Made by a program: the position numbers and the translations under genes
Shown: positions 1 through 64,000 of the stretch, one piece after another
Layout: every line of letters begins with the position of its first letter
Numbering within the stretch: the first letter of the stretch is position 1
Origin: an uncultured Clostridia bacterium
Lineage (GTDB): Bacteria > Bacillota > Clostridia > Christensenellales > UBA1242
Length of the DNA: 64,000 bases
NCBI GenBank assembly: GCA_944377165.1
Contig: CALWEJ010000008.1
Coordinates: forward strand, 1 to 64,000
Direction of reading: 5' to 3'
The notes under the pieces: model-generated
Seen by the model: only the letters and a program-made list of their open reading frames with translations
Databases searched by the model: none
Told to the model about the DNA's origin: nothing

Positions 1-416
1 GCAAGTTCTCTTGGGAGCCCTGTGACTGCACTTTTACTCGTTCGCTTGTTTCACAGCGCGAACATCGTTTTAAGCTTATTTGTTCGCTTGTCCCAATCGA
101 AGCAAGTTCTCTTGGGAGCCCTGTGACTGCACTTTTACTCGTTCGCTAGTTTCACAGCGCGAACATCGTTTTAAGCTTGTTTGTTCGCTATTCCCAATCG
201 AAGCGAGTTCTCTTGGGAGCCCTGTGACTGCACTTTTAGTCGCTGCTTGTTTCACAGCGCGAACATCGTTTTAAGCTTGTTTGTTCGCTATTCCCAGATC
301 GAAGCGAGTTCTCTTGGGAGCCCTGTGACTGCACTTTATTCGCTGCTTGTTTCACGGCGCGAACATCGTTTTAAGCTTGAATGTTGCTATTCCCAAATCG
401 AAGCAAGTTCTCTTGA
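1..416. repeat. Tandem repeat array, about 4.1 units of 101 bp
   Basis: Units begin at 1, 102, 203 and 304 (101, 101, 101 and 99 bp), with a partial fifth at 403-416. Copies are close to identical, with a few substitutions and small indels. Each unit carries inverted repeats: CTGTGA/TCACAG, GTTCGC/GCGAAC and TTGGGA/TCCCAA, so the transcript or single strand could fold. The unit is clearly GC-richer than the flanking DNA. The array runs off the left edge, so its total size is unknown. The period is not a multiple of three, so a protein repeat is unlikely although frames happen to stay open. Function is unknown. Confidence 0.9.
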
Positions 417-1030
417 AAAGCCGATGCGCTACACAACTACACAAACGGATTCTAGTTTGTTTATGAGCCTTATTTCATTTTACAGTTTTGTCTGTCGCAC
501 AAATGTGCGCAACTCCAATGCTGAAATTCGCGTTTATACTGAACATAAATATCTCTCAATCAATGGATATTCTCCCTGTATGAAATATAAACACTACTGT
601 ACACATCTTCATAGTCTTTATTTAGTTAAATGGACTAACCATTACTTTATATATTAATCATTTTAATAAATTTGTCAATCAATTTTTCTGTTTTCAATTT
701 TTATTAATTGAAATTATTTTGTCTTGATTAATAGCTTTTTCTAATTATTTTATTTTTATATAAGTCGTAAACAAGTCGTATTTTCAAGTTAAAAGCTTTT
801 TATTCTTATGCAAAAAATATTTAATATTCTGAAATCTTTAAGTAAAATTTAAAGATATGATTTATATTTTCATAAGTAGAAGAAATTAATTTTTATTGAA
901 AAATTTTTTAAATAACGCAAAAAACAACAAAAAAACTGCAAATTTGTATAATTTTTCTATTCTTTTTTAAAATTTTTATAAAAAATTCTAATTACCTTAT
1001 GATAAATTTAATTTATTTTAAGGGGAAAAT
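417..1030. other. AT-rich intergenic region before spoIIE
   Basis: About 600 bp between the repeat array and spoIIE. The first 200 bp still resemble the repeat in base composition; the rest is strongly AT-rich. I see no RNA gene and no gene with a ribosome binding site. A promoter for spoIIE must lie here, but no convincing -35/-10 pair stands out; the start of spoIIE itself has an AGGGGA site at 1021-1026. Confidence 0.5.
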
Positions 1031-3307
1031 ATGAAAAGTAAAATTAATTCAAAGTTTATTTTAAAATATTTTGCACTATTTTTTTTGACTCTCGTAATAG
1101 CAAATAGTGAGGCTAAAGGACTAAGTCCATTTTTGTTTGCACTATTTTTTGCGTGCATATATGTCGGGCTAGACGAAAAACTTTTATCTATATTTAGTTT
1201 AGTTAGCGCAATGGTGGTAGCGCCTACATTAGAAAATTTCTATATAGCGATAACGGTAGTCGCCGTTGGACTAATAATGTATTATTTGCATAGGCTTATA
1301 AAGAAGCGCTTGCGCTTAGTCACATTATTTATATGCTATTTAATTTCGCTTGCAACATATATATACTACAATCTTGCTGACTTAAAAAATCTTATATTTT
1401 ACATTTTGCTAGGAATAATATCATTATATGTTTTTATAGTAGTCATTCAGCTGTTCGAAAAAAAGAATTGTTTTAAACTCTCGTTAGATGAAAGTATTTG
1501 CGCGCTATTTACAGTGGCGGTTATAGGGCTAGGGCTTAGCGAAGTTTATATTTTCGAATTTTCTCTATACAGGTTCGTGCTTGCCCTTATCATTTTTATT
1601 TGTGTAAGTATTGGTAGCCCAATAACAACTTTTTCTCTGACTCTATCGTTTGCACTAGGGGTGAGTTTAAACGAATTTTCGCTTGCTAGTATGGCGGAAT
1701 TTAGTTTGATAGCATTGTTTGCTAGCATATTCAGTTTACCGCATAAGTTTAAGATTGTATTAATGGCTATTATAGCAGAAACTTTTATTCAACTGTATTT
1801 CAATATGAACGGACTAGCGAATGTATATGCAATTTTACCTATACTTATTGCTGGGCTAATATTTATCATTATTCCGAATAAAGTTATTAATAGTTTATCC
1901 GACATTGTATATGTTAAACGAAGCGAACTTTCATCAAGAAATTTAATCAATGCTACGCGAAAATCGTTAAGGCGAAGGCTAAGCGAACTTAGTAATGTCT
2001 TTAACGATATGAAAAATTTGCATTTAAATATGATTAAACGACAGTTAAACAAAGAAGAATTAATCGCTATGCTCACGCGTGAGATTACTAGTAGTTGCTG
2101 TAAAGATTGTATTGATAAAACTCGTTGCACGCGTTCAATCGGCGCGGATAATAAGTCTAATCTTGAATCACTAGTTGAAGTCGCTGTCACTAAAGGGAAA
2201 ATAACTTTACTTGATATTCCGTCTGGACTCACTAATAGGTGCGCAAAAATCAATAATCTAATAACACTTATCAATCATTTAGTGGACGAATATTCGCAAT
2301 ATAAATCAATGCTCTCCGATATAAATAATGTTAAAATCTTGCTCGCCGACCAAATGGGCGCAGTGTCAAAACTTTTGTTGAATATTGGAGATGAAATTGA
2401 TACAAATGCTACCTTTGATGTTTCGCGCGAAAACAAGATAATTTCGCGCTTACTTTCTATGAACATTGATTGTAAAGAAGTTTTGCTATACACAGAGAAA
2501 AATAACGACTTATCTGCCGTAGTCGTTTCAAAGACAACTCCTAATAACTCCGCATTAATAGAAAAAGCAGTCGGTGATTGTCTAAAACTTCCTATGCGTG
2601 TAGTGAATATCACTCAGGCGGACGAAAGTGAATATAGTTCATACAGTTTAAAGCGAAGATCAAAATACGATTGTGTGTTTGGACTAGCTAGTTGCAACAA
2701 GGGGCATAATGACGAATCAGGCGACTGCCATAGCATAATACGTCTAGCATCAAATAGATTTTTACTAGCGCTATGTGACGGTATGGGTAGCGGACAATCC
2801 GCGCATAAAATGAGCGCAATGACCTTGGGTCTAATAGAAAATTTCTACAAAGCAGGGTTCGATAATGATATAATATTAGAGAGTGTGAATAAACTACTCG
2901 CGATTAACAATCAAGAGTCATATTCTACGCTTGACGTATGTTTGTTGGACCTTAATTACCAGATAGCGGACTTTATAAAAGTGGGCGCGCCGTTTGGACT
3001 AATAAAACGCGACGGAAATGTGGAAATCGTGAATGGTGGTGCGTTGCCAATAGGGGCGCTTGATAGTGTCAGTCCATATACTTACAAGAGTGCCGTGACG
3101 ACTAAAGATATAGTGATCATGGCGACGGACGGAATAACGGACGCATTCGTCACACAAGAAAATATGATAGAATTCGTGTCAAAAATCGCAAATAATAATC
3201 CGCAATCAATAGCAGAAGCTATTTTAAACGAAGCACTTAGACTAAACGATATGTATGCTAAAGATGATATGACTGTGTTAGTGGCGCGCACTTATTTAAA
3301 AGATTAG
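1031..3307 (+). CDS. spoIIE: Stage II sporulation protein E (SpoIIE), PP2C-type phosphatase
   Basis: 758 residues, slightly shorter than the roughly 825 of Bacillus SpoIIE. The N-terminal half (about residues 10-285) is a series of hydrophobic membrane segments. A central cysteine cluster (CCKDCIDKTRC, near residues 355-365) matches the linker region of the family. The C-terminal third is the PP2C-like phosphatase domain, with the metal-binding DGMGSG at residues 583-588, a later ATDGITD and a terminal DDMTV. In the family it dephosphorylates SpoIIAA to activate sigma-F in the forespore and takes part in polar septation. The ATG has AGGGGA just upstream. Its presence, together with spoIIID at 53 kb, implies sporulation. 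Confidence 0.95.
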   Translation: MKSKINSKFILKYFALFFLTLVIANSEAKGLSPFLFALFFACIYVGLDEKLLSIFSLVSAMVVAPTLENFYIAITVVAVGLIMYYLHRLIKKRLRLVTLFICYLISLATYIYYNLADLKNLIFYILLGIISLYVFIVVIQLFEKKNCFKLSLDESICALFTVAVIGLGLSEVYIFEFSLYRFVLALIIFICVSIGSPITTFSLTLSFALGVSLNEFSLASMAEFSLIALFASIFSLPHKFKIVLMAIIAETFIQLYFNMNGLANVYAILPILIAGLIFIIIPNKVINSLSDIVYVKRSELSSRNLINATRKSLRRRLSELSNVFNDMKNLHLNMIKRQLNKEELIAMLTREITSSCCKDCIDKTRCTRSIGADNKSNLESLVEVAVTKGKITLLDIPSGLTNRCAKINNLITLINHLVDEYSQYKSMLSDINNVKILLADQMGAVSKLLLNIGDEIDTNATFDVSRENKIISRLLSMNIDCKEVLLYTEKNNDLSAVVVSKTTPNNSALIEKAVGDCLKLPMRVVNITQADESEYSSYSLKRRSKYDCVFGLASCNKGHNDESGDCHSIIRLASNRFLLALCDGMGSGQSAHKMSAMTLGLIENFYKAGFDNDIILESVNKLLAINNQESYSTLDVCLLDLNYQIADFIKVGAPFGLIKRDGNVEIVNGGALPIGALDSVSPYTYKSAVTTKDIVIMATDGITDAFVTQENMIEFVSKIANNNPQSIAEAILNEALRLNDMYAKDDMTVLVARTYLKD

Positions 3308-3710
3308 TTTTATTTTTATCCACAATATATTGTGTAAATCAAGTGTGCAAATGTGGATAACTTGTATTCATTTTAAATTGTCAAATTAAGGAAATAAGAG
3401 ATTTTTGCATTTATCACAATATGTTTACTTTAATTTATCTTTATGTGAATAATTCGTGTAAAACATTAATCTAAAGAATTTGTGTACACAGTATAATAAT
3501 TCAATTTCTTTTGAATTTCATATTGACAGTTTATGTCTTGTGAAATTTTATTATTTTATGTGATAAACTTAAAATTTTATAATAAAGACGGAATTAGACC
3601 TTGCGTAAAAGAGATTTAACAATATAGTAAAGAGTTAATAATATAGTTAGCATAAAATAATAATATCATAAATATAAAAAATAAAATTTATATAAATTTA
3701 ATATAGCCTA
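3308..3710. promoter_or_regulatory. Non-coding gap with a cluster of DnaA-box-like sites
   Basis: The gap between spoIIE and tilS contains TTATCCACA at 3316-3324, its exact reverse complement TGTGGATAA at 3352-3360, TGTGAATAA at 3444-3452, and weaker TGTGTAAAT (3330-3338) and TGTGATAAA (3559-3567). The first box overlaps a 14-bp palindrome, CACAATATATTGTG, at 3321-3334. The remainder is very AT-rich. These match the 9-mer TTATNCACA bound by DnaA. No dnaA or dnaN gene is in the window, so the site could be a DnaA titration or regulatory cluster, or part of an origin. Confidence 0.5.
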
Positions 3711-3739
3711 TTGCAATTTTTGTCTTCGTGTTGTATAAT
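3711..3739 (+). promoter_or_regulatory. Promoter of tilS
   Basis: TTGCAA (3711-3716), a 17-nt spacer and TATAAT (3734-3739) form a sigma-A type promoter. The start point would be about 20 nt before the tilS ATG, leaving a short leader with TAGGAGAG as ribosome binding site. Confidence 0.8.
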
Positions 3740-3764
3740 GAGAAAAATTGAGTAGGAGAGATAA

Positions 3765-5108
3765 ATGGAAAACGTTTTAGACTATATTAAACAGAATAAT
3801 CTCATTAAACCGCGCGAAATTATAGGCGTTGCGTGCTCAGGTGGTCGCGATAGTATAGCACTTTTGCACTACCTAAATAGCATAAAGGAAGAACTTGACA
3901 TTGAAGTAGTTGCAATCAATGTTGACCACGGAATACGTCCTACTAGCGCATTTGATACTGAATTTGTAATGAATTTTTGTAAAGAAAATCATATTCGTGC
4001 ATACAAGTTTAAAGGTGAAGCACTAAAAGTCGCTAGCGAAGAAAAACTTACGATTGAGCAAGCCGCACGAAAGGTTAGATATGGTATTTTTGAAACAGTG
4101 ATAAAGCGCGGTCTTGTTGACAAAATAGCGTTAGCGCATCATCTTAATGACCAGGCAGAAACAGTATTGCTTAACATTATACGCGGAGCAGGATTATCCG
4201 GTGCACGCGGTATGGAGCCAATGCGCGATGGCATTTATATTCGTCCGCTTTTAAATACTCCGCGTGAGGAGATAATGGCTTACTTAGACGAAAATGGACT
4301 AGAATACGTCGAGGACGAAACAAATAGTGATATAACCTATTCACGCAATTATATTCGTAATATAGTTATGTCGGCACTTAGAAAGCACTTTAAGTCGGTA
4401 GATAAAAATATCGTTAATTTCGCAAAAATTTGTGCTAAAGATGACAATTACATAAATAGCCAAATAGATATGAGTACAATGATTGAAACTAAAGACTATG
4501 TTAAGTTGCCATTGACTTACTTCTACCTTGATGAAGCGATTGTTAACCGAATACTAAAAAAAGTGTTTAGTAAATTCGCTAGTCAAGATATAGAGAGCAA
4601 GCACATTAATATGGTTAGAGCATTTGCTCTAGAGGCGGAAAACGGAACGGTAATCAGTTTGCCATTTAAAATAAAGTGTATTAAAGAGTACGATTATCTA
4701 ACTATCGGCTATATTAAGAAAAAAGATATGTCAGGCAATTATCCATTTAGGAGCGGAAAATTAAGGATAGATGGATATGGAGTTATTCGTACCACTTCAA
4801 GTAAGGTGCGCACTGAACCTAAATCGCATCAGCACATAGTAGATGCAGGACGAATTCCAACTACTGCGGTATGGAGATTTAGAAAAGAAGGCGACGTTTT
4901 CGCGCCACTTGGTTTAGGCGGAAGTAAGAAGTTAAAAGATTATTTTATCGATAAAAAGATTCCTAATCGTATGCGTCAAGAGATACCTGTCCTTGCAGAC
5001 GGCAACAAGATATTAGTAGTGGCAGACATTGAGATAGCGGACGAGGTCAAGGTCACAGATGATACTCATCAATTCTTTAAAATCAATTACGAGAAAGAGT
5101 TGTTCTAA
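3765..5108 (+). CDS. tilS: tRNA(Ile)-lysidine synthase
   Basis: 447 residues, usual for TilS. It ligates lysine to C34 of the CAU-anticodon tRNA-Ile using ATP, giving lysidine and AUA decoding. The N-terminal PP-loop ATP pyrophosphatase domain has SGGRDS at residues 25-30, and the following segment contains the family motif LAHHLNDQAET. The C-terminal part, with VWRFRKEGDVFAPLGLGG, is the TilS substrate-binding domain. TAGGAGAG precedes the ATG. In several Firmicutes tilS lies close to spoIIE, as here. It is transcribed alone and ends at a terminator shared with the convergent kinase gene. Confidence 0.95.
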   Translation: MENVLDYIKQNNLIKPREIIGVACSGGRDSIALLHYLNSIKEELDIEVVAINVDHGIRPTSAFDTEFVMNFCKENHIRAYKFKGEALKVASEEKLTIEQAARKVRYGIFETVIKRGLVDKIALAHHLNDQAETVLLNIIRGAGLSGARGMEPMRDGIYIRPLLNTPREEIMAYLDENGLEYVEDETNSDITYSRNYIRNIVMSALRKHFKSVDKNIVNFAKICAKDDNYINSQIDMSTMIETKDYVKLPLTYFYLDEAIVNRILKKVFSKFASQDIESKHINMVRAFALEAENGTVISLPFKIKCIKEYDYLTIGYIKKKDMSGNYPFRSGKLRIDGYGVIRTTSSKVRTEPKSHQHIVDAGRIPTTAVWRFRKEGDVFAPLGLGGSKKLKDYFIDKKIPNRMRQEIPVLADGNKILVVADIEIADEVKVTDDTHQFFKINYEKELF

Positions 5109-5114
5109 TAAAAA

Positions 5115-5145
5115 ACAGAGTTATTCGTTAACTCTGTCTTTTTTT
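5115..5145. terminator. Bidirectional terminator between tilS and the kinase-like gene
   Basis: ACAGAGTTA (5115-5123) pairs with TAACTCTGT (5129-5137) around a 5-nt loop, followed by a T-run on the plus strand and preceded by A-rich sequence that serves the minus strand. The stem includes the stop codon of the minus-strand gene. Confidence 0.9.
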
Positions 5146-6056
5146 TCTTCTTTGATAGGTTTGTTCTGACTTGAAATAATAGACTTTTTAGTGACAAATA
5201 TTTTTAAGCCCGCTTCTACGACTTGAACATTTATTTCATCTAAAGTTAAGATACGTCCGTCAATGCACGATTTGATTTTATTGTTTGAGTTTGTAATCTT
5301 TAATGCTTTTAACCAAAATTGTTTAGTCCTATCTTCATATATGTGTTTACCATTATGGAATAGTGTTAAATATCGTGATTTGTTCTGTTCGTTAGTATAT
5401 AGGGAATAGTTTAGATTAAATAATCCGTCGTGAACATTAGATAGTGGGCTTAACGGTTCGCCGTCTTGATACCCGCCGTTAAATATGGACAATTCATATA
5501 TATTTTCATTCTTCGGTTTTCCGCTTTTCATATCTATATTAAGTGAAATTCCTTCGAACTTATTGCCGTATTTTATACGTACATAATTTTTTGTAAAATA
5601 GTTTTTGAATTTATACTGGTCATATATTTCATATATATCCGCACTTGCACCTAATATTATGTAGTTAAGCGCAATCATATCGTTGACGATAAGATAATCT
5701 ACCGGTTCAACGTTTGCAGAAATTATATCTTTAATTGCTTGAATAGGGTTAAAACTCAAATTCAAAAATTTAGCAAAATCGTTTAATCTTCCGGCGGGTA
5801 TAATGCCTAATTTAATTTTTGATAAATCCTTAATTGCATTAACGAAATAATTTATTGTTATGTCGTCGCCAATAATGACGAATTCGGTTTCATTCATATT
5901 TTTTAATTCGATAGCATTAGCAACTAAATTGTCGTAATCAATAGAAAAATATACGGAATATTCCGCTTTCACAGATTTTAAGTATTTAACTACGCGCTTT
6001 GTTATCTGCTCACTTTCAAGATTTTGTGTGTCGGGCGCTACGAGAATGTTTAACAT
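5121..6056 (-). CDS. Diacylglycerol/lipid-kinase-like protein with a degenerate catalytic motif
   Basis: 311 residues, the size of DagK/YegS-type lipid kinases. The order of elements fits the family: an ATP-site loop followed by LGIIPAG and NDFA. However, the GGDGT signature is GDDIT (residues 63-67) and the GTGNDFA motif is GRLNDFA (about 89-95), so glycines that contact nucleotide phosphate are lost. It may be an altered-specificity or inactive paralogue. The ATG has no Shine-Dalgarno site; TTGCAA-17-TAATAT ends 6 nt before it, so the mRNA is probably leaderless. Assignment to the fold is confident; activity is not. Confidence 0.75.
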   Translation of the reverse strand: MLNILVAPDTQNLESEQITKRVVKYLKSVKAEYSVYFSIDYDNLVANAIELKNMNETEFVIIGDDITINYFVNAIKDLSKIKLGIIPAGRLNDFAKFLNLSFNPIQAIKDIISANVEPVDYLIVNDMIALNYIILGASADIYEIYDQYKFKNYFTKNYVRIKYGNKFEGISLNIDMKSGKPKNENIYELSIFNGGYQDGEPLSPLSNVHDGLFNLNYSLYTNEQNKSRYLTLFHNGKHIYEDRTKQFWLKALKITNSNNKIKSCIDGRILTLDEINVQVVEAGLKIFVTKKSIISSQNKPIKEEKKDRVNE

Positions 6057-6202
6057 ACTTATATATTAACCAAATTAAAAAAATTTTGCAATGATTTTAA
6101 ATAAAATACAAAAATTTACAGCACTTACCCTCCGATTAAATTTATTTTAATAAAATGTTTGACAAATATCGCATAAGATTTTAAAATTTAATTAGGTGGC
6201 AG
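6057..6202. promoter_or_regulatory. Divergent promoters: kinase-like gene (-) and TasA-like gene (+)
   Basis: Minus strand: TTGCAA (6091-6086), 17 nt, TAATAT (6068-6063), 6 nt, ATG. Plus strand: TTGACA (6159-6164), 17 nt, TAAAAT (6182-6187). The plus transcript should start near 6194, only about 9 nt before the TTG start at 6203, with AGGTGG (6194-6199) at its very 5' end. Confidence 0.75.
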
Positions 6203-6787
6203 TTGAAAAAATATAATAGTGTTAATAAAAAGAAAAATATTTTGTGGGGGCTAATGCTAGTCCTAGTATTTTGTTTAACATTTGGCTCGACATATGCCTA
6301 TTTTACAGCTACGGCTAAAAAGCAATATTCTAATTTATCCACTGCAATAGTGCGTGTGGATTTTTCTAGTGAAACGGCTGGGCAAATTGTGAGAGATACA
6401 ATTGTTGTCACTAATCGTGCAGTTGAGCCGGGAGATAGCGTTGGCTTTGGCGGAGCGGTGGTAAATATAGGTAATGAACCTATATATGCAATGCTTATTT
6501 TCGAAGTAGCTGTTGGCGGAGATACGTTAGACACAATTTATTATACAGCGGACGGCAAAACGGAACTAGTGGCAGAGAGCGACGGAAAATATACTACATC
6601 TACCACATTGATACCGCCGACGTCAAATAACACTGTAGATTTTAGTGTAAATTATTTGTTAGACGGAAATACTTATGACAATACATATCAAGGGCAGTCG
6701 GTAAGCGTGAATCTTACGGTACTTGCTATTCAGCAAGCCAACGTGCAGGCAAATCAAGCAATTAATTTAATGTTGGGGATAGAATAA
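6203..6787 (+). CDS. TasA/camelysin-like SipW-dependent exported protein
   Basis: 194 residues. Lysine-rich N-terminus, one hydrophobic stretch (about 12-30) and the AYFTATA sequence after it, typical of the signal peptides cut by SipW-type signal peptidases. The rest is beta-rich, with a TIVVTNRAVEPGDS segment and a polar, Ser/Thr-rich exported composition, as in the TasA/CalY (peptidase M73) fibre-forming family. The start is TTG, preceded by AGGTGG at unusually short spacing. It overlaps rmuC by one base. A SipW peptidase that could process it is encoded at 40.2 kb. It may be a fibre subunit; the role is inferred. Confidence 0.7.
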   Translation: MKKYNSVNKKKNILWGLMLVLVFCLTFGSTYAYFTATAKKQYSNLSTAIVRVDFSSETAGQIVRDTIVVTNRAVEPGDSVGFGGAVVNIGNEPIYAMLIFEVAVGGDTLDTIYYTADGKTELVAESDGKYTTSTTLIPPTSNNTVDFSVNYLLDGNTYDNTYQGQSVSVNLTVLAIQQANVQANQAINLMLGIE

Positions 6788-8061
6788 TGGAATACATAAT
6801 TTTAGGTTCAATATTTGGCGGAGTGTGGTTAGTGACGCTAATCACATTCTTAGTTTTATATAAGAAAAAGCAACCTACTCTTAGCGATGATAAATCAATA
6901 AAGACGGTTGTTGATAATCAAAAGGAACAAAATTTACTTTTAAACAATATGTTAATGCAGGCTTTAAAAAACAGCGAAGCATCGACACAAAATACAATTA
7001 ATAACCTTACCGTTTTACAAAAACAAGAATTCGACTCAATCTCTAAGCGCGTTGACGAATTGACTACACGTAATGAACAAAGAATTGAAAAACTCACTTT
7101 TGACGTCAATCTTTCGCTTAACAATATGCGACAAGAGAATGCTAAGTCGCTAGAGAAAATGCGTGAAACGGTAGATGAGAAGTTAAACACTTCACTCTCT
7201 CAGAGACTAAACGATAGTTTTTCGAAGATTCAGCAAAGTTTGGAGAGTGTGAATTTAGGTTTGGGCGAGATGCGTACATTAGCAAACGGTGTAGGCGATT
7301 TAAAGAAAGTGCTATCTAACGTAAAGGTACGTGGTGGTTGGGGCGAAATAATGCTTTCAACTCTTCTAGAACAAATGTTAGCGCCTAATCAATATAAGGC
7401 ACAGGTTCAGGTTAAGAAAAATAGTAAAGAACGCGTGGATTTCGTAGTTTTAATGCCGGGGAAAGATGACCACGAGATAATGTTGCCTATTGATAGCAAA
7501 TTCCCACTAGAAGATTACAATAAATTAGTAGAAGCGAGCGATACATTAGATAAAGAGGCTATAGATAGAGCGCAAAAACAATTAACAAAGCGCATTAAGG
7601 AAGAAGCAAAATCTATTCGCGATAAGTATATCAATGTGCCAGATACTACCGATTTTGCCGTAATGTTCTTACCTATCGAAGGGCTTTATGCGGAAGTTGT
7701 GCGCGACATTGAACTTATGGACACTATTCAAAATCAATATAAAGTTGTAGTGTGTGGGCCAACTACACTTACCGCACTTCTTAATAGTTTACAATTAGGA
7801 TTTAAAACGTTGTATATTGAAAAACGTAGTAGCGAATTATGGCAGGTATTGTCAACCTTTAAGACAGAATTTGAGAAGTTTGTTCAACTACTTTTAAAGA
7901 CACAGTCGAAATTAGGCGAAGCAAATAGCACGATAGAGTTGGCGACTAAGTCTTCACGTAAGATTGCTAAAAAACTAGGCGATGTTAGTCAAGTAGTTGG
8001 AATAGATTACGACAACGCAGATGACGACAATAGTGAAGATAATAGCGGAATGATAGAATAA
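6787..8061 (+). CDS. rmuC: DNA recombination protein RmuC
   Basis: 424 residues. An N-terminal membrane segment (about 2-24) is followed by a long coiled coil (about 40-160), then the RmuC domain of the PD-(D/E)XK nuclease superfamily, beginning near VRGGWGEIML and including ERVDFVVLMPG and LPIDSKFPLEDY. RmuC proteins limit DNA inversions and are thought to act on unusual DNA structures. The ATG overlaps the TAA of the TasA-like gene (TAATG), so the two are translationally coupled although a functional link is not obvious. The acidic C-terminus is followed at once by a terminator. Confidence 0.92.
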   Translation: MEYIILGSIFGGVWLVTLITFLVLYKKKQPTLSDDKSIKTVVDNQKEQNLLLNNMLMQALKNSEASTQNTINNLTVLQKQEFDSISKRVDELTTRNEQRIEKLTFDVNLSLNNMRQENAKSLEKMRETVDEKLNTSLSQRLNDSFSKIQQSLESVNLGLGEMRTLANGVGDLKKVLSNVKVRGGWGEIMLSTLLEQMLAPNQYKAQVQVKKNSKERVDFVVLMPGKDDHEIMLPIDSKFPLEDYNKLVEASDTLDKEAIDRAQKQLTKRIKEEAKSIRDKYINVPDTTDFAVMFLPIEGLYAEVVRDIELMDTIQNQYKVVVCGPTTLTALLNSLQLGFKTLYIEKRSSELWQVLSTFKTEFEKFVQLLLKTQSKLGEANSTIELATKSSRKIAKKLGDVSQVVGIDYDNADDDNSEDNSGMIE

Positions 8062-8085
8062 AGGAAGTTTGACTTCCTTTTTTTT
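8061..8085 (+). terminator. Terminator after rmuC
   Basis: AAGGAAG (8061-8067) pairs with CTTCCTT (8073-8079) around a 5-nt loop, followed by eight or more T residues. Confidence 0.9.
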
Positions 8086-8112
8086 AGTAATATTAGTAAA
8101 AATGAAATTATT

Positions 8113-8148
8113 TTTACGTTTTATGCACAATCAAAATACATTATTTTA
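8113..8148 (+). promoter_or_regulatory. Promoter of the VanW-domain gene, apparently leaderless
   Basis: TTTACG (8113-8118), 18 nt and TACATT (8137-8142), then 6 nt to the ATG at 8149. No ribosome binding site is present before 8149 or before the alternative ATG at 8173. Confidence 0.5.
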
Positions 8149-9483
8149 ATGCATTTTACACATAATACGCGTATGAAAAAAGCGATTATTTCGTTATTCA
8201 TTTGCTTTACACTATTAGTTATTTCGCTCGAAATAAATGGAGTATATTGTGCCCCAAATGAGCGAATAAATTTTGTTTACAATGGGCGAGTGTTTACATA
8301 CGAACTTGCTGAGAATATAAAATATAGTGATAGGTTTGATTTAAATTTCGAAATTAATAAATATAAGCGCTTTTCCACTAAAGAAGATAGACAGTTTTTA
8401 CTTCGCCATATGTTAAACGTCGGATTTGATAAAAAAATTGCGATAGAATACCTTTTCCCTAATTTGAATATATTAATCACTAAAATAAATAAGAATATTC
8501 ACATATCAGCTTTAGACGCGAGTATGAGTATAGATAGTTCAACTAGCAAAGTGTTTTTTATAAAACCAGAAGTGGTCGGAGTCGATACCAATATAGACAA
8601 ACTGTACGATATTCTAGTTGAGAAATATCTTGCAGGCGAAGAATTATATATAAATATACCTATTAAGAATACATATCCAGCTATTAAGAAAGAATATTTT
8701 GAAGAATATACACATTTGCGAGCGGATTTCTCTACCGATATTTCGCGTTCAAGCGCGGACAGAAAACATAACATTAAAACAGCATTAAATTCACTAAATA
8801 AAGTCGAGATATTGCCAAACAGCACGTTTTCGTTTAACAAGACCACAGGACGTAGAACACCAGAAAACGGCTATCGTACAGCAAAAATTATTGTTAATAA
8901 TGAGTATGTAGATGGTGTGGGTGGAGGAGTTTGTCAAGTGTCAACAACTCTTTATAACAGTGCGCTCTTGGCTGGATTAAAAATTGTTGAAGCAAACAAA
9001 CATAGCAAGCAGGTAGGTTATGTCCGCTACGGATTTGACGCAATGGTCAACTACGGAAGTAGTGATTTAAAAATTTATAATAATACGAACGAGCGCATAA
9101 CTATTATTGCGAACTATTCGCCTAATCGCGCTCGGATACGAATATTTGGGGAAGATTTAAACGGCACGGAATACAAATTAACTAACGAAATTAGTGACGT
9201 TGTCAATCCTACGGAAGAAATACAATACGATACTTTAGGTCAGTATAAAGATAGGGTGGAATATGAAGACGAATCTTTTTACCTAAAATCGGGTAGCAAA
9301 GGTATGCAAATTAAATCATACCGCGATAAATATATGCACGGCAAATTAATTTCGCACGAATTGTTAAGGACGGATAAGTATAAAGTACAAAATGCAGTAA
9401 AAATTTATGGTGCAAAAAAGCGCGCCGAACAGGGCGCGCCTTATGATAGTTTAAATGAACTTTTCAATTTTCTTGCTAGTTAA
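8149..9483 (+). CDS. Secreted VanW-family protein
   Basis: 444 residues from the ATG at 8149, or 436 from 8173. A signal peptide or anchor (residues about 9-30) leads to a middle region resembling the PG_binding_4 type domain that precedes VanW domains. The VanW domain starts around STFSFNKTTGRRT and contains GGGVCQVSTTLYN (near residue 260), the family hallmark. The C-terminal 150 residues are beta-rich and polar. VanW proteins occur on Gram-positive cell surfaces; their biochemical role is not settled. I prefer 8149 because it sits exactly 6 nt after a -10 box, as in other leaderless genes here. A 7-bp GC-rich hairpin (9420-9439) lies within the last codons. Confidence 0.85.
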   Translation: MHFTHNTRMKKAIISLFICFTLLVISLEINGVYCAPNERINFVYNGRVFTYELAENIKYSDRFDLNFEINKYKRFSTKEDRQFLLRHMLNVGFDKKIAIEYLFPNLNILITKINKNIHISALDASMSIDSSTSKVFFIKPEVVGVDTNIDKLYDILVEKYLAGEELYINIPIKNTYPAIKKEYFEEYTHLRADFSTDISRSSADRKHNIKTALNSLNKVEILPNSTFSFNKTTGRRTPENGYRTAKIIVNNEYVDGVGGGVCQVSTTLYNSALLAGLKIVEANKHSKQVGYVRYGFDAMVNYGSSDLKIYNNTNERITIIANYSPNRARIRIFGEDLNGTEYKLTNEISDVVNPTEEIQYDTLGQYKDRVEYEDESFYLKSGSKGMQIKSYRDKYMHGKLISHELLRTDKYKVQNAVKIYGAKKRAEQGAPYDSLNELFNFLAS

Positions 9484-9721
9484 GAAAATTCTGACAACCA
9501 AAAGGTGAAATTTGTATATTGATTAGTATTAGATTTCTTACTTTTAGAGTTATATTGAACAATATAAAATAATACTTAAAATGATATAAACAATCTAAAT
9601 TTAAAGCTAATTTTTAAAATTATATAAAATAAATAAGAATAATTATAAGTTTATAATAAAATTAATTTCACGCACTTAATAAATCGATATAGTATCTTAA
9701 TAGTAAATTGCTTTAAGATAA

Positions 9722-10789
9722 TTAAGTTGACATTTCGCTCATAGGTTTAATGTATTTCTTTAATGTATTTTTTGTACTTTCATTATATGCTTCTACGGAA
9801 TTGTCCGGTACGTACATAGCAAAAGAATCTTTTAAGAAATAATCTGCTAGCCATAAACTACCAAAAGTTGGAGGTGTTTCACCTAAAAATCGTATATATT
9901 TCAATTTATATGTTTCTGGTGAATCGAGCACAGTAAAACCGAAAGCACCCATACCGATGCTTGTAATATTGGCTGGGACTGTTATGTGGTTAAATGAACC
10001 TCGATAATTGAAGTTTGTTCCTACTTCTTTTAACGTGGTAGGGAAAGTTAAATCACAGTCAAACACAATATTGCCGACTAATCCTGAAGGGGTGCTTTCT
10101 AACGGAAATGCAGACATATCAAAATCAGAGCATAAATATTTAGTCATACCGTGAGTAAAGACATTGCTACCATATGATATAACGTTCGCTGGTATTACAA
10201 TTTTATCTGAAGTAGATATAACATTAGAAAAAGCTTGGGAGGATAGTTTGGTGACACAAGATGGAATATTTGCTAAATCAATCCCAGCGCAATCCATTAA
10301 AGCTGAAGCGCCTATAGAAGTTAAATGTTCCATTTCAGCTAGATTAGCGATAGTAATATTGCCATTTTCACACATAAATGAATAACTACCTATTTCCTCT
10401 AAATCACTATTTAAGTGAATAGTCACCGTGCGCGTAATTTCACGCATAAAGTAATTAGCAATTCGCTTCATTCCAGTCGGTACATAGAAATCATATGGCT
10501 CACGGTTATCTAAGAACTCTGAGAATATATCTATTAAATTGTTAAAATCCACACCGTTAAATGTTCCGGTTTTTAATGAATCGTCTAATGCGTAGAATGT
10601 TTTTCCTTCTAAAACGTCTGACTCCTTAGCGGTTGCTAGAGATAAATTAGGCACGACTAAGTTGTTAATTCCTGCAGTTATTTCGGTTGGACTGGGATTA
10701 GTATTTGCTACATTAACTTTTCCGCCCTTTGATTCTATTATAGATTTTTGTAAAACTAATTCGTTTTTTAATTCGTTTAATGATGACAT
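9722..10789 (-). CDS. BspA-type leucine-rich-repeat protein with a phage-tail-like N-terminus
   Basis: 355 residues, no signal peptide. The N-terminal 80 residues (LNELKNELVLQKSIIESKGG, then a DVLEGKTFYALDDSLKTGTF segment) resemble tail or baseplate-associated structural proteins of clostridial phages. Residues about 130-330 are LRR_5/BspA-like repeats with alternating IxxIGxxAF-type units, e.g. TSIGASAL and TSIGMGAF. It follows a 58-codon gene by 11 nt with a good AAAAGGAGA site. The pair sits alone, so it may be a domesticated prophage fragment or a cargo cassette. Binding to a surface ligand is the usual role of such repeats; the function here is not known. Confidence 0.65.
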   Translation of the reverse strand: MSSLNELKNELVLQKSIIESKGGKVNVANTNPSPTEITAGINNLVVPNLSLATAKESDVLEGKTFYALDDSLKTGTFNGVDFNNLIDIFSEFLDNREPYDFYVPTGMKRIANYFMREITRTVTIHLNSDLEEIGSYSFMCENGNITIANLAEMEHLTSIGASALMDCAGIDLANIPSCVTKLSSQAFSNVISTSDKIVIPANVISYGSNVFTHGMTKYLCSDFDMSAFPLESTPSGLVGNIVFDCDLTFPTTLKEVGTNFNYRGSFNHITVPANITSIGMGAFGFTVLDSPETYKLKYIRFLGETPPTFGSLWLADYFLKDSFAMYVPDNSVEAYNESTKNTLKKYIKPMSEMST

Positions 10790-10800
10790 TTTTTCTCCTT

Positions 10801-10977
10801 TTAATTGTTTAAAGTGTACGTTCCATTAAAAATTTCATTCATATCATTTTCGCTGATGTACTTTCCTTTTAAAATGAAGTCTAGTTCATCGCGAATGAAC
10901 AAAAGTTGATAGTACCTTTCTAAGCGTCGTTCGAGGTCATTGACCTTCTTTAATAGCATTTCGTAATCATTTTGCAT
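10801..10977 (-). CDS. Small coiled-coil protein, unknown
   Basis: 58 residues from the ATG at 10977. An in-frame ATG four codons earlier (10989) is possible, but GGAG lies between them at ideal spacing for 10977. Residues 5-35 are a charged helix (LLKKVNDLERRLERYYQLL) likely to form a coiled coil. It precedes the LRR/tail-like gene by 11 nt on the same strand, so they are co-transcribed. Small coiled-coil proteins next to tail proteins are common in phages, but no family is recognised. Confidence 0.6.
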   Translation of the reverse strand: MQNDYEMLLKKVNDLERRLERYYQLLFIRDELDFILKGKYISENDMNEIFNGTYTLNN

Positions 10978-11062
10978 ATTATTCTCCATATTAAATTTTT
11001 TTTATTTTAATTAAAAAAACGTATATTTAAGCCAAAACCTGAAAAAATTAGATAAAAAAAGT

Positions 11063-11091
11063 TTGATTATTTGCTACCTAACTTGTATAAT
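11063..11091 (+). promoter_or_regulatory. Promoter of the four-helix membrane protein gene
   Basis: TTGATT (11063-11068), 17-nt spacer, TATAAT (11086-11091). Confidence 0.8.
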
Positions 11092-11126
11092 AGAATATAT
11101 AATTAGTAGTGTTAAAAAGGATTTCT

Positions 11127-11696
11127 ATGTCTAAAAATTTGAAATTATCATTTATTTTGTGTTTAGTTATAAACGCGATTTGTATTGCTTGGATTACACT
11201 TTTAGGTTTTTTCTCTGGTGCTGGTATTAGTTTCGTTGCTTTGCTTACCATTGTCGGGATTTTGACCTACATTATTGTCATAGATAGAGAAACGCGTAGA
11301 AGAATATTAGATGTGTTCGTGTTATCTTGTTTATTATTGTTGCTTGAGTTCGTAGTATTTTGCGCTTTTGAATTCGGTTGGTACACAGCTTCTAGTCTAA
11401 GCGGATTTTTAGCTTATCAACATTTTATTTCAATCTTTTCTATATTTATTCTAGCTTATGTCCTATTTAGATTCTTTAGCGAACTAGCAAATAAAAAATT
11501 CCGTTTTATTGAAATTATCTTAGGTAATGAGAAACCTAAAAAGAGAGTTAAAACTAATAAAGAACTCACTAACGGCTCACTTGAAGAAAAACCTAATCAT
11601 AAATCTAATTCTGAAAGTAGCGATGAAGATAACTTAGATACAACTGAACCTTCAACCGCCGGTAGCGAAGATATTGAAGTCACTGAAGAAGAATAA
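11127..11696 (+). CDS. Membrane protein with acidic C-terminal tail, unknown
   Basis: 189 residues from the ATG at 11127, chosen because AAAAAGGA lies 6 nt upstream; an in-frame GTG at 11109 lacks a site. Four hydrophobic segments occupy about residues 5-125. The C-terminal 60 residues are hydrophilic and Glu/Asp/Ser-rich, with a basic patch (KKRVKTNK) directly after the last helix, so the tail is probably cytoplasmic. No family is recognised. It has its own promoter and is followed by about 190 bp of non-coding DNA before the rpmG promoter. Confidence 0.7.
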   Translation: MSKNLKLSFILCLVINAICIAWITLLGFFSGAGISFVALLTIVGILTYIIVIDRETRRRILDVFVLSCLLLLLEFVVFCAFEFGWYTASSLSGFLAYQHFISIFSIFILAYVLFRFFSELANKKFRFIEIILGNEKPKKRVKTNKELTNGSLEEKPNHKSNSESSDEDNLDTTEPSTAGSEDIEVTEEE

Positions 11697-11847
11697 TATC
11701 TATTATTAATTGCTAAATAAGTAGATTCTAATAACGTTATCTTAAATTTTGTTTGAAATTGATAATACTTTGTTTTGAACAATACTATAGAGATAAACAA
11801 TGTAAATTTCATATTTTAATAAATTAAAATAAAAATAAAAAAAACCG

Positions 11848-11941
11848 TTGACTTTTCATTGTAATTGTGTTAACATATAATTACACCAAAGAAGCGCGGT
11901 GTTTTTTTAAGCAAAAAGCGCTTAAACAAAAGGAGTAAGAT
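11848..11941 (+). promoter_or_regulatory. Promoter and hairpin leader of rpmG
   Basis: TTGACT (11848-11853), 17 nt and TAACAT (11871-11876) give a start near 11883. The leader then holds ACACC (11883-11887) pairing with GGTGT (11898-11902), followed by seven T residues, i.e. a short terminator-like hairpin inside the leader. AAGCGC (11892-11897), in the loop of that hairpin, is exactly complementary to GCGCTT (11918-11923), so a competing structure can form. AAAAGGAG then precedes the rpmG ATG. This could be an attenuator; it is inferred from pairing only. Confidence 0.5.
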
Positions 11942-12112
11942 ATGGCAAAGAAAGCTAAGACTAAGAGAGAGAAAATCATTCTCGAATGCACAGAATGCAA
12001 AAATAGAAATTACAATTCTACAAAGAATAAGGCTAACGACCCAGATAGAATGGAGCTTAAAAAATATTGCCCTACGTGCAGAAAGACTACCGCTCATAAA
12101 GAAACTAGATAG
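11942..12112 (+). CDS. rpmG: 50S ribosomal protein L33
   Basis: 56 residues, the typical L33 length. It keeps both CxxC pairs (C16/C19 and C43/C46), so it is the zinc-binding form. The sequence begins with a basic tail and contains the family's [10 protein letters not shown]. The location directly before secE and nusG is the classic arrangement. The stop TAG overlaps the GGAGAG site of secE. Confidence 0.95.
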
Positions 12113-12120
12113 GAGAGTAT

Positions 12121-12486
12121 ATGTCTAAGAAAAACAAGAAGGCGAAATCAGTCACCAAAGAAGAACGCGTTGAAGCAACTACTAATGATAGTATGATTAC
12201 CGCTAATGTTGAAACTACTGAGAAAGAAGTTAAATCTAAAAATAAGGTAGTAGAAGTTAAGGCAAAGGACGTTAAGGCTAAGAAGAAGACGGATAAGGTT
12301 AAGAAGCCTAACAAAATCCTTAAATCACTTAAGGACACAAATAGCGAGTTAAAGAAAGTCACTTGGCCTAAGTTTAGTCAGGTTGTTAAACAAACCGGCA
12401 TAGTATTAGTTGTTGTGATTATATTCACTGTAGTATTGTTCGGACTTGACCGTTTATGCTCATGGCTGACAGGTTTACTCTTTTAA
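12121..12486 (+). CDS. secE: Preprotein translocase subunit SecE
   Basis: 121 residues, about twice the length of Bacillus SecE. The conserved portion is the last 60 residues: an amphipathic helix with ELKKVTWPKFSQV and a single membrane helix (about 92-112). SecE clamps SecY in the Sec translocon. The extra N-terminal 60 residues are Lys/Glu-rich, low-complexity and presumably cytoplasmic; similar extensions occur in other clostridial SecE proteins. It starts 8 nt after rpmG. A small hairpin (CACAT/ATGTG, 12487-12499) follows. Confidence 0.93.
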   Translation: MSKKNKKAKSVTKEERVEATTNDSMITANVETTEKEVKSKNKVVEVKAKDVKAKKKTDKVKKPNKILKSLKDTNSELKKVTWPKFSQVVKQTGIVLVVVIIFTVVLFGLDRLCSWLTGLLF

Positions 12487-12532
12487 GCACATCATATGTG
12501 TTTAATTTTTGTTGTAAAGAAAGGAGAATTAA

Positions 12533-13093
12533 ATGGCTGTTTTAGAAAAGAATATTGATAAAGAACCAAGATGGTATGCTCTTAGAGTTTATGTAGGATA
12601 TGAGAATGCGGCAAAACAAAATCTAGAGATAACTATTGAAAAGTATGGTTTACAAAATCGTATTTTCCAAATTGTTATACCTATGGAAGACGAACTTGTT
12701 GAAAAGCGCGGTAAGAAAGTGCTTGTGCCTAAAAAAATTATGCCCGGCTATATCATAGTTAAGATGATTTACGGTGACGATATTTGGCACGCAGTCACTC
12801 GTACTATGTATGTGACAAGCTTCGTAGGTCCTGAAGGACGTGCAATACCTATTCCGGACGAAGAAATTAGAAGACTTGGCTTAGAAGGCGGAACAAATGT
12901 CGGTGCTAAAACTGAAATCGATGTTAAAGTTGGCGATTTAATCGAAGTGACAGAAGGTTCATTATCTAATTTCGTTGGCACAGTTAAAGCGGTCGATAAT
13001 GAAAATCAACGCGTGACTGTTTTAGTCGAAATGTTCGGTAGAGAAAGCGAAGTAGAACTTGGCTTCAATCAAATAAGAATTAGCAACAAATAA
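12533..13093 (+). CDS. nusG: Transcription termination/antitermination protein NusG
   Basis: 186 residues. The N-terminal NGN domain (PRWYALRVYVGYENAAKQNL to about residue 115, with MPGYIIVKM) is followed by a KOW domain (LIEVTEGSLSNFVGTVK, about 130-186). NusG binds RNA polymerase and couples transcription to Rho or to the ribosome. AAAGGAGAA precedes the ATG. It lies 46 nt downstream of secE in the normal order. Confidence 0.96.
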   Translation: MAVLEKNIDKEPRWYALRVYVGYENAAKQNLEITIEKYGLQNRIFQIVIPMEDELVEKRGKKVLVPKKIMPGYIIVKMIYGDDIWHAVTRTMYVTSFVGPEGRAIPIPDEEIRRLGLEGGTNVGAKTEIDVKVGDLIEVTEGSLSNFVGTVKAVDNENQRVTVLVEMFGRESEVELGFNQIRISNK

Positions 13094-13127
13094 TTATTTT
13101 AAATTTATATTTTTGGTACTAAAGATT

Positions 13128-13499
13128 ATGGAACTAGAAGACATCTATACTAATAGGTTAAAGATTATTAAATCGGTAGAGGACGATAAGTGGAATGCCT
13201 TATCAAATAAACTTATCCGCTTAATTAATAATACGCATAAATTTAGGCACGCAAAAAGGGTAAGTAATATTAGCGTTAGTTGTAAAACTACTTGTACGCA
13301 CGGAGCTCCTCCATATGTGAAAATGAGCTTTGACAATGGGGATTATATAATATTTGATATGTTTTCAGCGATTGAGTCATCGTCCAAGAAAATCAATTTA
13401 GAATTATGTTCTATTATGTATTCGTCAATTTTATTTAACGGCAACGAGGAGTATGAATCTGAATTGATTAATGAATTAAAGCAAAATACTCTAAAATAG
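13128..13499 (+). CDS. Small hypothetical protein between nusG and rplK
   Basis: 123 residues if it begins at the ATG at 13128; an upstream TTG (13113) is also in frame. Neither has a clear ribosome binding site. The protein is soluble, with a helical N-terminus rich in Lys/Ile/Asn, a CKTTCTHGAPPYVKM segment and a predicted mixed core. It interrupts the usual nusG-rplK neighbourhood. No family recognised. Confidence 0.6.
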   Translation: MELEDIYTNRLKIIKSVEDDKWNALSNKLIRLINNTHKFRHAKRVSNISVSCKTTCTHGAPPYVKMSFDNGDYIIFDMFSAIESSSKKINLELCSIMYSSILFNGNEEYESELINELKQNTLK

Positions 13500-13514
13500 T
13501 ATTCTATAAAAATA

Positions 13515-13543
13515 TTGACAAAGACTTAATTATTTATTATACT
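13515..13543 (+). promoter_or_regulatory. Strong promoter of rplK-rplA
   Basis: TTGACA (13515-13520), 17 nt and TATACT (13538-13543): near-consensus sigma-A. The start would be about 13550, giving a leader of roughly 144 nt before rplK. Confidence 0.9.
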
Positions 13544-13588
13544 AGATAAGTTAAACGGAAACTAATCAGCCGAAAAGAGAGAGTGACT

Positions 13589-13628
13589 TCGTGGGAGAAC
13601 GAAATCTAAGAACGTTCTATAACCACGC
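13589..13628 (+). promoter_or_regulatory. L1-binding-site mimic in the rplK leader
   Basis: CGTGG (13590-13594) pairs with CCACG (13623-13627), and AGAACG (13596-13601) pairs with CGTTCT (13613-13618). The helices are separated by an asymmetric internal loop (G on one side, ATAA on the other). The combination of GUGGGAG on one strand and AUAACCAC on the other closely copies the L1-binding stalk of 23S rRNA, where GUGGGAG faces AAUACCAC. In other bacteria L1 represses the L11-L1 operon by binding such a leader. The same autogenous control is therefore likely here. Confidence 0.8.
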
Positions 13629-13693
13629 CATAGGTGAAATTATTAAATTTTAGTCTAAGATAATAATTTCATTTAAATGTAAAGGAGGAATTT

Positions 13694-14131
13694 ATGGCAA
13701 AGAAAGTTAAATCTGTCGTTAAAATTCAACTTCCTGCAGGTAAAGCTACACCAGCTCCACCAGTTGGTTCATCACTCGGACCACACGGTATCAACATTGC
13801 AGCATTCGTTAAAGAATTTAATGACAAAACCGCTAACCAAGCTGGATTCATTATCCCTTGTGTTATCACTATTTATGAGGATAGAAGTTTTGAATTTATC
13901 CTTAAAGCACCACCTGCTGCAGACTTAATTAAGAAAGAAGCAGGAATCGAGAAAGGCAGTGACAAATCTCGAAACAAAGTTGGTAAAATAACAGTCGAAC
14001 AACTTAAGAAAATCGCTGAAACGAAAATGCGAGACCTAAATGCAAGTAGCTTAGAAAGTGCTATGAGTATGATTGCTGGTTCTTGCCGTAGTATGGGCGT
14101 TACAGTGGAGGGCTACAATGAAAAGAAGTAA
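13694..14131 (+). CDS. rplK: 50S ribosomal protein L11
   Basis: 145 residues. Shows the N-terminal domain ([20 protein letters not shown], then [12 protein letters not shown]) and the rRNA-binding C-terminal domain with GSCRSMGV near the end. L11 forms the GTPase-associated centre with 23S rRNA. AAAGGAGGA precedes the ATG. The end overlaps rplA by 14 nt. Confidence 0.97.
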
Positions 14132-14804
14132 GAATTATGTTGAGGCCGTTAAACTTGTTGATAAGACAAAGCAATATGATGCTAAAGAAGCAATGAACGT
14201 CGTTGTAAGCACTAGCAAAGCTAAGTTTGACGAAACAGTTGAACTTCACGTTAAGTTAGGTGTTGATGGCCGTAATGCTGATCAACAAGTGCGTGGCGTG
14301 GTAGTTTTGCCTGAAGGAACAGGTAAATCAGTACGCGTTTTAGTTATCGCAAAGGGCGAAAAGGCTGAAATCGCTAAAAAAGCTGGCGCTGATATCGTAG
14401 GCGATGATGATATTATCGCAAAGATTATGTCTGGTAATTGGTTAGACTTTGACGTCTGCATCACTACTCCAGATATGATGGGTGCACTTGGTAGATGTGC
14501 GCGTATCCTTGGACCTAAAGGTTTAATGCCTAATCCAAAGAGCGGTACAGTCACTATGGACGTTGCTAAAGCTATTAAAGATGTTAAAGCTGGTAAAGTT
14601 GAATATCGTCTAGATAAGCAAAATATTATCCACGTTCGTATTGGTAAAGTAAGCTTCGGAGCAGACCGTTTGTACAATAACTTAACTACAGTTATGGACG
14701 CTATTATCAAAGCTAAGCCAGCTGCAGCTAAAGGTACTTACATTAAATCTTGCTATGTTGCTACTACAATGGGACCTAGCGTTAAAGTTGCATACACTAT
14801 GTAA
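14118..14804 (+). CDS. rplA: 50S ribosomal protein L1
   Basis: 228 residues from the ATG at 14118. This ATG lies inside the rplK end, with GGAGG at 14106-14110, and gives the family's normal N-terminus ([12 protein letters not shown]); the longer frame from 14073 is not real. Contains the conserved [18 protein letters not shown]1 builds the mobile L1 stalk and is the likely repressor of its own operon through the leader at 13589-13628. Usually rplJ and rplL follow; here a terminator and unrelated genes follow instead. Confidence 0.96.
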
Positions 14805-14810
14805 ATATTT

Positions 14811-14848
14811 TAAAAGGATTTTATAGAAATATAATTTCCTTTTTTTAT
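14811..14848 (+). terminator. Terminator after rplA
   Basis: AAAAGGA and TCCTTTT flank an AT-rich loop, followed by T residues. The hairpin is less compact than others in the window. Confidence 0.65.
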
Positions 14849-14874
14849 ATGTATATATAATTTTAAATTTGCTA

Positions 14875-14903
14875 TTGACAGCAGACTAATTGCATTGTAT
14901 AAT
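14875..14903 (+). promoter_or_regulatory. Consensus promoter of the 14922-15793 pair
   Basis: TTGACA (14875-14880), 17 nt and TATAAT (14898-14903): a perfect sigma-A consensus. Its -10 box overlaps the longer candidate start at 14895, which rules that start out. Confidence 0.92.
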
Positions 14904-14921
14904 TCAGAAAACGGAGAGAAT

Positions 14922-15377
14922 ATGCGCGAAGATAAGTTATGTTTAAGGAAAGGATACTTAATTACGTATCAAAATAGTGAAGGTATAATGGATAAATCAT
15001 ATTTAGATAAATTGCCTTTTGGTAAACTTAAAGTGAAAGATCCAACGAATTGCAAATTTGTTAATATCTATTCTACTATTAATTATGACTTGCAATTTAT
15101 GAATAAAGTTATAGATTCGTCGTCTGCTCCTGCTGTTCCATTGAAGACTTTTGTTATTGGCTATAAGTTAACTTTAAAAGAAGTTGAGAATGACCACGGT
15201 AAAAACTCTGTATTATACAAATTTTTGACTAACAATTTTAAATGTAAACAATTTATTGTATTTTCAGATACTTCAATTATCGAATATGATAGAAGTTGGA
15301 AAATAATTTCTCCTGAAGAACTTAAAAAAAATGACTATTATATTGACTATAAAGGAGATAATATATGTCAACTTTAG
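14922..15377 (+). CDS. Hypothetical protein, unknown family
   Basis: 151 residues from the ATG at 14922, with GGAGAG 4 nt upstream. The upstream in-frame ATG at 14895 cannot be used because the -10 box lies there. Soluble, mixed alpha/beta, no signal peptide. It overlaps the next gene by 13 nt, so the two are coupled. No motif recognised. It is driven by one of the best promoters in the window, so strong expression is expected. Confidence 0.75.
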   Translation: MREDKLCLRKGYLITYQNSEGIMDKSYLDKLPFGKLKVKDPTNCKFVNIYSTINYDLQFMNKVIDSSSAPAVPLKTFVIGYKLTLKEVENDHGKNSVLYKFLTNNFKCKQFIVFSDTSIIEYDRSWKIISPEELKKNDYYIDYKGDNICQL

Positions 15378-15793
15378 TAAAATTAATAGGGCTATATGAA
15401 CTCGGAAATAAAAATGTAGTTATTATGCCATTAAACGAATTAAGTATTAATCGCATCAATTCAGGGTTAGTCTATAAAATTACAACGTACTTCGGAGAAA
15501 AGACTTCTTTTAATCATAGGCACGCGCAGGGTAAAAAGCATAATTTTAGATATAAAATCTCCGAAAAAATTGCTACATTCTATTTAGGGAAAGAAGTTCA
15601 AGAAAGTTCGGTTGATAAAATCAGATATTTTGACAACATTGAAGGGGAAGATTATATCTATCTTCGCTTAAAAAACGGCGAATATATGAAAGCAAGCGAT
15701 AGATACGAAGTCATAGATAGCGATAACCTTCTCGATAACGTTAAATTTATTGACCTATACGACCCGCAATTCTGTCTATCAATCGGCAAATAA
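15365..15793 (+). CDS. Hypothetical protein, unknown family
   Basis: 142 residues. AAAGGAGAT lies 5 nt before the ATG, within the upstream gene. Soluble, basic in the first half (FNHRHAQGKKHNFRYK) and acidic in the second, which includes RYFDNIEGEDYIYLRLKNGE. Cotranscribed with the preceding gene and closed by the hairpin at 15839. No family recognised. Confidence 0.75.
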   Translation: MSTLVKLIGLYELGNKNVVIMPLNELSINRINSGLVYKITTYFGEKTSFNHRHAQGKKHNFRYKISEKIATFYLGKEVQESSVDKIRYFDNIEGEDYIYLRLKNGEYMKASDRYEVIDSDNLLDNVKFIDLYDPQFCLSIGK

Positions 15794-15838
15794 AAATTAA
15801 AACTTTAAATTAAACATTTTGAATTAGTAAAATGAAAT

Positions 15839-15876
15839 AAAAAAGGAACTTACTATCAAGTATGTCCCTTTTTTAT
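15839..15876. terminator. Terminator between convergent genes
   Basis: AAAAAGG...AC-TAC pairs with GTA-GT...CCTTTTT with small mismatches, with A-run and T-run on the two sides. It serves the plus-strand pair and possibly dut. Confidence 0.75.
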
Positions 15877-15991
15877 TTTCTTAAGAATAAAATATTGTAT
15901 GCTGATTTTTTTATTATTAAAAGTTTAAAGATTTATTTAAATAAAATTCAAAATTAAATTTTTATATGCTGTCAATAATAATATTTATAAT

Positions 15992-16423
15992 TTATACTTT
16001 TCCGGTTGAGCCTATTCCACCTCGGTCTGCATTGTTTAGTTTATAGACAGTAGTTATAATATGTTTAGGCTGATGTTCAATTATTCTGAATTGACATATT
16101 CTATCGTTCTTATGAATAACGGTATCGCGTAGCGCAATAGCAGGGAAGCGCCATTCGTCGTTATCTCCGCAGTATGATTCGTCAATAATGCCTATGCTAT
16201 TTGCTTGAATTATACCAAAGTTTTTAAACGTACTACTCCTTGGAGCAACAAGTGCTTCATACCCCTTAGGTAGTTGCATTGCTACCCCTAAACGTATTAG
16301 TTTAAATTCGCCAGCCTTTAATTCAACATCTTCCGCTGAGCGCAAATCGTACCAATCGCTTTTGTCTTCAATAAACTTAATTTTTTCTATATCTGTAAAA
16401 TATTTTACTTTAATTTCTATCAT
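15992..16423 (-). CDS. dut: dUTP diphosphatase (dUTPase)
   Basis: 143 residues, a trimeric-type dUTPase. The five motifs are visible: DLRSAE (I), APRSST (II), [10 protein letters not shown] (III), DRICQ (IV) and RGGIGSTGK (V, usually RGxxGFGSTG). It hydrolyses dUTP to dUMP, limiting uracil in DNA and supplying thymidylate synthesis. A GAGGT site precedes the ATG. TTTACT-18-TAAAAT upstream on the minus strand (16468-16439) is a plausible promoter. Confidence 0.95.
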
Positions 16424-16438
16424 ATGTACCTCAATAGA

Positions 16439-16468
16439 ATTTTATCAAATTGAAGAGATAAAAGTAAA
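16439..16468 (-). promoter_or_regulatory. Promoter of dut
   Basis: Minus strand: TTTACT (16468-16463), 18 nt, TAAAAT (16444-16439). The rest of the gap to 16631 shows nothing clear. Confidence 0.55.
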
Positions 16469-16631
16469 GCAAATTGTTAAAGATAAAATTCGCGTTTTCC
16501 TACTAATTAATATTTAATAGAAAGCAAATATGTATTTTATTAAATTGGTTTAAGATTTACAAGAATAATTGAATTTATATATACTTACAATGACATTTTA
16601 ATTTTGTAGGTGTAGAAAAAAGATAAATGTT

Positions 16632-18119
16632 TTATCGGATAATCACTTTGCCGGATAGCCAACTATTGAAAAAATTGTTCATATCACTTCCTGAGCCTTT
16701 AGAAAAAGCATTAATCAATTTTTCAGGAGTAGCATTTGTGTATTTATTGTCATTATAGTAGGTTTCTAGTGCGGAGAGAAAATTCTTTTCCCCTATTAGA
16801 TTATATAAACTATCATACATTAGTACACCTTTAACGTAAGTGCAATAAGTGTATTCTGGTTCGGTAGCATATTCGTTAACGGCGCGCATACTCGTATCTA
16901 AATTGCCTAAAACGTCCGTATATACAGATACAAATAATGTATAGTTAGCTTTGCAAGCATCGACCATTTGCGCGTGCGTCAGATTATAGCCCTTATTTTT
17001 ATCGTAAAATAATAGCGTAGAGTATTCAGTTAGCGCTTCATCTAGCCACGGATATTTATATTCGTCATTACCTATTATTCCGTACCACCATTGATGAGCG
17101 GTTTCGTGAATTATGACATTCATATAATCATCAATATTTTCTACGTCCGCGCTAATCATAACAAGATTTGGGTACTCCATACCGCCATAGACAAAGTCAG
17201 TTTTTACTATCGAAAAGGTCTTGTAAGGGTAATCTCCGAATAGGGAAGAAAATGTATTTATTGCGTCAACTCCTGCTTGTAAACTTTTGTCTGCGTTTTC
17301 GTCGTTGAAATAATAATAATTTACTTTTGTATCACCCGCGTTTAATGATTTAATTTCGAATTTGTCGCTAATTACTAAGGCAAAATCGCGCACCATTTTC
17401 GCAGATATAATCATTGTTTTATCCGAATTTATGCTAGTATTTGATAAACAGTCGCCCGTGTGCGCGACGGTGAGCGCACTGTTCAATTCAATTTCCACAT
17501 AATAATTTGCCATATCGCTATAGAATGGGTCACCATTAGCATTATATGGAGAAGTGTTGAACTCGCCATTTTCATACACGCAAGCAATAGGGTAGAAGTT
17601 GCCTAAATTTACACTATTTTCGCCATAACCGTACCTATGCTCACAGTTAGGTAGAGTAAAAGAAAATTCAATTACTATTGCTATTCGCTCGTTGGGTAGT
17701 AGGCTTGATGAGAGATTCACGTTTAAAATCGCGTCATAATCACCTTCATATTCAATCGGGCAGTCCGCGCCGTTTACATTTACGCGAGAGATTTCAAAGT
17801 TGCCGTACGACATTCCATTTGGGTACGCATCATTTAATTTAGTGCTTGACACCACAAGTTCAGTCGCGCCCTCTTCAAAATACTGCGGATAGAGATGAAA
17901 TTTTATAGTGCGCAAAATATCGCCTGTATTATTTATGTAATCTATCGTTTCGCTAATTTGCGCAGATTTATTTTCGTGGTTGTAGTCGATTTTTAGCGTG
18001 TAATTTGTTAAATTCGCGCTAAGTTCATCTAAGTTATCGTGCTTTTTACAACCACTAAAGAAGATAGTGACGGTAAAACAAGTTAAAATCAAGATTAAAA
18101 TGGAAAATTTTTTCTTCAT
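16632..18119 (-). CDS. Lipoprotein M1-family metallopeptidase
   Basis: 495 residues. Lipoprotein signal with FFSGC, lipidated Cys24. An N-terminal beta domain is followed by the thermolysin-like catalytic domain: GGMEYPN (312-318), HETAH (338-342) and the third zinc ligand E361, 18 residues after the second His. These are the M1 aminopeptidase motifs. It lacks the long C-terminal helical domain of aminopeptidase N. The role is presumably peptide degradation on the outer face of the membrane. No Shine-Dalgarno site; a perfect TATAAT (18130-18125) lies 5 nt before the ATG, so the mRNA may be leaderless. Confidence 0.9.
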   Translation of the reverse strand: MKKKFSILILILTCFTVTIFFSGCKKHDNLDELSANLTNYTLKIDYNHENKSAQISETIDYINNTGDILRTIKFHLYPQYFEEGATELVVSSTKLNDAYPNGMSYGNFEISRVNVNGADCPIEYEGDYDAILNVNLSSSLLPNERIAIVIEFSFTLPNCEHRYGYGENSVNLGNFYPIACVYENGEFNTSPYNANGDPFYSDMANYYVEIELNSALTVAHTGDCLSNTSINSDKTMIISAKMVRDFALVISDKFEIKSLNAGDTKVNYYYFNDENADKSLQAGVDAINTFSSLFGDYPYKTFSIVKTDFVYGGMEYPNLVMISADVENIDDYMNVIIHETAHQWWYGIIGNDEYKYPWLDEALTEYSTLLFYDKNKGYNLTHAQMVDACKANYTLFVSVYTDVLGNLDTSMRAVNEYATEPEYTYCTYVKGVLMYDSLYNLIGEKNFLSALETYYNDNKYTNATPEKLINAFSKGSGSDMNNFFNSWLSGKVIIR

Positions 18120-18237
18120 ACATAATTATATGTTGTCCTATATGTAAAAAGAACTTACTAAAAACTGGTCAAAAAATACGATAGTTTAATTGTCACTAAT
18201 AATAGACAAACATAAATTTTTGTGATAATATATAGCT
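18120..18237. promoter_or_regulatory. Divergent leaderless promoters (M1 lipoprotein and dnaD)
   Basis: Minus strand: TATAAT at 18130-18125, then 5 nt to the ATG at 18119; the -35 is weak (TTCTTT). Plus strand: TAGACA (18203-18208), 17 nt, TAATAT (18226-18231), then 6 nt to the ATG at 18238. No Shine-Dalgarno sequence precedes either ATG. Confidence 0.6.
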
Positions 18238-19677
18238 ATGGCATTTTGTAAATACAGTTTGAATTTTAGCGCCCATAATAAAACAGAGATAGACAACGTG
18301 TTTATCAATGATTTTTTACCTAAAGCGCCCGATTTGTGCGTAAAAGTGTACATTATGGGTTTATGCAAATGCAACGATGCGGACGATACAAATAATACTA
18401 TCTCATATTTTAAAGAAAAATTGAAAATCTGTGAAGAAGATGTTATTTCAATTTTTAAATATTGGGAGGAGCAAGGGCTTGTTCAAGTGCTATCTACCGA
18501 CCCGGTTGAAATTAGGTATTTGCCGATAAATAATGCTAGCGCTAAAGTTAAAAAATATAATGTAGATAAATATGCGGACTTTAATATTCAAGTGCAAGAG
18601 ATGTTCAAAAATCGTATGATTATGCCTAACGAGTTTAGCGAGTTTTACGCGCTAATGGAACGAAAGCATATTGAACAGTCCGCTTTGATTGAAATCATAC
18701 GTTATTGCGTAGAATATAAAGGGTTTAATCTTAGTCCAAATTATTGCTTAACCGTTGCTCAGGATTGGGTTAGAGAAGGAATATTGTCTTTAGATGCAGT
18801 AAAGAGTAAAATTGAAGAATTAGGCCTAGTTGACGACCAAATGGGTTTAATCTTGTCTGCTATGGGCAGTAAGCGAAAAATACAAATTGAAGATAAAGAC
18901 TTAATTAATAAGTGGTTGAAAGCATATGGCTTCGAACTAAATACAATCATTTATGTAGTGAAAATGTTTAAAACTAAGAAGCGTAGAATAGACGTTAATG
19001 TGCTTGACGAATATCTAACGAAATATTATGAAATGAAATTAATGTCCGTCACTGAGATAGAGAACTACGAAAACGAAAAAGAAAATCTGTATTTTGTAGC
19101 TATGGCTGTTAATAAAGAGTTGGGTATATTCTACGATGACTTAACTAAAGAGATTGATACATATGTGGTTAGTTGGCTGAATATGGGTTTTGACCTTGAT
19201 ACATTAAAAATGGTGGCGGATAATTGCTTTAAGTCGTCCATTCGCACATTGGAAGGCTTTAACAATATTGTGACAAAACTCTTTAAACTCGGTATCGTCA
19301 CAATTAAAGGTTATATGCAATACCTTAACGATAGTCTTGCTTTAGATAATAAAATTGCGCAAGTGCTTTCAAATTTGGGCTTAGAGCGTAAGGTAAATAA
19401 TGCGGATAGAAATTTTTATTCTATCTGGACGAAAGATTGGGGTTTTGAGCACGACGTAGTACTTTTCGCTTGCTCACTAAGCGCGGGTAAAGCAAATGCT
19501 ATGCAATACCTTAATAAAATTTTATCGAACTGGAATTCTAGCGGACTTAAGACATTAGAACAAGTGCGCGATACAAAAGTAGAATCACAATCAGCGCAAT
19601 CAAACTTTATGCATAACAATTACACGAAAGAGCAAATCGCTAGCATAATTTCAAATCTCGACGAAGTAGAGGTATAA
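18238..19677 (+). CDS. DnaD-domain replication initiation protein
   Basis: 479 residues. The N-terminal 100 residues form a winged-helix-like domain. Then come repeated helical DnaD-type C-terminal domains, with YYEKNFG-like positions around FALMERKHIEQSALIEIIRYC and QDWVREGI (about 135-180), and two or three similar blocks to residue 450. DnaD remodels DNA during replication restart and initiation and works with the helicase loader. The next gene is that loader, 1 nt downstream. The start has no ribosome binding site and is probably leaderless. Confidence 0.85.
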   Translation: MAFCKYSLNFSAHNKTEIDNVFINDFLPKAPDLCVKVYIMGLCKCNDADDTNNTISYFKEKLKICEEDVISIFKYWEEQGLVQVLSTDPVEIRYLPINNASAKVKKYNVDKYADFNIQVQEMFKNRMIMPNEFSEFYALMERKHIEQSALIEIIRYCVEYKGFNLSPNYCLTVAQDWVREGILSLDAVKSKIEELGLVDDQMGLILSAMGSKRKIQIEDKDLINKWLKAYGFELNTIIYVVKMFKTKKRRIDVNVLDEYLTKYYEMKLMSVTEIENYENEKENLYFVAMAVNKELGIFYDDLTKEIDTYVVSWLNMGFDLDTLKMVADNCFKSSIRTLEGFNNIVTKLFKLGIVTIKGYMQYLNDSLALDNKIAQVLSNLGLERKVNNADRNFYSIWTKDWGFEHDVVLFACSLSAGKANAMQYLNKILSNWNSSGLKTLEQVRDTKVESQSAQSNFMHNNYTKEQIASIISNLDEVEV

Positions 19678-19678
19678 T

Positions 19679-20584
19679 ATGGATAGGAAGAAATTAATTG
19701 CCGATTTAAAACAACAATTTATGTTAAAACGCGTCCGCGCACAAGAGGAAGTCGATGAATTTATCGAAGGGTTAAGAATTGACCCGGAGTTTGATAAAAT
19801 GTATTCGCAGTATTCACAAAAATCACTCGAATATTGGCGCGAAAGTTTTAATGAAGAAAATTTGATGTTAAAGCACGACGTGGAAGATTTAAAATTAAAA
19901 ATTGAAAAGTATTTGTCCGATAGAAATATAGATGTTTCGCGTTTAAAACCAAAATATGAATGCCCGATATGTAATGATACAGGAGTCGTCGGCGGTAGAG
20001 TGTGTAAGTGCCTATTAAATAAACTTAATAGTGAAATATCAAAAAGTTGTTCGTCATCTACTAACTTTAAGACGTTTGATATGTGTAATCCGAACATTAT
20101 GGACGAAGTCGATAAGAAAGCTAAAGATAAGTTAGTAAGTTGGTGTGAAAATTATCCTAATGTAAGCAAGATAAATATTAATATTTTAGGTGTTGCTGGT
20201 AGTGGAAAAACATTTTTCTTAGAGTGTTTAGCCGGTAGTTTAATAAATAAAGGACATTCGGTTTGTTTTAAAACTGCATTTGAACTTAATGAACTCGCGC
20301 GATTATACCATATAGGTAAATCATATGAATTTATGGATTGCGTAAATTCAGAAATTCTTTTAATTGATGATTTAGGTACGGAACCTATTATTAAAAATGT
20401 AAGCAAAGAATATCTTTATAACTTAATAAACACTAGACAGATAAAAAATCTTGCTACAATAATATCAACAAATTTATCTTTAAATGATTTGCTTGATAGA
20501 TATGATGAGCGAATTTTCAGTCGATTAGTGAATAAAAATTTATCACTAACGATTCAACTAACAAGTAAAGATAAAAGGATTTAG
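19679..20584 (+). CDS. dnaC: DnaC/DnaI-type helicase loader
   Basis: 301 residues. An N-terminal helical part is followed by a zinc-ribbon-like CPICNDTG...CKC (C95, C98, C109, C111) and an AAA+ ATPase: Walker A GVAGSGKT (171-178), Walker B ILLIDDLG (226-233) and a sensor segment IISTNLS. The family loads the replicative helicase onto DNA. The zinc-binding cluster is common in the clostridial members. It follows the dnaD-like gene by 1 nt and ends in a strong terminator that contains its stop codon. Confidence 0.92.
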   Translation: MDRKKLIADLKQQFMLKRVRAQEEVDEFIEGLRIDPEFDKMYSQYSQKSLEYWRESFNEENLMLKHDVEDLKLKIEKYLSDRNIDVSRLKPKYECPICNDTGVVGGRVCKCLLNKLNSEISKSCSSSTNFKTFDMCNPNIMDEVDKKAKDKLVSWCENYPNVSKININILGVAGSGKTFFLECLAGSLINKGHSVCFKTAFELNELARLYHIGKSYEFMDCVNSEILLIDDLGTEPIIKNVSKEYLYNLINTRQIKNLATIISTNLSLNDLLDRYDERIFSRLVNKNLSLTIQLTSKDKRI

Positions 20585-20605
20585 GCTCTACCCTAAATCC
20601 TTTTT
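20573..20605 (+). terminator. Strong terminator at the end of dnaC
   Basis: A 13-bp perfect stem: AAAAGGATTTAGG (20573-20585) and CCTAAATCCTTTT (20592-20604), with a 6-nt loop. Confidence 0.95.
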
Positions 20606-20643
20606 GTATGTAGATTTTACATAAAAATGTTCTTATTAATACA

Positions 20644-21165
20644 TCAAAATTCTACATACAATATTTTTATTTTCTTCGACATTGCGTATTGAACTGTATA
20701 TTTAGTACCGCCAGACTTGCCATCAAAGAGGGCTATACATAGACTAGAATTGTCAACCATAAATTTATTTCTCTCTTTCATACACTTGTCATTATAATTG
20801 TCATACATATAATAAGAATCGTCCAATTTATTAGTAATTAATTTATATTTTTCTTTGTAGGATTTATTCCATTTTTTATCTTGATTTTTGCAAGGTAAAA
20901 TTCCTATTAATTTAATTTTTGGATATTTATGTTTTAATTCCAATACAATATCAGCACATATCATATCAAAACCGATAGCCATTCCGCAAAGAAATATTTC
21001 ATACCCATTTAGTATTGAATTCTCAATAATGTTTTTAGTATTTTCTTTCATTTTTATACATCGTTCATCATTTTCGTTATAACCCCAAGGACATTTCAGC
21101 GGACGGTATCCAGTAAAACAACAGACATTGTTTTTGTTCAAGTAATTTAATTTTTCATCTTTCAT
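20644..21165 (-). CDS. SLOG-domain protein (DUF1273/YspA-like)
   Basis: 173 residues. CCFTGYRP (about 15-22), a central CGMAIGFDMICAD and a C-terminal ALFDGKSGGTKYTVQYA match the DUF1273/YspA group of the SLOG Rossmannoid superfamily. These proteins are proposed to bind or process nucleotide-derived ligands. The gene is divergent from a small XRE regulator (21372), with inverted-repeat sites between. AAGGAA lies about 10 nt before the ATG. It may be a defence- or mobile-element-associated accessory gene, but nothing here proves that. Confidence 0.85.
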   Translation of the reverse strand: MKDEKLNYLNKNNVCCFTGYRPLKCPWGYNENDERCIKMKENTKNIIENSILNGYEIFLCGMAIGFDMICADIVLELKHKYPKIKLIGILPCKNQDKKWNKSYKEKYKLITNKLDDSYYMYDNYNDKCMKERNKFMVDNSSLCIALFDGKSGGTKYTVQYAMSKKIKILYVEF

Positions 21166-21222
21166 AAATATTATTCCTTTTTGATTGAATGGCTAGTATA
21201 AAATACTAATTTTGAGTCTATA

Positions 21223-21274
21223 ATTAACTCATATTAAGTCATTCACTATCTCATTATATCATAAATGAGTTAAT
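21223..21274. promoter_or_regulatory. Inverted-repeat operator between SLOG and XRE genes
   Basis: ATTAACTCAT (21223-21232) is repeated exactly in inverted form as ATGAGTTAAT (21265-21274), 32 nt apart. Further half-sites resembling TGAGT/ACTCA lie at 21213-21217 and 21274-21278. It sits between the divergent genes and is a natural binding site for the XRE protein. Confidence 0.6.
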
Positions 21275-21307
21275 GAGTATATTAAAACAGGTTTATTTTA
21301 ATAAATT

Positions 21308-21316
21308 TGGTATAAT
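21308..21316 (+). promoter_or_regulatory. Extended -10 promoter of the XRE gene
   Basis: TGG followed by TATAAT (21311-21316) is an extended -10 element; the -35 region is poor. Transcription would begin about 50 nt before the ATG. Confidence 0.6.
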
Positions 21317-21371
21317 GGCTAACAGACGATTGGCTATATCTCAATATAAAATATTATAAACGGAGAATAAT

Positions 21372-21677
21372 ATGAAATACGAAGATATAATCAATAGGAT
21401 AGGATATTTTAGAAACAAAGCAAATTTGTCAGCGCGTGAAACAAGTCTTAGATTAGGATATAATCCGCAGTTTATGAAAACAATAGAAAATAAATCGATT
21501 GAGCTAAAGGTAAGTACACTGTTAGAATTCTGTGACGTTGTAGGTATTTCAATTTATGATTTCTTTTTTCTGGGAGAGAATTTTAATGCGGAGAGAAAAG
21601 AGTTTTTAGATTTATTTTCTTCATTAAGTGATAGTAAAAAAGATGCTATCATTAATTTAATGAAAAATATGAAATAG
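21372..21677 (+). CDS. XRE-family transcriptional regulator
   Basis: 101 residues. A single helix-turn-helix of the Cro/C1 type spans about residues 5-65 (ANLSARETSLRLGYNPQFMKTIE, STLLEFCDVVGISIYDFF). The remaining 35 residues are helical and may dimerise. ACGGAGAA precedes the ATG. It probably controls itself and the divergent SLOG gene through the inverted repeat at 21223-21274. Confidence 0.88.
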   Translation: MKYEDIINRIGYFRNKANLSARETSLRLGYNPQFMKTIENKSIELKVSTLLEFCDVVGISIYDFFFLGENFNAERKEFLDLFSSLSDSKKDAIINLMKNMK

Positions 21678-21704
21678 ATTACCTTTTTAACTCTTATGCA
21701 TAAT

Positions 21705-21735
21705 AAAAAATTTAGGCATTAGCCTAAATCCTTTT
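21705..21735. terminator. Bidirectional terminator between XRE and DUF368 genes
   Basis: ATTTAGGC (21710-21717) pairs with GCCTAAAT (21722-21729) around a 4-nt loop; A-run on the left and T-run on the right serve both strands. The stem takes in the last codons of the minus-strand gene. Confidence 0.85.
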
Positions 21736-22711
21736 TTCTTTCAAATCGTACAAACCAATATGACAATAAGATACCTATAATAAATACAATTATACCGATA
21801 GATAAATCGCGTACCATACTAGTTAAATTCCAAGCAGTATATATTGCCATAACTTCAGGATTAAAAAACATTGTAATTATAGAGCCGAGCGATAACCCAG
21901 CTATTGTGTAAAAGGTATTCGCTTTATGTTTTTTTATTAGTCCGGACAACCCCTTCGAGATTGTAAGAAGTCCAATGACGAAGCCAACAATCAAGCATAA
22001 ATAGACGATAAATATAGAAGGATTGGACTTAAAATATGTTAAACTAACCGAATTCATTAGTGGAGTAAAGAATCCAAACGACATTAGTAGTGCTGTAGCA
22101 CTAAGTCCGGGTACTAGTTGAGTTAGAGCAATTAGGAAACCTACAATTATAAATAATATATAATGATAGAACTGAAGATTGTTAAATGTTTGCTGAGCGA
22201 CATTTCCATATATAGAGAAAACTGAAATTAATATTGGTATAATTAGACCGACTATAAAAAGCGAAACATATTTTGCGTTCAACTTTGTTGACTTTATTTG
22301 GTCAGTGACAGCAGGGTATGCACCAAACATAAGTCCAGCAAATAAGCAAATTATTATAAATGGTATAATATTTAGTAAAGCGCGCACACCGAAGAAACCA
22401 ATCACGAAACCTGCTAATGCCCCTATTGTGATAGGAAGTAAAAATTTTGCACATTTTTTAAATCTTTTAAAGATATTTCCTATGGCATACAATAATTTTT
22501 CGTACATCTTAAAAATAATTGCAACTGCAGAACCACTAACTCCGGGAACTATTACTGCAAGTCCTATGAAAAATCCTAGTATTCCGCCCTTGGTGATTTG
22601 ACAACTATTTTTATATGTTAAATCTAATTCATTCGAGTTTTCTGCACTTTCAATTTCAGCTTGTTTAAGAAACTTATTTTCATTATTTTGATTATTTGTA
22701 GAATTATCCAT
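21719..22711 (-). CDS. DUF368 membrane transporter (PopT-like)
   Basis: 330 residues with about nine hydrophobic helices after a hydrophilic N-terminus of 40 residues. The first conserved segment has GGILGFFIGLAVIVPGVSG and a second inverted-like copy has LIALTQLVPGLSATALLMSFG; these are the two signature PGxSG/PGxSA motifs of the DUF368 family. Members have been shown to recycle undecaprenyl phosphate across the membrane in cell-envelope synthesis. AAGGAG precedes the ATG. Confidence 0.88.
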   Translation of the reverse strand: MDNSTNNQNNENKFLKQAEIESAENSNELDLTYKNSCQITKGGILGFFIGLAVIVPGVSGSAVAIIFKMYEKLLYAIGNIFKRFKKCAKFLLPITIGALAGFVIGFFGVRALLNIIPFIIICLFAGLMFGAYPAVTDQIKSTKLNAKYVSLFIVGLIIPILISVFSIYGNVAQQTFNNLQFYHYILFIIVGFLIALTQLVPGLSATALLMSFGFFTPLMNSVSLTYFKSNPSIFIVYLCLIVGFVIGLLTISKGLSGLIKKHKANTFYTIAGLSLGSIITMFFNPEVMAIYTAWNLTSMVRDLSIGIIVFIIGILLSYWFVRFERKKDLG

Positions 22712-23062
22712 AAATCTCCTTAATTAAAATAATTATAAATAATTAATTTATAGTTGTCAATTTATATATATTATGCTTTGTTTAATAAATTAATAATGTA
22801 TTATAATATATTTTGTCGATAATTTAAATAAATTAATAAAGGTATTTAATTTTACTGAATAAATAATAATTAATATTAGATTTATGTATTTTAATACCTT
22901 ATTTAAAAATCAAATTAATCATTAATTATTTCAATCTAAAAATAAGAAATTTATAAAATAAAAAATAATAATAGAAAATTTAATAAAAAATTATTTTAAA
23001 TTAATAAAAAATCATAAAAATAATAAAAAATATTTAAAAATTAATAAAAAATCGTAAATTAT
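22712..23062. other. Very AT-rich intergenic spacer
   Basis: About 350 bp, almost only A and T, with a recurring TTAATAAAAAAT-type word near its right end (22980-23052). No gene, RNA or terminator recognised. Confidence 0.6.
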
Positions 23063-23091
23063 TTGTAAAAATATATATTTTTGCTTATAAT
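23063..23091 (+). promoter_or_regulatory. Promoter of the ABC exporter, probably leaderless
   Basis: TTGTAA (23063-23068), 17 nt, TATAAT (23086-23091), then 7 nt to the ATG at 23099 with no ribosome binding site. Confidence 0.75.
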
Positions 23092-23098
23092 TATATTG

Positions 23099-24817
23099 AT
23101 GAAACGGTTGTTCGCTTTGCTTAAAGAATATAAATGGCTGGTGTTTTTCAGTCCGTTTTTTAAGTTGCTCGAAACGGTGACTGATTTAGTTAATCCACTT
23201 TTAGTTGCACAAATTGTGGATAAAGGTGTGACAAGTGGAGATATGAACCTTATAATGAGATATGGACTAATCATTATAGTAGTCAATGTTTTAGGGTTGG
23301 CGTTCAGCATCTTAAGTAATAAATTTGCTTCACAAGTTAGTAGCGGTATTGCTACAAAAGAGCGAAAACTTATCTTTACAAAAATCGCCTCTTTTTCACA
23401 TTCCGAACTAGACAAATTTGGTACGGCATCATTAGTTAATAGACTTACCAACGACGTCAATCAGGTGGAAAACGCAGTATCGATTTTTATGCGATTATTA
23501 TTGCGCGTTCCATTTTTGCTGATTGGAGCATTCGTGTTAACACTGATTTTGAATCGCTCAATGTCAATAGTGTTCTTAATATTAATACCTATTGTGTCCG
23601 TCCTTTTATATTTTTACACTAAAAAAACTACTCCATATTTCAAAATAGTGCGCGATAAACTAGATAATATTTCACGTATTACTAAAGAAAACTTGTCAGG
23701 TACGCGCGTAATTCGTGCCTTTAATAAACAGTCAGACGAAGTAAGTCGTTTTGAGTTTGCTAGTGAAGACTATACAAATACAAGTATTAGAATATCAAAA
23801 ATTTCAGCCTTAATTGAACCATTCGTTTTATTGATTGTGAATATAACTACCGCTATTATCTTATATGTGGGAGGTATTCAAGTTAATATCGGCGGACTTA
23901 CGCAAGGCAATATTTTAGCATTAATTGACTATGTGGCAATCATTACAATTTCGCTTTTGCTGTTATCGCAATTAATCGTCGTTTTTGTGCGTACAAGTGC
24001 GAGTTTACATAGAATTGACGAAATAATGGATACCGAACCTATTGTTAAAGATTTACCAGACGCGCACGAATATAAAAATCTAAAATATGACGCACTAATG
24101 GAATTTAAAAATGTATCGTTCAATTATACGCAATCAATTAAGGACAAATCGTTTATAAAAGATTTATCTTTTAAAATTTATCCGCATAATACTATCGGAA
24201 TTATAGGCGGAACGGGGAGCGGAAAAACTACTATAGCAAGTTTAATGACGCGTTTTTACGACGTCACATCTGGCGAGATTTTATATAAAGGTAAGAATAT
24301 TAAAGATTATACTTTGCAGGCACTTAGGAAAGAAATTAGCATTGTACAACAACGCAGTACGCTGTTTTCAGGTAGTTTGCGTGACAATATGAAATTGAGA
24401 AACGAAAATGCAACGGACACTGAAATTATCGAAGCATTAAAAATTAGTCAAGCTTGGCAGTTTGTTAGCGAGTGGAATAATACACTTGACCACCAAATTA
24501 TGGCAGGTGGTAAAAATGTCAGCGGTGGGCAGATGCAACGACTAACAATAGCGCGTGCTTTAATAGGGCGACCTGAATTGCTTATTCTTGACGATAGCAG
24601 TAGTGCGCTAGACTTCTTAACGGACGCGTCCCTACGTCGCGAACTTAAAAAGTTAGATTCAACATTAGTGATTATTTCGCAGAGAGCAACATCAATAAAG
24701 TCGGCTGATTTAATAATTGTGCTTGATAATGGGGACGTTGTCGGTATGGGGAAACACGCGCAATTAATGAAAGATTGTGAAATTTATCGTGAAATTTATA
24801 ATTCACAATCAAAATAG
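23099..24817 (+). CDS. ABC exporter half-transporter, degenerate-site subunit
   Basis: 572 residues from the ATG at 23099; the TTG at 23081 lies within the promoter. Six transmembrane helices (about 1-310) and an ATPase domain with GGTGSGKTT (Walker A), NVSGGQMQR (signature) and LLILDDSSSALD (Walker B). The catalytic Glu is replaced by Asp and the switch His is replaced by Gln (IISQR). This asymmetry is typical of one partner in heterodimeric exporters such as BmrC/D or TM287/288. The partner gene starts 8 nt downstream. Substrate unknown, possibly drugs or lipids. Confidence 0.92.
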   Translation: MKRLFALLKEYKWLVFFSPFFKLLETVTDLVNPLLVAQIVDKGVTSGDMNLIMRYGLIIIVVNVLGLAFSILSNKFASQVSSGIATKERKLIFTKIASFSHSELDKFGTASLVNRLTNDVNQVENAVSIFMRLLLRVPFLLIGAFVLTLILNRSMSIVFLILIPIVSVLLYFYTKKTTPYFKIVRDKLDNISRITKENLSGTRVIRAFNKQSDEVSRFEFASEDYTNTSIRISKISALIEPFVLLIVNITTAIILYVGGIQVNIGGLTQGNILALIDYVAIITISLLLLSQLIVVFVRTSASLHRIDEIMDTEPIVKDLPDAHEYKNLKYDALMEFKNVSFNYTQSIKDKSFIKDLSFKIYPHNTIGIIGGTGSGKTTIASLMTRFYDVTSGEILYKGKNIKDYTLQALRKEISIVQQRSTLFSGSLRDNMKLRNENATDTEIIEALKISQAWQFVSEWNNTLDHQIMAGGKNVSGGQMQRLTIARALIGRPELLILDDSSSALDFLTDASLRRELKKLDSTLVIISQRATSIKSADLIIVLDNGDVVGMGKHAQLMKDCEIYREIYNSQSK

Positions 24818-24825
24818 AGAGGTTT

Positions 24826-26565
24826 ATGAAAAAGGGTTATAAAAAATTACTATCCAATTTAATGCCATATGTTCGACCGCACAAAAGAGTTTTTATTTTG
24901 TCCGTGATTTTTGATTTGGTAGCTATAGTGTTTAATATGCTGATACCGTATTTTTCAGGGCTTGCAATAAACTGCATAATTGGAGTGAACAATGTAAATT
25001 TTAACCTTCTAATTGATTATCTAATTGTCATCTTCATACTTACTGCATTGAGTTCGCTTTTTAATTGGCTCGCTAGTTATAATATGAATATTTTGACTTA
25101 CAGAACAGGTCAATCTATACGTAGTTCTATAATTATAAAATTAAATAATGTTCCGATAAAATATATTGACAATAATTCGCACGGCGATATTATGAATACA
25201 ATGGTTGCAGATGTGGAAAACGTGACAGACGGATTTCTTTCTGGATTTAAAGCAATTGTTTGTGGAATATTTCAAGTTGTCGTTGTGATGGTACTAATGT
25301 TAGTATTAAAATGGCAACTTGCGTTAGTTGTTATCGTTATAGCTCCACTTTCGTTAGCGCTAGCAATTTTTATAACAAAAAGAAGTAAGCGCTTGTATCG
25401 TGAACGCGTCGAGATTCAGGGTGATTTGGGCGGATACACGGAAGAAATGATTACTAATATGAAGATTATAAAGGCATTTAATAGCGAACAAAAGACGATA
25501 GATAATTTCGTGACTATTAATGATAAAATGTTTGTGGCAAGCGAAAAATCGACCTTTTATGCGTCACTTGCAAATCCTACTTCGCGATTTGTAAATGGTT
25601 TAATGTATGGGTTAGTTGGTGTCACTGGTGCTATTATTGCGATAAAAGGTGGAATTACGATAGGTCAAATATCAAGCTTTTTAAGTTATGCGGACAATTT
25701 TACTAAACCTTTTAATGACATCACAAGCATATTCGCAGACTTAAATATTGCCGTTGCCAGTGCAAACAGAGTGTTCGAGCTCCTTGATGAACAAAATGAA
25801 AAATCGGATAAAAATCTTCCGAATATCAAAAAATGCAATGGAAATGTTGAATTAAAAAACGTCGAATTTAGCTATTCTCCGTCATTTAAATTAATTGAGA
25901 ATCTAAATCTTGATGTCAAGAAAAGTCAGCGCGTAGCAATAGTTGGGCCGACTGGTTGCGGTAAAAGTACTATAATAAATCTTCTAATGCGCTTCTATGA
26001 TGTAGATAGTGGTTCAATAAAAGTTAGCGGCAAAGATATTCGCAAGGTGACAAGAAAGTCATTTAGAAGTTTCTATGGTATGGTATTGCAAGAAAGCTGG
26101 TTATACAATGCTAGCATAAAAGATAACGTCGCCTATGGTAAAAGTGATGCTAGCATGGACGAGATTATTGAAGCGTGCAAACTCGCTAATGCAGATGCGT
26201 TTATAGAAAAATTGCCTAATGGATATGATACGATTATTACCGAACGTGCGGACAATATTAGTGCTGGACAGAAACAGTTGCTTTGTATTGCGCGAGTAAT
26301 GTTAATGAAACCGCCTATGATTATTTTAGACGAAGCAACTAGTAATATTGATACACGCACCGAAATGAAAATTCAACAGGCTCTAGATATTATTATGGAA
26401 GGGAAAACGTGCTTTATAGTGGCGCACCGACTATCTACTATTGAAAATGCAGATGTTATTTTGGTAATGAATAAGGGTAAAATCGTCGAACAGGGCACGC
26501 ATAAAGAATTATTAGAGAAAAATGGTTTTTATAGTCAATTATTTTATTCACAATTTGGAAATTAA
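24826..26565 (+). CDS. ABC exporter half-transporter, canonical-site subunit
   Basis: 579 residues with six membrane helices (about 1-320) and an ATPase domain: VGPTGCGKST, signature NISAGQKQL, Walker B MIILDEATSNID with the catalytic Glu, and H-loop IVAHRLST. It supplies the complete Walker B and H-loop of the heterodimer, while the upstream subunit carries the altered ones. GAGAGG overlaps the end of the first gene. Ends at a terminator. Confidence 0.93.
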   Translation: MKKGYKKLLSNLMPYVRPHKRVFILSVIFDLVAIVFNMLIPYFSGLAINCIIGVNNVNFNLLIDYLIVIFILTALSSLFNWLASYNMNILTYRTGQSIRSSIIIKLNNVPIKYIDNNSHGDIMNTMVADVENVTDGFLSGFKAIVCGIFQVVVVMVLMLVLKWQLALVVIVIAPLSLALAIFITKRSKRLYRERVEIQGDLGGYTEEMITNMKIIKAFNSEQKTIDNFVTINDKMFVASEKSTFYASLANPTSRFVNGLMYGLVGVTGAIIAIKGGITIGQISSFLSYADNFTKPFNDITSIFADLNIAVASANRVFELLDEQNEKSDKNLPNIKKCNGNVELKNVEFSYSPSFKLIENLNLDVKKSQRVAIVGPTGCGKSTIINLLMRFYDVDSGSIKVSGKDIRKVTRKSFRSFYGMVLQESWLYNASIKDNVAYGKSDASMDEIIEACKLANADAFIEKLPNGYDTIITERADNISAGQKQLLCIARVMLMKPPMIILDEATSNIDTRTEMKIQQALDIIMEGKTCFIVAHRLSTIENADVILVMNKGKIVEQGTHKELLEKNGFYSQLFYSQFGN

Positions 26566-26592
26566 AGATAGCTTTTGTGCTATCTTTTTTAT
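26564..26592 (+). terminator. Terminator after the ABC exporter
   Basis: AAAGATAGC (26564-26572) and GCTATCTTT (26579-26587), 6-nt loop, then T residues. The next 230 bp to 26824 are AT-rich and hold nothing recognised. Confidence 0.92.
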
Positions 26593-26824
26593 ACTTATAT
26601 TATTTCATTAAAATTTTATATAAAGAAAAATTGTTCAAATTAGTAATCTTATTTTTTAGTTAAGAATTTTAAATTAATAAGACTTTATTTCAAAATGTTT
26701 ATATTGAATAACATATCATTTTTATCATTAAAATGCTAAAAATTCTAAAAATATAATAATTAAATAAAAATTTAATATATTTTTAATAAATTTTAATTAA
26801 AATTTAATAATTTTATAAATAATT

Positions 26825-27931
26825 TTATTTCATTTTATTTTTATTGTTATTTAAATCAATAAATATTTTTCTATTATTTATAAGCCGTTCATCATTTGGG
26901 GAAAGAATTATTGCATTTTCTACTGCTTTAATGGCTTTATCATATTGACCGAGATAATAATAACACATTGACAAATAATCATAACCACTACTATTCCAGC
27001 AAGTAGGAGTGGACATATAATTTAATGCACGCTCTTTAATCTTTAACATTTCATTAAAATAGAATGCGCTCATTAAAAAATTTCTTTTTCCGTAATAGGT
27101 AAGCGCTAACTCGTAATAAGGCTCGCGCATATAGTCCGCTTCTAATACTGCACGGTGAAGGTATTCGATTTTCTTATTTATATTGCCTTTATATGAATAG
27201 CATTGCGCGATGTATCTAAGACTAGCGCTCCTTTCTGCGTCCCAGTTTGCAGTAGGTAAGGTTAAGTGACGTTTTAAAGTTTTAATCGCCTTATCATATT
27301 CGCCGTGGAACATATACTCACGACCTAAATAATGAACGTTTCGGTCGTCCATTGGGTTTTCTTTAACAGACAATTCTAACAGTTTCAAATAGCTTGCGCG
27401 CGATTTTGTATTATCTGCTCTATGGTTAAGCTGAATATTAGGTAAATTAAGTGTTTCAAAGTTTGAATTAAATCCATCGATTAAAGTAAGAATTTCGTGG
27501 ACAGGATAAGTCCACTTAAACATTCCATATTTATGCACTTTGTCTGCCATAAAAACCACACCTTCGCTTCCGTCTGGATTGAAGTTCCAAGTGTATCTAT
27601 ATCGCGCACGTCCAACACCATCGTGCCAACTATCTCTTAAAATCTTCGACCAACCCGGCTCAAACATCTCATCAATATCTACGCATACACATATATCAGT
27701 GTCTTTTGGAATAAGTTCCATACTATCATTTCGCGCTACGTCGAATCTGAAATTGCTATATTGCTTTTGAGTGCATATTATATTAAGCTCTTTAAATTTT
27801 TCATATGAGCCGTCCGTACTACCTGTATCAAGCACGCAGACATAGTCTGCTTCTTTAACACTATTGTACCAACGCTCAATAAATTTTTTTTCATTTTTTG
27901 CTATTGCATAAACACAAATTTTATAACTCAT
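26825..27931 (-). CDS. Family 2 glycosyltransferase with TPR repeats
   Basis: 368 residues. The N-terminal GT-A domain begins IAKNEKKFIERW and has VLDTGSTDGSYE and VCVDIDEMF (the DxD-type metal site). From about residue 180 on are tetratricopeptide-like helical pairs, including YLGREYMFHGEYDKAIKTLK and YLSMCYYYLGQYDKAIKAVE. Such proteins transfer sugars to surface glycans or proteins. The start has no ribosome binding site; TTAACA-18-TATAAA lies 5 nt before the ATG, so it is probably leaderless. Confidence 0.88.
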   Translation of the reverse strand: MSYKICVYAIAKNEKKFIERWYNSVKEADYVCVLDTGSTDGSYEKFKELNIICTQKQYSNFRFDVARNDSMELIPKDTDICVCVDIDEMFEPGWSKILRDSWHDGVGRARYRYTWNFNPDGSEGVVFMADKVHKYGMFKWTYPVHEILTLIDGFNSNFETLNLPNIQLNHRADNTKSRASYLKLLELSVKENPMDDRNVHYLGREYMFHGEYDKAIKTLKRHLTLPTANWDAERSASLRYIAQCYSYKGNINKKIEYLHRAVLEADYMREPYYELALTYYGKRNFLMSAFYFNEMLKIKERALNYMSTPTCWNSSGYDYLSMCYYYLGQYDKAIKAVENAIILSPNDERLINNRKIFIDLNNNKNKMK

Positions 27932-27936
27932 AATTT

Positions 27937-27966
27937 TTTATATGAATTTATGCTAAAGTTTGTTAA
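27937..27966 (-). promoter_or_regulatory. Promoter of the glycosyltransferase gene
   Basis: Minus strand: TTAACA (27966-27961), 18 nt, TATAAA (27942-27937), 5 nt, ATG at 27931. The next 150 bp towards 28121 are AT-rich and show nothing else. Confidence 0.6.
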
Positions 27967-28121
27967 ATTAAAAATATATAATATTTATAAAAAATTAAAA
28001 CTATTAATAATAGTTAAAAATATTAAAAAATCATAAAATTTATGTTCTTTTATTGCATATTACGTACTTTTTATCTATTTTTATTGATTTTATTTTTATT
28101 TTTTATTTATTTAAAACATAT

Positions 28122-28150
28122 TTGCAAAATTAATTAAATTTATGTATAAT
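28122..28150 (+). promoter_or_regulatory. Promoter of the macrodomain-like gene, leaderless
   Basis: TTGCAA (28122-28127), 17 nt, TATAAT (28145-28150), then 6 nt to the ATG at 28157 with no Shine-Dalgarno site. Confidence 0.85.
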
Positions 28151-28156
28151 TATTAA

Positions 28157-28843
28157 ATGGAAGAAATAAACGAAAATAATAAAAAAATCGAACTAGAGTT
28201 TGCGCTTTTAAAGATATTGTTAAAAGAATGCGAAATAAAAATTGATAATGACAAAATAGAGCATAATACTTATAGATGGATGATAAATAAGCTGATTTTA
28301 ATGCGCGCGGATTTACCGCTTAGAGAAGAACTTTTGTCGCTTCAAGATAAGTTGCTATTAAAAGAAAATCAAAGTAGTTTGATAGATTTAAATAAAATTA
28401 AGTTCTTTGGAAGAATAAAAAGTGTCAATTTTTCGCTATTAGATAGCAATGCGGACTGCCTAATTATTTTAGTTGATTCATTTTTTGATTATAATTTTAA
28501 TGAAAATGAAATTAATTCACAAATTATTTTAAAAGCGGGGTTGGAATTTAAGCGGGATTTATTTTCGATACAAAAAGAAATGACTTATTCGTATAATGAT
28601 GAATTTAATGTTATTAAGGGAAGAATTTTAAACTCGAAATATGTAGTTGAAATTTTAAAATCTGAAATTGAGAGGCAAGATAATTTCGATAAAAAATTTT
28701 CTAATGTGTTAAAATTTATTAATGAAAATAATTTAAAAACTATAGGATTAATTATAGGCAATACGTTAGATAAAGGAACTTTAAATTCAATAATAAAGCA
28801 ATTAAAACATAATAAAAAGTTAAAAATATTTATAAATTTTTAA
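28157..28843 (+). CDS. Degenerate zinc-macrodomain (ADP-ribose hydrolase-like) protein
   Basis: 228 residues, shorter than the 260-270 of zinc-containing macrodomain hydrolases. The N-terminal helical part with YRWMINKL and ADLPLREELLSLQDKLL matches the LWRALINQRPALPLSKDYL region that precedes the macro fold in those enzymes. INSQIILKAGLEFKRDL corresponds to IDNAIHxxAGxxLRxxC, and IKGRILNSKYVVEIL to the following strand (xxLPxxYIIHTV). The ADP-ribose-binding NAAN segment and the Cys/His zinc ligands are absent, so it is probably a non-catalytic relative. The assignment is from pattern matching by eye and could be wrong. ATG is at the transcription start. Confidence 0.55.
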   Translation: MEEINENNKKIELEFALLKILLKECEIKIDNDKIEHNTYRWMINKLILMRADLPLREELLSLQDKLLLKENQSSLIDLNKIKFFGRIKSVNFSLLDSNADCLIILVDSFFDYNFNENEINSQIILKAGLEFKRDLFSIQKEMTYSYNDEFNVIKGRILNSKYVVEILKSEIERQDNFDKKFSNVLKFINENNLKTIGLIIGNTLDKGTLNSIIKQLKHNKKLKIFINF

Positions 28844-28930
28844 AAATTTAATAAAAATTAATTAAAATTTTAATAAAATTATCAAAAATTTAATATTTTT
28901 TATAATAAATTTTTATTTTTTTATAAATAA

Positions 28931-29404
28931 TTACAAATATTTATATATTTTTATATTTTTATCTTCGAGTACAGTCATTACATTTTTAATTATATTAATT
29001 AATGAAATTGTGCTGAAATTAGCAAGGGTTTTGTAATATTGCTTTTCTTCATTATGTTCCCATAAAGAGAAATTTTCTAAAGCGGAGGATAAGCATTTAA
29101 CAAAAGTAAATATGTTGAATGTTTTTACTTCCTTTACACTAATGGAAATAGAAAAAGAAGATTTTAAATTATCACAAATTTTATCTAACTCTTTTTTTGA
29201 TTCACAAATCACATCTCTTATTTTTTTATTTATATCTGGAGAAATACCTAAGCATATTTGTTTGCATTGCTCTAAATCGGTATATATCAAATTTATAAAG
29301 ACATTCCTGTCTTTTGGCTTAGTTTCATATGCGTGCATTAAGTTTAAATATGATTCGTTATCTAATATGGGGAAGTCATCATAATACGGTTTATTATATT
29401 CCAT
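28931..29404 (-). CDS. Hypothetical protein, unknown family
   Basis: 157 residues, soluble and largely helical, acidic N-terminus. No signal peptide or known motif. No clear ribosome binding site; TATATT (29415-29410) lies 5 nt before the ATG, so it may be leaderless, but the -35 is weak. It is convergent with the macrodomain-like gene and flanked by AT-rich DNA. Confidence 0.6.
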   Translation of the reverse strand: MEYNKPYYDDFPILDNESYLNLMHAYETKPKDRNVFINLIYTDLEQCKQICLGISPDINKKIRDVICESKKELDKICDNLKSSFSISISVKEVKTFNIFTFVKCLSSALENFSLWEHNEEKQYYKTLANFSTISLINIIKNVMTVLEDKNIKIYKYL

Positions 29405-29453
29405 ATTTTAATATATTTAAAGACTATATATTTTAGAATTAAAACGCGCAATG

Positions 29454-29485
29454 AAAAAGACTTTACTTGTTAGCAAAGTCTTTTT
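29454..29485. terminator. Terminator after cysS
   Basis: AAAAAGACTTT (29454-29464) pairs with AAAGTCTTTTT (29475-29485), with a 10-nt loop. The minus-strand transcript from cysS would end here. Confidence 0.9.
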
Positions 29486-29563
29486 ATTATTTAACAATTA
29501 AAATAACTATTATATTAAATTATTAACCAGCGATATTAAACTTTAATATTATACTTTCAATAA

Positions 29564-30949
29564 TTATTTTTTAGACAATTCGTATTCGTTTTTAGGTTTA
29601 TCTGTAATTATATAACCTAATTCTGAAATTCTATCGCGGAGCAAGTCACTTGTCGCATAGTCTTTATTGTTGCGCGCTGATTTGCGTTCTTCAGCAAGGT
29701 CAATTATTTCTTTAGGGATATCTAATTTTGCAGGTTTAATTTCAGCTAATCTTAATCCTAAGAAATGGTCAAAATCTAGCGCTAAATTATATATATCTAC
29801 ACTAAAAGGATAATTTTTTAATGCGTCCCACAATACAGAGAGTGCGAGTGGAGAATTTACATCGTCTGCTACATATTCACTAAATTTTTGCTTTAGTTCA
29901 TCGATTTTAGATTGTTCTATGTGATTAGTGCCGTTTTTGTGATTTAATAGTAAACGTGACAAATTCTTATAACTTTCTTTAGCGCTATTAAGCGCATCGA
30001 ATGTGAAGTTTTGAGGCTTAGAGTAGTGTGCGGATAAATAGAATAGACGTAAATCCATAGGAGAATAACCGCGCTCTTTTAGTGAAGATAATGTATAGAT
30101 TGCGCCTTTAGATTTACTCATTTTACCGCCGTCGAACATTAAGTGCTCCAAATGGAACCATATATCAACGACTTCGTGGCCACATCGCGCATAATTTTGT
30201 GCTATTTCATTTTCGTGATGGACGGTTTTGTGTTCTACACCACCGCCGTGCAAATCGATATGTTCGCCTAAAAATTTGTTGCCGATAGCACTACATTCAA
30301 TGTGCCAGCCCGGATAACCTACGCCCCAAGGGCTATCCCATTTTTGAATATGATTATCTTTCGCGATAACCCAAAGTACGAAGTCAGCAGGATTTCTTTT
30401 TTCTTCATCGACTTCAATACGCGCGCCAAAGCGCTTTTCGTTTTGATTCATTCCACCTAATTTACCATAATTAGGATATTTGCTAGTATCGAAATATACA
30501 CCATTCTTAGTGATATATCCATAACCGTTATCTAAAATCTTTTGCACAAAATCGATAATTTCTTTTATTACAAAAGTTGCTGGACAAATATGTTCAGGGT
30601 CCTCAATATTTAAATCTTTCATATCGCTATGACATAAATCCCAATAAAATTTTGCAATTTCTTCAGGCGATTTGTGTTCACGCTTTGAAGCAACTTCCAT
30701 CTTATCTTCTCCGCTGTCTTCATCGCTAGTCATATGTCCTACGTCTGTTATGTTCATAACGTGGTTAATATTGTATCCTAAATATTTAACTGCGCGACGC
30801 ATACTATCCATAACAAAAAATGCACGCATATTACCAATGTGCTGAAACCAATATACTGTCGGCCCGCAAAAATAGAAATTAACTGTATTGTTAATTGGAC
30901 GAACGGCTTGTTTTGTTTTAGTTAATGAATTAAAAACTTTAAGTTCCAT
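29564..30949 (-). CDS. cysS: Cysteinyl-tRNA synthetase
   Basis: 461 residues, usual length. Contains FCGPTVYWFQHIGNMR with the HIGH-like HIGN and a zinc-ligand Cys, GWHIECSAIG, HHENEIAQ, and KMSKSKG (the KMSKS signature). It charges tRNA-Cys. AGAAGG precedes the ATG. TTGACT-17-TATAAT on the minus strand (30999-30971) is its promoter. Confidence 0.97.
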   Translation of the reverse strand: MELKVFNSLTKTKQAVRPINNTVNFYFCGPTVYWFQHIGNMRAFFVMDSMRRAVKYLGYNINHVMNITDVGHMTSDEDSGEDKMEVASKREHKSPEEIAKFYWDLCHSDMKDLNIEDPEHICPATFVIKEIIDFVQKILDNGYGYITKNGVYFDTSKYPNYGKLGGMNQNEKRFGARIEVDEEKRNPADFVLWVIAKDNHIQKWDSPWGVGYPGWHIECSAIGNKFLGEHIDLHGGGVEHKTVHHENEIAQNYARCGHEVVDIWFHLEHLMFDGGKMSKSKGAIYTLSSLKERGYSPMDLRLFYLSAHYSKPQNFTFDALNSAKESYKNLSRLLLNHKNGTNHIEQSKIDELKQKFSEYVADDVNSPLALSVLWDALKNYPFSVDIYNLALDFDHFLGLRLAEIKPAKLDIPKEIIDLAEERKSARNNKDYATSDLLRDRISELGYIITDKPKNEYELSKK

Positions 30950-30970
30950 ATATACCTTCTTACTTATTAA

Positions 30971-30999
30971 ATTATATTAAAAAGTGTTAATAAAGTCAA
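30971..30999 (-). promoter_or_regulatory. Promoter of cysS
   Basis: Minus strand: TTGACT (30999-30994), 17 nt, TATAAT (30976-30971). Short leader; no attenuator or T-box seen. Confidence 0.88.
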
Positions 31000-31322
31000 C
31001 TGTATATTTCCTAGATACAAAAAGAATAGATAAAAGAAATAAAATTCTTAATAATAAATCAGAAATAAAAATAAATAAAAATATGAAAATTTTTAAAAAT
31101 TACAGAAAAATATATAAATTTTTAACGAAATTATCATAAAATACATAAAATTTTTCAAATTTTTAATTATTTTTCAATTTTGTATTAAATTTTCATTTTT
31201 TAATTGTTTTTTATATTTTTATATTTCGAAAATTTTTCAAAAATTAAAAAGTCCAAAAATTAATATATAAATAATATATTTAATATTTTTTTGAATTTAT
31301 GCGATATTTATTTGATAAAATT
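31000..31322. other. AT-rich intergenic spacer
   Basis: About 320 bp of A/T-rich DNA between the cysS and giant-operon promoters. No gene or RNA recognised. Confidence 0.6.
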
Positions 31323-31351
31323 TTGACAATGTGTTAAACTATTTTTAAACA
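31323..31351 (+). promoter_or_regulatory. Promoter of the giant surface operon
   Basis: TTGACA (31323-31328), 17 nt and TAAACA (31346-31351). The start is about 15 nt before AAAGGGG, the ribosome binding site of the first gene. Confidence 0.6.
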
Positions 31352-31375
31352 ATTTTAGACATAAAAGGGGTAAAT

Positions 31376-34300
31376 ATGTCAAGAGTGAAAAATAAAGGAA
31401 TATTTGTCATATTAATTTTATCTTTCCTTTCATTTTTTGCATTCGGTTGCGAAAAGGAAGTTCGCGTCGATGATATATATTTCACGGAAGAAAATATAAC
31501 ATTAGTTGTTAATGAAACATATAGTCCTAAGGTTGTAGTTCAGCCTAGTTATGCTGATAATGTCATTTATACGATAACAAGTACAAACACTGAATATGTG
31601 TCAGTTGAAAATAATTTAGTTAAAGCAAATAAAGTCACCGACAATAATGCGGTTTACTTACAAGTCACTTCGAATGATAATAATCTTAAAACTGACTTAG
31701 TTCGTGTATATGTAATTGCGGAAACTAAAGTTTTAGAAACTCCACGCGATTTATCATATAATGCGATGGACGGCACAATTTCTTTTAAATCAGTTGAAAA
31801 TGCAAAATCTTATATGTTGCGTGTCAATGGACAAGATGTTAATATTGGTAATGTCAATACAATATCATTAAGCGATTTGTCAGCGCTCTTAAATAAATCG
31901 GTATATGACCAAGAACTTAATATTCAAGTATGCGCCATAGCAAATAATAATACAGGAGCATATTTAAATTCTGAATTTTCTTCTAGTATTTTCTTTTATC
32001 AAACTAGCGCACCTAAAGATGTTAAGATAACTAACGGAATCTTATCATTTAGCAGTAATGCTTCTAAATACGTTATTACGCTAAACGATGAAGAAATATT
32101 AACTACAAGTTTAACTACTGTCAATTTGACCGACTTGAATGAAAAATATGCGGGATTAGTAGGAGAATTATGCGTCAAGGCAGTCACAGAGAAGACATCA
32201 TCTTCAGTGGCTTACTATGATGCTAAATCTTCTAATATTAAAGTGAGCGTTTTAGGTAAAGCGAATGTCAGCATACAAGCGGGAATGTTGTCTTGGAATA
32301 ATGTCACATATGCGGATTCTTATAACGTATATTTGGACGCAGTTTTACAAGCAAATGTTAAATCTAATTACATTTCATTATCTGAATTAAAAGATTATAC
32401 TAATATAGTAAATAACAGCACAGATTACTCTATAAATATAGAACCTGTTCTAGCACAAAACAGCACAAATATTTTAAAGACAAAAGTTAAGAGCAATCTC
32501 GTATTAGTAAACAAACTTGCCGACCCAACATTAACAAATGAAGGCGGAATTGTTAGCTGGAATGCCGTCGAAAATGCAACACAATACATATTGACACTTT
32601 CATATACACTGAATGAGGAAGAAATTAATCAAAATTTAACTATCAGCGGAACAAGCTTTTCAATAGAAGACGAATTATTCCCAGCAAACACTGAATACTC
32701 ATTCACGGTTAAGGCGATTAATACTAAGACGAGCGGAACGTACTACATAGACTCTAATGTAAGTGAAATAAAAGTTTTTAAAGAAAATGATGCGGAAGCA
32801 TATATTGAGGATTATAAGTTAAAAATACCTTCTTCTATCTTAGATAAGTATTCTATTATAATCGACGATAATGAAGAAATAGTCCTTACAGCAGATAACA
32901 ATATAATTGAATATGATTTGTCAACTATACAATTTAACACGGGCAAACATACAATCTATGTACGTCATTTAGGCGACGGCACTTCATCTAGTAGTAATCA
33001 AACACAAGTTGAATTCACGCAATTAGGACAACTTGACAACTTGGAAATTGTTGATGGAGTTGCAAGCGGAAGTTTGTCAACTGAATATGAAGCACTATCA
33101 TTTACTATTTATAGCAACGAAAGTGAAGTGTACTCTACTGAAGGCGAAAATTGTTTAATCAATTCAACCGATAGTACATTAGAAGGATATTTGGTAAGTG
33201 GTGATTACACTCTATCTGCCTTTGCATTAGGCGACGGAGCAAACACCTTTACAAGCAAGGAAATATCTACTATCACATTTAAAGTTTTAGCTACACCGTC
33301 ATTTAATATAGTTGAAAAAGATAGTACAAACATATCTTTTGCCAATGTAGATAATGCTAGCAAATATTTGTTAACTGTTGACGACGAAGAAATTTTACTT
33401 GATACGAACAACTATACCTTCGTAATCAATGCAGGACAAACAATTAACTTTAAAGTACAAGCTATGGGTAATAACGGAAATGTTTTAGACTCTGCACCTT
33501 CGAAAAGTTATAGTGTAATGAAATTAAATACACCGGCGCTTAGTTTTGATAATGCAACAGATGTAATATCTAAAACGGATAATAATTCCAGCGATTTGAT
33601 TTTAAGCTATTCATTCGCACAGGCAGTAAACGGAATGTTAAAGCCAGTCCTTGATTACGACTTTGCTAGTACTTACGAATATTTCGAAGCAGGTACAAAT
33701 TCTTTCGCATTAATGTTGATTGCGCGTGACGCGGATATTGATAACAATATTTCATATTTAAATTCAGATAGCACAAGCATAACCGTTGACGTAATAAGTG
33801 GAGAAACGGCAATCAGTACTAATGCTGAAAATAAAATTGTTATAACTTCGCAAGATAGCACAGAGCATAAATTCATAATGAATATCACTAGAGGAGATTA
33901 TAAATTATCATTAAATGGTGCTGATGGAGTTTTAGCTGATGAAGGAGGATTAATTTCACTACCATACACATTTGATAATGGTGTATATTATGTGGATATC
34001 TTAAATGAAGATTATTCAAGCAAAATTGACGAGCTCACTAATGAATTCTCCGTACAAGTAAAATTCCTTGCAGATAATGAAAATATGGCAGATAGTACAC
34101 TTTCAGATAGTAAAAATATTTTGTTTGAGAGTGCGACAACGTTTAATCAAGCTAACTTTGACGAAAGGCACATAGCATTCAATAATTTAGCAAAAGGTTA
34201 TCAAGATTATGCCTTACTAATAAATGATAAATATACACTTAATTTACTAAGTGACGCAGTCATATCAGATGCCGATGCTGGAGTTATCAAAGTTGACGTT

Positions 34301-37300
34301 AAATACATTTACGAAAACTTAACTGAAGAGACGTCTGAAATTCTTGACATAGCGGTGGTAAGTCTAAATACTAGCACTAGCGAAGCTAATCCGACACTCG
34401 CTAAAGCAGGCGAAAAAATTAAAATCGCACGAAATCAAGTTGTTGAACTTACAGGTAGTAAAGTAAATAATTCTATAAACAATTCAATAGTCCTATCATT
34501 TAACCTATTTGATAGCACGTACGAAAAGTCATACGTTGTTGAGATTTACAACAAAAATAACGGCGAAATGACTAATGTGCAAACATTTAATTTCACTGAC
34601 GCGCAGGATACTGACCTAGACGGAATAATATCATTTAATTTAGATGATTGCTTATCTAATGCACAAGGAGAAACGTTAGATAAGAATATTTTCGTTAGGT
34701 TATATGTCCGTTCTAATGCCGTAGATTATGTATTAGACGAAGAAGTTTATATCTTTAATTCAGATTACTCTAGCGAATTAGAATATATCGTGCTAGATAG
34801 TGTAAGTAATATTTTAATTCAAAACGGAGAAATAACTTTCGATGCGGTTGAAAACGCAGTGGGCTATGATATTTATAGATATGAAGGTGCTGGTTTAATA
34901 AAGATTAACCAAAATTTAATTATTGATACGCATTATTCTCTAGCCGATTTAAGCGGAAATATGAGTATTGTTATACGTGCAATAGCGAATGAAGATATGC
35001 AATATACAAATTCATATTTAACTAATGTTGTGAAAATTAATAAATTAAATATTCAATCGCTAGCGGTAGAAAACGGAAATATTGTAATTAATTTAGATAG
35101 TGCAACTTTAGCCTTAATCTCCAATACTGGATTCGGAGTGGAAGGGGATTTATCGACATTTAACGGAGTAATAGTCAGAGTACAAAATGGTGAATCAACC
35201 TATTATTTCAGCACTACTAGCAAAGGGGTAAGTTTAACAGAAACCAAATTTATCATTGAATCTGATAGTTTGTTAACTTATGGTATAAACAATCTTCAAT
35301 TAGAAAGTTTGACAATAACTTTAGTGACAAATTATATTGAAACTGAAGATATCTATTACTTGAATTCTTCTAGTAAAGATATTTCGGTTTATGGATTATT
35401 AAAACCTACAAGTATCACGAAAATCTCCGATTTAGACAACGAAAAATTAGAGTATATAACTTGGAATAATAATCCTTATAATAATATGTATATTGGAGAT
35501 GTTAATGTAGATTTGACCGCTGGATACATTCTACGAGTAAGTGTAGGCGACATAATTTACTATTCAACAGATTCAAATTTAAAATATTTAGACGGAGATA
35601 ATTATCTAAGTTATGAACAACTAATTTCTAATACGAAAATACCAGCGCCTGTAGGATATGATATGGACGGCGATGGTAGTATAGGTGATTCAGAACGTTT
35701 TGTTGCAGGTGAATATAAATTTGCAGTTAAAGCAGTCCCTGTAAAATTAGAGAATAGTTATAATTTTGCTTCATCAGCTTTCTCAGACGAATTAATAGTG
35801 AACATTATGTCAGCTCCGTCACCTACTACTGTAAACGGTGTTATCAGTTGGAATGAAGATAATAACGCGACAAGTTATGAAATTTCAATTTTTGAAAAAA
35901 CTGCGAATGTGAATGAAGACACACCTATTGCATCATTCGTTAGCACAAGTCCTAACTTTGATTTTAGTGCTCAGACCTTTAATGATTATGCTGGAATTTA
36001 TGCAATCAAAGTTCAAGCGATAAGTACGTTGAACAATGTTTTAAATAGTCAAATTAGTGATGCAATATATGTACTGAGATTAAATCAAGCGGTATCGGTA
36101 GAAGTCGATGACGGAAATCTTATCTTAGAAGCAAATGACTATTTCTCATCGGCAGAGATTGAATTTGTAGATAAGATTAATGGAAGAAAAGAATATTTAT
36201 ACTTTGACCACGAAGATGCACTAAATGAGAATATCAACAACTTAATAGTTGGCGGGGAATCATCGTGGAGCGATTATATAGACCAAGAATCTAATTTCTT
36301 ATCAGCAACTAAATTCTTAATAAAAATTAAAGACAGCAATATCTTAAATATAACACAAGGTAGAAGTTATACAATTAATGTTAAATTATTTGGAAACAAT
36401 GATTCATCTTTTGGTATAGTAAATTCAATCGTGGCGAAAGATATTAGTACAATAAACGTTGTAAAACTTAGCCAAACAGCATCTAATGTAGAACTTATTG
36501 AAGTTAAAAAAGGTGTATTTAAATTTAATTATTTAGAGACCTATGAAAATATTAATTTCAATTATAACTTTAATAATTCTACTGACGTATCGCCATTCTT
36601 CGAGCAAACGAAAATTTATCTAATTAGTTTAAGTTCATCTCAAAGAACACACAATATTTATGCTATAGATTATAATTCATTCATTAATTTCAGCAGTTTA
36701 CTAAATGAAGAAGAATATCAAATTTTTGAAGCACAAGACAACCTAAGCGGACTTTATGCATATGTGAAATTTAATTATTCACGTGCGGACGGAGCGAGTG
36801 GTAGCTTGTATTTCAATGTGTTTGAAAATAACGAAATAAATTTGCGCGATTATGATAATCTATATTATTACGAGATAACGACAGAAGAAAAAGAAAGCGA
36901 AATAGTATATTCTTCTAGCGGTGAGCGAACAGTGATTGATGTAGCGAGCGGCGGTTCATTCGTGATTTCATTAAGATTATTAGGCGGAGATAGCATAATC
37001 GAAATGAACGGGGAAGCAGTTAGTTCGCATATTGCATACCTAAATTCTAGTGATATTGAAACAGACACATTCGTTAGATATAGTGATAACAATTTAAGCG
37101 GATACAACGGCTATGTACAATTCACAGATTTAATTCCAGAAGATAGTGACGGAGAAATCATTGATTATCCAATCTATAAGTTGACTATCACTCCACTAAA
37201 TGTGGTAGAAAGTAAAACAGTTTATATCTATTACACTAGCGAAGAAGAAGCTAGACAAGTCGTTAATAACGATAGTGCAATTTATGTTCAAGCAATGTAT

Positions 37301-40201
37301 GAAGAAACTTTACCGGACGCAGTACTATTTGATATGTCAAAATACTTTGAGCCTAACACTTATCAAGTAAATATTCGCACATTGGCAGGGCTAGGAAACA
37401 ATGGTACAAACGCAGACTACTTATTAAATTCACGCGAACCTATTACTACGACTGTATTCAAGAAGATTACGGATACTACTTTCAGTGCTAATTCAGGTGT
37501 GCTTAACTTTGATTTAGCATATGTGTATGACGACAATGTAATTAAATACATCTATGATTACGAAATAACTTTATCAAATGGACAATCGGAGTACGTCTAT
37601 GAAATTAACGACAGAAGTTTAGGTGTGACGGTTGATAATATTAATCACGTTGTCACTTATGAATTACCTGAATATATCAATATAGGTGAAGAACAAATTT
37701 TAATAGACAATTCGGGGAACTATTCTATCAAAATAAGAGCCCTTGCGAAAGAAAGTCAAGACAGAATAAATGGTTCATATTCTAAGAGCGGAAATGAAGA
37801 TATTACGTTAGCATTCACGCGTTCTTCCGGGGTAGAAAATGTACGTATTGAAGACGGTGTATTAAAGTTCAATGTAGTAGATTTATCAAATTTCAATCGC
37901 GCGCGCATAAAAGTAAGCTATTTAGATGCGACAAATAATGAATGTGAAGTATTAATATCAACTAACGCGAATGCTTATTATGAACAAGGAGTATATCAAT
38001 ATCATTATTACGAATTTACTTATGCCGTAGGTTCAAGTTATCCAATCCAAGGCGGATTAGGAAATATGCAACTTGATTATGGTGTAGAATACAATATTCA
38101 AGTACAAGTTTTGGGTGCTAATGCACAAACTGCAATCTTAAATAGTAATTATTCTGAAGCACTAGTTGCTACAAGATTGGAAAGAGTAGATAGTGATAAT
38201 ATAATTTCAAATGCAGGCATATTGTCGTGGAACGAGATAGCTGGAGCGGTAGAATATGTTGTCACTCTTGAAGGAATAGAAACTTATATATTCAATACCA
38301 GCACGACTTCGATAGATTTTGAAACCACGTTGGATAGTCAAGGAAGATATCTAGCTAGTGGTGGATATACAATCACTATTCGAGCATTAGGTAATGAAAT
38401 ACTAAATTCACGCGATTCTATTGAAACAGAAGAATTCACAAGATTATCAACCGTGCAAAATATCAGAATCAATTCTAGCGACTTCAACACTATTGCTTGG
38501 GACGAAGTTTTAGGCGCAGATAGATACGAAGTAGTATTTATCTATGGCGAAAACGAGCCTATTAGTCAATACGTGAAAGGAACAACTTGTCCTGCTCCTA
38601 GCGGAATGTCAGGCGCATTCACTATCAAAGTGAGAGCATTAGGACAAGAGAGCAACAAAACATTAAATGGTACTTTCGGCACATTCATAAGCAGTACAGA
38701 CCAACCACAACCTGTAGGCGCTGTACAATGGAATAGTAAAGATTATTATTACTACTTTGCTACAGCAGATGACTTCTCGTCTGGCGATAGAATATTAATT
38801 ATTTACGATTTCACACCGTATGTGAAGACAAATAGTGGTTATGAGTTATCTAGCACAAGTGAACAAATTCAAACATACATTACGTTTGCGAACTTAGACT
38901 CACAAATTGTTATAGATGGTATTACATACTATTACTTCAAACCTACAAAGATGGGTAGATATGAAAATGTATCAGTACAGATTGAGCGCGTAGGAAGCTT
39001 ATATTCAAGCGCAAGCCGTGGCGATGACTTAGATTTCAATATCTTTGCTTATGGTGACGGTACTAGCGAAAATCCATATGGAGTCGGCACAGATAGCCAC
39101 TTGTTGAATATCGGCATTAAGCCTAACGCATATTTCGAACTCTATAATTCAGTAAGTCTTCAATCAGTTAATATTAATGATAGAGTAAAAGAATATGGAG
39201 CAATAATTTGCGACGAGTTTAGTGGAACAATTAACGGAAATGGATTTGCTATTATTCAGTTAAATGATATTAATTTAGATTCATCTAACTCTTTCGGATT
39301 GTTTAAGTCGCTATCTAACGCAAACATATATGATTTAATGATTGGAGCACAAGATAGCAGTATAAATGTTATAAATTCGTTTGCAAATATGTCGTCACAA
39401 GTGATACAATTAGGAATGATAGCATCGTATAGTAATAATTCTACTATCGAAAATGTGACTATCTACAATCTAAATATAACTATCAATAGCACTACTACAT
39501 TAAGTGGCTCGCAAATATACATAGGTGGCTTAGTAGGACAATCATTAAATAGTGAGATAAGTGGCGGAAATATTACTACTAATATCGTATTTAATGCACC
39601 TATCAGCGCAACTACTACGACATATATTGCGGGAGCTATAGGTGACGCACAAACTACAAATATTAGTTCAATTAATGTCGATTTTGGGTTCACTCAGAAT
39701 GTCACTAACAATTTGTTCACATACATTGGTGGTCTTGTAGGTTATATTAATGGCGACACAGCACAAAACAATAGAGTAGAAGATGCTACAACCGATGTAA
39801 ACTTAACAAACGTATATTCAGTGTACTTCGGCGGAATCGCAGGTTCAGCAAGAAACGTTGACATTTTAGGCTGTGAAACACGCGGAGAATTCGCGCACGC
39901 TAACCTAAGTGGAACTAAATATATAGGTGGATTGCTAGGTATGGGTACAAGTGTACAAATTACAGATTCACGAGTTTATGTTATGATAGACGCAAATATT
40001 GCGAATACAAATAGATTGTACATTGGTGCAATAGCAGGATACTTGAATACAATCAATAGCAAACCGTGCGGTTATGATAATTGTTCCGTAGGATATGCTT
40101 TCTATAACGGACAGACATATTATGACGGAAATACATTAATACTAGGTGTGTACGGATATCGTTCAAGTGATGTAAGTACAGGTACGTGTAATGAAATTTA
40201 A
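31376..40201 (+). CDS. Giant surface lipoprotein with FN3-like repeats and GLUG region
   Basis: 2941 residues. Lipoprotein signal with FAFGC, Cys25. A Big_2/Ig-like domain follows (about 28-115). Most of the protein is a long chain of fibronectin-III-like beta domains with recurring W/S-N-x-V-E-N-A-T-x-Y type words, such as SWNAVENATQYILTL and AWDEVLGADRYEVVF. The C-terminal 380 residues begin at GDGTSENPYGVGTDSHLL and hold GLUG-like repeats (IGGLVGQS, IGGLVGYI, FGGIAGSA, IGGLLGMG). Three cysteines lie near the end. Membrane-anchored, extended adhesin or scaffold; it opens a six-gene operon with a SipW peptidase, in the place TapA has in Bacillus. Confidence 0.9.
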   Translation: MSRVKNKGIFVILILSFLSFFAFGCEKEVRVDDIYFTEENITLVVNETYSPKVVVQPSYADNVIYTITSTNTEYVSVENNLVKANKVTDNNAVYLQVTSNDNNLKTDLVRVYVIAETKVLETPRDLSYNAMDGTISFKSVENAKSYMLRVNGQDVNIGNVNTISLSDLSALLNKSVYDQELNIQVCAIANNNTGAYLNSEFSSSIFFYQTSAPKDVKITNGILSFSSNASKYVITLNDEEILTTSLTTVNLTDLNEKYAGLVGELCVKAVTEKTSSSVAYYDAKSSNIKVSVLGKANVSIQAGMLSWNNVTYADSYNVYLDAVLQANVKSNYISLSELKDYTNIVNNSTDYSINIEPVLAQNSTNILKTKVKSNLVLVNKLADPTLTNEGGIVSWNAVENATQYILTLSYTLNEEEINQNLTISGTSFSIEDELFPANTEYSFTVKAINTKTSGTYYIDSNVSEIKVFKENDAEAYIEDYKLKIPSSILDKYSIIIDDNEEIVLTADNNIIEYDLSTIQFNTGKHTIYVRHLGDGTSSSSNQTQVEFTQLGQLDNLEIVDGVASGSLSTEYEALSFTIYSNESEVYSTEGENCLINSTDSTLEGYLVSGDYTLSAFALGDGANTFTSKEISTITFKVLATPSFNIVEKDSTNISFANVDNASKYLLTVDDEEILLDTNNYTFVINAGQTINFKVQAMGNNGNVLDSAPSKSYSVMKLNTPALSFDNATDVISKTDNNSSDLILSYSFAQAVNGMLKPVLDYDFASTYEYFEAGTNSFALMLIARDADIDNNISYLNSDSTSITVDVISGETAISTNAENKIVITSQDSTEHKFIMNITRGDYKLSLNGADGVLADEGGLISLPYTFDNGVYYVDILNEDYSSKIDELTNEFSVQVKFLADNENMADSTLSDSKNILFESATTFNQANFDERHIAFNNLAKGYQDYALLINDKYTLNLLSDAVISDADAGVIKVDVKYIYENLTEETSEILDIAVVSLNTSTSEANPTLAKAGEKIKIARNQVVELTGSKVNNSINNSIVLSFNLFDSTYEKSYVVEIYNKNNGEMTNVQTFNFTDAQDTDLDGIISFNLDDCLSNAQGETLDKNIFVRLYVRSNAVDYVLDEEVYIFNSDYSSELEYIVLDSVSNILIQNGEITFDAVENAVGYDIYRYEGAGLIKINQNLIIDTHYSLADLSGNMSIVIRAIANEDMQYTNSYLTNVVKINKLNIQSLAVENGNIVINLDSATLALISNTGFGVEGDLSTFNGVIVRVQNGESTYYFSTTSKGVSLTETKFIIESDSLLTYGINNLQLESLTITLVTNYIETEDIYYLNSSSKDISVYGLLKPTSITKISDLDNEKLEYITWNNNPYNNMYIGDVNVDLTAGYILRVSVGDIIYYSTDSNLKYLDGDNYLSYEQLISNTKIPAPVGYDMDGDGSIGDSERFVAGEYKFAVKAVPVKLENSYNFASSAFSDELIVNIMSAPSPTTVNGVISWNEDNNATSYEISIFEKTANVNEDTPIASFVSTSPNFDFSAQTFNDYAGIYAIKVQAISTLNNVLNSQISDAIYVLRLNQAVSVEVDDGNLILEANDYFSSAEIEFVDKINGRKEYLYFDHEDALNENINNLIVGGESSWSDYIDQESNFLSATKFLIKIKDSNILNITQGRSYTINVKLFGNNDSSFGIVNSIVAKDISTINVVKLSQTASNVELIEVKKGVFKFNYLETYENINFNYNFNNSTDVSPFFEQTKIYLISLSSSQRTHNIYAIDYNSFINFSSLLNEEEYQIFEAQDNLSGLYAYVKFNYSRADGASGSLYFNVFENNEINLRDYDNLYYYEITTEEKESEIVYSSSGERTVIDVASGGSFVISLRLLGGDSIIEMNGEAVSSHIAYLNSSDIETDTFVRYSDNNLSGYNGYVQFTDLIPEDSDGEIIDYPIYKLTITPLNVVESKTVYIYYTSEEEARQVVNNDSAIYVQAMYEETLPDAVLFDMSKYFEPNTYQVNIRTLAGLGNNGTNADYLLNSREPITTTVFKKITDTTFSANSGVLNFDLAYVYDDNVIKYIYDYEITLSNGQSEYVYEINDRSLGVTVDNINHVVTYELPEYINIGEEQILIDNSGNYSIKIRALAKESQDRINGSYSKSGNEDITLAFTRSSGVENVRIEDGVLKFNVVDLSNFNRARIKVSYLDATNNECEVLISTNANAYYEQGVYQYHYYEFTYAVGSSYPIQGGLGNMQLDYGVEYNIQVQVLGANAQTAILNSNYSEALVATRLERVDSDNIISNAGILSWNEIAGAVEYVVTLEGIETYIFNTSTTSIDFETTLDSQGRYLASGGYTITIRALGNEILNSRDSIETEEFTRLSTVQNIRINSSDFNTIAWDEVLGADRYEVVFIYGENEPISQYVKGTTCPAPSGMSGAFTIKVRALGQESNKTLNGTFGTFISSTDQPQPVGAVQWNSKDYYYYFATADDFSSGDRILIIYDFTPYVKTNSGYELSSTSEQIQTYITFANLDSQIVIDGITYYYFKPTKMGRYENVSVQIERVGSLYSSASRGDDLDFNIFAYGDGTSENPYGVGTDSHLLNIGIKPNAYFELYNSVSLQSVNINDRVKEYGAIICDEFSGTINGNGFAIIQLNDINLDSSNSFGLFKSLSNANIYDLMIGAQDSSINVINSFANMSSQVIQLGMIASYSNNSTIENVTIYNLNITINSTTTLSGSQIYIGGLVGQSLNSEISGGNITTNIVFNAPISATTTTYIAGAIGDAQTTNISSINVDFGFTQNVTNNLFTYIGGLVGYINGDTAQNNRVEDATTDVNLTNVYSVYFGGIAGSARNVDILGCETRGEFAHANLSGTKYIGGLLGMGTSVQITDSRVYVMIDANIANTNRLYIGAIAGYLNTINSKPCGYDNCSVGYAFYNGQTYYDGNTLILGVYGYRSSDVSTGTCNEI

Positions 40202-40212
40202 AAGGGGAGAAA

Positions 40213-40854
40213 ATGAATTATTCAGACAGTATTTTAGAGAACAAAGCATTTAATTTATTTAAGCAAGGACTTTACTATATCGTTTTATCAATCGTGATTA
40301 TATTAGCAGGATGTCTTGTTTTGGTGTACGGATTTCATTTTCGCCCTTACAACGTACTCTCTGATAGTATGTATCCTATATATAGAGCGGGCGATTTAGT
40401 AGTTGTTCAACCAAAAGATAACTATGTTGTAGGCGATATATTAAAATTTGACCAAGATGGCTTAGCAGTCACGCACAGATGTATAGCAATCTTTAACTAC
40501 AATTCAACAACTTATTACGTTTGTCACGGTGATAATGTACAAAATGTGGACGGTTCAGTTGCTGACCAAAAATGGGAAGATGATGTAGCATATATAAATG
40601 AGAATGTAGATTTAGATAATGTCACATCTACAGACTTGTTTACCATTGACGGAGAGAAAGTTGATAACGTTCAAGTAGTGCCAGAATCTAAAATTGAAGG
40701 CATAGTTGTCACAAGTTTTTCACAATGGGGTACATATTCTTCATTTATTCAAGAACACAACTTTTTAATCATAGCTATAGTCGTATCAATTTGGTGCGTA
40801 GTCGAAACTATACAAAACGAATTAGATATGAAAATGAGCTTAAGATTATTGTAA
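40213..40854 (+). CDS. sipW: SipW-type (ER-type) signal peptidase I
   Basis: 213 residues. One N-terminal membrane helix (about 21-40), catalytic Ser52 in LSDSMYP, and THR with His88 in place of the usual Lys general base. This Ser-His dyad defines ER-type signal peptidases such as SipW. A C-terminal membrane helix is present at about 185-205. AAAGGGGAG lies just upstream. Three downstream genes and the TasA-like gene at 6.2 kb encode signal peptides of the type it cuts. In Bacillus SipW processes TasA and TapA for biofilm matrix. Confidence 0.93.
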   Translation: MNYSDSILENKAFNLFKQGLYYIVLSIVIILAGCLVLVYGFHFRPYNVLSDSMYPIYRAGDLVVVQPKDNYVVGDILKFDQDGLAVTHRCIAIFNYNSTTYYVCHGDNVQNVDGSVADQKWEDDVAYINENVDLDNVTSTDLFTIDGEKVDNVQVVPESKIEGIVVTSFSQWGTYSSFIQEHNFLIIAIVVSIWCVVETIQNELDMKMSLRLL

Positions 40855-40855
40855 A

Positions 40856-43264
40856 ATGAAATTAGCAAAAACTAGAACTAACTTAACATATAGTTTACTC
40901 GCCATACTTGGCGTGGTTTTTGCATTTATAATTGGAGTGACTTATTGTGCTTCTGCCTTTACACTAAACGTAGGTAGCAATGGCTATTCTACTTCTACCT
41001 TTATAGCAAAACAACAATATACTATAATTAATGATAGTGAAATGTCGCCTATTCCGTTTGGCACAGGTGCACATAATTATGAAGTAGCAATTCAGTATTC
41101 ATACAGTTATGATTTTGATGTGCGAATAAAGTATTCACTATCGTGGACAAACAATTTAGACACTCATAATGTTATCCTAAATTATGCTAATAGAGATAAC
41201 TTTATGGTGGACAATACGTACATATACGTTAGGGACACTATAACGGCAGGTAGTGGTAAATTAACTATTTTTACCGGTGTTGATTTTACTGATAGCACAG
41301 ATTTAGCATACATTGGCGAATATCTAACTATTAATATAGACGAAGTAAAAATTTATAAAGCACAAGATACTTATACTGATTCGCACGCGCTAGTTAGTGG
41401 TATTAATATGGACAATTACCCTTCCGCGCGTGCTTGGCTAACATATAAGCAAGGGAATAATTCTTCTACGGCTTATGTTATAGCTTATAACAAGTTATAT
41501 ACAAATTATGGAGCTAGACACCCTATTAATGCAGGAACGTATTATAGGGGTAGCAATACTTATAGGTGGCTAGGCGGTAATCAATATTATGCAGGTGTTG
41601 GAATATATATTGTCACTGGTTCGTCACCTATAAAATTAACTGCTAAAGTTAGTGCTAGGTGGATATCTTCTAACGGAGCACAGACCGGTCAAATTTACGA
41701 AAACAATATTATGTTGAATTATTCGTCAAATTGGGTAAAAGATAGCAGTCAAGCGAACGAGATTTTCCCAACTTACTACTACAATAAAGTTATTCCAGCT
41801 CATAGCGCGGTTTATATTGAGATTGTTGATAATCTTGAAATTACGACACGTGGTTCGAACAGTGATAGGTCAGTTTACGCGAATAGTCAAGCAGTAATAT
41901 ATTCGCTTAATTTAAATAATACAGATAGTACAGCAAGTTTTGGGAATAATGGGATATCTACCTACAATATAACGACATCTAATTCTAGTCTTGTTAGCTC
42001 AGTATCTACACAATATTCACAAGAAAATTATACTGTGATAAATACTACTGACTATGTGGCTTTGATATATAATTACAATCAAACTCCGGCACAACAAGTT
42101 TATGAAGTTAATATAAGTGTGACAAATAATACAGCTAATACTTTGCGCATAAGTGCACGTTCATTTAGTTTAGGGTACTATCTTGGAAACGGAAATAACA
42201 GCACGCAAGTAGGTGCGATGTTTAATCCGGCACAAACTACGGATTGGTATCGAGAAGAAAGTAGCGCACAAGCGTCGTATATTTCAGTGCAAGCTTCACG
42301 CGATAGTTATCTTCCGCCTTATAGCACAACGAATATATCAACATATTTTACAGTGACTGCTAATTTTCAATCTAATGTAATTGAGAGCGGTTATGGTGAT
42401 TATGATTGTTATATCTATGTAATTCCAAACATTACAGCGGTAAGCGAAAGCACAAATATTGCGCAATCAGACATAGAATTCGGAATGCAAGAGAATGGAA
42501 CTACGGGTGTATTTTACTTAAAAAATAGCACATCTTCATTATTAAATGTGACATCTGCTACCGTTCAATTACAAAAGATAAATTATGAATTCACTCCGCT
42601 ACAATCATTCCCAACTACTTGGAATAACGATTATTGGCAATACTATGTTTATGATAGCGATAACGACATATATGTTCGTAATACTACTGTGGACCAAAGT
42701 GCAGGAGCTAGGAACTTCTATCAATTAACAATAAATAGTGAAGCGGTATCACTCACTAATGCTGTCACTTACAATGGATTTACGCGCGCAGGAAATACGT
42801 TTAGTAATTCAAATTTAAAATTAAAGCCAGGGGAAGCTATTAAAGTCGCATCTATTGAACTTTCGCCAACAATTTCTAATGGTTATGTTCGTTATGCATT
42901 GCAGTATATGAATAGTAGCTTGCCTAGTGTGAATTGTACGGCAAGCGCAAACAATAGTATAGATATTATGTTTGAAGGTAGCGCTCGCGCCTACATAATA
43001 AACGATACAACTACAGATTATTTTGTTCGTTTTACTGGCACGAGTGATACTAGTAGTAATGTGGTTAGCGATAATGGTTGGAATTATTATATCGGAATAA
43101 TTAGAGCAGGACAAATTGCAAAAGTGCCTATGACTAACCTTAGCGGAAAAATATCGGTTGAATATATCGAAGTCCCAGCTACTTACACAGATTCGACATT
43201 GTCCGCTTGGACAAATAATCAAAAAGTATTAGACGCATTCGAAAGATATTTCACAGGAGAATGA
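40856..43264 (+). CDS. Large exported SipW-substrate-like protein
   Basis: 802 residues. Short basic N-terminus, hydrophobic segment (about 12-35) ending in CASAFTLNVG, then an entirely beta-rich Ser/Thr/Asn/Tyr-rich exported body with no cysteine pattern. Tandem TasA-like beta units are likely, but no exact repeat is visible. It begins 1 nt after the SipW gene and ends 1 nt before the next, so it is translationally coupled to both. Probable structural component of the surface layer. Confidence 0.75.
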   Translation: MKLAKTRTNLTYSLLAILGVVFAFIIGVTYCASAFTLNVGSNGYSTSTFIAKQQYTIINDSEMSPIPFGTGAHNYEVAIQYSYSYDFDVRIKYSLSWTNNLDTHNVILNYANRDNFMVDNTYIYVRDTITAGSGKLTIFTGVDFTDSTDLAYIGEYLTINIDEVKIYKAQDTYTDSHALVSGINMDNYPSARAWLTYKQGNNSSTAYVIAYNKLYTNYGARHPINAGTYYRGSNTYRWLGGNQYYAGVGIYIVTGSSPIKLTAKVSARWISSNGAQTGQIYENNIMLNYSSNWVKDSSQANEIFPTYYYNKVIPAHSAVYIEIVDNLEITTRGSNSDRSVYANSQAVIYSLNLNNTDSTASFGNNGISTYNITTSNSSLVSSVSTQYSQENYTVINTTDYVALIYNYNQTPAQQVYEVNISVTNNTANTLRISARSFSLGYYLGNGNNSTQVGAMFNPAQTTDWYREESSAQASYISVQASRDSYLPPYSTTNISTYFTVTANFQSNVIESGYGDYDCYIYVIPNITAVSESTNIAQSDIEFGMQENGTTGVFYLKNSTSSLLNVTSATVQLQKINYEFTPLQSFPTTWNNDYWQYYVYDSDNDIYVRNTTVDQSAGARNFYQLTINSEAVSLTNAVTYNGFTRAGNTFSNSNLKLKPGEAIKVASIELSPTISNGYVRYALQYMNSSLPSVNCTASANNSIDIMFEGSARAYIINDTTTDYFVRFTGTSDTSSNVVSDNGWNYYIGIIRAGQIAKVPMTNLSGKISVEYIEVPATYTDSTLSAWTNNQKVLDAFERYFTGE

Positions 43265-43265
43265 T

Positions 43266-43958
43266 TTGAGAATAAATAGCAAAGGATTAACAATATTGTC
43301 TATATTCGCCAGCTTGACGTTAATCTTTTTGCTAGCTATTGATGTAGTAAGCGCGTACTTTACTTCAAGAAGTAGTGCGAACGGAGATTTTACATTCGGT
43401 AAAATAGAGGTTAATTACTCATATCGTACAACTAGTGGCGGTGCAATCATTCCAGTTGCAGGGAATGAGTTGAATCTAGCACCAGATAATGCTCAAATAA
43501 AAAGGGGAGATACGTTTTCGTTTAAATTATTAGAAGAAAACGGTAGTACTACCGAAACGGTGGATAGTTTGCAATTTACTTCTTCTGCTGATTCGTCTAG
43601 CGCATACATACGTTTTATGCTGGACGCATATATTGTTAACTCGGCTGGAGAGGTTATTAGTGACGTAAATTACGGACAATATTTCTTAATTGAATATGGC
43701 CCGGCTTATGTCACACATAAGTTAGTTGAGAATAATGGTGTCACTAATACAGTATATTATTTAACTCGTGCTTTGCCGTCAGATACCACTTACATTTTCG
43801 CAAATAGATTGACATTATTAAACAGTGCTCCATTAGAAATGTTAAATACTGATATTCAAATTACTATTACTTACAAGGCGGTGCAAACTTCTAACGAAGC
43901 ATATAAATATGTGTTTAACGATGGTTGGGGATATTTAGACGAGGAGTTTTGGACATAG
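43266..43958 (+). CDS. TasA-like exported protein, probable fibre subunit
   Basis: 230 residues. Start TTG, chosen because AGGAG lies 6 nt upstream and no ATG is in frame. The signal segment ends in VSAYFTSRSSANGDFTFGKI, the SipW/TasA pattern of Ala-Tyr-Phe-Thr followed by a beta strand. The remainder has the TasA-like arrangement of paired beta strands with ITYKAVQ near the end. Coupled to its neighbours with 1-nt contacts. Confidence 0.8.
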   Translation: MRINSKGLTILSIFASLTLIFLLAIDVVSAYFTSRSSANGDFTFGKIEVNYSYRTTSGGAIIPVAGNELNLAPDNAQIKRGDTFSFKLLEENGSTTETVDSLQFTSSADSSSAYIRFMLDAYIVNSAGEVISDVNYGQYFLIEYGPAYVTHKLVENNGVTNTVYYLTRALPSDTTYIFANRLTLLNSAPLEMLNTDIQITITYKAVQTSNEAYKYVFNDGWGYLDEEFWT

Positions 43959-44578
43959 TGAAAAATAGGTACAAATCTAATTCAATAATTACACTAGCAC
44001 TTATATTAATATGTGCCTCTATTTTTGTACCGATTTTATCCACTTTCGCTTGGTTTACGTCGGGCGAAGGTAAAAGCATTGTGCTTGTTGCCCATATTGC
44101 AGATATTAACTTGAACTTATATCAAGTTAGTAGTTCGGGTGAAGAAACGCATATCGAAAGCGATACTCCGACATATATAGATTTATCTAATGGCGGAGAA
44201 AATCTTGAAATACTTCCAGACGAAGAATACGCACTACATTTAATTTTGAAAAATGAAGATGTTGGTACTTCGTCAGTAAATGTACGATTTAAAATCGAGT
44301 TATATTCTTCTAGTGCGCAAGGTGACGTACTTTTAAATACTGAAATAATTGGGTACACTACACCTACAGCTTCAACTAGCGGATTTACTTACTCTGATGC
44401 GGACGGATATTACTTTTATAGTACATCGTCAGGTGACGATGCTGTGCTAAATTCAGGAGCAGTCGTTAATATCATTACGGGATTTGTTATACCATATTCG
44501 TCATTTATAGACGAAAGTGGTGAACCGCTGTTCAACGGGAATAATCTTAAAATTGTGGTAAATGTTGAAACTTATTAA
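43958..44578 (+). CDS. TasA-like exported protein, second fibre subunit
   Basis: 206 residues from GTG at 43958, which overlaps the previous stop by one base; GAGGAG at 43941-43946 is the site. An upstream TTG frame lies within the previous gene. The signal region ends in STFAWFTSGEG, a variant of the SipW-type motif. The protein is polar, beta-rich and contains NEDVGTSSVNVRFKIEL, like TasA-family domains. Together with the previous gene it may form a heteropolymer. Confidence 0.78.
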   Translation: MKNRYKSNSIITLALILICASIFVPILSTFAWFTSGEGKSIVLVAHIADINLNLYQVSSSGEETHIESDTPTYIDLSNGGENLEILPDEEYALHLILKNEDVGTSSVNVRFKIELYSSSAQGDVLLNTEIIGYTTPTASTSGFTYSDADGYYFYSTSSGDDAVLNSGAVVNIITGFVIPYSSFIDESGEPLFNGNNLKIVVNVETY

Positions 44579-44589
44579 TTAGGAGAACG

Positions 44590-45294
44590 ATGTCTAAGTA
44601 TGAAGAAAAGCTCGCTAAATTAGCGCGCGAACAAATGGAAAAATTATATAAAGATTCGGCTAATAAAAACGAGTCTAATCTTTCCAATTCTGAAACTGAA
44701 GATACACCTAAATTAAGAACTAGATTAAAATCAAATTCAGTAGATTTAATGGAGCTCGAAGAAATTAGCGAGCAGGGCATTAAAAGTTTTCGTTCTAGGA
44801 ATACGCGTAATAAAGCTTTAATAGCGGTACTCGCTATTTTGCTATTTATCTCTGTAGTCACAATTAGTATTTTGTTGGTTATGACATATTTCCAGAATAA
44901 TACATTTTTATATGTTCACGGCGGAGTTGAAGCGGTATATCTAGTTGACGGCGAAGAAATTAATAAGTTTAGGACTCCGACTGAGATACAGGGCAATCGA
45001 TGCTTAGACGTTGATATACTTGTCAAGATGAAGGAGTCGGGCAAATACAATGTCCGCTATATCATAGAAGTTTATCAAGGAGACACACGTTTAGAAAACG
45101 TTATTGCGCGCAATTACGATAAGCGATTCACAGAAGGAGAAAATGGTGTATATGTTAGCGATAACCCTATCGAATTTAAGTACAACGATACTATAACTAT
45201 TTGCGATGGAATATTATTTGATGCGCAGTATGAAGATACTTTGAATATTGAAAATTTCCATATGGAAATCCACGTATATTTTGAAAGAGTTTAA
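44590..45294 (+). CDS. Single-pass membrane protein, last gene of the surface operon
   Basis: 234 residues. The N-terminal 75 residues are charged and cytoplasmic, with a helical KYEEKLAKLAREQMEKLYK region. One membrane helix at about 77-101, then an outside domain of 130 residues with beta character (LYVHGGVEAVYLVDGEEI). The topology suggests an anchor or assembly factor joining the cytoplasm and the exported fibre. AGGAGA precedes the ATG. The terminator stem overlaps its stop codon. Confidence 0.78.
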   Translation: MSKYEEKLAKLAREQMEKLYKDSANKNESNLSNSETEDTPKLRTRLKSNSVDLMELEEISEQGIKSFRSRNTRNKALIAVLAILLFISVVTISILLVMTYFQNNTFLYVHGGVEAVYLVDGEEINKFRTPTEIQGNRCLDVDILVKMKESGKYNVRYIIEVYQGDTRLENVIARNYDKRFTEGENGVYVSDNPIEFKYNDTITICDGILFDAQYEDTLNIENFHMEIHVYFERV

Positions 45295-45314
45295 CTTGCA
45301 AACTCTTTTTTTAT
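45284..45314 (+). terminator. Terminator closing the surface operon
   Basis: AAAGAGTTT (45284-45292) and AAACTCTTT (45300-45308), 7-nt loop, then T residues. Confidence 0.9.
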
Positions 45315-45322
45315 TATTATAT

Positions 45323-45351
45323 TTGATTTTTTTACTATTGTTTGTTAAAAT
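45323..45351 (+). promoter_or_regulatory. Promoter of sufC-sufB
   Basis: TTGATT (45323-45328), 17 nt, TAAAAT (45346-45351). CTGGAGAA then precedes sufC. Confidence 0.7.
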
Positions 45352-45373
45352 AGATTCGTACACTGGAGAATAA

Positions 45374-46078
45374 ATGATAGAATTAAAAAATATTTCATAT
45401 GTTATCCGCGAAAACGGAGAAGAAAAACATATTTTAGATAATATAACATACAAATTTAAAGATAATTGTTTAACGGCTATTACAGGTCATAATGGTAGCG
45501 GTAAATCTACTTTAACAAAATTAATTATGGGAATTTATCGCCCGACAAGCGGTCAAATTTTATTAGACGGCAAAGATATGACAAATTTATCTATTGATGA
45601 GCGCGCACGTTTAGGTCTAAATTATGCTTTCCAACAACCTATAACTTTCCGCGGAATTACTATTAAAGAATTAATTGACATAGCATCTAACGAAGAAAAT
45701 TCCGTTCCAAAAGCTTGCGAATACCTATCTAAAGTAGGACTTTGTGCTCGTGAGTATATTGATAGGGAATTTGATAAAACACTTTCAGGTGGAGAACAAA
45801 AACGTATTGAACTCGCTTTAACTTTAGCAAAGAAGGGTAAAGTGACAATATTTGACGAGCCAGAAGCAGGAATTGACCTATGGAGTTTTGACCGACTTAA
45901 CGAAATTTTTTCTAAAGGGTTATGCTATATAGTCGTTAGTCATCAAGAGCGACTTTTATCAAGGGCGGACGAGATTGTAGTTATGGACAAAGGTCATATT
46001 ATCAAATCTGGTAAGCCAAAAGAAGTGTTAAAAGATTTGACTGTTGCGAAATGTAAACGAGCTGGGGGAGGTAATTAA
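45374..46078 (+). CDS. sufC: Fe-S cluster assembly ATPase SufC
   Basis: 234 residues. GHNGSGKSTL (Walker A, about 33-42), NYAFQQP (Q loop), LSGGEQKRIELALTLA (signature) and FDEPEAGIDLWSF (Walker B). SufC is a soluble ABC ATPase that drives the SufB scaffold. Its stop overlaps the ATG of sufB by one base. Confidence 0.93.
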   Translation: MIELKNISYVIRENGEEKHILDNITYKFKDNCLTAITGHNGSGKSTLTKLIMGIYRPTSGQILLDGKDMTNLSIDERARLGLNYAFQQPITFRGITIKELIDIASNEENSVPKACEYLSKVGLCAREYIDREFDKTLSGGEQKRIELALTLAKKGKVTIFDEPEAGIDLWSFDRLNEIFSKGLCYIVVSHQERLLSRADEIVVMDKGHIIKSGKPKEVLKDLTVAKCKRAGGGN

Positions 46079-46992
46079 TGGAATTAGATAAGATATCAAA
46101 AAACCTGCTTGAAAAAATCGCCAACTTGCACGAAATCCCTAATGGCGCGGTATCGCTTCGTATAAATGGCAAGGGAGAGTTTTTGCGTTCCACACCGCAT
46201 ATAGAGATAGTTCGCAAGGAAGATAAACCGGGCATAAACGTTTATGTCCATTCAACTTGCGTAAATGAAGCTTGCCATATTCCTGTAATTGTGAATGAAG
46301 ATAATTTCCACGACCTAGTATATAACGATTTCTATATTGAGCCGGGCGCCGTAGTGACAATCATTGCGGGTTGCGGAGTGCATTCAAATTCAGATAGCGG
46401 ACACGACGGCATTCATACTTTTCATATTGGCGAAAATGCTAGTGTCACCTATGTTGAGAATCATTTAGCATTGGGCAAGGGAGTAAATAAGACGCTAAAT
46501 CCTACTACAATTATTAAGTTAGAGTCTGGCGCTAGTATGACTATGAATACAACGCAAATAAGTGGTGTTAATTATTCAAACCGCATCACACGCGCTAGTT
46601 TGAAAGATAATTCAAGTTTAAATGTTGTAGAAAAGATTTTGACAGACAGATTCGATGTTGCGAAAACTAATTTTAAAGTTGACCTAATTGGTAAAAATAG
46701 CAGATGTAATATCGTATCTAGGAGTGTTGCTAAGGGTGAAAGCGAGCAAGTATTCAAATCAAATTTAGTGGGCAAGAATGAATCGTTTGGGCACGTAGAG
46801 TGCGACGGAATTTTGCTAGACAATGCGCACATAGACTCTGTACCTATGGTTAGTGCGAGAAATAATCTCGCTAGTCTTTCACACGAAGCAGCTATTGGTA
46901 AAATAGCAGGTGAGCAAATCACTAAGCTTATGACATTAGGGCTAACAGAAAAGCAAGCAGAAGATAAAATCATTGAAGGATTTTTAAAATAA
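46078..46992 (+). CDS. sufB: SufB-like Fe-S scaffold (minimal SufBC system)
   Basis: 304 residues, shorter than the ~470 of SufB, as in the minimal SmsCB/SufCB type. The C-terminal half is the SufBD core, with GHVECDGILLDNAHIDSVP, where Cys242 aligns with the conserved scaffold Cys of SufB. Several other Cys and His residues (CVNEACH, GCGVHSN) lie in the first half. No sufS, sufU or sufD is adjacent, so sulfur must come from a gene elsewhere or directly from sulfide. It lies in an operon with sufC only. Confidence 0.85.
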   Translation: MELDKISKNLLEKIANLHEIPNGAVSLRINGKGEFLRSTPHIEIVRKEDKPGINVYVHSTCVNEACHIPVIVNEDNFHDLVYNDFYIEPGAVVTIIAGCGVHSNSDSGHDGIHTFHIGENASVTYVENHLALGKGVNKTLNPTTIIKLESGASMTMNTTQISGVNYSNRITRASLKDNSSLNVVEKILTDRFDVAKTNFKVDLIGKNSRCNIVSRSVAKGESEQVFKSNLVGKNESFGHVECDGILLDNAHIDSVPMVSARNNLASLSHEAAIGKIAGEQITKLMTLGLTEKQAEDKIIEGFLK

Positions 46993-47003
46993 TTTAAAAA
47001 GTC

Positions 47004-47031
47004 TTGAAATTTATTTTATTTGTGATATAAT
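47004..47031 (+). promoter_or_regulatory. Promoter of the 47038 gene, leaderless
   Basis: TTGAAA (47004-47009), 16 nt, TATAAT (47026-47031), then 6 nt to the ATG at 47038. Confidence 0.75.
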
Positions 47032-47037
47032 AAAAGT

Positions 47038-47346
47038 ATGATTAAAGTTAAGAATTTAGAAGAATTTAAAGAAAAGGCACAAAAACTTATTGCATATTTA
47101 GATAAAGGTGAAAATCTTTATGTTATTAAACAAAAAGAGCCAGAACTCGTTAAATGGTATTATTCATATATGCCTTTAACATACAGTCTTGAAAACGAAG
47201 CAAGAGAATTATTTCACGAAATCCATATAAAAAGACATAATATCAGTAGAGCAGAAACGGCGCTTCGCATTTCTGAAACGAGAAAGAATACAAAGGCTAA
47301 GGCAAGCAATCAAAAAGATATTGAGCAAGCAAATAATAATTTGTAA
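47038..47346 (+). CDS. Small hypothetical protein
   Basis: 102 residues, helical, lysine- and glutamate-rich, with a low-complexity tail (KAKASNQKDIEQANNN). No signal, membrane segment or known motif. The ATG sits 6 nt after the -10 box and has no ribosome binding site. Closed by the hairpin at 47379. Confidence 0.65.
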   Translation: MIKVKNLEEFKEKAQKLIAYLDKGENLYVIKQKEPELVKWYYSYMPLTYSLENEARELFHEIHIKRHNISRAETALRISETRKNTKAKASNQKDIEQANNNL

Positions 47347-47378
47347 TTAGTATCTATTAAAATATAAAGTCATTTTAG

Positions 47379-47405
47379 AAAATATTCGCGCTTGCGAATA
47401 TTTTT
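47379..47405 (+). terminator. Terminator after the 47038 gene
   Basis: An 11-bp stem, AAAATATTCGC (47379-47389) with GCGAATATTTT (47394-47404), loop GCTT, then T residues. Confidence 0.93.
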
Positions 47406-47420
47406 ATTGCAACATATCAG

Positions 47421-47449
47421 TTGACAAAATCTTTGTTTTATGCAATAAT
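47421..47449 (+). promoter_or_regulatory. Promoter of the gatCAB leader
   Basis: TTGACA (47421-47426), 17 nt, AATAAT (47444-47449) with an upstream TG (47441-47442) forming an extended -10. The start point would be at or close to 47456, the A of the leader-peptide ATG. Confidence 0.75.
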
Positions 47450-47455
47450 AAAACT

Positions 47456-47494
47456 ATGTTGATAATTAACGATAATGACAATAATATCGATTAG
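47456..47494 (+). CDS. Asn/Asp-rich leader peptide of gatCAB
   Basis: A 12-codon frame, M-L-I-I-N-D-N-D-N-N-I-D, then TAG. Four codons are Asn (one AAC, three AAT) and three are Asp (GAT, GAC, GAT). The ATG is at the predicted transcription start with no Shine-Dalgarno site. It ends just before the competing helices of the attenuator. Ribosome stalling at these codons would occur when Asn-tRNA or Asp-tRNA is uncharged, and these are the products of the operon it precedes. Inference from position, content and structure; no translation evidence. Confidence 0.72.
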   Translation: MLIINDNDNNID

Positions 47495-47557
47495 CACAAG
47501 CTTTGTGTGTACCTTTTACCACGAATTTCAAGGTGCACACCTTGAATTTTCTTTTTT
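47495..47557 (+). promoter_or_regulatory. Attenuator of gatCAB (pause, antiterminator and terminator helices)
   Basis: Helix 1:2 is CACAA (47495-47499) with TTGTG (47503-47507). Helix 2:3, the antiterminator, is GTGTGTACCTT (47505-47515) with AAGGTGCACAC (47530-47540), 11 pairs with one G-U. Helix 3:4, the terminator, is CAAGGT (47529-47534) with ACCTTG (47539-47544), then a run of T with one C (47547-47557). Helices 2:3 and 3:4 share AAGGT, so they exclude each other. A ribosome halted on the Asn/Asp codons would cover element 1 and leave 2:3 free to form, permitting read-through into gatC. The logic is that of the trp leader. Confidence 0.75.
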
Positions 47558-47568
47558 AAGGAGATAGT

Positions 47569-47847
47569 ATGATATCAAACGAAGAATTTAAACATTTAGC
47601 AGAACTTTCTAAACTTGAATTCAGTGATGTTGAACGCGATAAATTTATTAAGGATTTTAATCATATCCTTGATTTTGCTTCACAGATTATTAATGCAAAG
47701 GTAGAAGAAAAGTCTTTTATACGTTCAATACCGCTTGAAGATTTGCGCGAAGATATTGTAAAGCAAGGACTTACACAGGCAGAAGTTGTAAGCAATGCAC
47801 CAAAGCAAAAGAAAGGGTGTTATGTTGTACCTAGAATAATGGAGTAG
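47569..47847 (+). CDS. gatC: Asp/Glu-tRNA amidotransferase subunit C
   Basis: 92 residues, standard for GatC. Contains LAELSKLEFSDVERDKF, the usual N-terminal helix, and ends in a GCYVVPRIME segment. GatC stabilises and wraps GatA-GatB. AAGGAGA lies 5 nt upstream, just after the attenuator T-run. Confidence 0.93.
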   Translation: MISNEEFKHLAELSKLEFSDVERDKFIKDFNHILDFASQIINAKVEEKSFIRSIPLEDLREDIVKQGLTQAEVVSNAPKQKKGCYVVPRIME

Positions 47848-47857
47848 TAGGAGATTT

Positions 47858-49273
47858 ATGATAGAATTAGGAGTAATAGATACTAGAGATAAAATTTTGT
47901 CTGGCGAAATTAGTAGCGAACAAATTACTCGAGAGTATATTAAACGAATAGAAAATAGTGACACTAACGCAGTTATTGAGATTTTTTCTGATGCTATTGA
48001 GCAAGCAAAAGCTATCGATATTCGAATAAAAGAAGGGTTTAAAGGTGCGCTTGCTGGAGTGCCTATAATAATAAAAGATAACATTTTAGTAAAGGGTAAG
48101 CACGCGAGCGCAGGTTCACTTATTCTTAAAGATTATATTGCGGAATACACATCTACTGTGGCACAAAAACTTATCGACGCAGGCGCTGTAATTATAGCAC
48201 GCGCAAATATGGACGAATTTGCTATGGGCGGAAGTACAGAAACAAGCTATTATGGCAAGACTCTTAATCCGCGCGATAAGACGCGCGTTCCGGGCGGTTC
48301 ATCAGGCGGAAGTGCGGCGGCAGTCGCTGAAGACTTGTGTTGCGCTGCACTTGGCACAGATACGGGGGGTTCTATCCGCCAGCCAAGCGCGTATTGTGGC
48401 TGTGTAGGAATTAAACCTACTTATGGTAGAGTTTCACGTTTCGGGGTTATTGCATTTGCTAGTTCGCTTGACCAAGTAGGACCTATCACAAAAAATGTAA
48501 AAGATAATGCGCTATTGTTGCAAGTTTTGTCCGGAGAAGATAGTAATGACGAAACGGCAGAGAAACGCGCAGTTGAAGATTATTCCAAATACTTTAATCA
48601 AGATATTCGTGGTATGAAAATCGGCGTAATTTCATACGTCGATGATATAGTAAAAGGACTTGATGTAGAGAAAAATTACAATGACTTTAAAGAATTTTTG
48701 AAAGCTAACGGTGCTGAAATAGTAAATGTCGATATAAAAAATTTAGACTTAGTTCTTCCAGTATATTATATCATTGCGCCAGCTGAAGCTACCAGCAACT
48801 TAGCTCGTTTCGACGGTGTAAAATACACTAGACGAGCAACAGATGCTAAAAATCTTGAAGAAATTTATTTAAAATCGCGCACTGAAGGATTCGGCGACGA
48901 AGTAAAACGTAGAATAATGTTAGGTAATTATGTTTTAAGTAGCGGTTATTTCGATGCTTATTATAACAAAGCGCGTTCGTTGCAAGCTAATTTAAGAGAA
49001 GAATTCTTAAAAGCGTTTAAGAGTTGCGATATCTTAATTATGCCTACAGCGAAGGGTGAAGCATATAAATTAGGCGAAAAATCAAACCCTGTAGATGCAT
49101 ATAAGGAAGATATATTCACAGTTAGCGCTAATATCGTAGGTGTCCCTGCTATGTCAATTCCTTTTGGTGTAGGTAAGAATGGGCTTCCTATAGGTATGCA
49201 AATTATAGCACCTCATTTTGAAGAAGGAAGATTATATAGACTCGCAGACTTTGTTGAAAGGAGGGCTAAATAA
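47858..49273 (+). CDS. gatA: Asp/Glu-tRNA amidotransferase subunit A
   Basis: 471 residues, amidase-signature family. Catalytic Lys in IIIKDNIL, cis-Ser in the GGSSGGSAAAVA loop and the nucleophile Ser in GTDTGGSIRQPS. GatA hydrolyses glutamine and passes ammonia to GatB. GTAGGAGA precedes the ATG, 10 nt after gatC. The stop overlaps gatB by one base. Confidence 0.97.
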   Translation: MIELGVIDTRDKILSGEISSEQITREYIKRIENSDTNAVIEIFSDAIEQAKAIDIRIKEGFKGALAGVPIIIKDNILVKGKHASAGSLILKDYIAEYTSTVAQKLIDAGAVIIARANMDEFAMGGSTETSYYGKTLNPRDKTRVPGGSSGGSAAAVAEDLCCAALGTDTGGSIRQPSAYCGCVGIKPTYGRVSRFGVIAFASSLDQVGPITKNVKDNALLLQVLSGEDSNDETAEKRAVEDYSKYFNQDIRGMKIGVISYVDDIVKGLDVEKNYNDFKEFLKANGAEIVNVDIKNLDLVLPVYYIIAPAEATSNLARFDGVKYTRRATDAKNLEEIYLKSRTEGFGDEVKRRIMLGNYVLSSGYFDAYYNKARSLQANLREEFLKAFKSCDILIMPTAKGEAYKLGEKSNPVDAYKEDIFTVSANIVGVPAMSIPFGVGKNGLPIGMQIIAPHFEEGRLYRLADFVERRAK

Positions 49274-50700
49274 TGGAATACGATGTAGTTATAGGGTTAG
49301 AAGTACACGCAGAACTAAAAACTAATAGTAAATGCTTCTGCTCGTGCAAAAATGAAGCAGGTGATGAACCTAACACAAATTGTTGTCCGGTATGTATAGG
49401 GTTGCCGGGCGCATTGCCTATACTTAATAAATTTGCAGTAGAGCAAACTATTCGAGCAGGATTAGCTTTAGGCTTTGAAATTAACCGAACAGCAGTCTTT
49501 GAAAGAAAAAATTATTTCTATCCAGATTTGGCTAAGGCTTATCAAATATCACAACTTGTTAAACCTATTTGCATAAACGGAAGCTTAAGAATAGGCAATA
49601 AAGATATTCCAATAAACCGAATTCATTTGGAAGAAGATGCAGGTAAGTTAGTCCACGGTGCGGACGGTTCGACGCTTGTAGATTATAACCGCGGAGGGGT
49701 TCCTCTTATAGAATTAGTCACAGACGCGTTAAAAGAACCACATATTGAAAGCGCGGACGAAGCTATCGAATTTTTGGAAAAATTGCGACAAATATATATC
49801 TATGCAGGTGTTGCAGATTGCTTAATCGAAAAAGGACAAATGCGTGCAGACGTCAATGTTTCGCTTAAACCTAAAGGCAGTGATAAATACGGTACTAAGG
49901 TTGAAATGAAAAACATTATGGGATTTAAGTCCGTATATCGTGCTATTCAATATGAAATTGAACGTCAACGTGATATTTTGGACGACGGCGGTGTAATAGA
50001 GCAAGAAACAAGGAAATGGGACGACGATAAGGGCATTAATTTTACTTTAAGGACTAAAGAAAATAGTCAAGATTATAGATACTTCCCAGACCCAGACCTT
50101 TTAGCTGTAAAAATAGATGATGCTAAAATCGATGAGATAAAGAGAACAATGCCAATGCTCCCTAATGAGTTAAAAGAAAAGTATATGAACGAATATTCGT
50201 TAAGTGAATATGATGCGGACGTATTACTTCAGTTTAAACACGTTAGCGATTTCTTTAATCAATGCGTAGCCGACTATAATCAACCTAAAACCGTTTGCAA
50301 CTGGATTACTACTGAGATAATGGCGCGAATTAAAACCGAGTCAGGAGCAGGACCTATATTAATATCTAAAGATAATTTAGTTTGGCTTATGAAAAATGTT
50401 GATAACAAAAAAATCAACCGTCTTAGTGCAAAAGATGTGTTATCAAAAGTTTGGGGCACAGACTTGAGCGCGGAGAACGAAGCCAAAAGATTAAATCTTA
50501 TTATAGATATTGATACCGGAGCACTTGACGAGATAATCAAGAAAATCGTTGAACAAAATTCTAATGTCGTAGAACAATACAAAACAGCTAACGATCCTAA
50601 GATTTTGAATTATCTCGTAGGTCAAGTGATGAAAGAAACGCGAGGCAAAGCAAATGCTGGTGACGTTATGGCTAAGATAAAAGAACTTGCAAATTCTTAA
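49273..50700 (+). CDS. gatB: Asp/Glu-tRNA amidotransferase subunit B
   Basis: 475 residues. The GatB catalytic domain begins VVIGLEVHAELKT and contains CSCKNEAGDEPNTNCCPVC, the zinc-ligand cysteines, and NRIHLEEDAGK. The C-terminal GatB/YqeY helical domain binds tRNA (from about residue 330). It phosphorylates and amidates the Asp or Glu on the mischarged tRNA. Coupled to gatA. Confidence 0.97.
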   Translation: MEYDVVIGLEVHAELKTNSKCFCSCKNEAGDEPNTNCCPVCIGLPGALPILNKFAVEQTIRAGLALGFEINRTAVFERKNYFYPDLAKAYQISQLVKPICINGSLRIGNKDIPINRIHLEEDAGKLVHGADGSTLVDYNRGGVPLIELVTDALKEPHIESADEAIEFLEKLRQIYIYAGVADCLIEKGQMRADVNVSLKPKGSDKYGTKVEMKNIMGFKSVYRAIQYEIERQRDILDDGGVIEQETRKWDDDKGINFTLRTKENSQDYRYFPDPDLLAVKIDDAKIDEIKRTMPMLPNELKEKYMNEYSLSEYDADVLLQFKHVSDFFNQCVADYNQPKTVCNWITTEIMARIKTESGAGPILISKDNLVWLMKNVDNKKINRLSAKDVLSKVWGTDLSAENEAKRLNLIIDIDTGALDEIIKKIVEQNSNVVEQYKTANDPKILNYLVGQVMKETRGKANAGDVMAKIKELANS

Positions 50701-50908
50701 AAATCATAAAAATTAAAAAATAAAAATACAAAATTAATTAAATTATATAAAAATTAATTAAATTATGCAAAAAATTAATAAAAATATATAAATAATTGCA
50801 AAAAATTAAAAAATTACAAGTTAAATTAATTAATAAATAGAAATAAATCATTAAATATTAAATTAATAATTTATTTTAAATATTAAAATATCAATTTAGG
50901 AGAAAATT
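50701..50908. other. Very AT-rich spacer between gatB and aspS
   Basis: Almost only A and T, with a duplicated AAATTAATTAAATTAT word (50732-50766). No terminator hairpin seen, so aspS may be on the same transcript. Confidence 0.55.
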
Positions 50909-52639
50909 ATGTATAGAACAATGACTTGTGGTCAGGTCGATGAAAGTATGGTTGGCAAGACTATTGAACTTGCTGGTTGGGTTAATACTATGCGCGACCA
51001 CGGCGGTATAGTATTTATAGATTTGCGCGATAAATATGGATTAGTGCAATTAACTACGCACGATGATAGTCTGCTTACTAGTCTTACTCGCGAAAGTGTG
51101 ATTTCAATTAAGGGTAAAGTTGTTATGCGTGATGAATATAACTTTAATCCTAAGATGAGGTCGGGTAAAATTGAAGTTGAGATTGAAGAGCTTAAAGTTT
51201 TATCTAAAGCTCGCAATATTTTACCTTTCGAAGTAGATGAAAGTATGAAAGTTGGCGAAGAATTGCGCTTGAAGTATAGATACCTTGATTTAAGAAATGA
51301 AAAAATGCAAGAAATCTTAAAATTGCGCGCAGATATGTCATACGAAGTTCGTACTTGTATGCGTGAATTAGGTTTTACTGAAGTCAATACTCCAATCTTG
51401 ACTGTTCCTAGCCCAGAAGGTGCGCGTGACTATCTAGTTCCAAGTCGTGTGCATAAAGGAAAATTTTATGCACTTCCTCAAGCCCCTCAACAGTTCAAAC
51501 AACTCTTAATGTGCAGTGGAGTTGATAAATATTTCCAGATAGCGCCTTGCTTTAGAGATGAAGACCCACGTGCAGACCGTCTTACTGGCGACTTTTATCA
51601 AATTGACTGCGAAATGAGTTTCGCGACACAAGAAGACGTGCATAAAGTAGTTGAAACTTTAATCGATAGAATATTTTCGAAATTCAGTAAATTCCCATTC
51701 AATAAAGGTCCTTTTAAATGTATTCCATTTAAAGAAGCCATGATTAAATACGGCACTGATAAGCCTGATTTAAGAAACCCTATTGTTATGACTGATTTGA
51801 ATGACGTATTTAAGGATACAACATTCGCTGGATTTAAAGACAAGACTATTGAAGGTTTTTCGGTAACGGCTAGCGGTCAGCCTAGAAGCTTCTTCGATAA
51901 ATTGCAGTCGTATTTAATAGAGCAGGGAGCAGAAGGTTTAGCTTGGGTGCGCGTTCAAGAGGACGGCACACTTAAAGGTCCAATCGTGAAATTTATTACA
52001 GAACAAGAATGTAAAGACCTTATCGCAAAAACTGGCGCGAAAATCGGCGATGATATATTCGTAATTGCTGATGCTAACAAGAAAAAATGCTATAAACTTG
52101 CAGGATTATTACGTACACAAGTCGGTGAAAAATTAAATCTTATTGATACATCAAGAATTGAATTTTGTTGGATAGTTGATTTCCCAATGTTTGAACTCAG
52201 CGACGAAGGCAAGATAGAATTCTGTCATAATCCTTTCAATATGCCTAAGGGCGGTATGGAAGCTTTAAATAGGATGAATCCGCTAGATGTAGTTGCATAT
52301 CAATATGACCTTGTTGCTAACGGATATGAATGCGCTTCTGGTGCGGTTCGAAATACTGATTCTGATACTATGGTGAAATTGTTTGAAATAGTTGGCTATG
52401 GTAAGGAAGAGGTTGAGAAACGTTTTGGTGCGCTACACACAGCATTTACTTATGGTGCTCCTCCACACGCAGGTGTAGCTCCTGGATTTGAAAGATTAAT
52501 GATGCTAATGTTAGGAATAAACAATATTCGTGACGTTGTTCCGTTCCCAATGAACAGCAAAGCACAAGATTTATTAATGTGTGGACCAATAGAAGTTGAC
52601 GAAACTCAATTACGTGAAGTTCACATTAAATTAAGATAA
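50909..52639 (+). CDS. aspS: Aspartyl-tRNA synthetase, probably non-discriminating
   Basis: 576 residues, the bacterial AspRS with an N-terminal anticodon-binding OB domain (1-105), the class II core with FRDEDPRADR, and a GAD insertion. The N-terminus has MRDHGGIVFIDLRD, with His31. In Pseudomonas AspRS the equivalent His31 supports recognition of tRNA-Asn, while discriminating enzymes have Leu. It is therefore probably able to make Asp-tRNA-Asn, the substrate of GatCAB just upstream. TTAGGAGAA precedes the ATG. Ends at a strong terminator. Confidence 0.95.
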   Translation: MYRTMTCGQVDESMVGKTIELAGWVNTMRDHGGIVFIDLRDKYGLVQLTTHDDSLLTSLTRESVISIKGKVVMRDEYNFNPKMRSGKIEVEIEELKVLSKARNILPFEVDESMKVGEELRLKYRYLDLRNEKMQEILKLRADMSYEVRTCMRELGFTEVNTPILTVPSPEGARDYLVPSRVHKGKFYALPQAPQQFKQLLMCSGVDKYFQIAPCFRDEDPRADRLTGDFYQIDCEMSFATQEDVHKVVETLIDRIFSKFSKFPFNKGPFKCIPFKEAMIKYGTDKPDLRNPIVMTDLNDVFKDTTFAGFKDKTIEGFSVTASGQPRSFFDKLQSYLIEQGAEGLAWVRVQEDGTLKGPIVKFITEQECKDLIAKTGAKIGDDIFVIADANKKKCYKLAGLLRTQVGEKLNLIDTSRIEFCWIVDFPMFELSDEGKIEFCHNPFNMPKGGMEALNRMNPLDVVAYQYDLVANGYECASGAVRNTDSDTMVKLFEIVGYGKEEVEKRFGALHTAFTYGAPPHAGVAPGFERLMMLMLGINNIRDVVPFPMNSKAQDLLMCGPIEVDETQLREVHIKLR

Positions 52640-52688
52640 AAATTAATTAAAAAATAAATTAATTAATAAAAATTATAATTTATTTGAT

Positions 52689-52726
52689 AAAAATGCTTAA
52701 ATTATTTAATATTTAAGCATTTTTTA
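52689..52726 (+). terminator. Terminator after aspS
   Basis: AAAAATGCTTAAAT (52689-52702) pairs with ATTTAAGCATTTTT (52711-52724), 8-nt loop, further T residues. Confidence 0.92.
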
Positions 52727-52787
52727 TATATTTTTTATTTATTTTTTAAAATTTTATTTTAATTTTATAATTATTTAATTTTATAAA

Positions 52788-53084
52788 TTAGACAGAAAGT
52801 GCCTCATATTCATCATTTTTGTTTGTCTCTTTTTTTAGTAATGCGTATTTTTGACGAGTAGATTCACCTCCGTGAATATGTTTAACACTGAAATTTTCTT
52901 CAAGCAACTGCCTAACTTGTAAATACAATCTATAATTTATATATTTTAATTTTACACTTAAGTCGTGATGAACTGTACTTTTTGGTATTTTAAATTCATT
53001 TGCAGTAGCTCTTATAGTAGTGTGATGCTCTAAAATGTAATAGGCTAATTCAATGGCTCTATCATCTAAGTTGTTATGTGTCAT
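52788..53084 (-). CDS. spoIIID: Sporulation transcriptional regulator SpoIIID
   Basis: 98 residues. A helix-turn-helix (RATANEFKIPKSTVHHDLS, about 25-45) and a second conserved piece, HIHGGESTRQKYALLKK, close to the HLRGGEATKLKY of Bacillus SpoIIID. In the family it acts in the mother cell to regulate sigma-E-dependent genes. AAGGAG precedes the ATG. The gene is monocistronic and convergent with aspS. Confidence 0.93.
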   Translation of the reverse strand: MTHNNLDDRAIELAYYILEHHTTIRATANEFKIPKSTVHHDLSVKLKYINYRLYLQVRQLLEENFSVKHIHGGESTRQKYALLKKETNKNDEYEALSV

Positions 53085-53668
53085 ATTTTACTCCTTAGCT
53101 TAATCTATTTTGCTAAGGTGCGGAATATGTCAAAATTTAAAAATTTTTGACGAAATTATAAAGGACATAAAATATATTATGATTAAAAACCTATTAAATT
53201 TTATACCTATTAACATATAAAATAGTTAAATTCTATTTGAAAACAATTAAGGATTTCTAAGGTAAAAAACTAATAAGATAATAATTAAATTAAGATATTA
53301 ATAAAATAATTATTTAATAATTTTTATTAATAATCAATATAATTAGTTTTTAGCTACATTCTAGTTCAAATAAAATAATTCATCAAAAGTATTAAGTAAT
53401 ATAAAAATCAGAATAAAATAATTATTAAATAATAAATAATGTTAAATAAAAAGATAGTATTTAAAACAAGAAAAAATAACATTTATCTAAAAATAATTTT
53501 ACTAAACAAATGATAAAAACAAATAATAAATAATATTAAAAAATTAAAAAATAAAAAAGAATATTTTTTAATTAATATTCTTAAAAATAAAAAATATTAT
53601 AAAAATTATTAAATTTATATGAAAAATTCAATAATTTTATTCGAAATTCAATAAATTTATTATATTTT
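53085..53668. other. Very AT-rich intergenic spacer
   Basis: About 580 bp, nearly all A and T apart from the 60 bp upstream of spoIIID. Minus-strand TTGACA (53134-53129) could serve spoIIID but has no good -10. No genes or RNAs recognised. Confidence 0.6.
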
Positions 53669-54379
53669 TTAAATTTTATCTAATAAATTATAGCTTTCTG
53701 GAGAAAGAATTGCGTGCTCAATGCGCTTCTTAGATTGTGGAATTGCTCGCTCAAGGAAAGATGTAAGGTCAGAGATTTCTGCTCGTTTTGTGTTGTCATT
53801 TGCTGGGCATTTGCTTTTTAGTATTGGAAAATTTTTACTTACATTTATGATTTTGCTTTCATCAGTTAGATAGAGCGGACGAATTAAGGTTATATTTGCA
53901 TTAGACATATAAGACTTAGGAAGCATTGTGGATAATCTACCTTCATAAAATAATGACATAAAAAAGGTATTAATAACATCTTGCTTGTGGTGCGCTAAGG
54001 CTAATTTATTACAACCTAAGCGATTACATACACTATTTAAAGCACCTCTACGCATTTTAGCGCATAGTGAGCAAGGATTTTTTTCTTTACGAATATCAAA
54101 GACAATCTCTTTAATATCTGTTTTTTCAATGACTAATTCTACACCTAAATCTTTGCAAAATTTTTTAAGCCTAGAATAATCTTCTTTCCCTGAATATATG
54201 TCTATGGTGACAGCAACTATCTCGTAATCGTATATACCGAATCGTTTAAAATCGCTTAATGCTTTTAATAAAACCAAACTGTCTTTCCCTCCAGAAACAC
54301 CTACAGCAATCTTATCACCGTTTTGAATTAAATCATATTTTTGAACTGCTTTTCTTAATGTGCTTAAAACCTTTTGCAT
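53669..54379 (-). CDS. TtcA-like PP-loop tRNA-thiolation protein
   Basis: 236 residues. PP-loop SGGKDS at about 29-34, then CSLCAKMRRG with a CxxC that in TtcA binds a [4Fe-4S] cluster, and LAHHKQDVINTFF. TtcA makes 2-thiocytidine at position 32 of tRNA. The family also contains other thiolases in Clostridia, so the exact modification is not certain. AGAGG precedes the ATG. About 265 bp of AT-rich DNA separate it from the next gene. Confidence 0.85.
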   Translation of the reverse strand: MQKVLSTLRKAVQKYDLIQNGDKIAVGVSGGKDSLVLLKALSDFKRFGIYDYEIVAVTIDIYSGKEDYSRLKKFCKDLGVELVIEKTDIKEIVFDIRKEKNPCSLCAKMRRGALNSVCNRLGCNKLALAHHKQDVINTFFMSLFYEGRLSTMLPKSYMSNANITLIRPLYLTDESKIINVSKNFPILKSKCPANDNTKRAEISDLTSFLERAIPQSKKRIEHAILSPESYNLLDKI

Positions 54380-54645
54380 AAAAACCTCTAAAATTTTAAA
54401 AATTAATAAAATTATATCAAAAAATATAAAAAATTCAATAATTTTTACATAATTTTTTAAATTTTTTATTATTTAAAAATTAATTTTAGATAAATTAAAA
54501 ATTATTTTATAAATGTTTTAAAATTTTACTTTTTTCGTCAAATATTTGACTTAATTATTAATTATTTTATATAATTAAATTAATAAAAAAGTGCTAAATA
54601 AACAAATAAAAATATTAAACAAGCACAAATTAAAAAGAGGGGTTT

Positions 54646-57600
54646 ATGAAGAAAAGAGTTTTCAGTGTTTTAGCGACTGTATTTGTCTTACTAACAGGAT
54701 TATTCCTAACGGCCTGTGGCGACAAATATAAGAACTTCGAATATAGTATTGAATATGCTTTTAGTGCTGATTCACTCGATTGGTATGACGCAGACGACGG
54801 CGTCGAGATTTTTCATAGTAAAGACGACGAGAATTTAGAGTATGATCAATTCGGATATATAAACATTTATTTTAGAGTTGACATTCTAAATGTTGATGAA
54901 AAAAATATTGATTTAATAACTGTATCAGCAGACAATTTAGGAATGGCAACTAAGACAGTTAGAGAGAATGAAGTATTCTCTATTAGTATAAACCCAAATC
55001 TTGCTTATAACTCAACTTTAAAATTTATAGAAAATAATACTAGAAGGACAAAGAATATTCCTTTTATAGCTTCAGTAGCACTTAAGAGTATTGAAGTTGA
55101 TACAAAGATAAAACCTGCCGTTTCAGTCGGCTCTAATCTTGATTTAGCTCAACTTAACAATTTAGAGTATACAACCGATAGTGAGGGGTTAAATACACTT
55201 CAAACAGGTGTTAAATATGAAATAGCATCGCTCGGTTATTATGCGGACGGAAGCTATAGGTCAACTATAACTTCTGGGCTATCAAATTACGTGACGATTA
55301 ATGGAAATGTTTTAACTGCGCTTTCTAATCCAAATGCAACTTCATATATAGCGCGTATAAAGGCGACTTCTATTTATGACCCAAATATTTATGCGGAGTT
55401 TGATGTTTACATTATAGATATTGCGCTTAATGCGGATAATACAATATTTACCCCAACAACCTATGACGAAGACGACAATATTATTTCAGATATAACTCTT
55501 TACACTACGAGTGTCGGTGTAGATAACCCTTATGCTAGTAAAACTATCTATGTAGATGTTAGTAATTTCTCTGGCATCTATAAAAATGGAGTATCTACAA
55601 TAGATGGAACTGTCAATTATGATTTAAGAGTTAAAGTTGACGGCGAAATTTATGATTTAAATAGTCTAACTCAAATTAATGGACTACAGATACTTCGTGA
55701 GGATTTAGGCTTAGGTAGATATAAAATCACAATAATTGCGTCGCAAGACTATACTTTTGATAGTGAAATTTCATTTGTTTATTCAATAGCGGATAAATTA
55801 ACGCTTACAAATAGTGAACCTAATTATCACACTGAATTGACCGTACAAAGAAGAATTTTACCTAACGCAATATTGATTAATGGCGAAAGTTATTTGGACG
55901 GTGATACCGCATACGGAACACAATATTCGACTTCGAGCAGTACTTACAAAGGAATTGAACTTACTTTAGAAGTATCACCTGCTGATGCATACACTGATTA
56001 TAAAATCGATGTTGTATCAAACAGCAATGTTGAATTTTCAAGTAATGGTAAAGATTTCAGCACAACTTATCCTAGTATAAACAATGGAGATAGGATTTTT
56101 GTACGATTAACGTCTGGTACAGTTAACGACCAAACAATAACTTTTAGAGTGCTTTCTACTCCAAAATTTGCAGAAGCAAAATATATCGAAGTAGATTACA
56201 CAATCCATAAAGTAATTTCGGCGGATAGCATTGATGTATTTTCAAAATATACTGAAGGGGAAGAAAATACTAGCATAAATAAAGGTGAAATGTTTATTGA
56301 TGCGAACGGCAATACTGAGTTGTTCTTGAAAGTTGCGTTCACTGGTACAGACCTTGATGCAAGCACTATTTCATTAACACTCCCTGAGTCAAGTCCGATA
56401 AAATTCGGAAATGGATTGTCTATTATAAATTTAGCAGACGGTAATTATGTTAGACAGATTTCAGAAACATCTCCATTATATAATGTTTATGCAGTTAAAT
56501 TTGCTAGCTGTAATGAGATAGTTGATTCTACACGCGTGACAATTTCTGCGGGGGATAATACTCTAGGGGTTTCAACATATGTAAATGTAGAGAGCGTTTT
56601 CTTAGCTGAACCTAGCAGTATAGAAATTAATACGAACGACGAGAATGTTAGTGATTTCTCAACCGCAGACAAATTAATGTATGCTATAGTTAGGGGGACT
56701 AATAATAGTTTCTATGTCACGGCAGACGTTGCAAATAACTATGTTGGTACAATTAATCCAATACAATCTATTTCACGTGTAGATCAAGGCGCGACAAATG
56801 CTATTGAATTCACGAGTTTAAATAATAACGAATTTATAATCCTTGGTCGTGCTAATACTACACAAGCAGAAATTATAAATCTAGACGTATATTATTACAC
56901 GAACGAAAATGTAGAAATCAAATTGACGAAAAGGACAATTTCAATTGAAATTGCTGTCTATGATACTATAAGTAATATATCATTAACTAAAGAAGATAAG
57001 GATATTACTTATATAAATTCGAAATATCAAGAAGCGAGCGAGATTGACATTGCATTCAGCTCAAATACGGCATATTCAAGTATAGTCGCTAGCGATGTTG
57101 TATTTAGTGACCAAACTAAATCTAACGCAAATCAATTAAAAGTGACTTTGTCTGACTCTGCGTTAAACGACATTGTTCAAATAGTTTATGTGACTCCAGA
57201 CGGAGAGCAAATTTTAAATTCAGGCGATGTTATTTCGTACGACGGAGCGAATATTTACCGCGGTACAATACGCGTACGTTTGTTAAATCGCATAGACTAT
57301 GATTCAATTCGTATTATATTCAGTGCAATGCGTTTTGGTGTTGAGTCTGGAGTGACAAGAAGTGTTTCAATAGATATAGCGGATTATACTCTGGCAGACG
57401 GAATTGTCGTTTCAGGAAGCGAGATAGTTGAAGAAGGTCTTGATAACTATTGGATTTATATGTCTTTCTTGTCAGTTGTTGACGGAGGAAGGGACATTGC
57501 TTCGTTTAATGCGAGCGCTGAATACGTTAATCAGTCGTCTAGCGGAATGCGCTTTGATGATTTAACATATACCTTATATAAAATTAACGAGGTTGACGGT

Positions 57601-60600
57601 AAGAAGTCGGAAACTCTAGTGACTGGTGGCGGAGTGAGCGTCGCAATTGATGGAAATCTTGTCACTATTTCGGCAGAGAAAAATTATGGCGGAGGAATGT
57701 ATAGGCTTGAACTAGCAACACTTGACTCATACTATAATTTAAATGGAGTGGAAGGATATTCAAATACATTCAGTTTAAACTTGCTAATAAGTGACGGCGA
57801 ACAATATGCTTACACTATATCTAACAAGGAAGATTTCTTAAATATAAATAACGATTTAGATGCAAATTATGTACTTACTAATAGCTTCACAATCTCAGAT
57901 TTTACTCCTATCGGCGGAACTAAAGACTCAAATGTAGTAAGCGCTTTTACTGGAAGTTTAAGCGGTGTGAATTCAGCCGTTTCAACTGCAAAAAATTCAA
58001 TAACCGTTGAAATTTCTACCACGGTCGAAGATGACAGAAATACATATGCAGGTTTGTTTGCTCGTTTAGGTGCAGGCGGTACAATATCTAACCTTGACGT
58101 GTATGTGAAATTTAGCACTGCACAAATGGCTACTAAGACTCCACTATATATGGGCGCGGTTGTCGGATATAATCAAGGCGGAACAATTGAAAACGTTGGA
58201 GTAAGTGTAATCAATTCAACTATTGATTTAGGGGCAATCTCTTCTGAAATTAATTTTGGTTTAATCACTGGATTGAATAATGGAACAATATCACTATCTG
58301 GCTCACGTGCAATAATTGATGCAAAAATAACAGCAATCTCAAATAAAGTAAATTTAGGTGCTATTACAGGTGTTAACACAGCTACGATATTAGATAGTAC
58401 TACCGAACCAGACTGGAAAGCTATAAATTATTCGGTAATGATGAACCTTACCTATATTAATAAAGGGCAATCAGCTAATCTTAATGTCGGCGGTGTAGCG
58501 GGATATGCATATGGTGGAAGTGCAAGTAGTATATCAGGCATTACCTTAGGCGGTAAAATTCAAATAAATAATGAAGGAATAAATGCGTCTTGTACGTCTA
58601 ATTTAGGCGGTATTGTAGGAGCAATCGGAAACGATGCAAACAATGGCACAACAATAACAAAATCATATGCGGTCGGCTTAGATTTAATAAATGACGTAAA
58701 TGGAACGGTTGCCGGTATAGTTGGAACAGCAGACAGCGCGGATATTTCATTCGTGCGTGTAATATCAGCTAATGTAGAATTTAATCCTATTGTGAACACA
58801 AACGGAGATAGTATATTCTCTAAATTAGAGACAAAGGGAACAATCATTGGCTCAAATAATGTAGCAGGTATTTTAGGTACGTCAACTAATAGTACGATAA
58901 AACTTTCTTCTGTAGAGAACTTTGTGACAGGTCATTCAACAATAGAGAGTAGAGCAACTAGCGCAAATTTAGGTGCAATAACTGCAGACGGAGGTGCTAC
59001 AGTAGAGAAAACGTTTGTAAGCGCAAATATTTCAAATTCTGGAGAAGTCGTTTTAATACCAACGAATTCAACTAATTCATATTTCGTAGGGAAAATAAGC
59101 TCAGTAAGTGACCTATCTTCATTAAACAACATCTCGTCAGCTTCTAGCGGAGTTTGTTATGCGGTTGTTTATACCGATAGCGATATTTATTATAACAATT
59201 CAGGCAGTTGGGTAGAAGTCGATTCTAACGATTGGGATAGCTCAATATTGTTAGGTGCTGACTATTCAAGCGAAGATTGGAGAATAGATAATCAATATAA
59301 TGCTATTACAATAAGCATTTTAGAAGGAGAAATCAGTTCGCCTAAAACTTATTATTTGCCTTATCTACTTAAAGACGGCGAGCCTACAATGATTATTGCT
59401 CCTACTGATATATCAGCGGATATTAATTCAGAATATATTATTGAAATTGATTCAGTTTATTCAGAAGATTACGATTATACTTTCAGTGAAGACGAAATTA
59501 CTTCAGTAGCAATTATTAATTATCATTATGATATAAATAATATATTAGATAATGATAAATATAATACATATGATTTAGACGAATTAATCAATCTAACAGT
59601 AGTCCCAGATGGTGCTAGCGGAGGCGTAAGATATTCAATAGTTCAAGGCTCATCTTACGCATATATTAATTCAGATGACCAAATTGTGTTTACAGGTGTG
59701 AGTGGTACAAATAGAATTATTGTTAGATGTTATTCAATATTTAATAGCGATATTGAAGAATATGTTGTGTTCTATACTCAAATTGGTTTAAGCGGATTAA
59801 TTATAGATACGGACGATGTGTATCTTGAAAATGAGAATACGTATAGTATAACTACTTATACAGGCTCTACAGATACGCACATAATAGTTGATGCTGAAAA
59901 TATATTTGGTAGTGCTTTAGGTCTAAGCGATAAGTTATTCCAAAACATTTTTGATACTAATTTAACAGAATACTTATCTATTAAAACGGTTAATCCAACA
60001 GAAGATTCTATTCTAACAATAGAAAAGACAAACAATCAAATTAATGAATTTATACTTAAAGTTAGTGATTTGTTTACAGGTAATTCGACTAACGAAACTA
60101 TTACATTTACATTGTATTTTAATGCTACAGATTATTATGGTGATAGTTTTGTTGGTGCATTGCTTACGGGTGAGCAGATAGTTGACGGAGAAACTGAAGA
60201 CGTATTACTATCTCTTGGTACAATCAACTTAAAAGTATATGTTAAAAAGTCCGCTAACTATATCGTAATGAATAACGGACAACAATCAGTTAACAGTTCT
60301 TCTACAGCGAATTTCAGTGCTAATTTATATACAGGTTATGTGTCTAGCGATAACACTAATTCGAATTATGTAGCATTTAATTACAATTACAATTTAAATA
60401 GAATTGAGTTAAATGAAGAAGGAACTAAAGACAGCATTAATTTACAACTATCTTATAACTTAGAAGATTCTGATAAGATTACGACATTGCTTGAAAGGAC
60501 TAAAAAGTCTAGCATATTAGATTTATTTAACTATAATTTCTCATACTATGCAATAGATGCACAAGGTAATATTGCAACCTCAATTCAAGATATAGCAGGA

Positions 60601-63600
60601 TATAGATACAACATTAGCATTAGTCTAAAAGATGGATTCGAATATAGGTATTTAACTGATAGTATCGAGTTTATATTCACAGTAAGTGCACAAACAAACG
60701 AAAACGTGACAGGACAAGCAAATATAACGTTCGAGCCAACCGAAGTATCAACAATTCGTTTAGAAAATTATAATGCTTCTAGTGTATCTTCAAATGGCGG
60801 ATTTACTTCACTTGTCACTAGCGGAACGACTTCTTCTTATGTGATTTCTCCAGGCGGATATGGCGGACTTATGACCATTTTCTTAGAGCCTAATTATTCT
60901 AATGTCCTATCTGCTACATTATCTAGTAGTTCGCTCTATGTACCAAGTTTAGGTAGGTCTGTCACATTGCATTTTGAGCAATTAATATATAATGAAAGTC
61001 AAAATATTTTCCAATCTATGTATCCAGCTAATAGCTCTACTAACGGAATCATAGATTTGCGACGCGAGTCAGTATATAATGGCACAACTTATGAATATAC
61101 AGGAATTATTTACGTCCGTGTATTCTTAGAGCGATTCTCAGGCACAGATGGAAATATCAATGTCACATTAGACGTCAAGACAAGCGAAACAAGCGAAAAA
61201 TCTATATCTAAAGCATTCTTAACTCAGTATTTGCCGGGTGTAAGCTTTAACTACGACGGAATACAAGCAGACGGCGGATATTTAGTCCAAGAAAATACTT
61301 ACAATAATATCGTTGAATTGACCGTTTATGGTTATGAATTTAACGCAACTCCTAATATTTATTCAAGTTGGATTTTGCCTGAAGGTGCAGAAGGCTACGA
61401 AATAAATGGAAACGGCGAGTTGATTTATACTGATAGTGAAAATGTAAAACATAATTATAATATAAATGATTATGTTAATCGCTCAATAGGTGAGATACGA
61501 GCAAATTCGGACAGCTCATATACTATTCAGGTTATATTCTCTGTACGGGGAGGAATACCGGCTTCGTTTGAATTGTCCGCTAATATGTCGTTAATAACAG
61601 ATTCGGGCGAGATCTATAGCGAAGAACAGACAATAGTTTTCCACCCTACTGACTATATTGTGGATAACTCAGCAACAACTCTTGAACGCATTAATAACGG
61701 AGTTATGCAGTTGACTATTAATCGCACACAAGTTTTTGAATTTGTCTTTGATACTAACGCGGTAAATTATGATTATAGTGAAGAAATTTACGATAGACTT
61801 GTGGAAAACTATGGAGATATTGCATCACTATTTAGTTATCAATTAAATGGCAAAAATTACACTTTAGAAGACGAAAATAGTGCGTTCAATATTTCGTATG
61901 TTGAAGTCGCTAATTCCACATCAAAGCGTCTAGCAATTTTTGGCTTAGAAACATTAAATGTAAACGTTGAATTTTCAGTAAAATATGAATTTATGCCTAA
62001 TAAAAATAATGGTAAATATTCATTAAACTTTACTGACGGCGGAGCATACGAAATGAGCTTTGCGTTTAGATTGCAAATTTTGCCGGGCACAGACGCAGAG
62101 CACGCAACGGCGATTTATTCAGCTGACGATATATTCGACCCAGATACTAATGCTTGCTTATTAAACGAAGGGGAAGATTATATCTTAATGAATGATATTA
62201 CTCTTGAAAACTTTACACCTATTGATGTAAATGTAGCAAGTTTCGACGGAAATAATAAGATTATAAAAATTACAAGTTTTGCTACTCCAAGCGAGAGCGC
62301 AACCGCAGTTGAATATGGATTATTTGCTAATATTGGTACGTACACTTTAGCTAACGAAACATACCCTACGATATTAAAGAACATTGTCGTAGATTATGGC
62401 TCATTAACAGGCGCAATTTCGTTTATCAACAGCGACGCAACAACAATTTCGTTCGGCGGACTTGTTGGTAAGAACGAAGGTGGATTAATCTACAACTGTG
62501 ATGTTATGAACTTTAGTTCTAGCACTAAAGATATAACTTTGACATTTAAGAATTCTTCATCTGTTAAGGTATATTTTGGAGGACTTGTAGGCGAGAATGC
62601 AGGAACTATCACAAATTCACGTGTAGGTAGAAGTACATTCACTCGTGTAAATGTTTCATCTACAGGTAATGAAAGCATTAATTATAACTATGGACCAGTT
62701 AATCCTTTAGCATTCTATATCGGGGATGCGTCAGTTAGCGGTCAAGGATTTGTGGCTGTTGCTGGTGGATTTGTCGGTTCAAATAGTGGAAAAATTGCTA
62801 GTTCATATGTGGCTAACACAAGTGTTATTAGCAGTTCAACCGCACCTAATGATAGTATGACGGCAGGATTTGTAGGTCAAAATAATGCGGGCGCAAGCAT
62901 TATGTATTCGTACGTAAAAGCATTAGAAAGCACAGTAAATCCTACTAATCCATATTCAAGGGGCGCGCGAATTCAGAATTTAACTAACGGTACAGTGGCA
63001 GGTTTTGTAAATTACAATGCTGGTACAATTAGGAATTCATATGCCAACACGGAACTAATGTCTGACTCAAACGTATTATCAGGATTCGTTTACTATAACG
63101 CAACGAGTGGTGTTATTAGCGAATCATACTCTGCTTGTATTTATAACGGCAAGTTAATCGGTGAAAATACTACTGCCGAACAGCCGTTTGTAGGACGTAG
63201 TAATGCAGAGTTGTTGTCATACGGAACAATAGAAAATTGCTATTACCTTATCTCAGACGGAACAGTTATTGATACAAGTAAAATACCTAATGTGGAAGGA
63301 CAAGATCAAGCTGTCGCAGTCACTCAGTCTAACTTTAAAGACCCTAACTTCTTAAATAACTTTGTATTTGTTTTGTCTAATTCGTTAACGAGTAGAAATT
63401 TAGGAGTATGGTCATACTATACTACAGATTCAAGTTATAGAATCCTACCTGAATTAATGCCTGCTAATACTATTGCTACTTCATATAGATATTTAGTTGG
63501 TGTCGGCGAAAACGGAAATAATTATGATTACGCTTACTCATTCAACTTAGGTAGCGCAAACAATCCATACATTATTCAAGACGTTGACGACTTCAATTCA

Positions 63601-64000
63601 ATTATGACAGGTAATGGTACAACAAGTGCAAGCGGATATTTTAGATTAATAAACGATTTAGCTTTTGATACTACAGCAGTAAGTACGCGTTTAAACTTCA
63701 CTTTAGGTGATAGAGATAACTTAAATGTGACGAGTTTTGAAGGCAACGGTATGACTATAAGCGGAATATATCTTGACGCGGAAGAAAACGTTGGCTCATC
63801 AATCGGCTTATTCGCAAATATTGAGAATGCGTATGTGAAAAATGTCAACCTTGAATTTGAGAGTGAATTCAGTTCAGCAAACATTACTTATGCAGGTGGA
63901 CTTGCTGGTAAAATCAACAACAGTGTAATTGTTAATATCAATCTATCAGGTTCGGCAACTACAATTAACGGCACAAGTTTTGCTGGTGGACTTGCTGGAA
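54646..64000 (+). CDS. Second giant surface lipoprotein with GLUG repeats (truncated at window end)
   Basis: Open from ATG 54646, with GAGGGG upstream, to the last base: at least 3118 codons. The lipoprotein signal ends LFLTACG with Cys24. The body is beta-rich Ig-like modules. Two GLUG-type blocks are visible: residues about 1075-1550 (MGAVVGYNQGGTIENV and similar) and from about 2500 to the end (FGGLVGKNEG, FGGLVGENAG, GGFVGSNSG, AGFVGQNNAG). A GSANNPYIIQDVDDFNSI segment resembles the GDGTSENPY entry of the other giant protein. Its size, lipid anchor and GLUG ends parallel the gene at 31.4 kb. Probably a surface adhesin; any operon partners are beyond the window. Confidence 0.9.
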   Translation, partial: MKKRVFSVLATVFVLLTGLFLTACGDKYKNFEYSIEYAFSADSLDWYDADDGVEIFHSKDDENLEYDQFGYINIYFRVDILNVDEKNIDLITVSADNLGMATKTVRENEVFSISINPNLAYNSTLKFIENNTRRTKNIPFIASVALKSIEVDTKIKPAVSVGSNLDLAQLNNLEYTTDSEGLNTLQTGVKYEIASLGYYADGSYRSTITSGLSNYVTINGNVLTALSNPNATSYIARIKATSIYDPNIYAEFDVYIIDIALNADNTIFTPTTYDEDDNIISDITLYTTSVGVDNPYASKTIYVDVSNFSGIYKNGVSTIDGTVNYDLRVKVDGEIYDLNSLTQINGLQILREDLGLGRYKITIIASQDYTFDSEISFVYSIADKLTLTNSEPNYHTELTVQRRILPNAILINGESYLDGDTAYGTQYSTSSSTYKGIELTLEVSPADAYTDYKIDVVSNSNVEFSSNGKDFSTTYPSINNGDRIFVRLTSGTVNDQTITFRVLSTPKFAEAKYIEVDYTIHKVISADSIDVFSKYTEGEENTSINKGEMFIDANGNTELFLKVAFTGTDLDASTISLTLPESSPIKFGNGLSIINLADGNYVRQISETSPLYNVYAVKFASCNEIVDSTRVTISAGDNTLGVSTYVNVESVFLAEPSSIEINTNDENVSDFSTADKLMYAIVRGTNNSFYVTADVANNYVGTINPIQSISRVDQGATNAIEFTSLNNNEFIILGRANTTQAEIINLDVYYYTNENVEIKLTKRTISIEIAVYDTISNISLTKEDKDITYINSKYQEASEIDIAFSSNTAYSSIVASDVVFSDQTKSNANQLKVTLSDSALNDIVQIVYVTPDGEQILNSGDVISYDGANIYRGTIRVRLLNRIDYDSIRIIFSAMRFGVESGVTRSVSIDIADYTLADGIVVSGSEIVEEGLDNYWIYMSFLSVVDGGRDIASFNASAEYVNQSSSGMRFDDLTYTLYKINEVDGKKSETLVTGGGVSVAIDGNLVTISAEKNYGGGMYRLELATLDSYYNLNGVEGYSNTFSLNLLISDGEQYAYTISNKEDFLNINNDLDANYVLTNSFTISDFTPIGGTKDSNVVSAFTGSLSGVNSAVSTAKNSITVEISTTVEDDRNTYAGLFARLGAGGTISNLDVYVKFSTAQMATKTPLYMGAVVGYNQGGTIENVGVSVINSTIDLGAISSEINFGLITGLNNGTISLSGSRAIIDAKITAISNKVNLGAITGVNTATILDSTTEPDWKAINYSVMMNLTYINKGQSANLNVGGVAGYAYGGSASSISGITLGGKIQINNEGINASCTSNLGGIVGAIGNDANNGTTITKSYAVGLDLINDVNGTVAGIVGTADSADISFVRVISANVEFNPIVNTNGDSIFSKLETKGTIIGSNNVAGILGTSTNSTIKLSSVENFVTGHSTIESRATSANLGAITADGGATVEKTFVSANISNSGEVVLIPTNSTNSYFVGKISSVSDLSSLNNISSASSGVCYAVVYTDSDIYYNNSGSWVEVDSNDWDSSILLGADYSSEDWRIDNQYNAITISILEGEISSPKTYYLPYLLKDGEPTMIIAPTDISADINSEYIIEIDSVYSEDYDYTFSEDEITSVAIINYHYDINNILDNDKYNTYDLDELINLTVVPDGASGGVRYSIVQGSSYAYINSDDQIVFTGVSGTNRIIVRCYSIFNSDIEEYVVFYTQIGLSGLIIDTDDVYLENENTYSITTYTGSTDTHIIVDAENIFGSALGLSDKLFQNIFDTNLTEYLSIKTVNPTEDSILTIEKTNNQINEFILKVSDLFTGNSTNETITFTLYFNATDYYGDSFVGALLTGEQIVDGETEDVLLSLGTINLKVYVKKSANYIVMNNGQQSVNSSSTANFSANLYTGYVSSDNTNSNYVAFNYNYNLNRIELNEEGTKDSINLQLSYNLEDSDKITTLLERTKKSSILDLFNYNFSYYAIDAQGNIATSIQDIAGYRYNISISLKDGFEYRYLTDSIEFIFTVSAQTNENVTGQANITFEPTEVSTIRLENYNASSVSSNGGFTSLVTSGTTSSYVISPGGYGGLMTIFLEPNYSNVLSATLSSSSLYVPSLGRSVTLHFEQLIYNESQNIFQSMYPANSSTNGIIDLRRESVYNGTTYEYTGIIYVRVFLERFSGTDGNINVTLDVKTSETSEKSISKAFLTQYLPGVSFNYDGIQADGGYLVQENTYNNIVELTVYGYEFNATPNIYSSWILPEGAEGYEINGNGELIYTDSENVKHNYNINDYVNRSIGEIRANSDSSYTIQVIFSVRGGIPASFELSANMSLITDSGEIYSEEQTIVFHPTDYIVDNSATTLERINNGVMQLTINRTQVFEFVFDTNAVNYDYSEEIYDRLVENYGDIASLFSYQLNGKNYTLEDENSAFNISYVEVANSTSKRLAIFGLETLNVNVEFSVKYEFMPNKNNGKYSLNFTDGGAYEMSFAFRLQILPGTDAEHATAIYSADDIFDPDTNACLLNEGEDYILMNDITLENFTPIDVNVASFDGNNKIIKITSFATPSESATAVEYGLFANIGTYTLANETYPTILKNIVVDYGSLTGAISFINSDATTISFGGLVGKNEGGLIYNCDVMNFSSSTKDITLTFKNSSSVKVYFGGLVGENAGTITNSRVGRSTFTRVNVSSTGNESINYNYGPVNPLAFYIGDASVSGQGFVAVAGGFVGSNSGKIASSYVANTSVISSSTAPNDSMTAGFVGQNNAGASIMYSYVKALESTVNPTNPYSRGARIQNLTNGTVAGFVNYNAGTIRNSYANTELMSDSNVLSGFVYYNATSGVISESYSACIYNGKLIGENTTAEQPFVGRSNAELLSYGTIENCYYLISDGTVIDTSKIPNVEGQDQAVAVTQSNFKDPNFLNNFVFVLSNSLTSRNLGVWSYYTTDSSYRILPELMPANTIATSYRYLVGVGENGNNYDYAYSFNLGSANNPYIIQDVDDFNSIMTGNGTTSASGYFRLINDLAFDTTAVSTRLNFTLGDRDNLNVTSFEGNGMTISGIYLDAEENVGSSIGLFANIENAYVKNVNLEFESEFSSANITYAGGLAGKINNSVIVNINLSGSATTINGTSFAGGLAG

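Follow-up and report, generated by a model that had tools for sequence, protein, structure and literature searches.

In an uncultured Clostridia bacterium (Christensenellales; UBA1242), a short open reading frame (ORF) crowded with asparagine and aspartate codons lies between a putative promoter and gatC, which raises the question of whether the supply of a charged tRNA controls the genes that make it. The window analysed here is a stretch of 64,000 nucleotides, positions 1-64,000 of the forward strand of contig CALWEJ010000008.1 (assembly GCA_944377165.1), from a genome of ~1.02 Mb that is 96% complete. The short ORF is followed by four genes:

47569 to 47847, plus strand: gatC, with a Shine-Dalgarno sequence GGAG at 47560-47563 (sequence, ORF list and alignment)
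47858 to 49273, plus strand: gatA (TIGR00132, 570 bits, over cut-off)
49273 to 50700, plus strand: gatB (NF004012/TIGR00133, over cut-off)
50909 to 52639, plus strand: aspS, a bacterial-type AspRS (TIGR00459/NF001750, over cut-off)

The indirect route to Asn-tRNA has two enzymes, AspRS and GatCAB. The gap of 208 bp between gatB and aspS is A+T-rich and has no evident terminator, and gatCAB and aspS are adjacent in two other genomes (G007 and G231) as well; as far as gene arrangement can tell, aspS likely shares an operon with gatCAB. No AsnRS exceeded the family cut-off in the window's genome (the best match, 1.2e-29, is at the level of other class II synthetases), a family-wide search found no asnA in it, and GlnRS is clearly present. 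Given these three observations, and with asnB outside the search, GatCAB should serve Asn-tRNA alone in this genome, which meets the criterion for a tRNA-dependent asparagine pathway, namely GatCAB and AspRS without AsnRS. The window's AspRS carries the motif RDHGG, where an AspRS of the AsnRS-bearing genome G017 has RKLGG. The His/Leu position of this motif separates non-discriminating from discriminating enzymes, and on the motif alone the window's AspRS is probably non-discriminating.

The region upstream of gatC contains the following features:

47381 to 47405, plus strand: hairpin AATATTCGC-gctt-GCGAATATT with a short T run (read from the sequence), the probable terminator of an upstream ORF at 47038-47346
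47421 to 47426, plus strand: -35 box TTGACA (sequence; consensus scoring across homologues)
47441 to 47449, plus strand: extended -10 box TGcAATAAT after a 17-nt spacer (sequence; consensus scoring across homologues)
47456 to 47494, plus strand: leader ORF of 12 codons from ATG to TAG, MLIINDNDNNID-stop (sequence; an Asn-rich ORF is kept in 28 gatC loci)
47495 to 47507, plus strand: segment 1:2 hairpin CACAA-gct-TTGTG, with segment 1 at 47495-47499 and TTGTG at 47503-47507 (sequence)
47505 to 47515, plus strand: segment 2, GTGTGTACCTT, the antiterminator 5' arm (fold; covariation)
47512 to 47518, plus strand: CCTTTTA, the window's form of a conserved C(C/T)TTTTG block (alignment)
47530 to 47540, plus strand: segment 3, AAGGTGCACAC, the antiterminator 3' arm, overlapping the terminator 5' arm (fold; covariation)
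47527 to 47557, plus strand: intrinsic terminator, an 8-bp stem of TTCAAGGT (47527-47534) and ACCTTGAA (47539-47546) with a GCAC loop (sequence; fold)

The earlier note had described a promoter, a 12-codon frame with four Asn and three Asp codons, competing helices and gatC, and all of these lie where it placed them. The codons read ATG TTG ATA ATT AAC GAT AAT GAC AAT AAT ATC GAT TAG, with the Asp (GAY) codons at 47471, 47477 and 47489; the stop is followed by CACAAgctTTGTG and then by the antiterminator and the terminator. The antiterminator proposed at 47505-47515/47530-47540 indeed comprises 11 bp, one of them G-U, and folds strongly relative to shuffles (z -4.65). The terminator (z -4.89) is at the proposed position, but its stem is 8 bp long and not 6, and it ends in an 11-base U-rich tract, TTTTCTTTTTT, at 47547-47557. 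Since segment 3 overlaps the terminator 5' arm, the two structures are mutually exclusive, and because the antiterminator is the more stable at equilibrium (-14.6 versus -10.3), termination needs a kinetic order and a ribosome, as in classical attenuators. The 1:2 hairpin is read, by inference, as an anti-antiterminator or pause hairpin, and the CTTTTG-like block after it as a possible site at which RNA polymerase pauses and lets the ribosome catch up.

We interpret the leader as a ribosome-mediated transcription attenuator of gatCAB, and probably of aspS as well, that senses how much Asn-tRNA(Asn) is available, a reading to which we give a probability of about 0.88 in the absence of expression data. 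In this scheme transcription would begin at about the leader ATG (predicted at about 47456 from the inferred promoter). With ample Asn-tRNA, a translating ribosome would move past the Asn codons as far as the stop codon (47492), cover segment 1 and the start of segment 2, and depart; segment 2 would then be unable to hold segment 3, the 3:4 terminator would form and transcription would end before gatC. With Asn-tRNA scarce, the ribosome would stall on the later Asn codons (47480-47485) and cover segment 1 only, so that segment 2 could pair with segment 3 and block the terminator; polymerase would enter gatCAB-aspS, and Asn-tRNA would be restored. It is by inference that the ORF is translated, that ribosomes stall at specific codons, that polymerase pauses at the CUUUUG-like block, and that transcription either terminates or reads through. 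The leader stop codon abuts segment 1 in the window, elsewhere segment 1 lies within a few codons of the Asn run, and in the leaders scored the last Asn codon and the end of the CTTTTG block are usually 22-34 nt apart; on paper, this spacing of ribosome and segments is classical attenuator geometry.

A simpler account would have a constitutive terminator preceded by a chance A-rich frame, with gatCAB expressed by a weak read-through promoter; the genome is A+T-rich, and AAY codons easily arise by chance in such DNA. However, the leader ORF is the only short ATG-initiated ORF with at least six Asn or Asp codons in nine on either strand of the 64-kb window; simulated sequence contained 0.1 such ORFs per strand, and never one that had a terminator 120 nt away or less. 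A search of the family's genomes with a GatC alignment identified gatC in 131 of 309, and at 28 of the 130 gatC loci whose upstream regions we examined there was an Asn-rich leader ORF (at least four Asn in nine codons), most of them also with a terminator and an antiterminator. Dinucleotide shuffles of the same regions yielded 3.9 such ORFs; at a threshold of at least five Asn we observed 25 versus 0.25 in shuffles, and at least six, 20 versus 0. Thus relatives keep the frame and its Asn bias, as the earlier note had required. Examples of the peptides are MLILNNNDNNLD, MKIKVNDNNNI, MIIKANNNDNNNN, MIITIINNNNNNNLNHI, MVFNFNNNNNNFNCHIAL and MTNNNNNNNNNLNHTSM. After the ORF, three parts follow in order at most of these loci: an element of the CACA type, a segment with CCTTTTG or CTTTTG at its end, and a terminator that has its complement to this segment in the 5' half or in the loop. 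(The 1:2 hairpin, judged by eye, is clear only in the window's genus, where it comprises 5 bp and changes on both sides, as in the CACTA/TAGTG of G007; elsewhere it is of 3-4 bp or unclear.) Together with the recurrence of the element before other asparagine genes and the covariation seen in a helix for which a plain terminator would have no use, both described below, these controls make the chance-frame account scarcely credible.

The element is patchily distributed. About 100 of the 130 family gatC loci lack it, many of them in other contexts, so it is not required for gatCAB generally. A covariance-model search of the order found it in the window's family alone, under strict filters that can lose diverged copies. 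A query with the single GatC protein brought up one close relative that bears a name, a contig labelled 'uncultured Christensenella sp.' with 80% GatC identity. In the window's own genome, the only significant match to the covariance model was the window locus itself (E 2.7e-6). The region as a sequence has a second match in this genome, limited to the bases surrounding the ribosome-binding site of gatC, and we did not count it as another attenuator.

Compensatory changes among relatives, a further expectation of the earlier note, were found in the 2:3 helix. With segment anchors set by eye, segments 2 and 3 of the gatC leaders paired at a mean of -13.7 kcal/mol within species versus -8.6 across species (permutation p 5e-5), a difference that holds in 18 non-redundant sequences; in asnA leaders the values were -10.3 versus -8.8 (p 3e-4). 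Because the sequences are related to one another, the p values should be taken as guides. From nothing but the alignment, RNAalifold proposed the antiterminator helix, with double changes at 4 of 6 pairs and 11 of them at one pair. In the named 10-pair antiterminator helix, 85% of cells pair, and there are 20 double-change cells versus 7.4 in shuffled data (0/500), a signal that is lost when the helix is slid by 1-3 columns. The covariation is demonstrated for the 2:3 helix; the terminator is present and was left out of the count. Accordingly, two criteria for an attenuator are met: an ORF rich in codons for the product amino acid, and an exclusive antiterminator and terminator with 2:3 covariation.

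The earlier note had suggested that the leader responds to Asn- and Asp-tRNA, and a working leader peptide that senses Asp-tRNA(Asp), or Asp and Asn equally, would suit the three GAY codons, the aspS gene downstream and a non-discriminating AspRS, which would supply both tRNAs. The window's peptide is also the least Asn-pure of the leaders, which counts against our reading. In homologues, however, the run is Asn: among the gatC leaders scored, those of the window's close clade have Asp once or twice, and the others have none, except for one G141 codon beyond the run. That the leader peptides are nearly all Asn, with Asp a local variant, argues for Asn-tRNA rather than Asp-tRNA as the signal, and the suggestion should be narrowed to Asn-tRNA, since Asp codons are mainly confined to the close clade. 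Over all leaders the AA-codons are AAT 245, AAC 106, AAA 36 and AAG 7; T and C interchange at the third position while Asn is mostly preserved, which fits a reading frame under selection for Asn and not an A-rich RNA. The element also precedes asnA, whose enzyme makes Asn from Asp, and we consider sensing of Asp unlikely.

Indeed, pattern search combined with a covariance model led from gatCAB to other loci of asparagine metabolism (the pattern AAY4...CYTTTTG is noisy, with many chance matches according to a reversed control). The element occurs before asnA in G008, G078, G206 and G023, and before AspRS genes in G209, G211, G088 and G024, with gatC next in G209 and G088. A family search found asnA in 33 genomes, and about 18 of the 30 asnA loci examined have a clear Asn leader, for example MFRVINNNNNNNLNAFNMGFIFVVEKI; over all the searches, the element precedes asnA at about 20 loci. 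Because asnA, gatCAB and AspRS genes have nothing obvious in common beyond the formation of asparagine or Asn-tRNA, the element marks an asparagine regulon, which identifies the signal.

Relatives' asnA and aspS loci (L185-L190, L195-L203, L205-L207, L209, L213, L215, L216, L240 and L243) contain a second micro-ORF with its own Shine-Dalgarno sequence between the terminator of the Asn attenuator and the gene; its products include MKKTNAVAGE..., MRKSNAVAGEEYDK and MKIINAVAGEYVIFIIN. It is present at 16 of the 21 asnA leader loci scored and at none of 28 gatC leaders. Its core is AAYGCC-N6-GGC, which could reflect either a motif in the peptide or a hairpin of GCC with GGC, and several copies run on into further Asn codons.

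A T-box riboswitch that senses uncharged tRNA-Asn directly would be another means to the same end. T-boxes are present in the genus, and in C. acetobutylicum one on the transamidation operon controls the same pathway (Saad et al. 2012, 2013, as cited in PMC4206432 and PMC4052509). The earlier note stated that such genes are usually under T-boxes in Firmicutes; that operon is a known case, whereas a survey found no T-box upstream of amidotransferase genes (PMC2494555), and the T-boxes of the genus are elsewhere. No Rfam family matched the window over its gathering score, and at related loci relaxation to E 1 gave nothing but an unrelated sub-threshold sRNA match. A search of the window's genome with RF00230 returned C1:119181, C2:138118 and C8:422-621 only, leaving 47456-47571 unmatched. 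In addition, the terminator ends about 102 nt after the start, which leaves little room for a stem I and a T-box antiterminator, and T-box sequence was not seen at the locus. We therefore regard a T-box here as highly improbable and retain the Asn-reading leader peptide.

In the window's genome there are T-boxes before genes that read, by eye, as thrS and glyS. In congeners with AsnRS, T-box matches have the same orientation as asnS and lie 1.3-2 kb upstream of it (for example G001:C21, G018:C18, G021:C4 and G031:C1; specifiers not read), and the next gene is AspRS-like in G001 and G018. Most species of the genus without AsnRS have a leader-controlled gatCAB, and where AsnRS is present a T-box tends to lie upstream of the asnS cluster. 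Congeners G002, G007, G010, G011, G012 and G029 have gatCAB and the element without AsnRS (the copy in G011 is truncated at the end of a contig); AsnRS and the element occur together in G006, and G001 has AsnRS without the element. From this distribution, the sensor seems to change together with the charging pathway inside one genus.

The covariance-model search also reached MLNTIIITNIIISI before ileS in G019 and G026, and most congeners inspected (loci L252-L280) have a leaderless Ile-rich leader ORF and a terminator before ileS, a gene that in Firmicutes is typically controlled by a T-box (PMC2494555). The window's genome has the leaderless ileS leader MNMKHIIIINGEIIASKF on contig C9, at about 36034-36071 on the minus strand (L256/L322). 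T-boxes at thrS- and glyS-like genes and an Ile leader at ileS mean that two kinds of sensor coexist. The leader ORF before gatC might instead be a general sensor of translation stress, responding to any ribosome stalled, for example, by antibiotics or a nascent peptide, without sensing an amino acid; such leader ORFs exist, and the ileS and Asn leaders share a layout. Yet the codons track the downstream product, with Asn before gatCAB, asnA and aspS and Ile before ileS, and the flanking peptide sequence is little conserved, which renders a stress sensor very unlikely. Amino-acid sensing by leader peptides being preferred, our results raise a broader proposition, on which the evidence is evenly balanced: that at several charging genes (gatCAB, asnA and aspS for Asn; ileS for Ile) the family relies on ribosome-read leaders, often leaderless, instead of T-boxes, with the second micro-ORF (M..xNAVAGE) added in the asnA branch.

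In the window the -10 box ends only 6 nt before the leader ATG and there is no Shine-Dalgarno sequence, from which the leader ORF is predicted to be leaderless, with its ATG at or near +1. Nine leaders (G000, G012, G010, G002, G007, G070, G076, G077 and G208) lack a Shine-Dalgarno sequence and have a near-consensus promoter in which 6-7 nt separate the end of the -10 box from the ATG; most others have a Shine-Dalgarno sequence and 15-28 nt between -10 and ATG. The pattern TTGAC-N17-19-TANNNT-N5-7-ATG occurs at 45 sites in the window's genome versus 9 in a reversed control, about five-fold more, with many sites before real genes, so leaderless transcripts look common there. Translation of leaderless ORFs may be inefficient, which is a point against the attenuator reading; leaderless attenuator ORFs are nevertheless known, in S. 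meliloti rnTrpL (PMC7298713) and C. glutamicum ilvBNC (PMC11857589). The window's transcript resembles these two in its predicted start at the leader ATG and differs in that they serve Trp or branched-chain biosynthesis in Proteobacteria or Actinobacteria. Our analysis thereby points to leaderless initiation as a possible basis of attenuation in Clostridia.

The trp/his-type attenuators of Proteobacteria and that of E. coli pheST combine a leader ORF containing codons for the product with 1:2, 2:3 and 3:4 helices and a U-tract terminator. The window's leader has counterparts of these, with a 1:2 hairpin that is clear in its genus alone, but its codon is Asn, its targets are a tRNA-dependent amidotransferase, AsnA and AspRS, its host belongs to the Clostridia and its ORF is predicted to be leaderless. 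His leader peptides in Firmicutes (PMC2965389, PMC9413887) and a branched-chain leader peptide in Listeria (PMC5864092) are known, and the phylum thus already has examples of the mechanism; as in those cases a leader peptide would take the place of a T-box, although the amino acid and the genes are others. The T-box operon of C. acetobutylicum concerns the same pathway and a related signal, Asn-tRNA status; there the RNA binds tRNA directly, whereas in the window a translating ribosome would read codons, and one pathway would have different sensors in C. acetobutylicum and in the window's lineage. A literature search, which most subscription papers lay outside, turned up neither an asparagine leader peptide nor an attenuator on gatCAB, in agreement with the earlier note. 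If our reading is true, then as far as the papers searched go, no leader-peptide attenuator had been described for asparagine or for an amidotransferase that forms a charged tRNA, and this would be the first for both. As a kind of control, attenuation by leader peptides is known, and its Asn/gatCAB case is well supported by comparison and without experimental support.

Three further observations concern other parts of the same genome. Upstream of its ileS leader lies a further leaderless short ORF, MSIFQFILLVVMAAWAFLPIKF, and L254 and L255 contain similar sequence. The window begins with 4.1 copies of a 101-bp tandem repeat (positions 1-415, 94% match), adjoining the T-box-like match at 422-621, which is on the minus strand, scores 46 bits, below the gathering score, and reads towards the contig end. 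Finally, adjacent genes at 45374-46992 encode a SufC/ABC-type ATPase and a 304-aa SufB/SufD-like protein with a weak match to the model for SmsB of the SUF-like minimal system, and are possibly a minimal Fe-S assembly pair.
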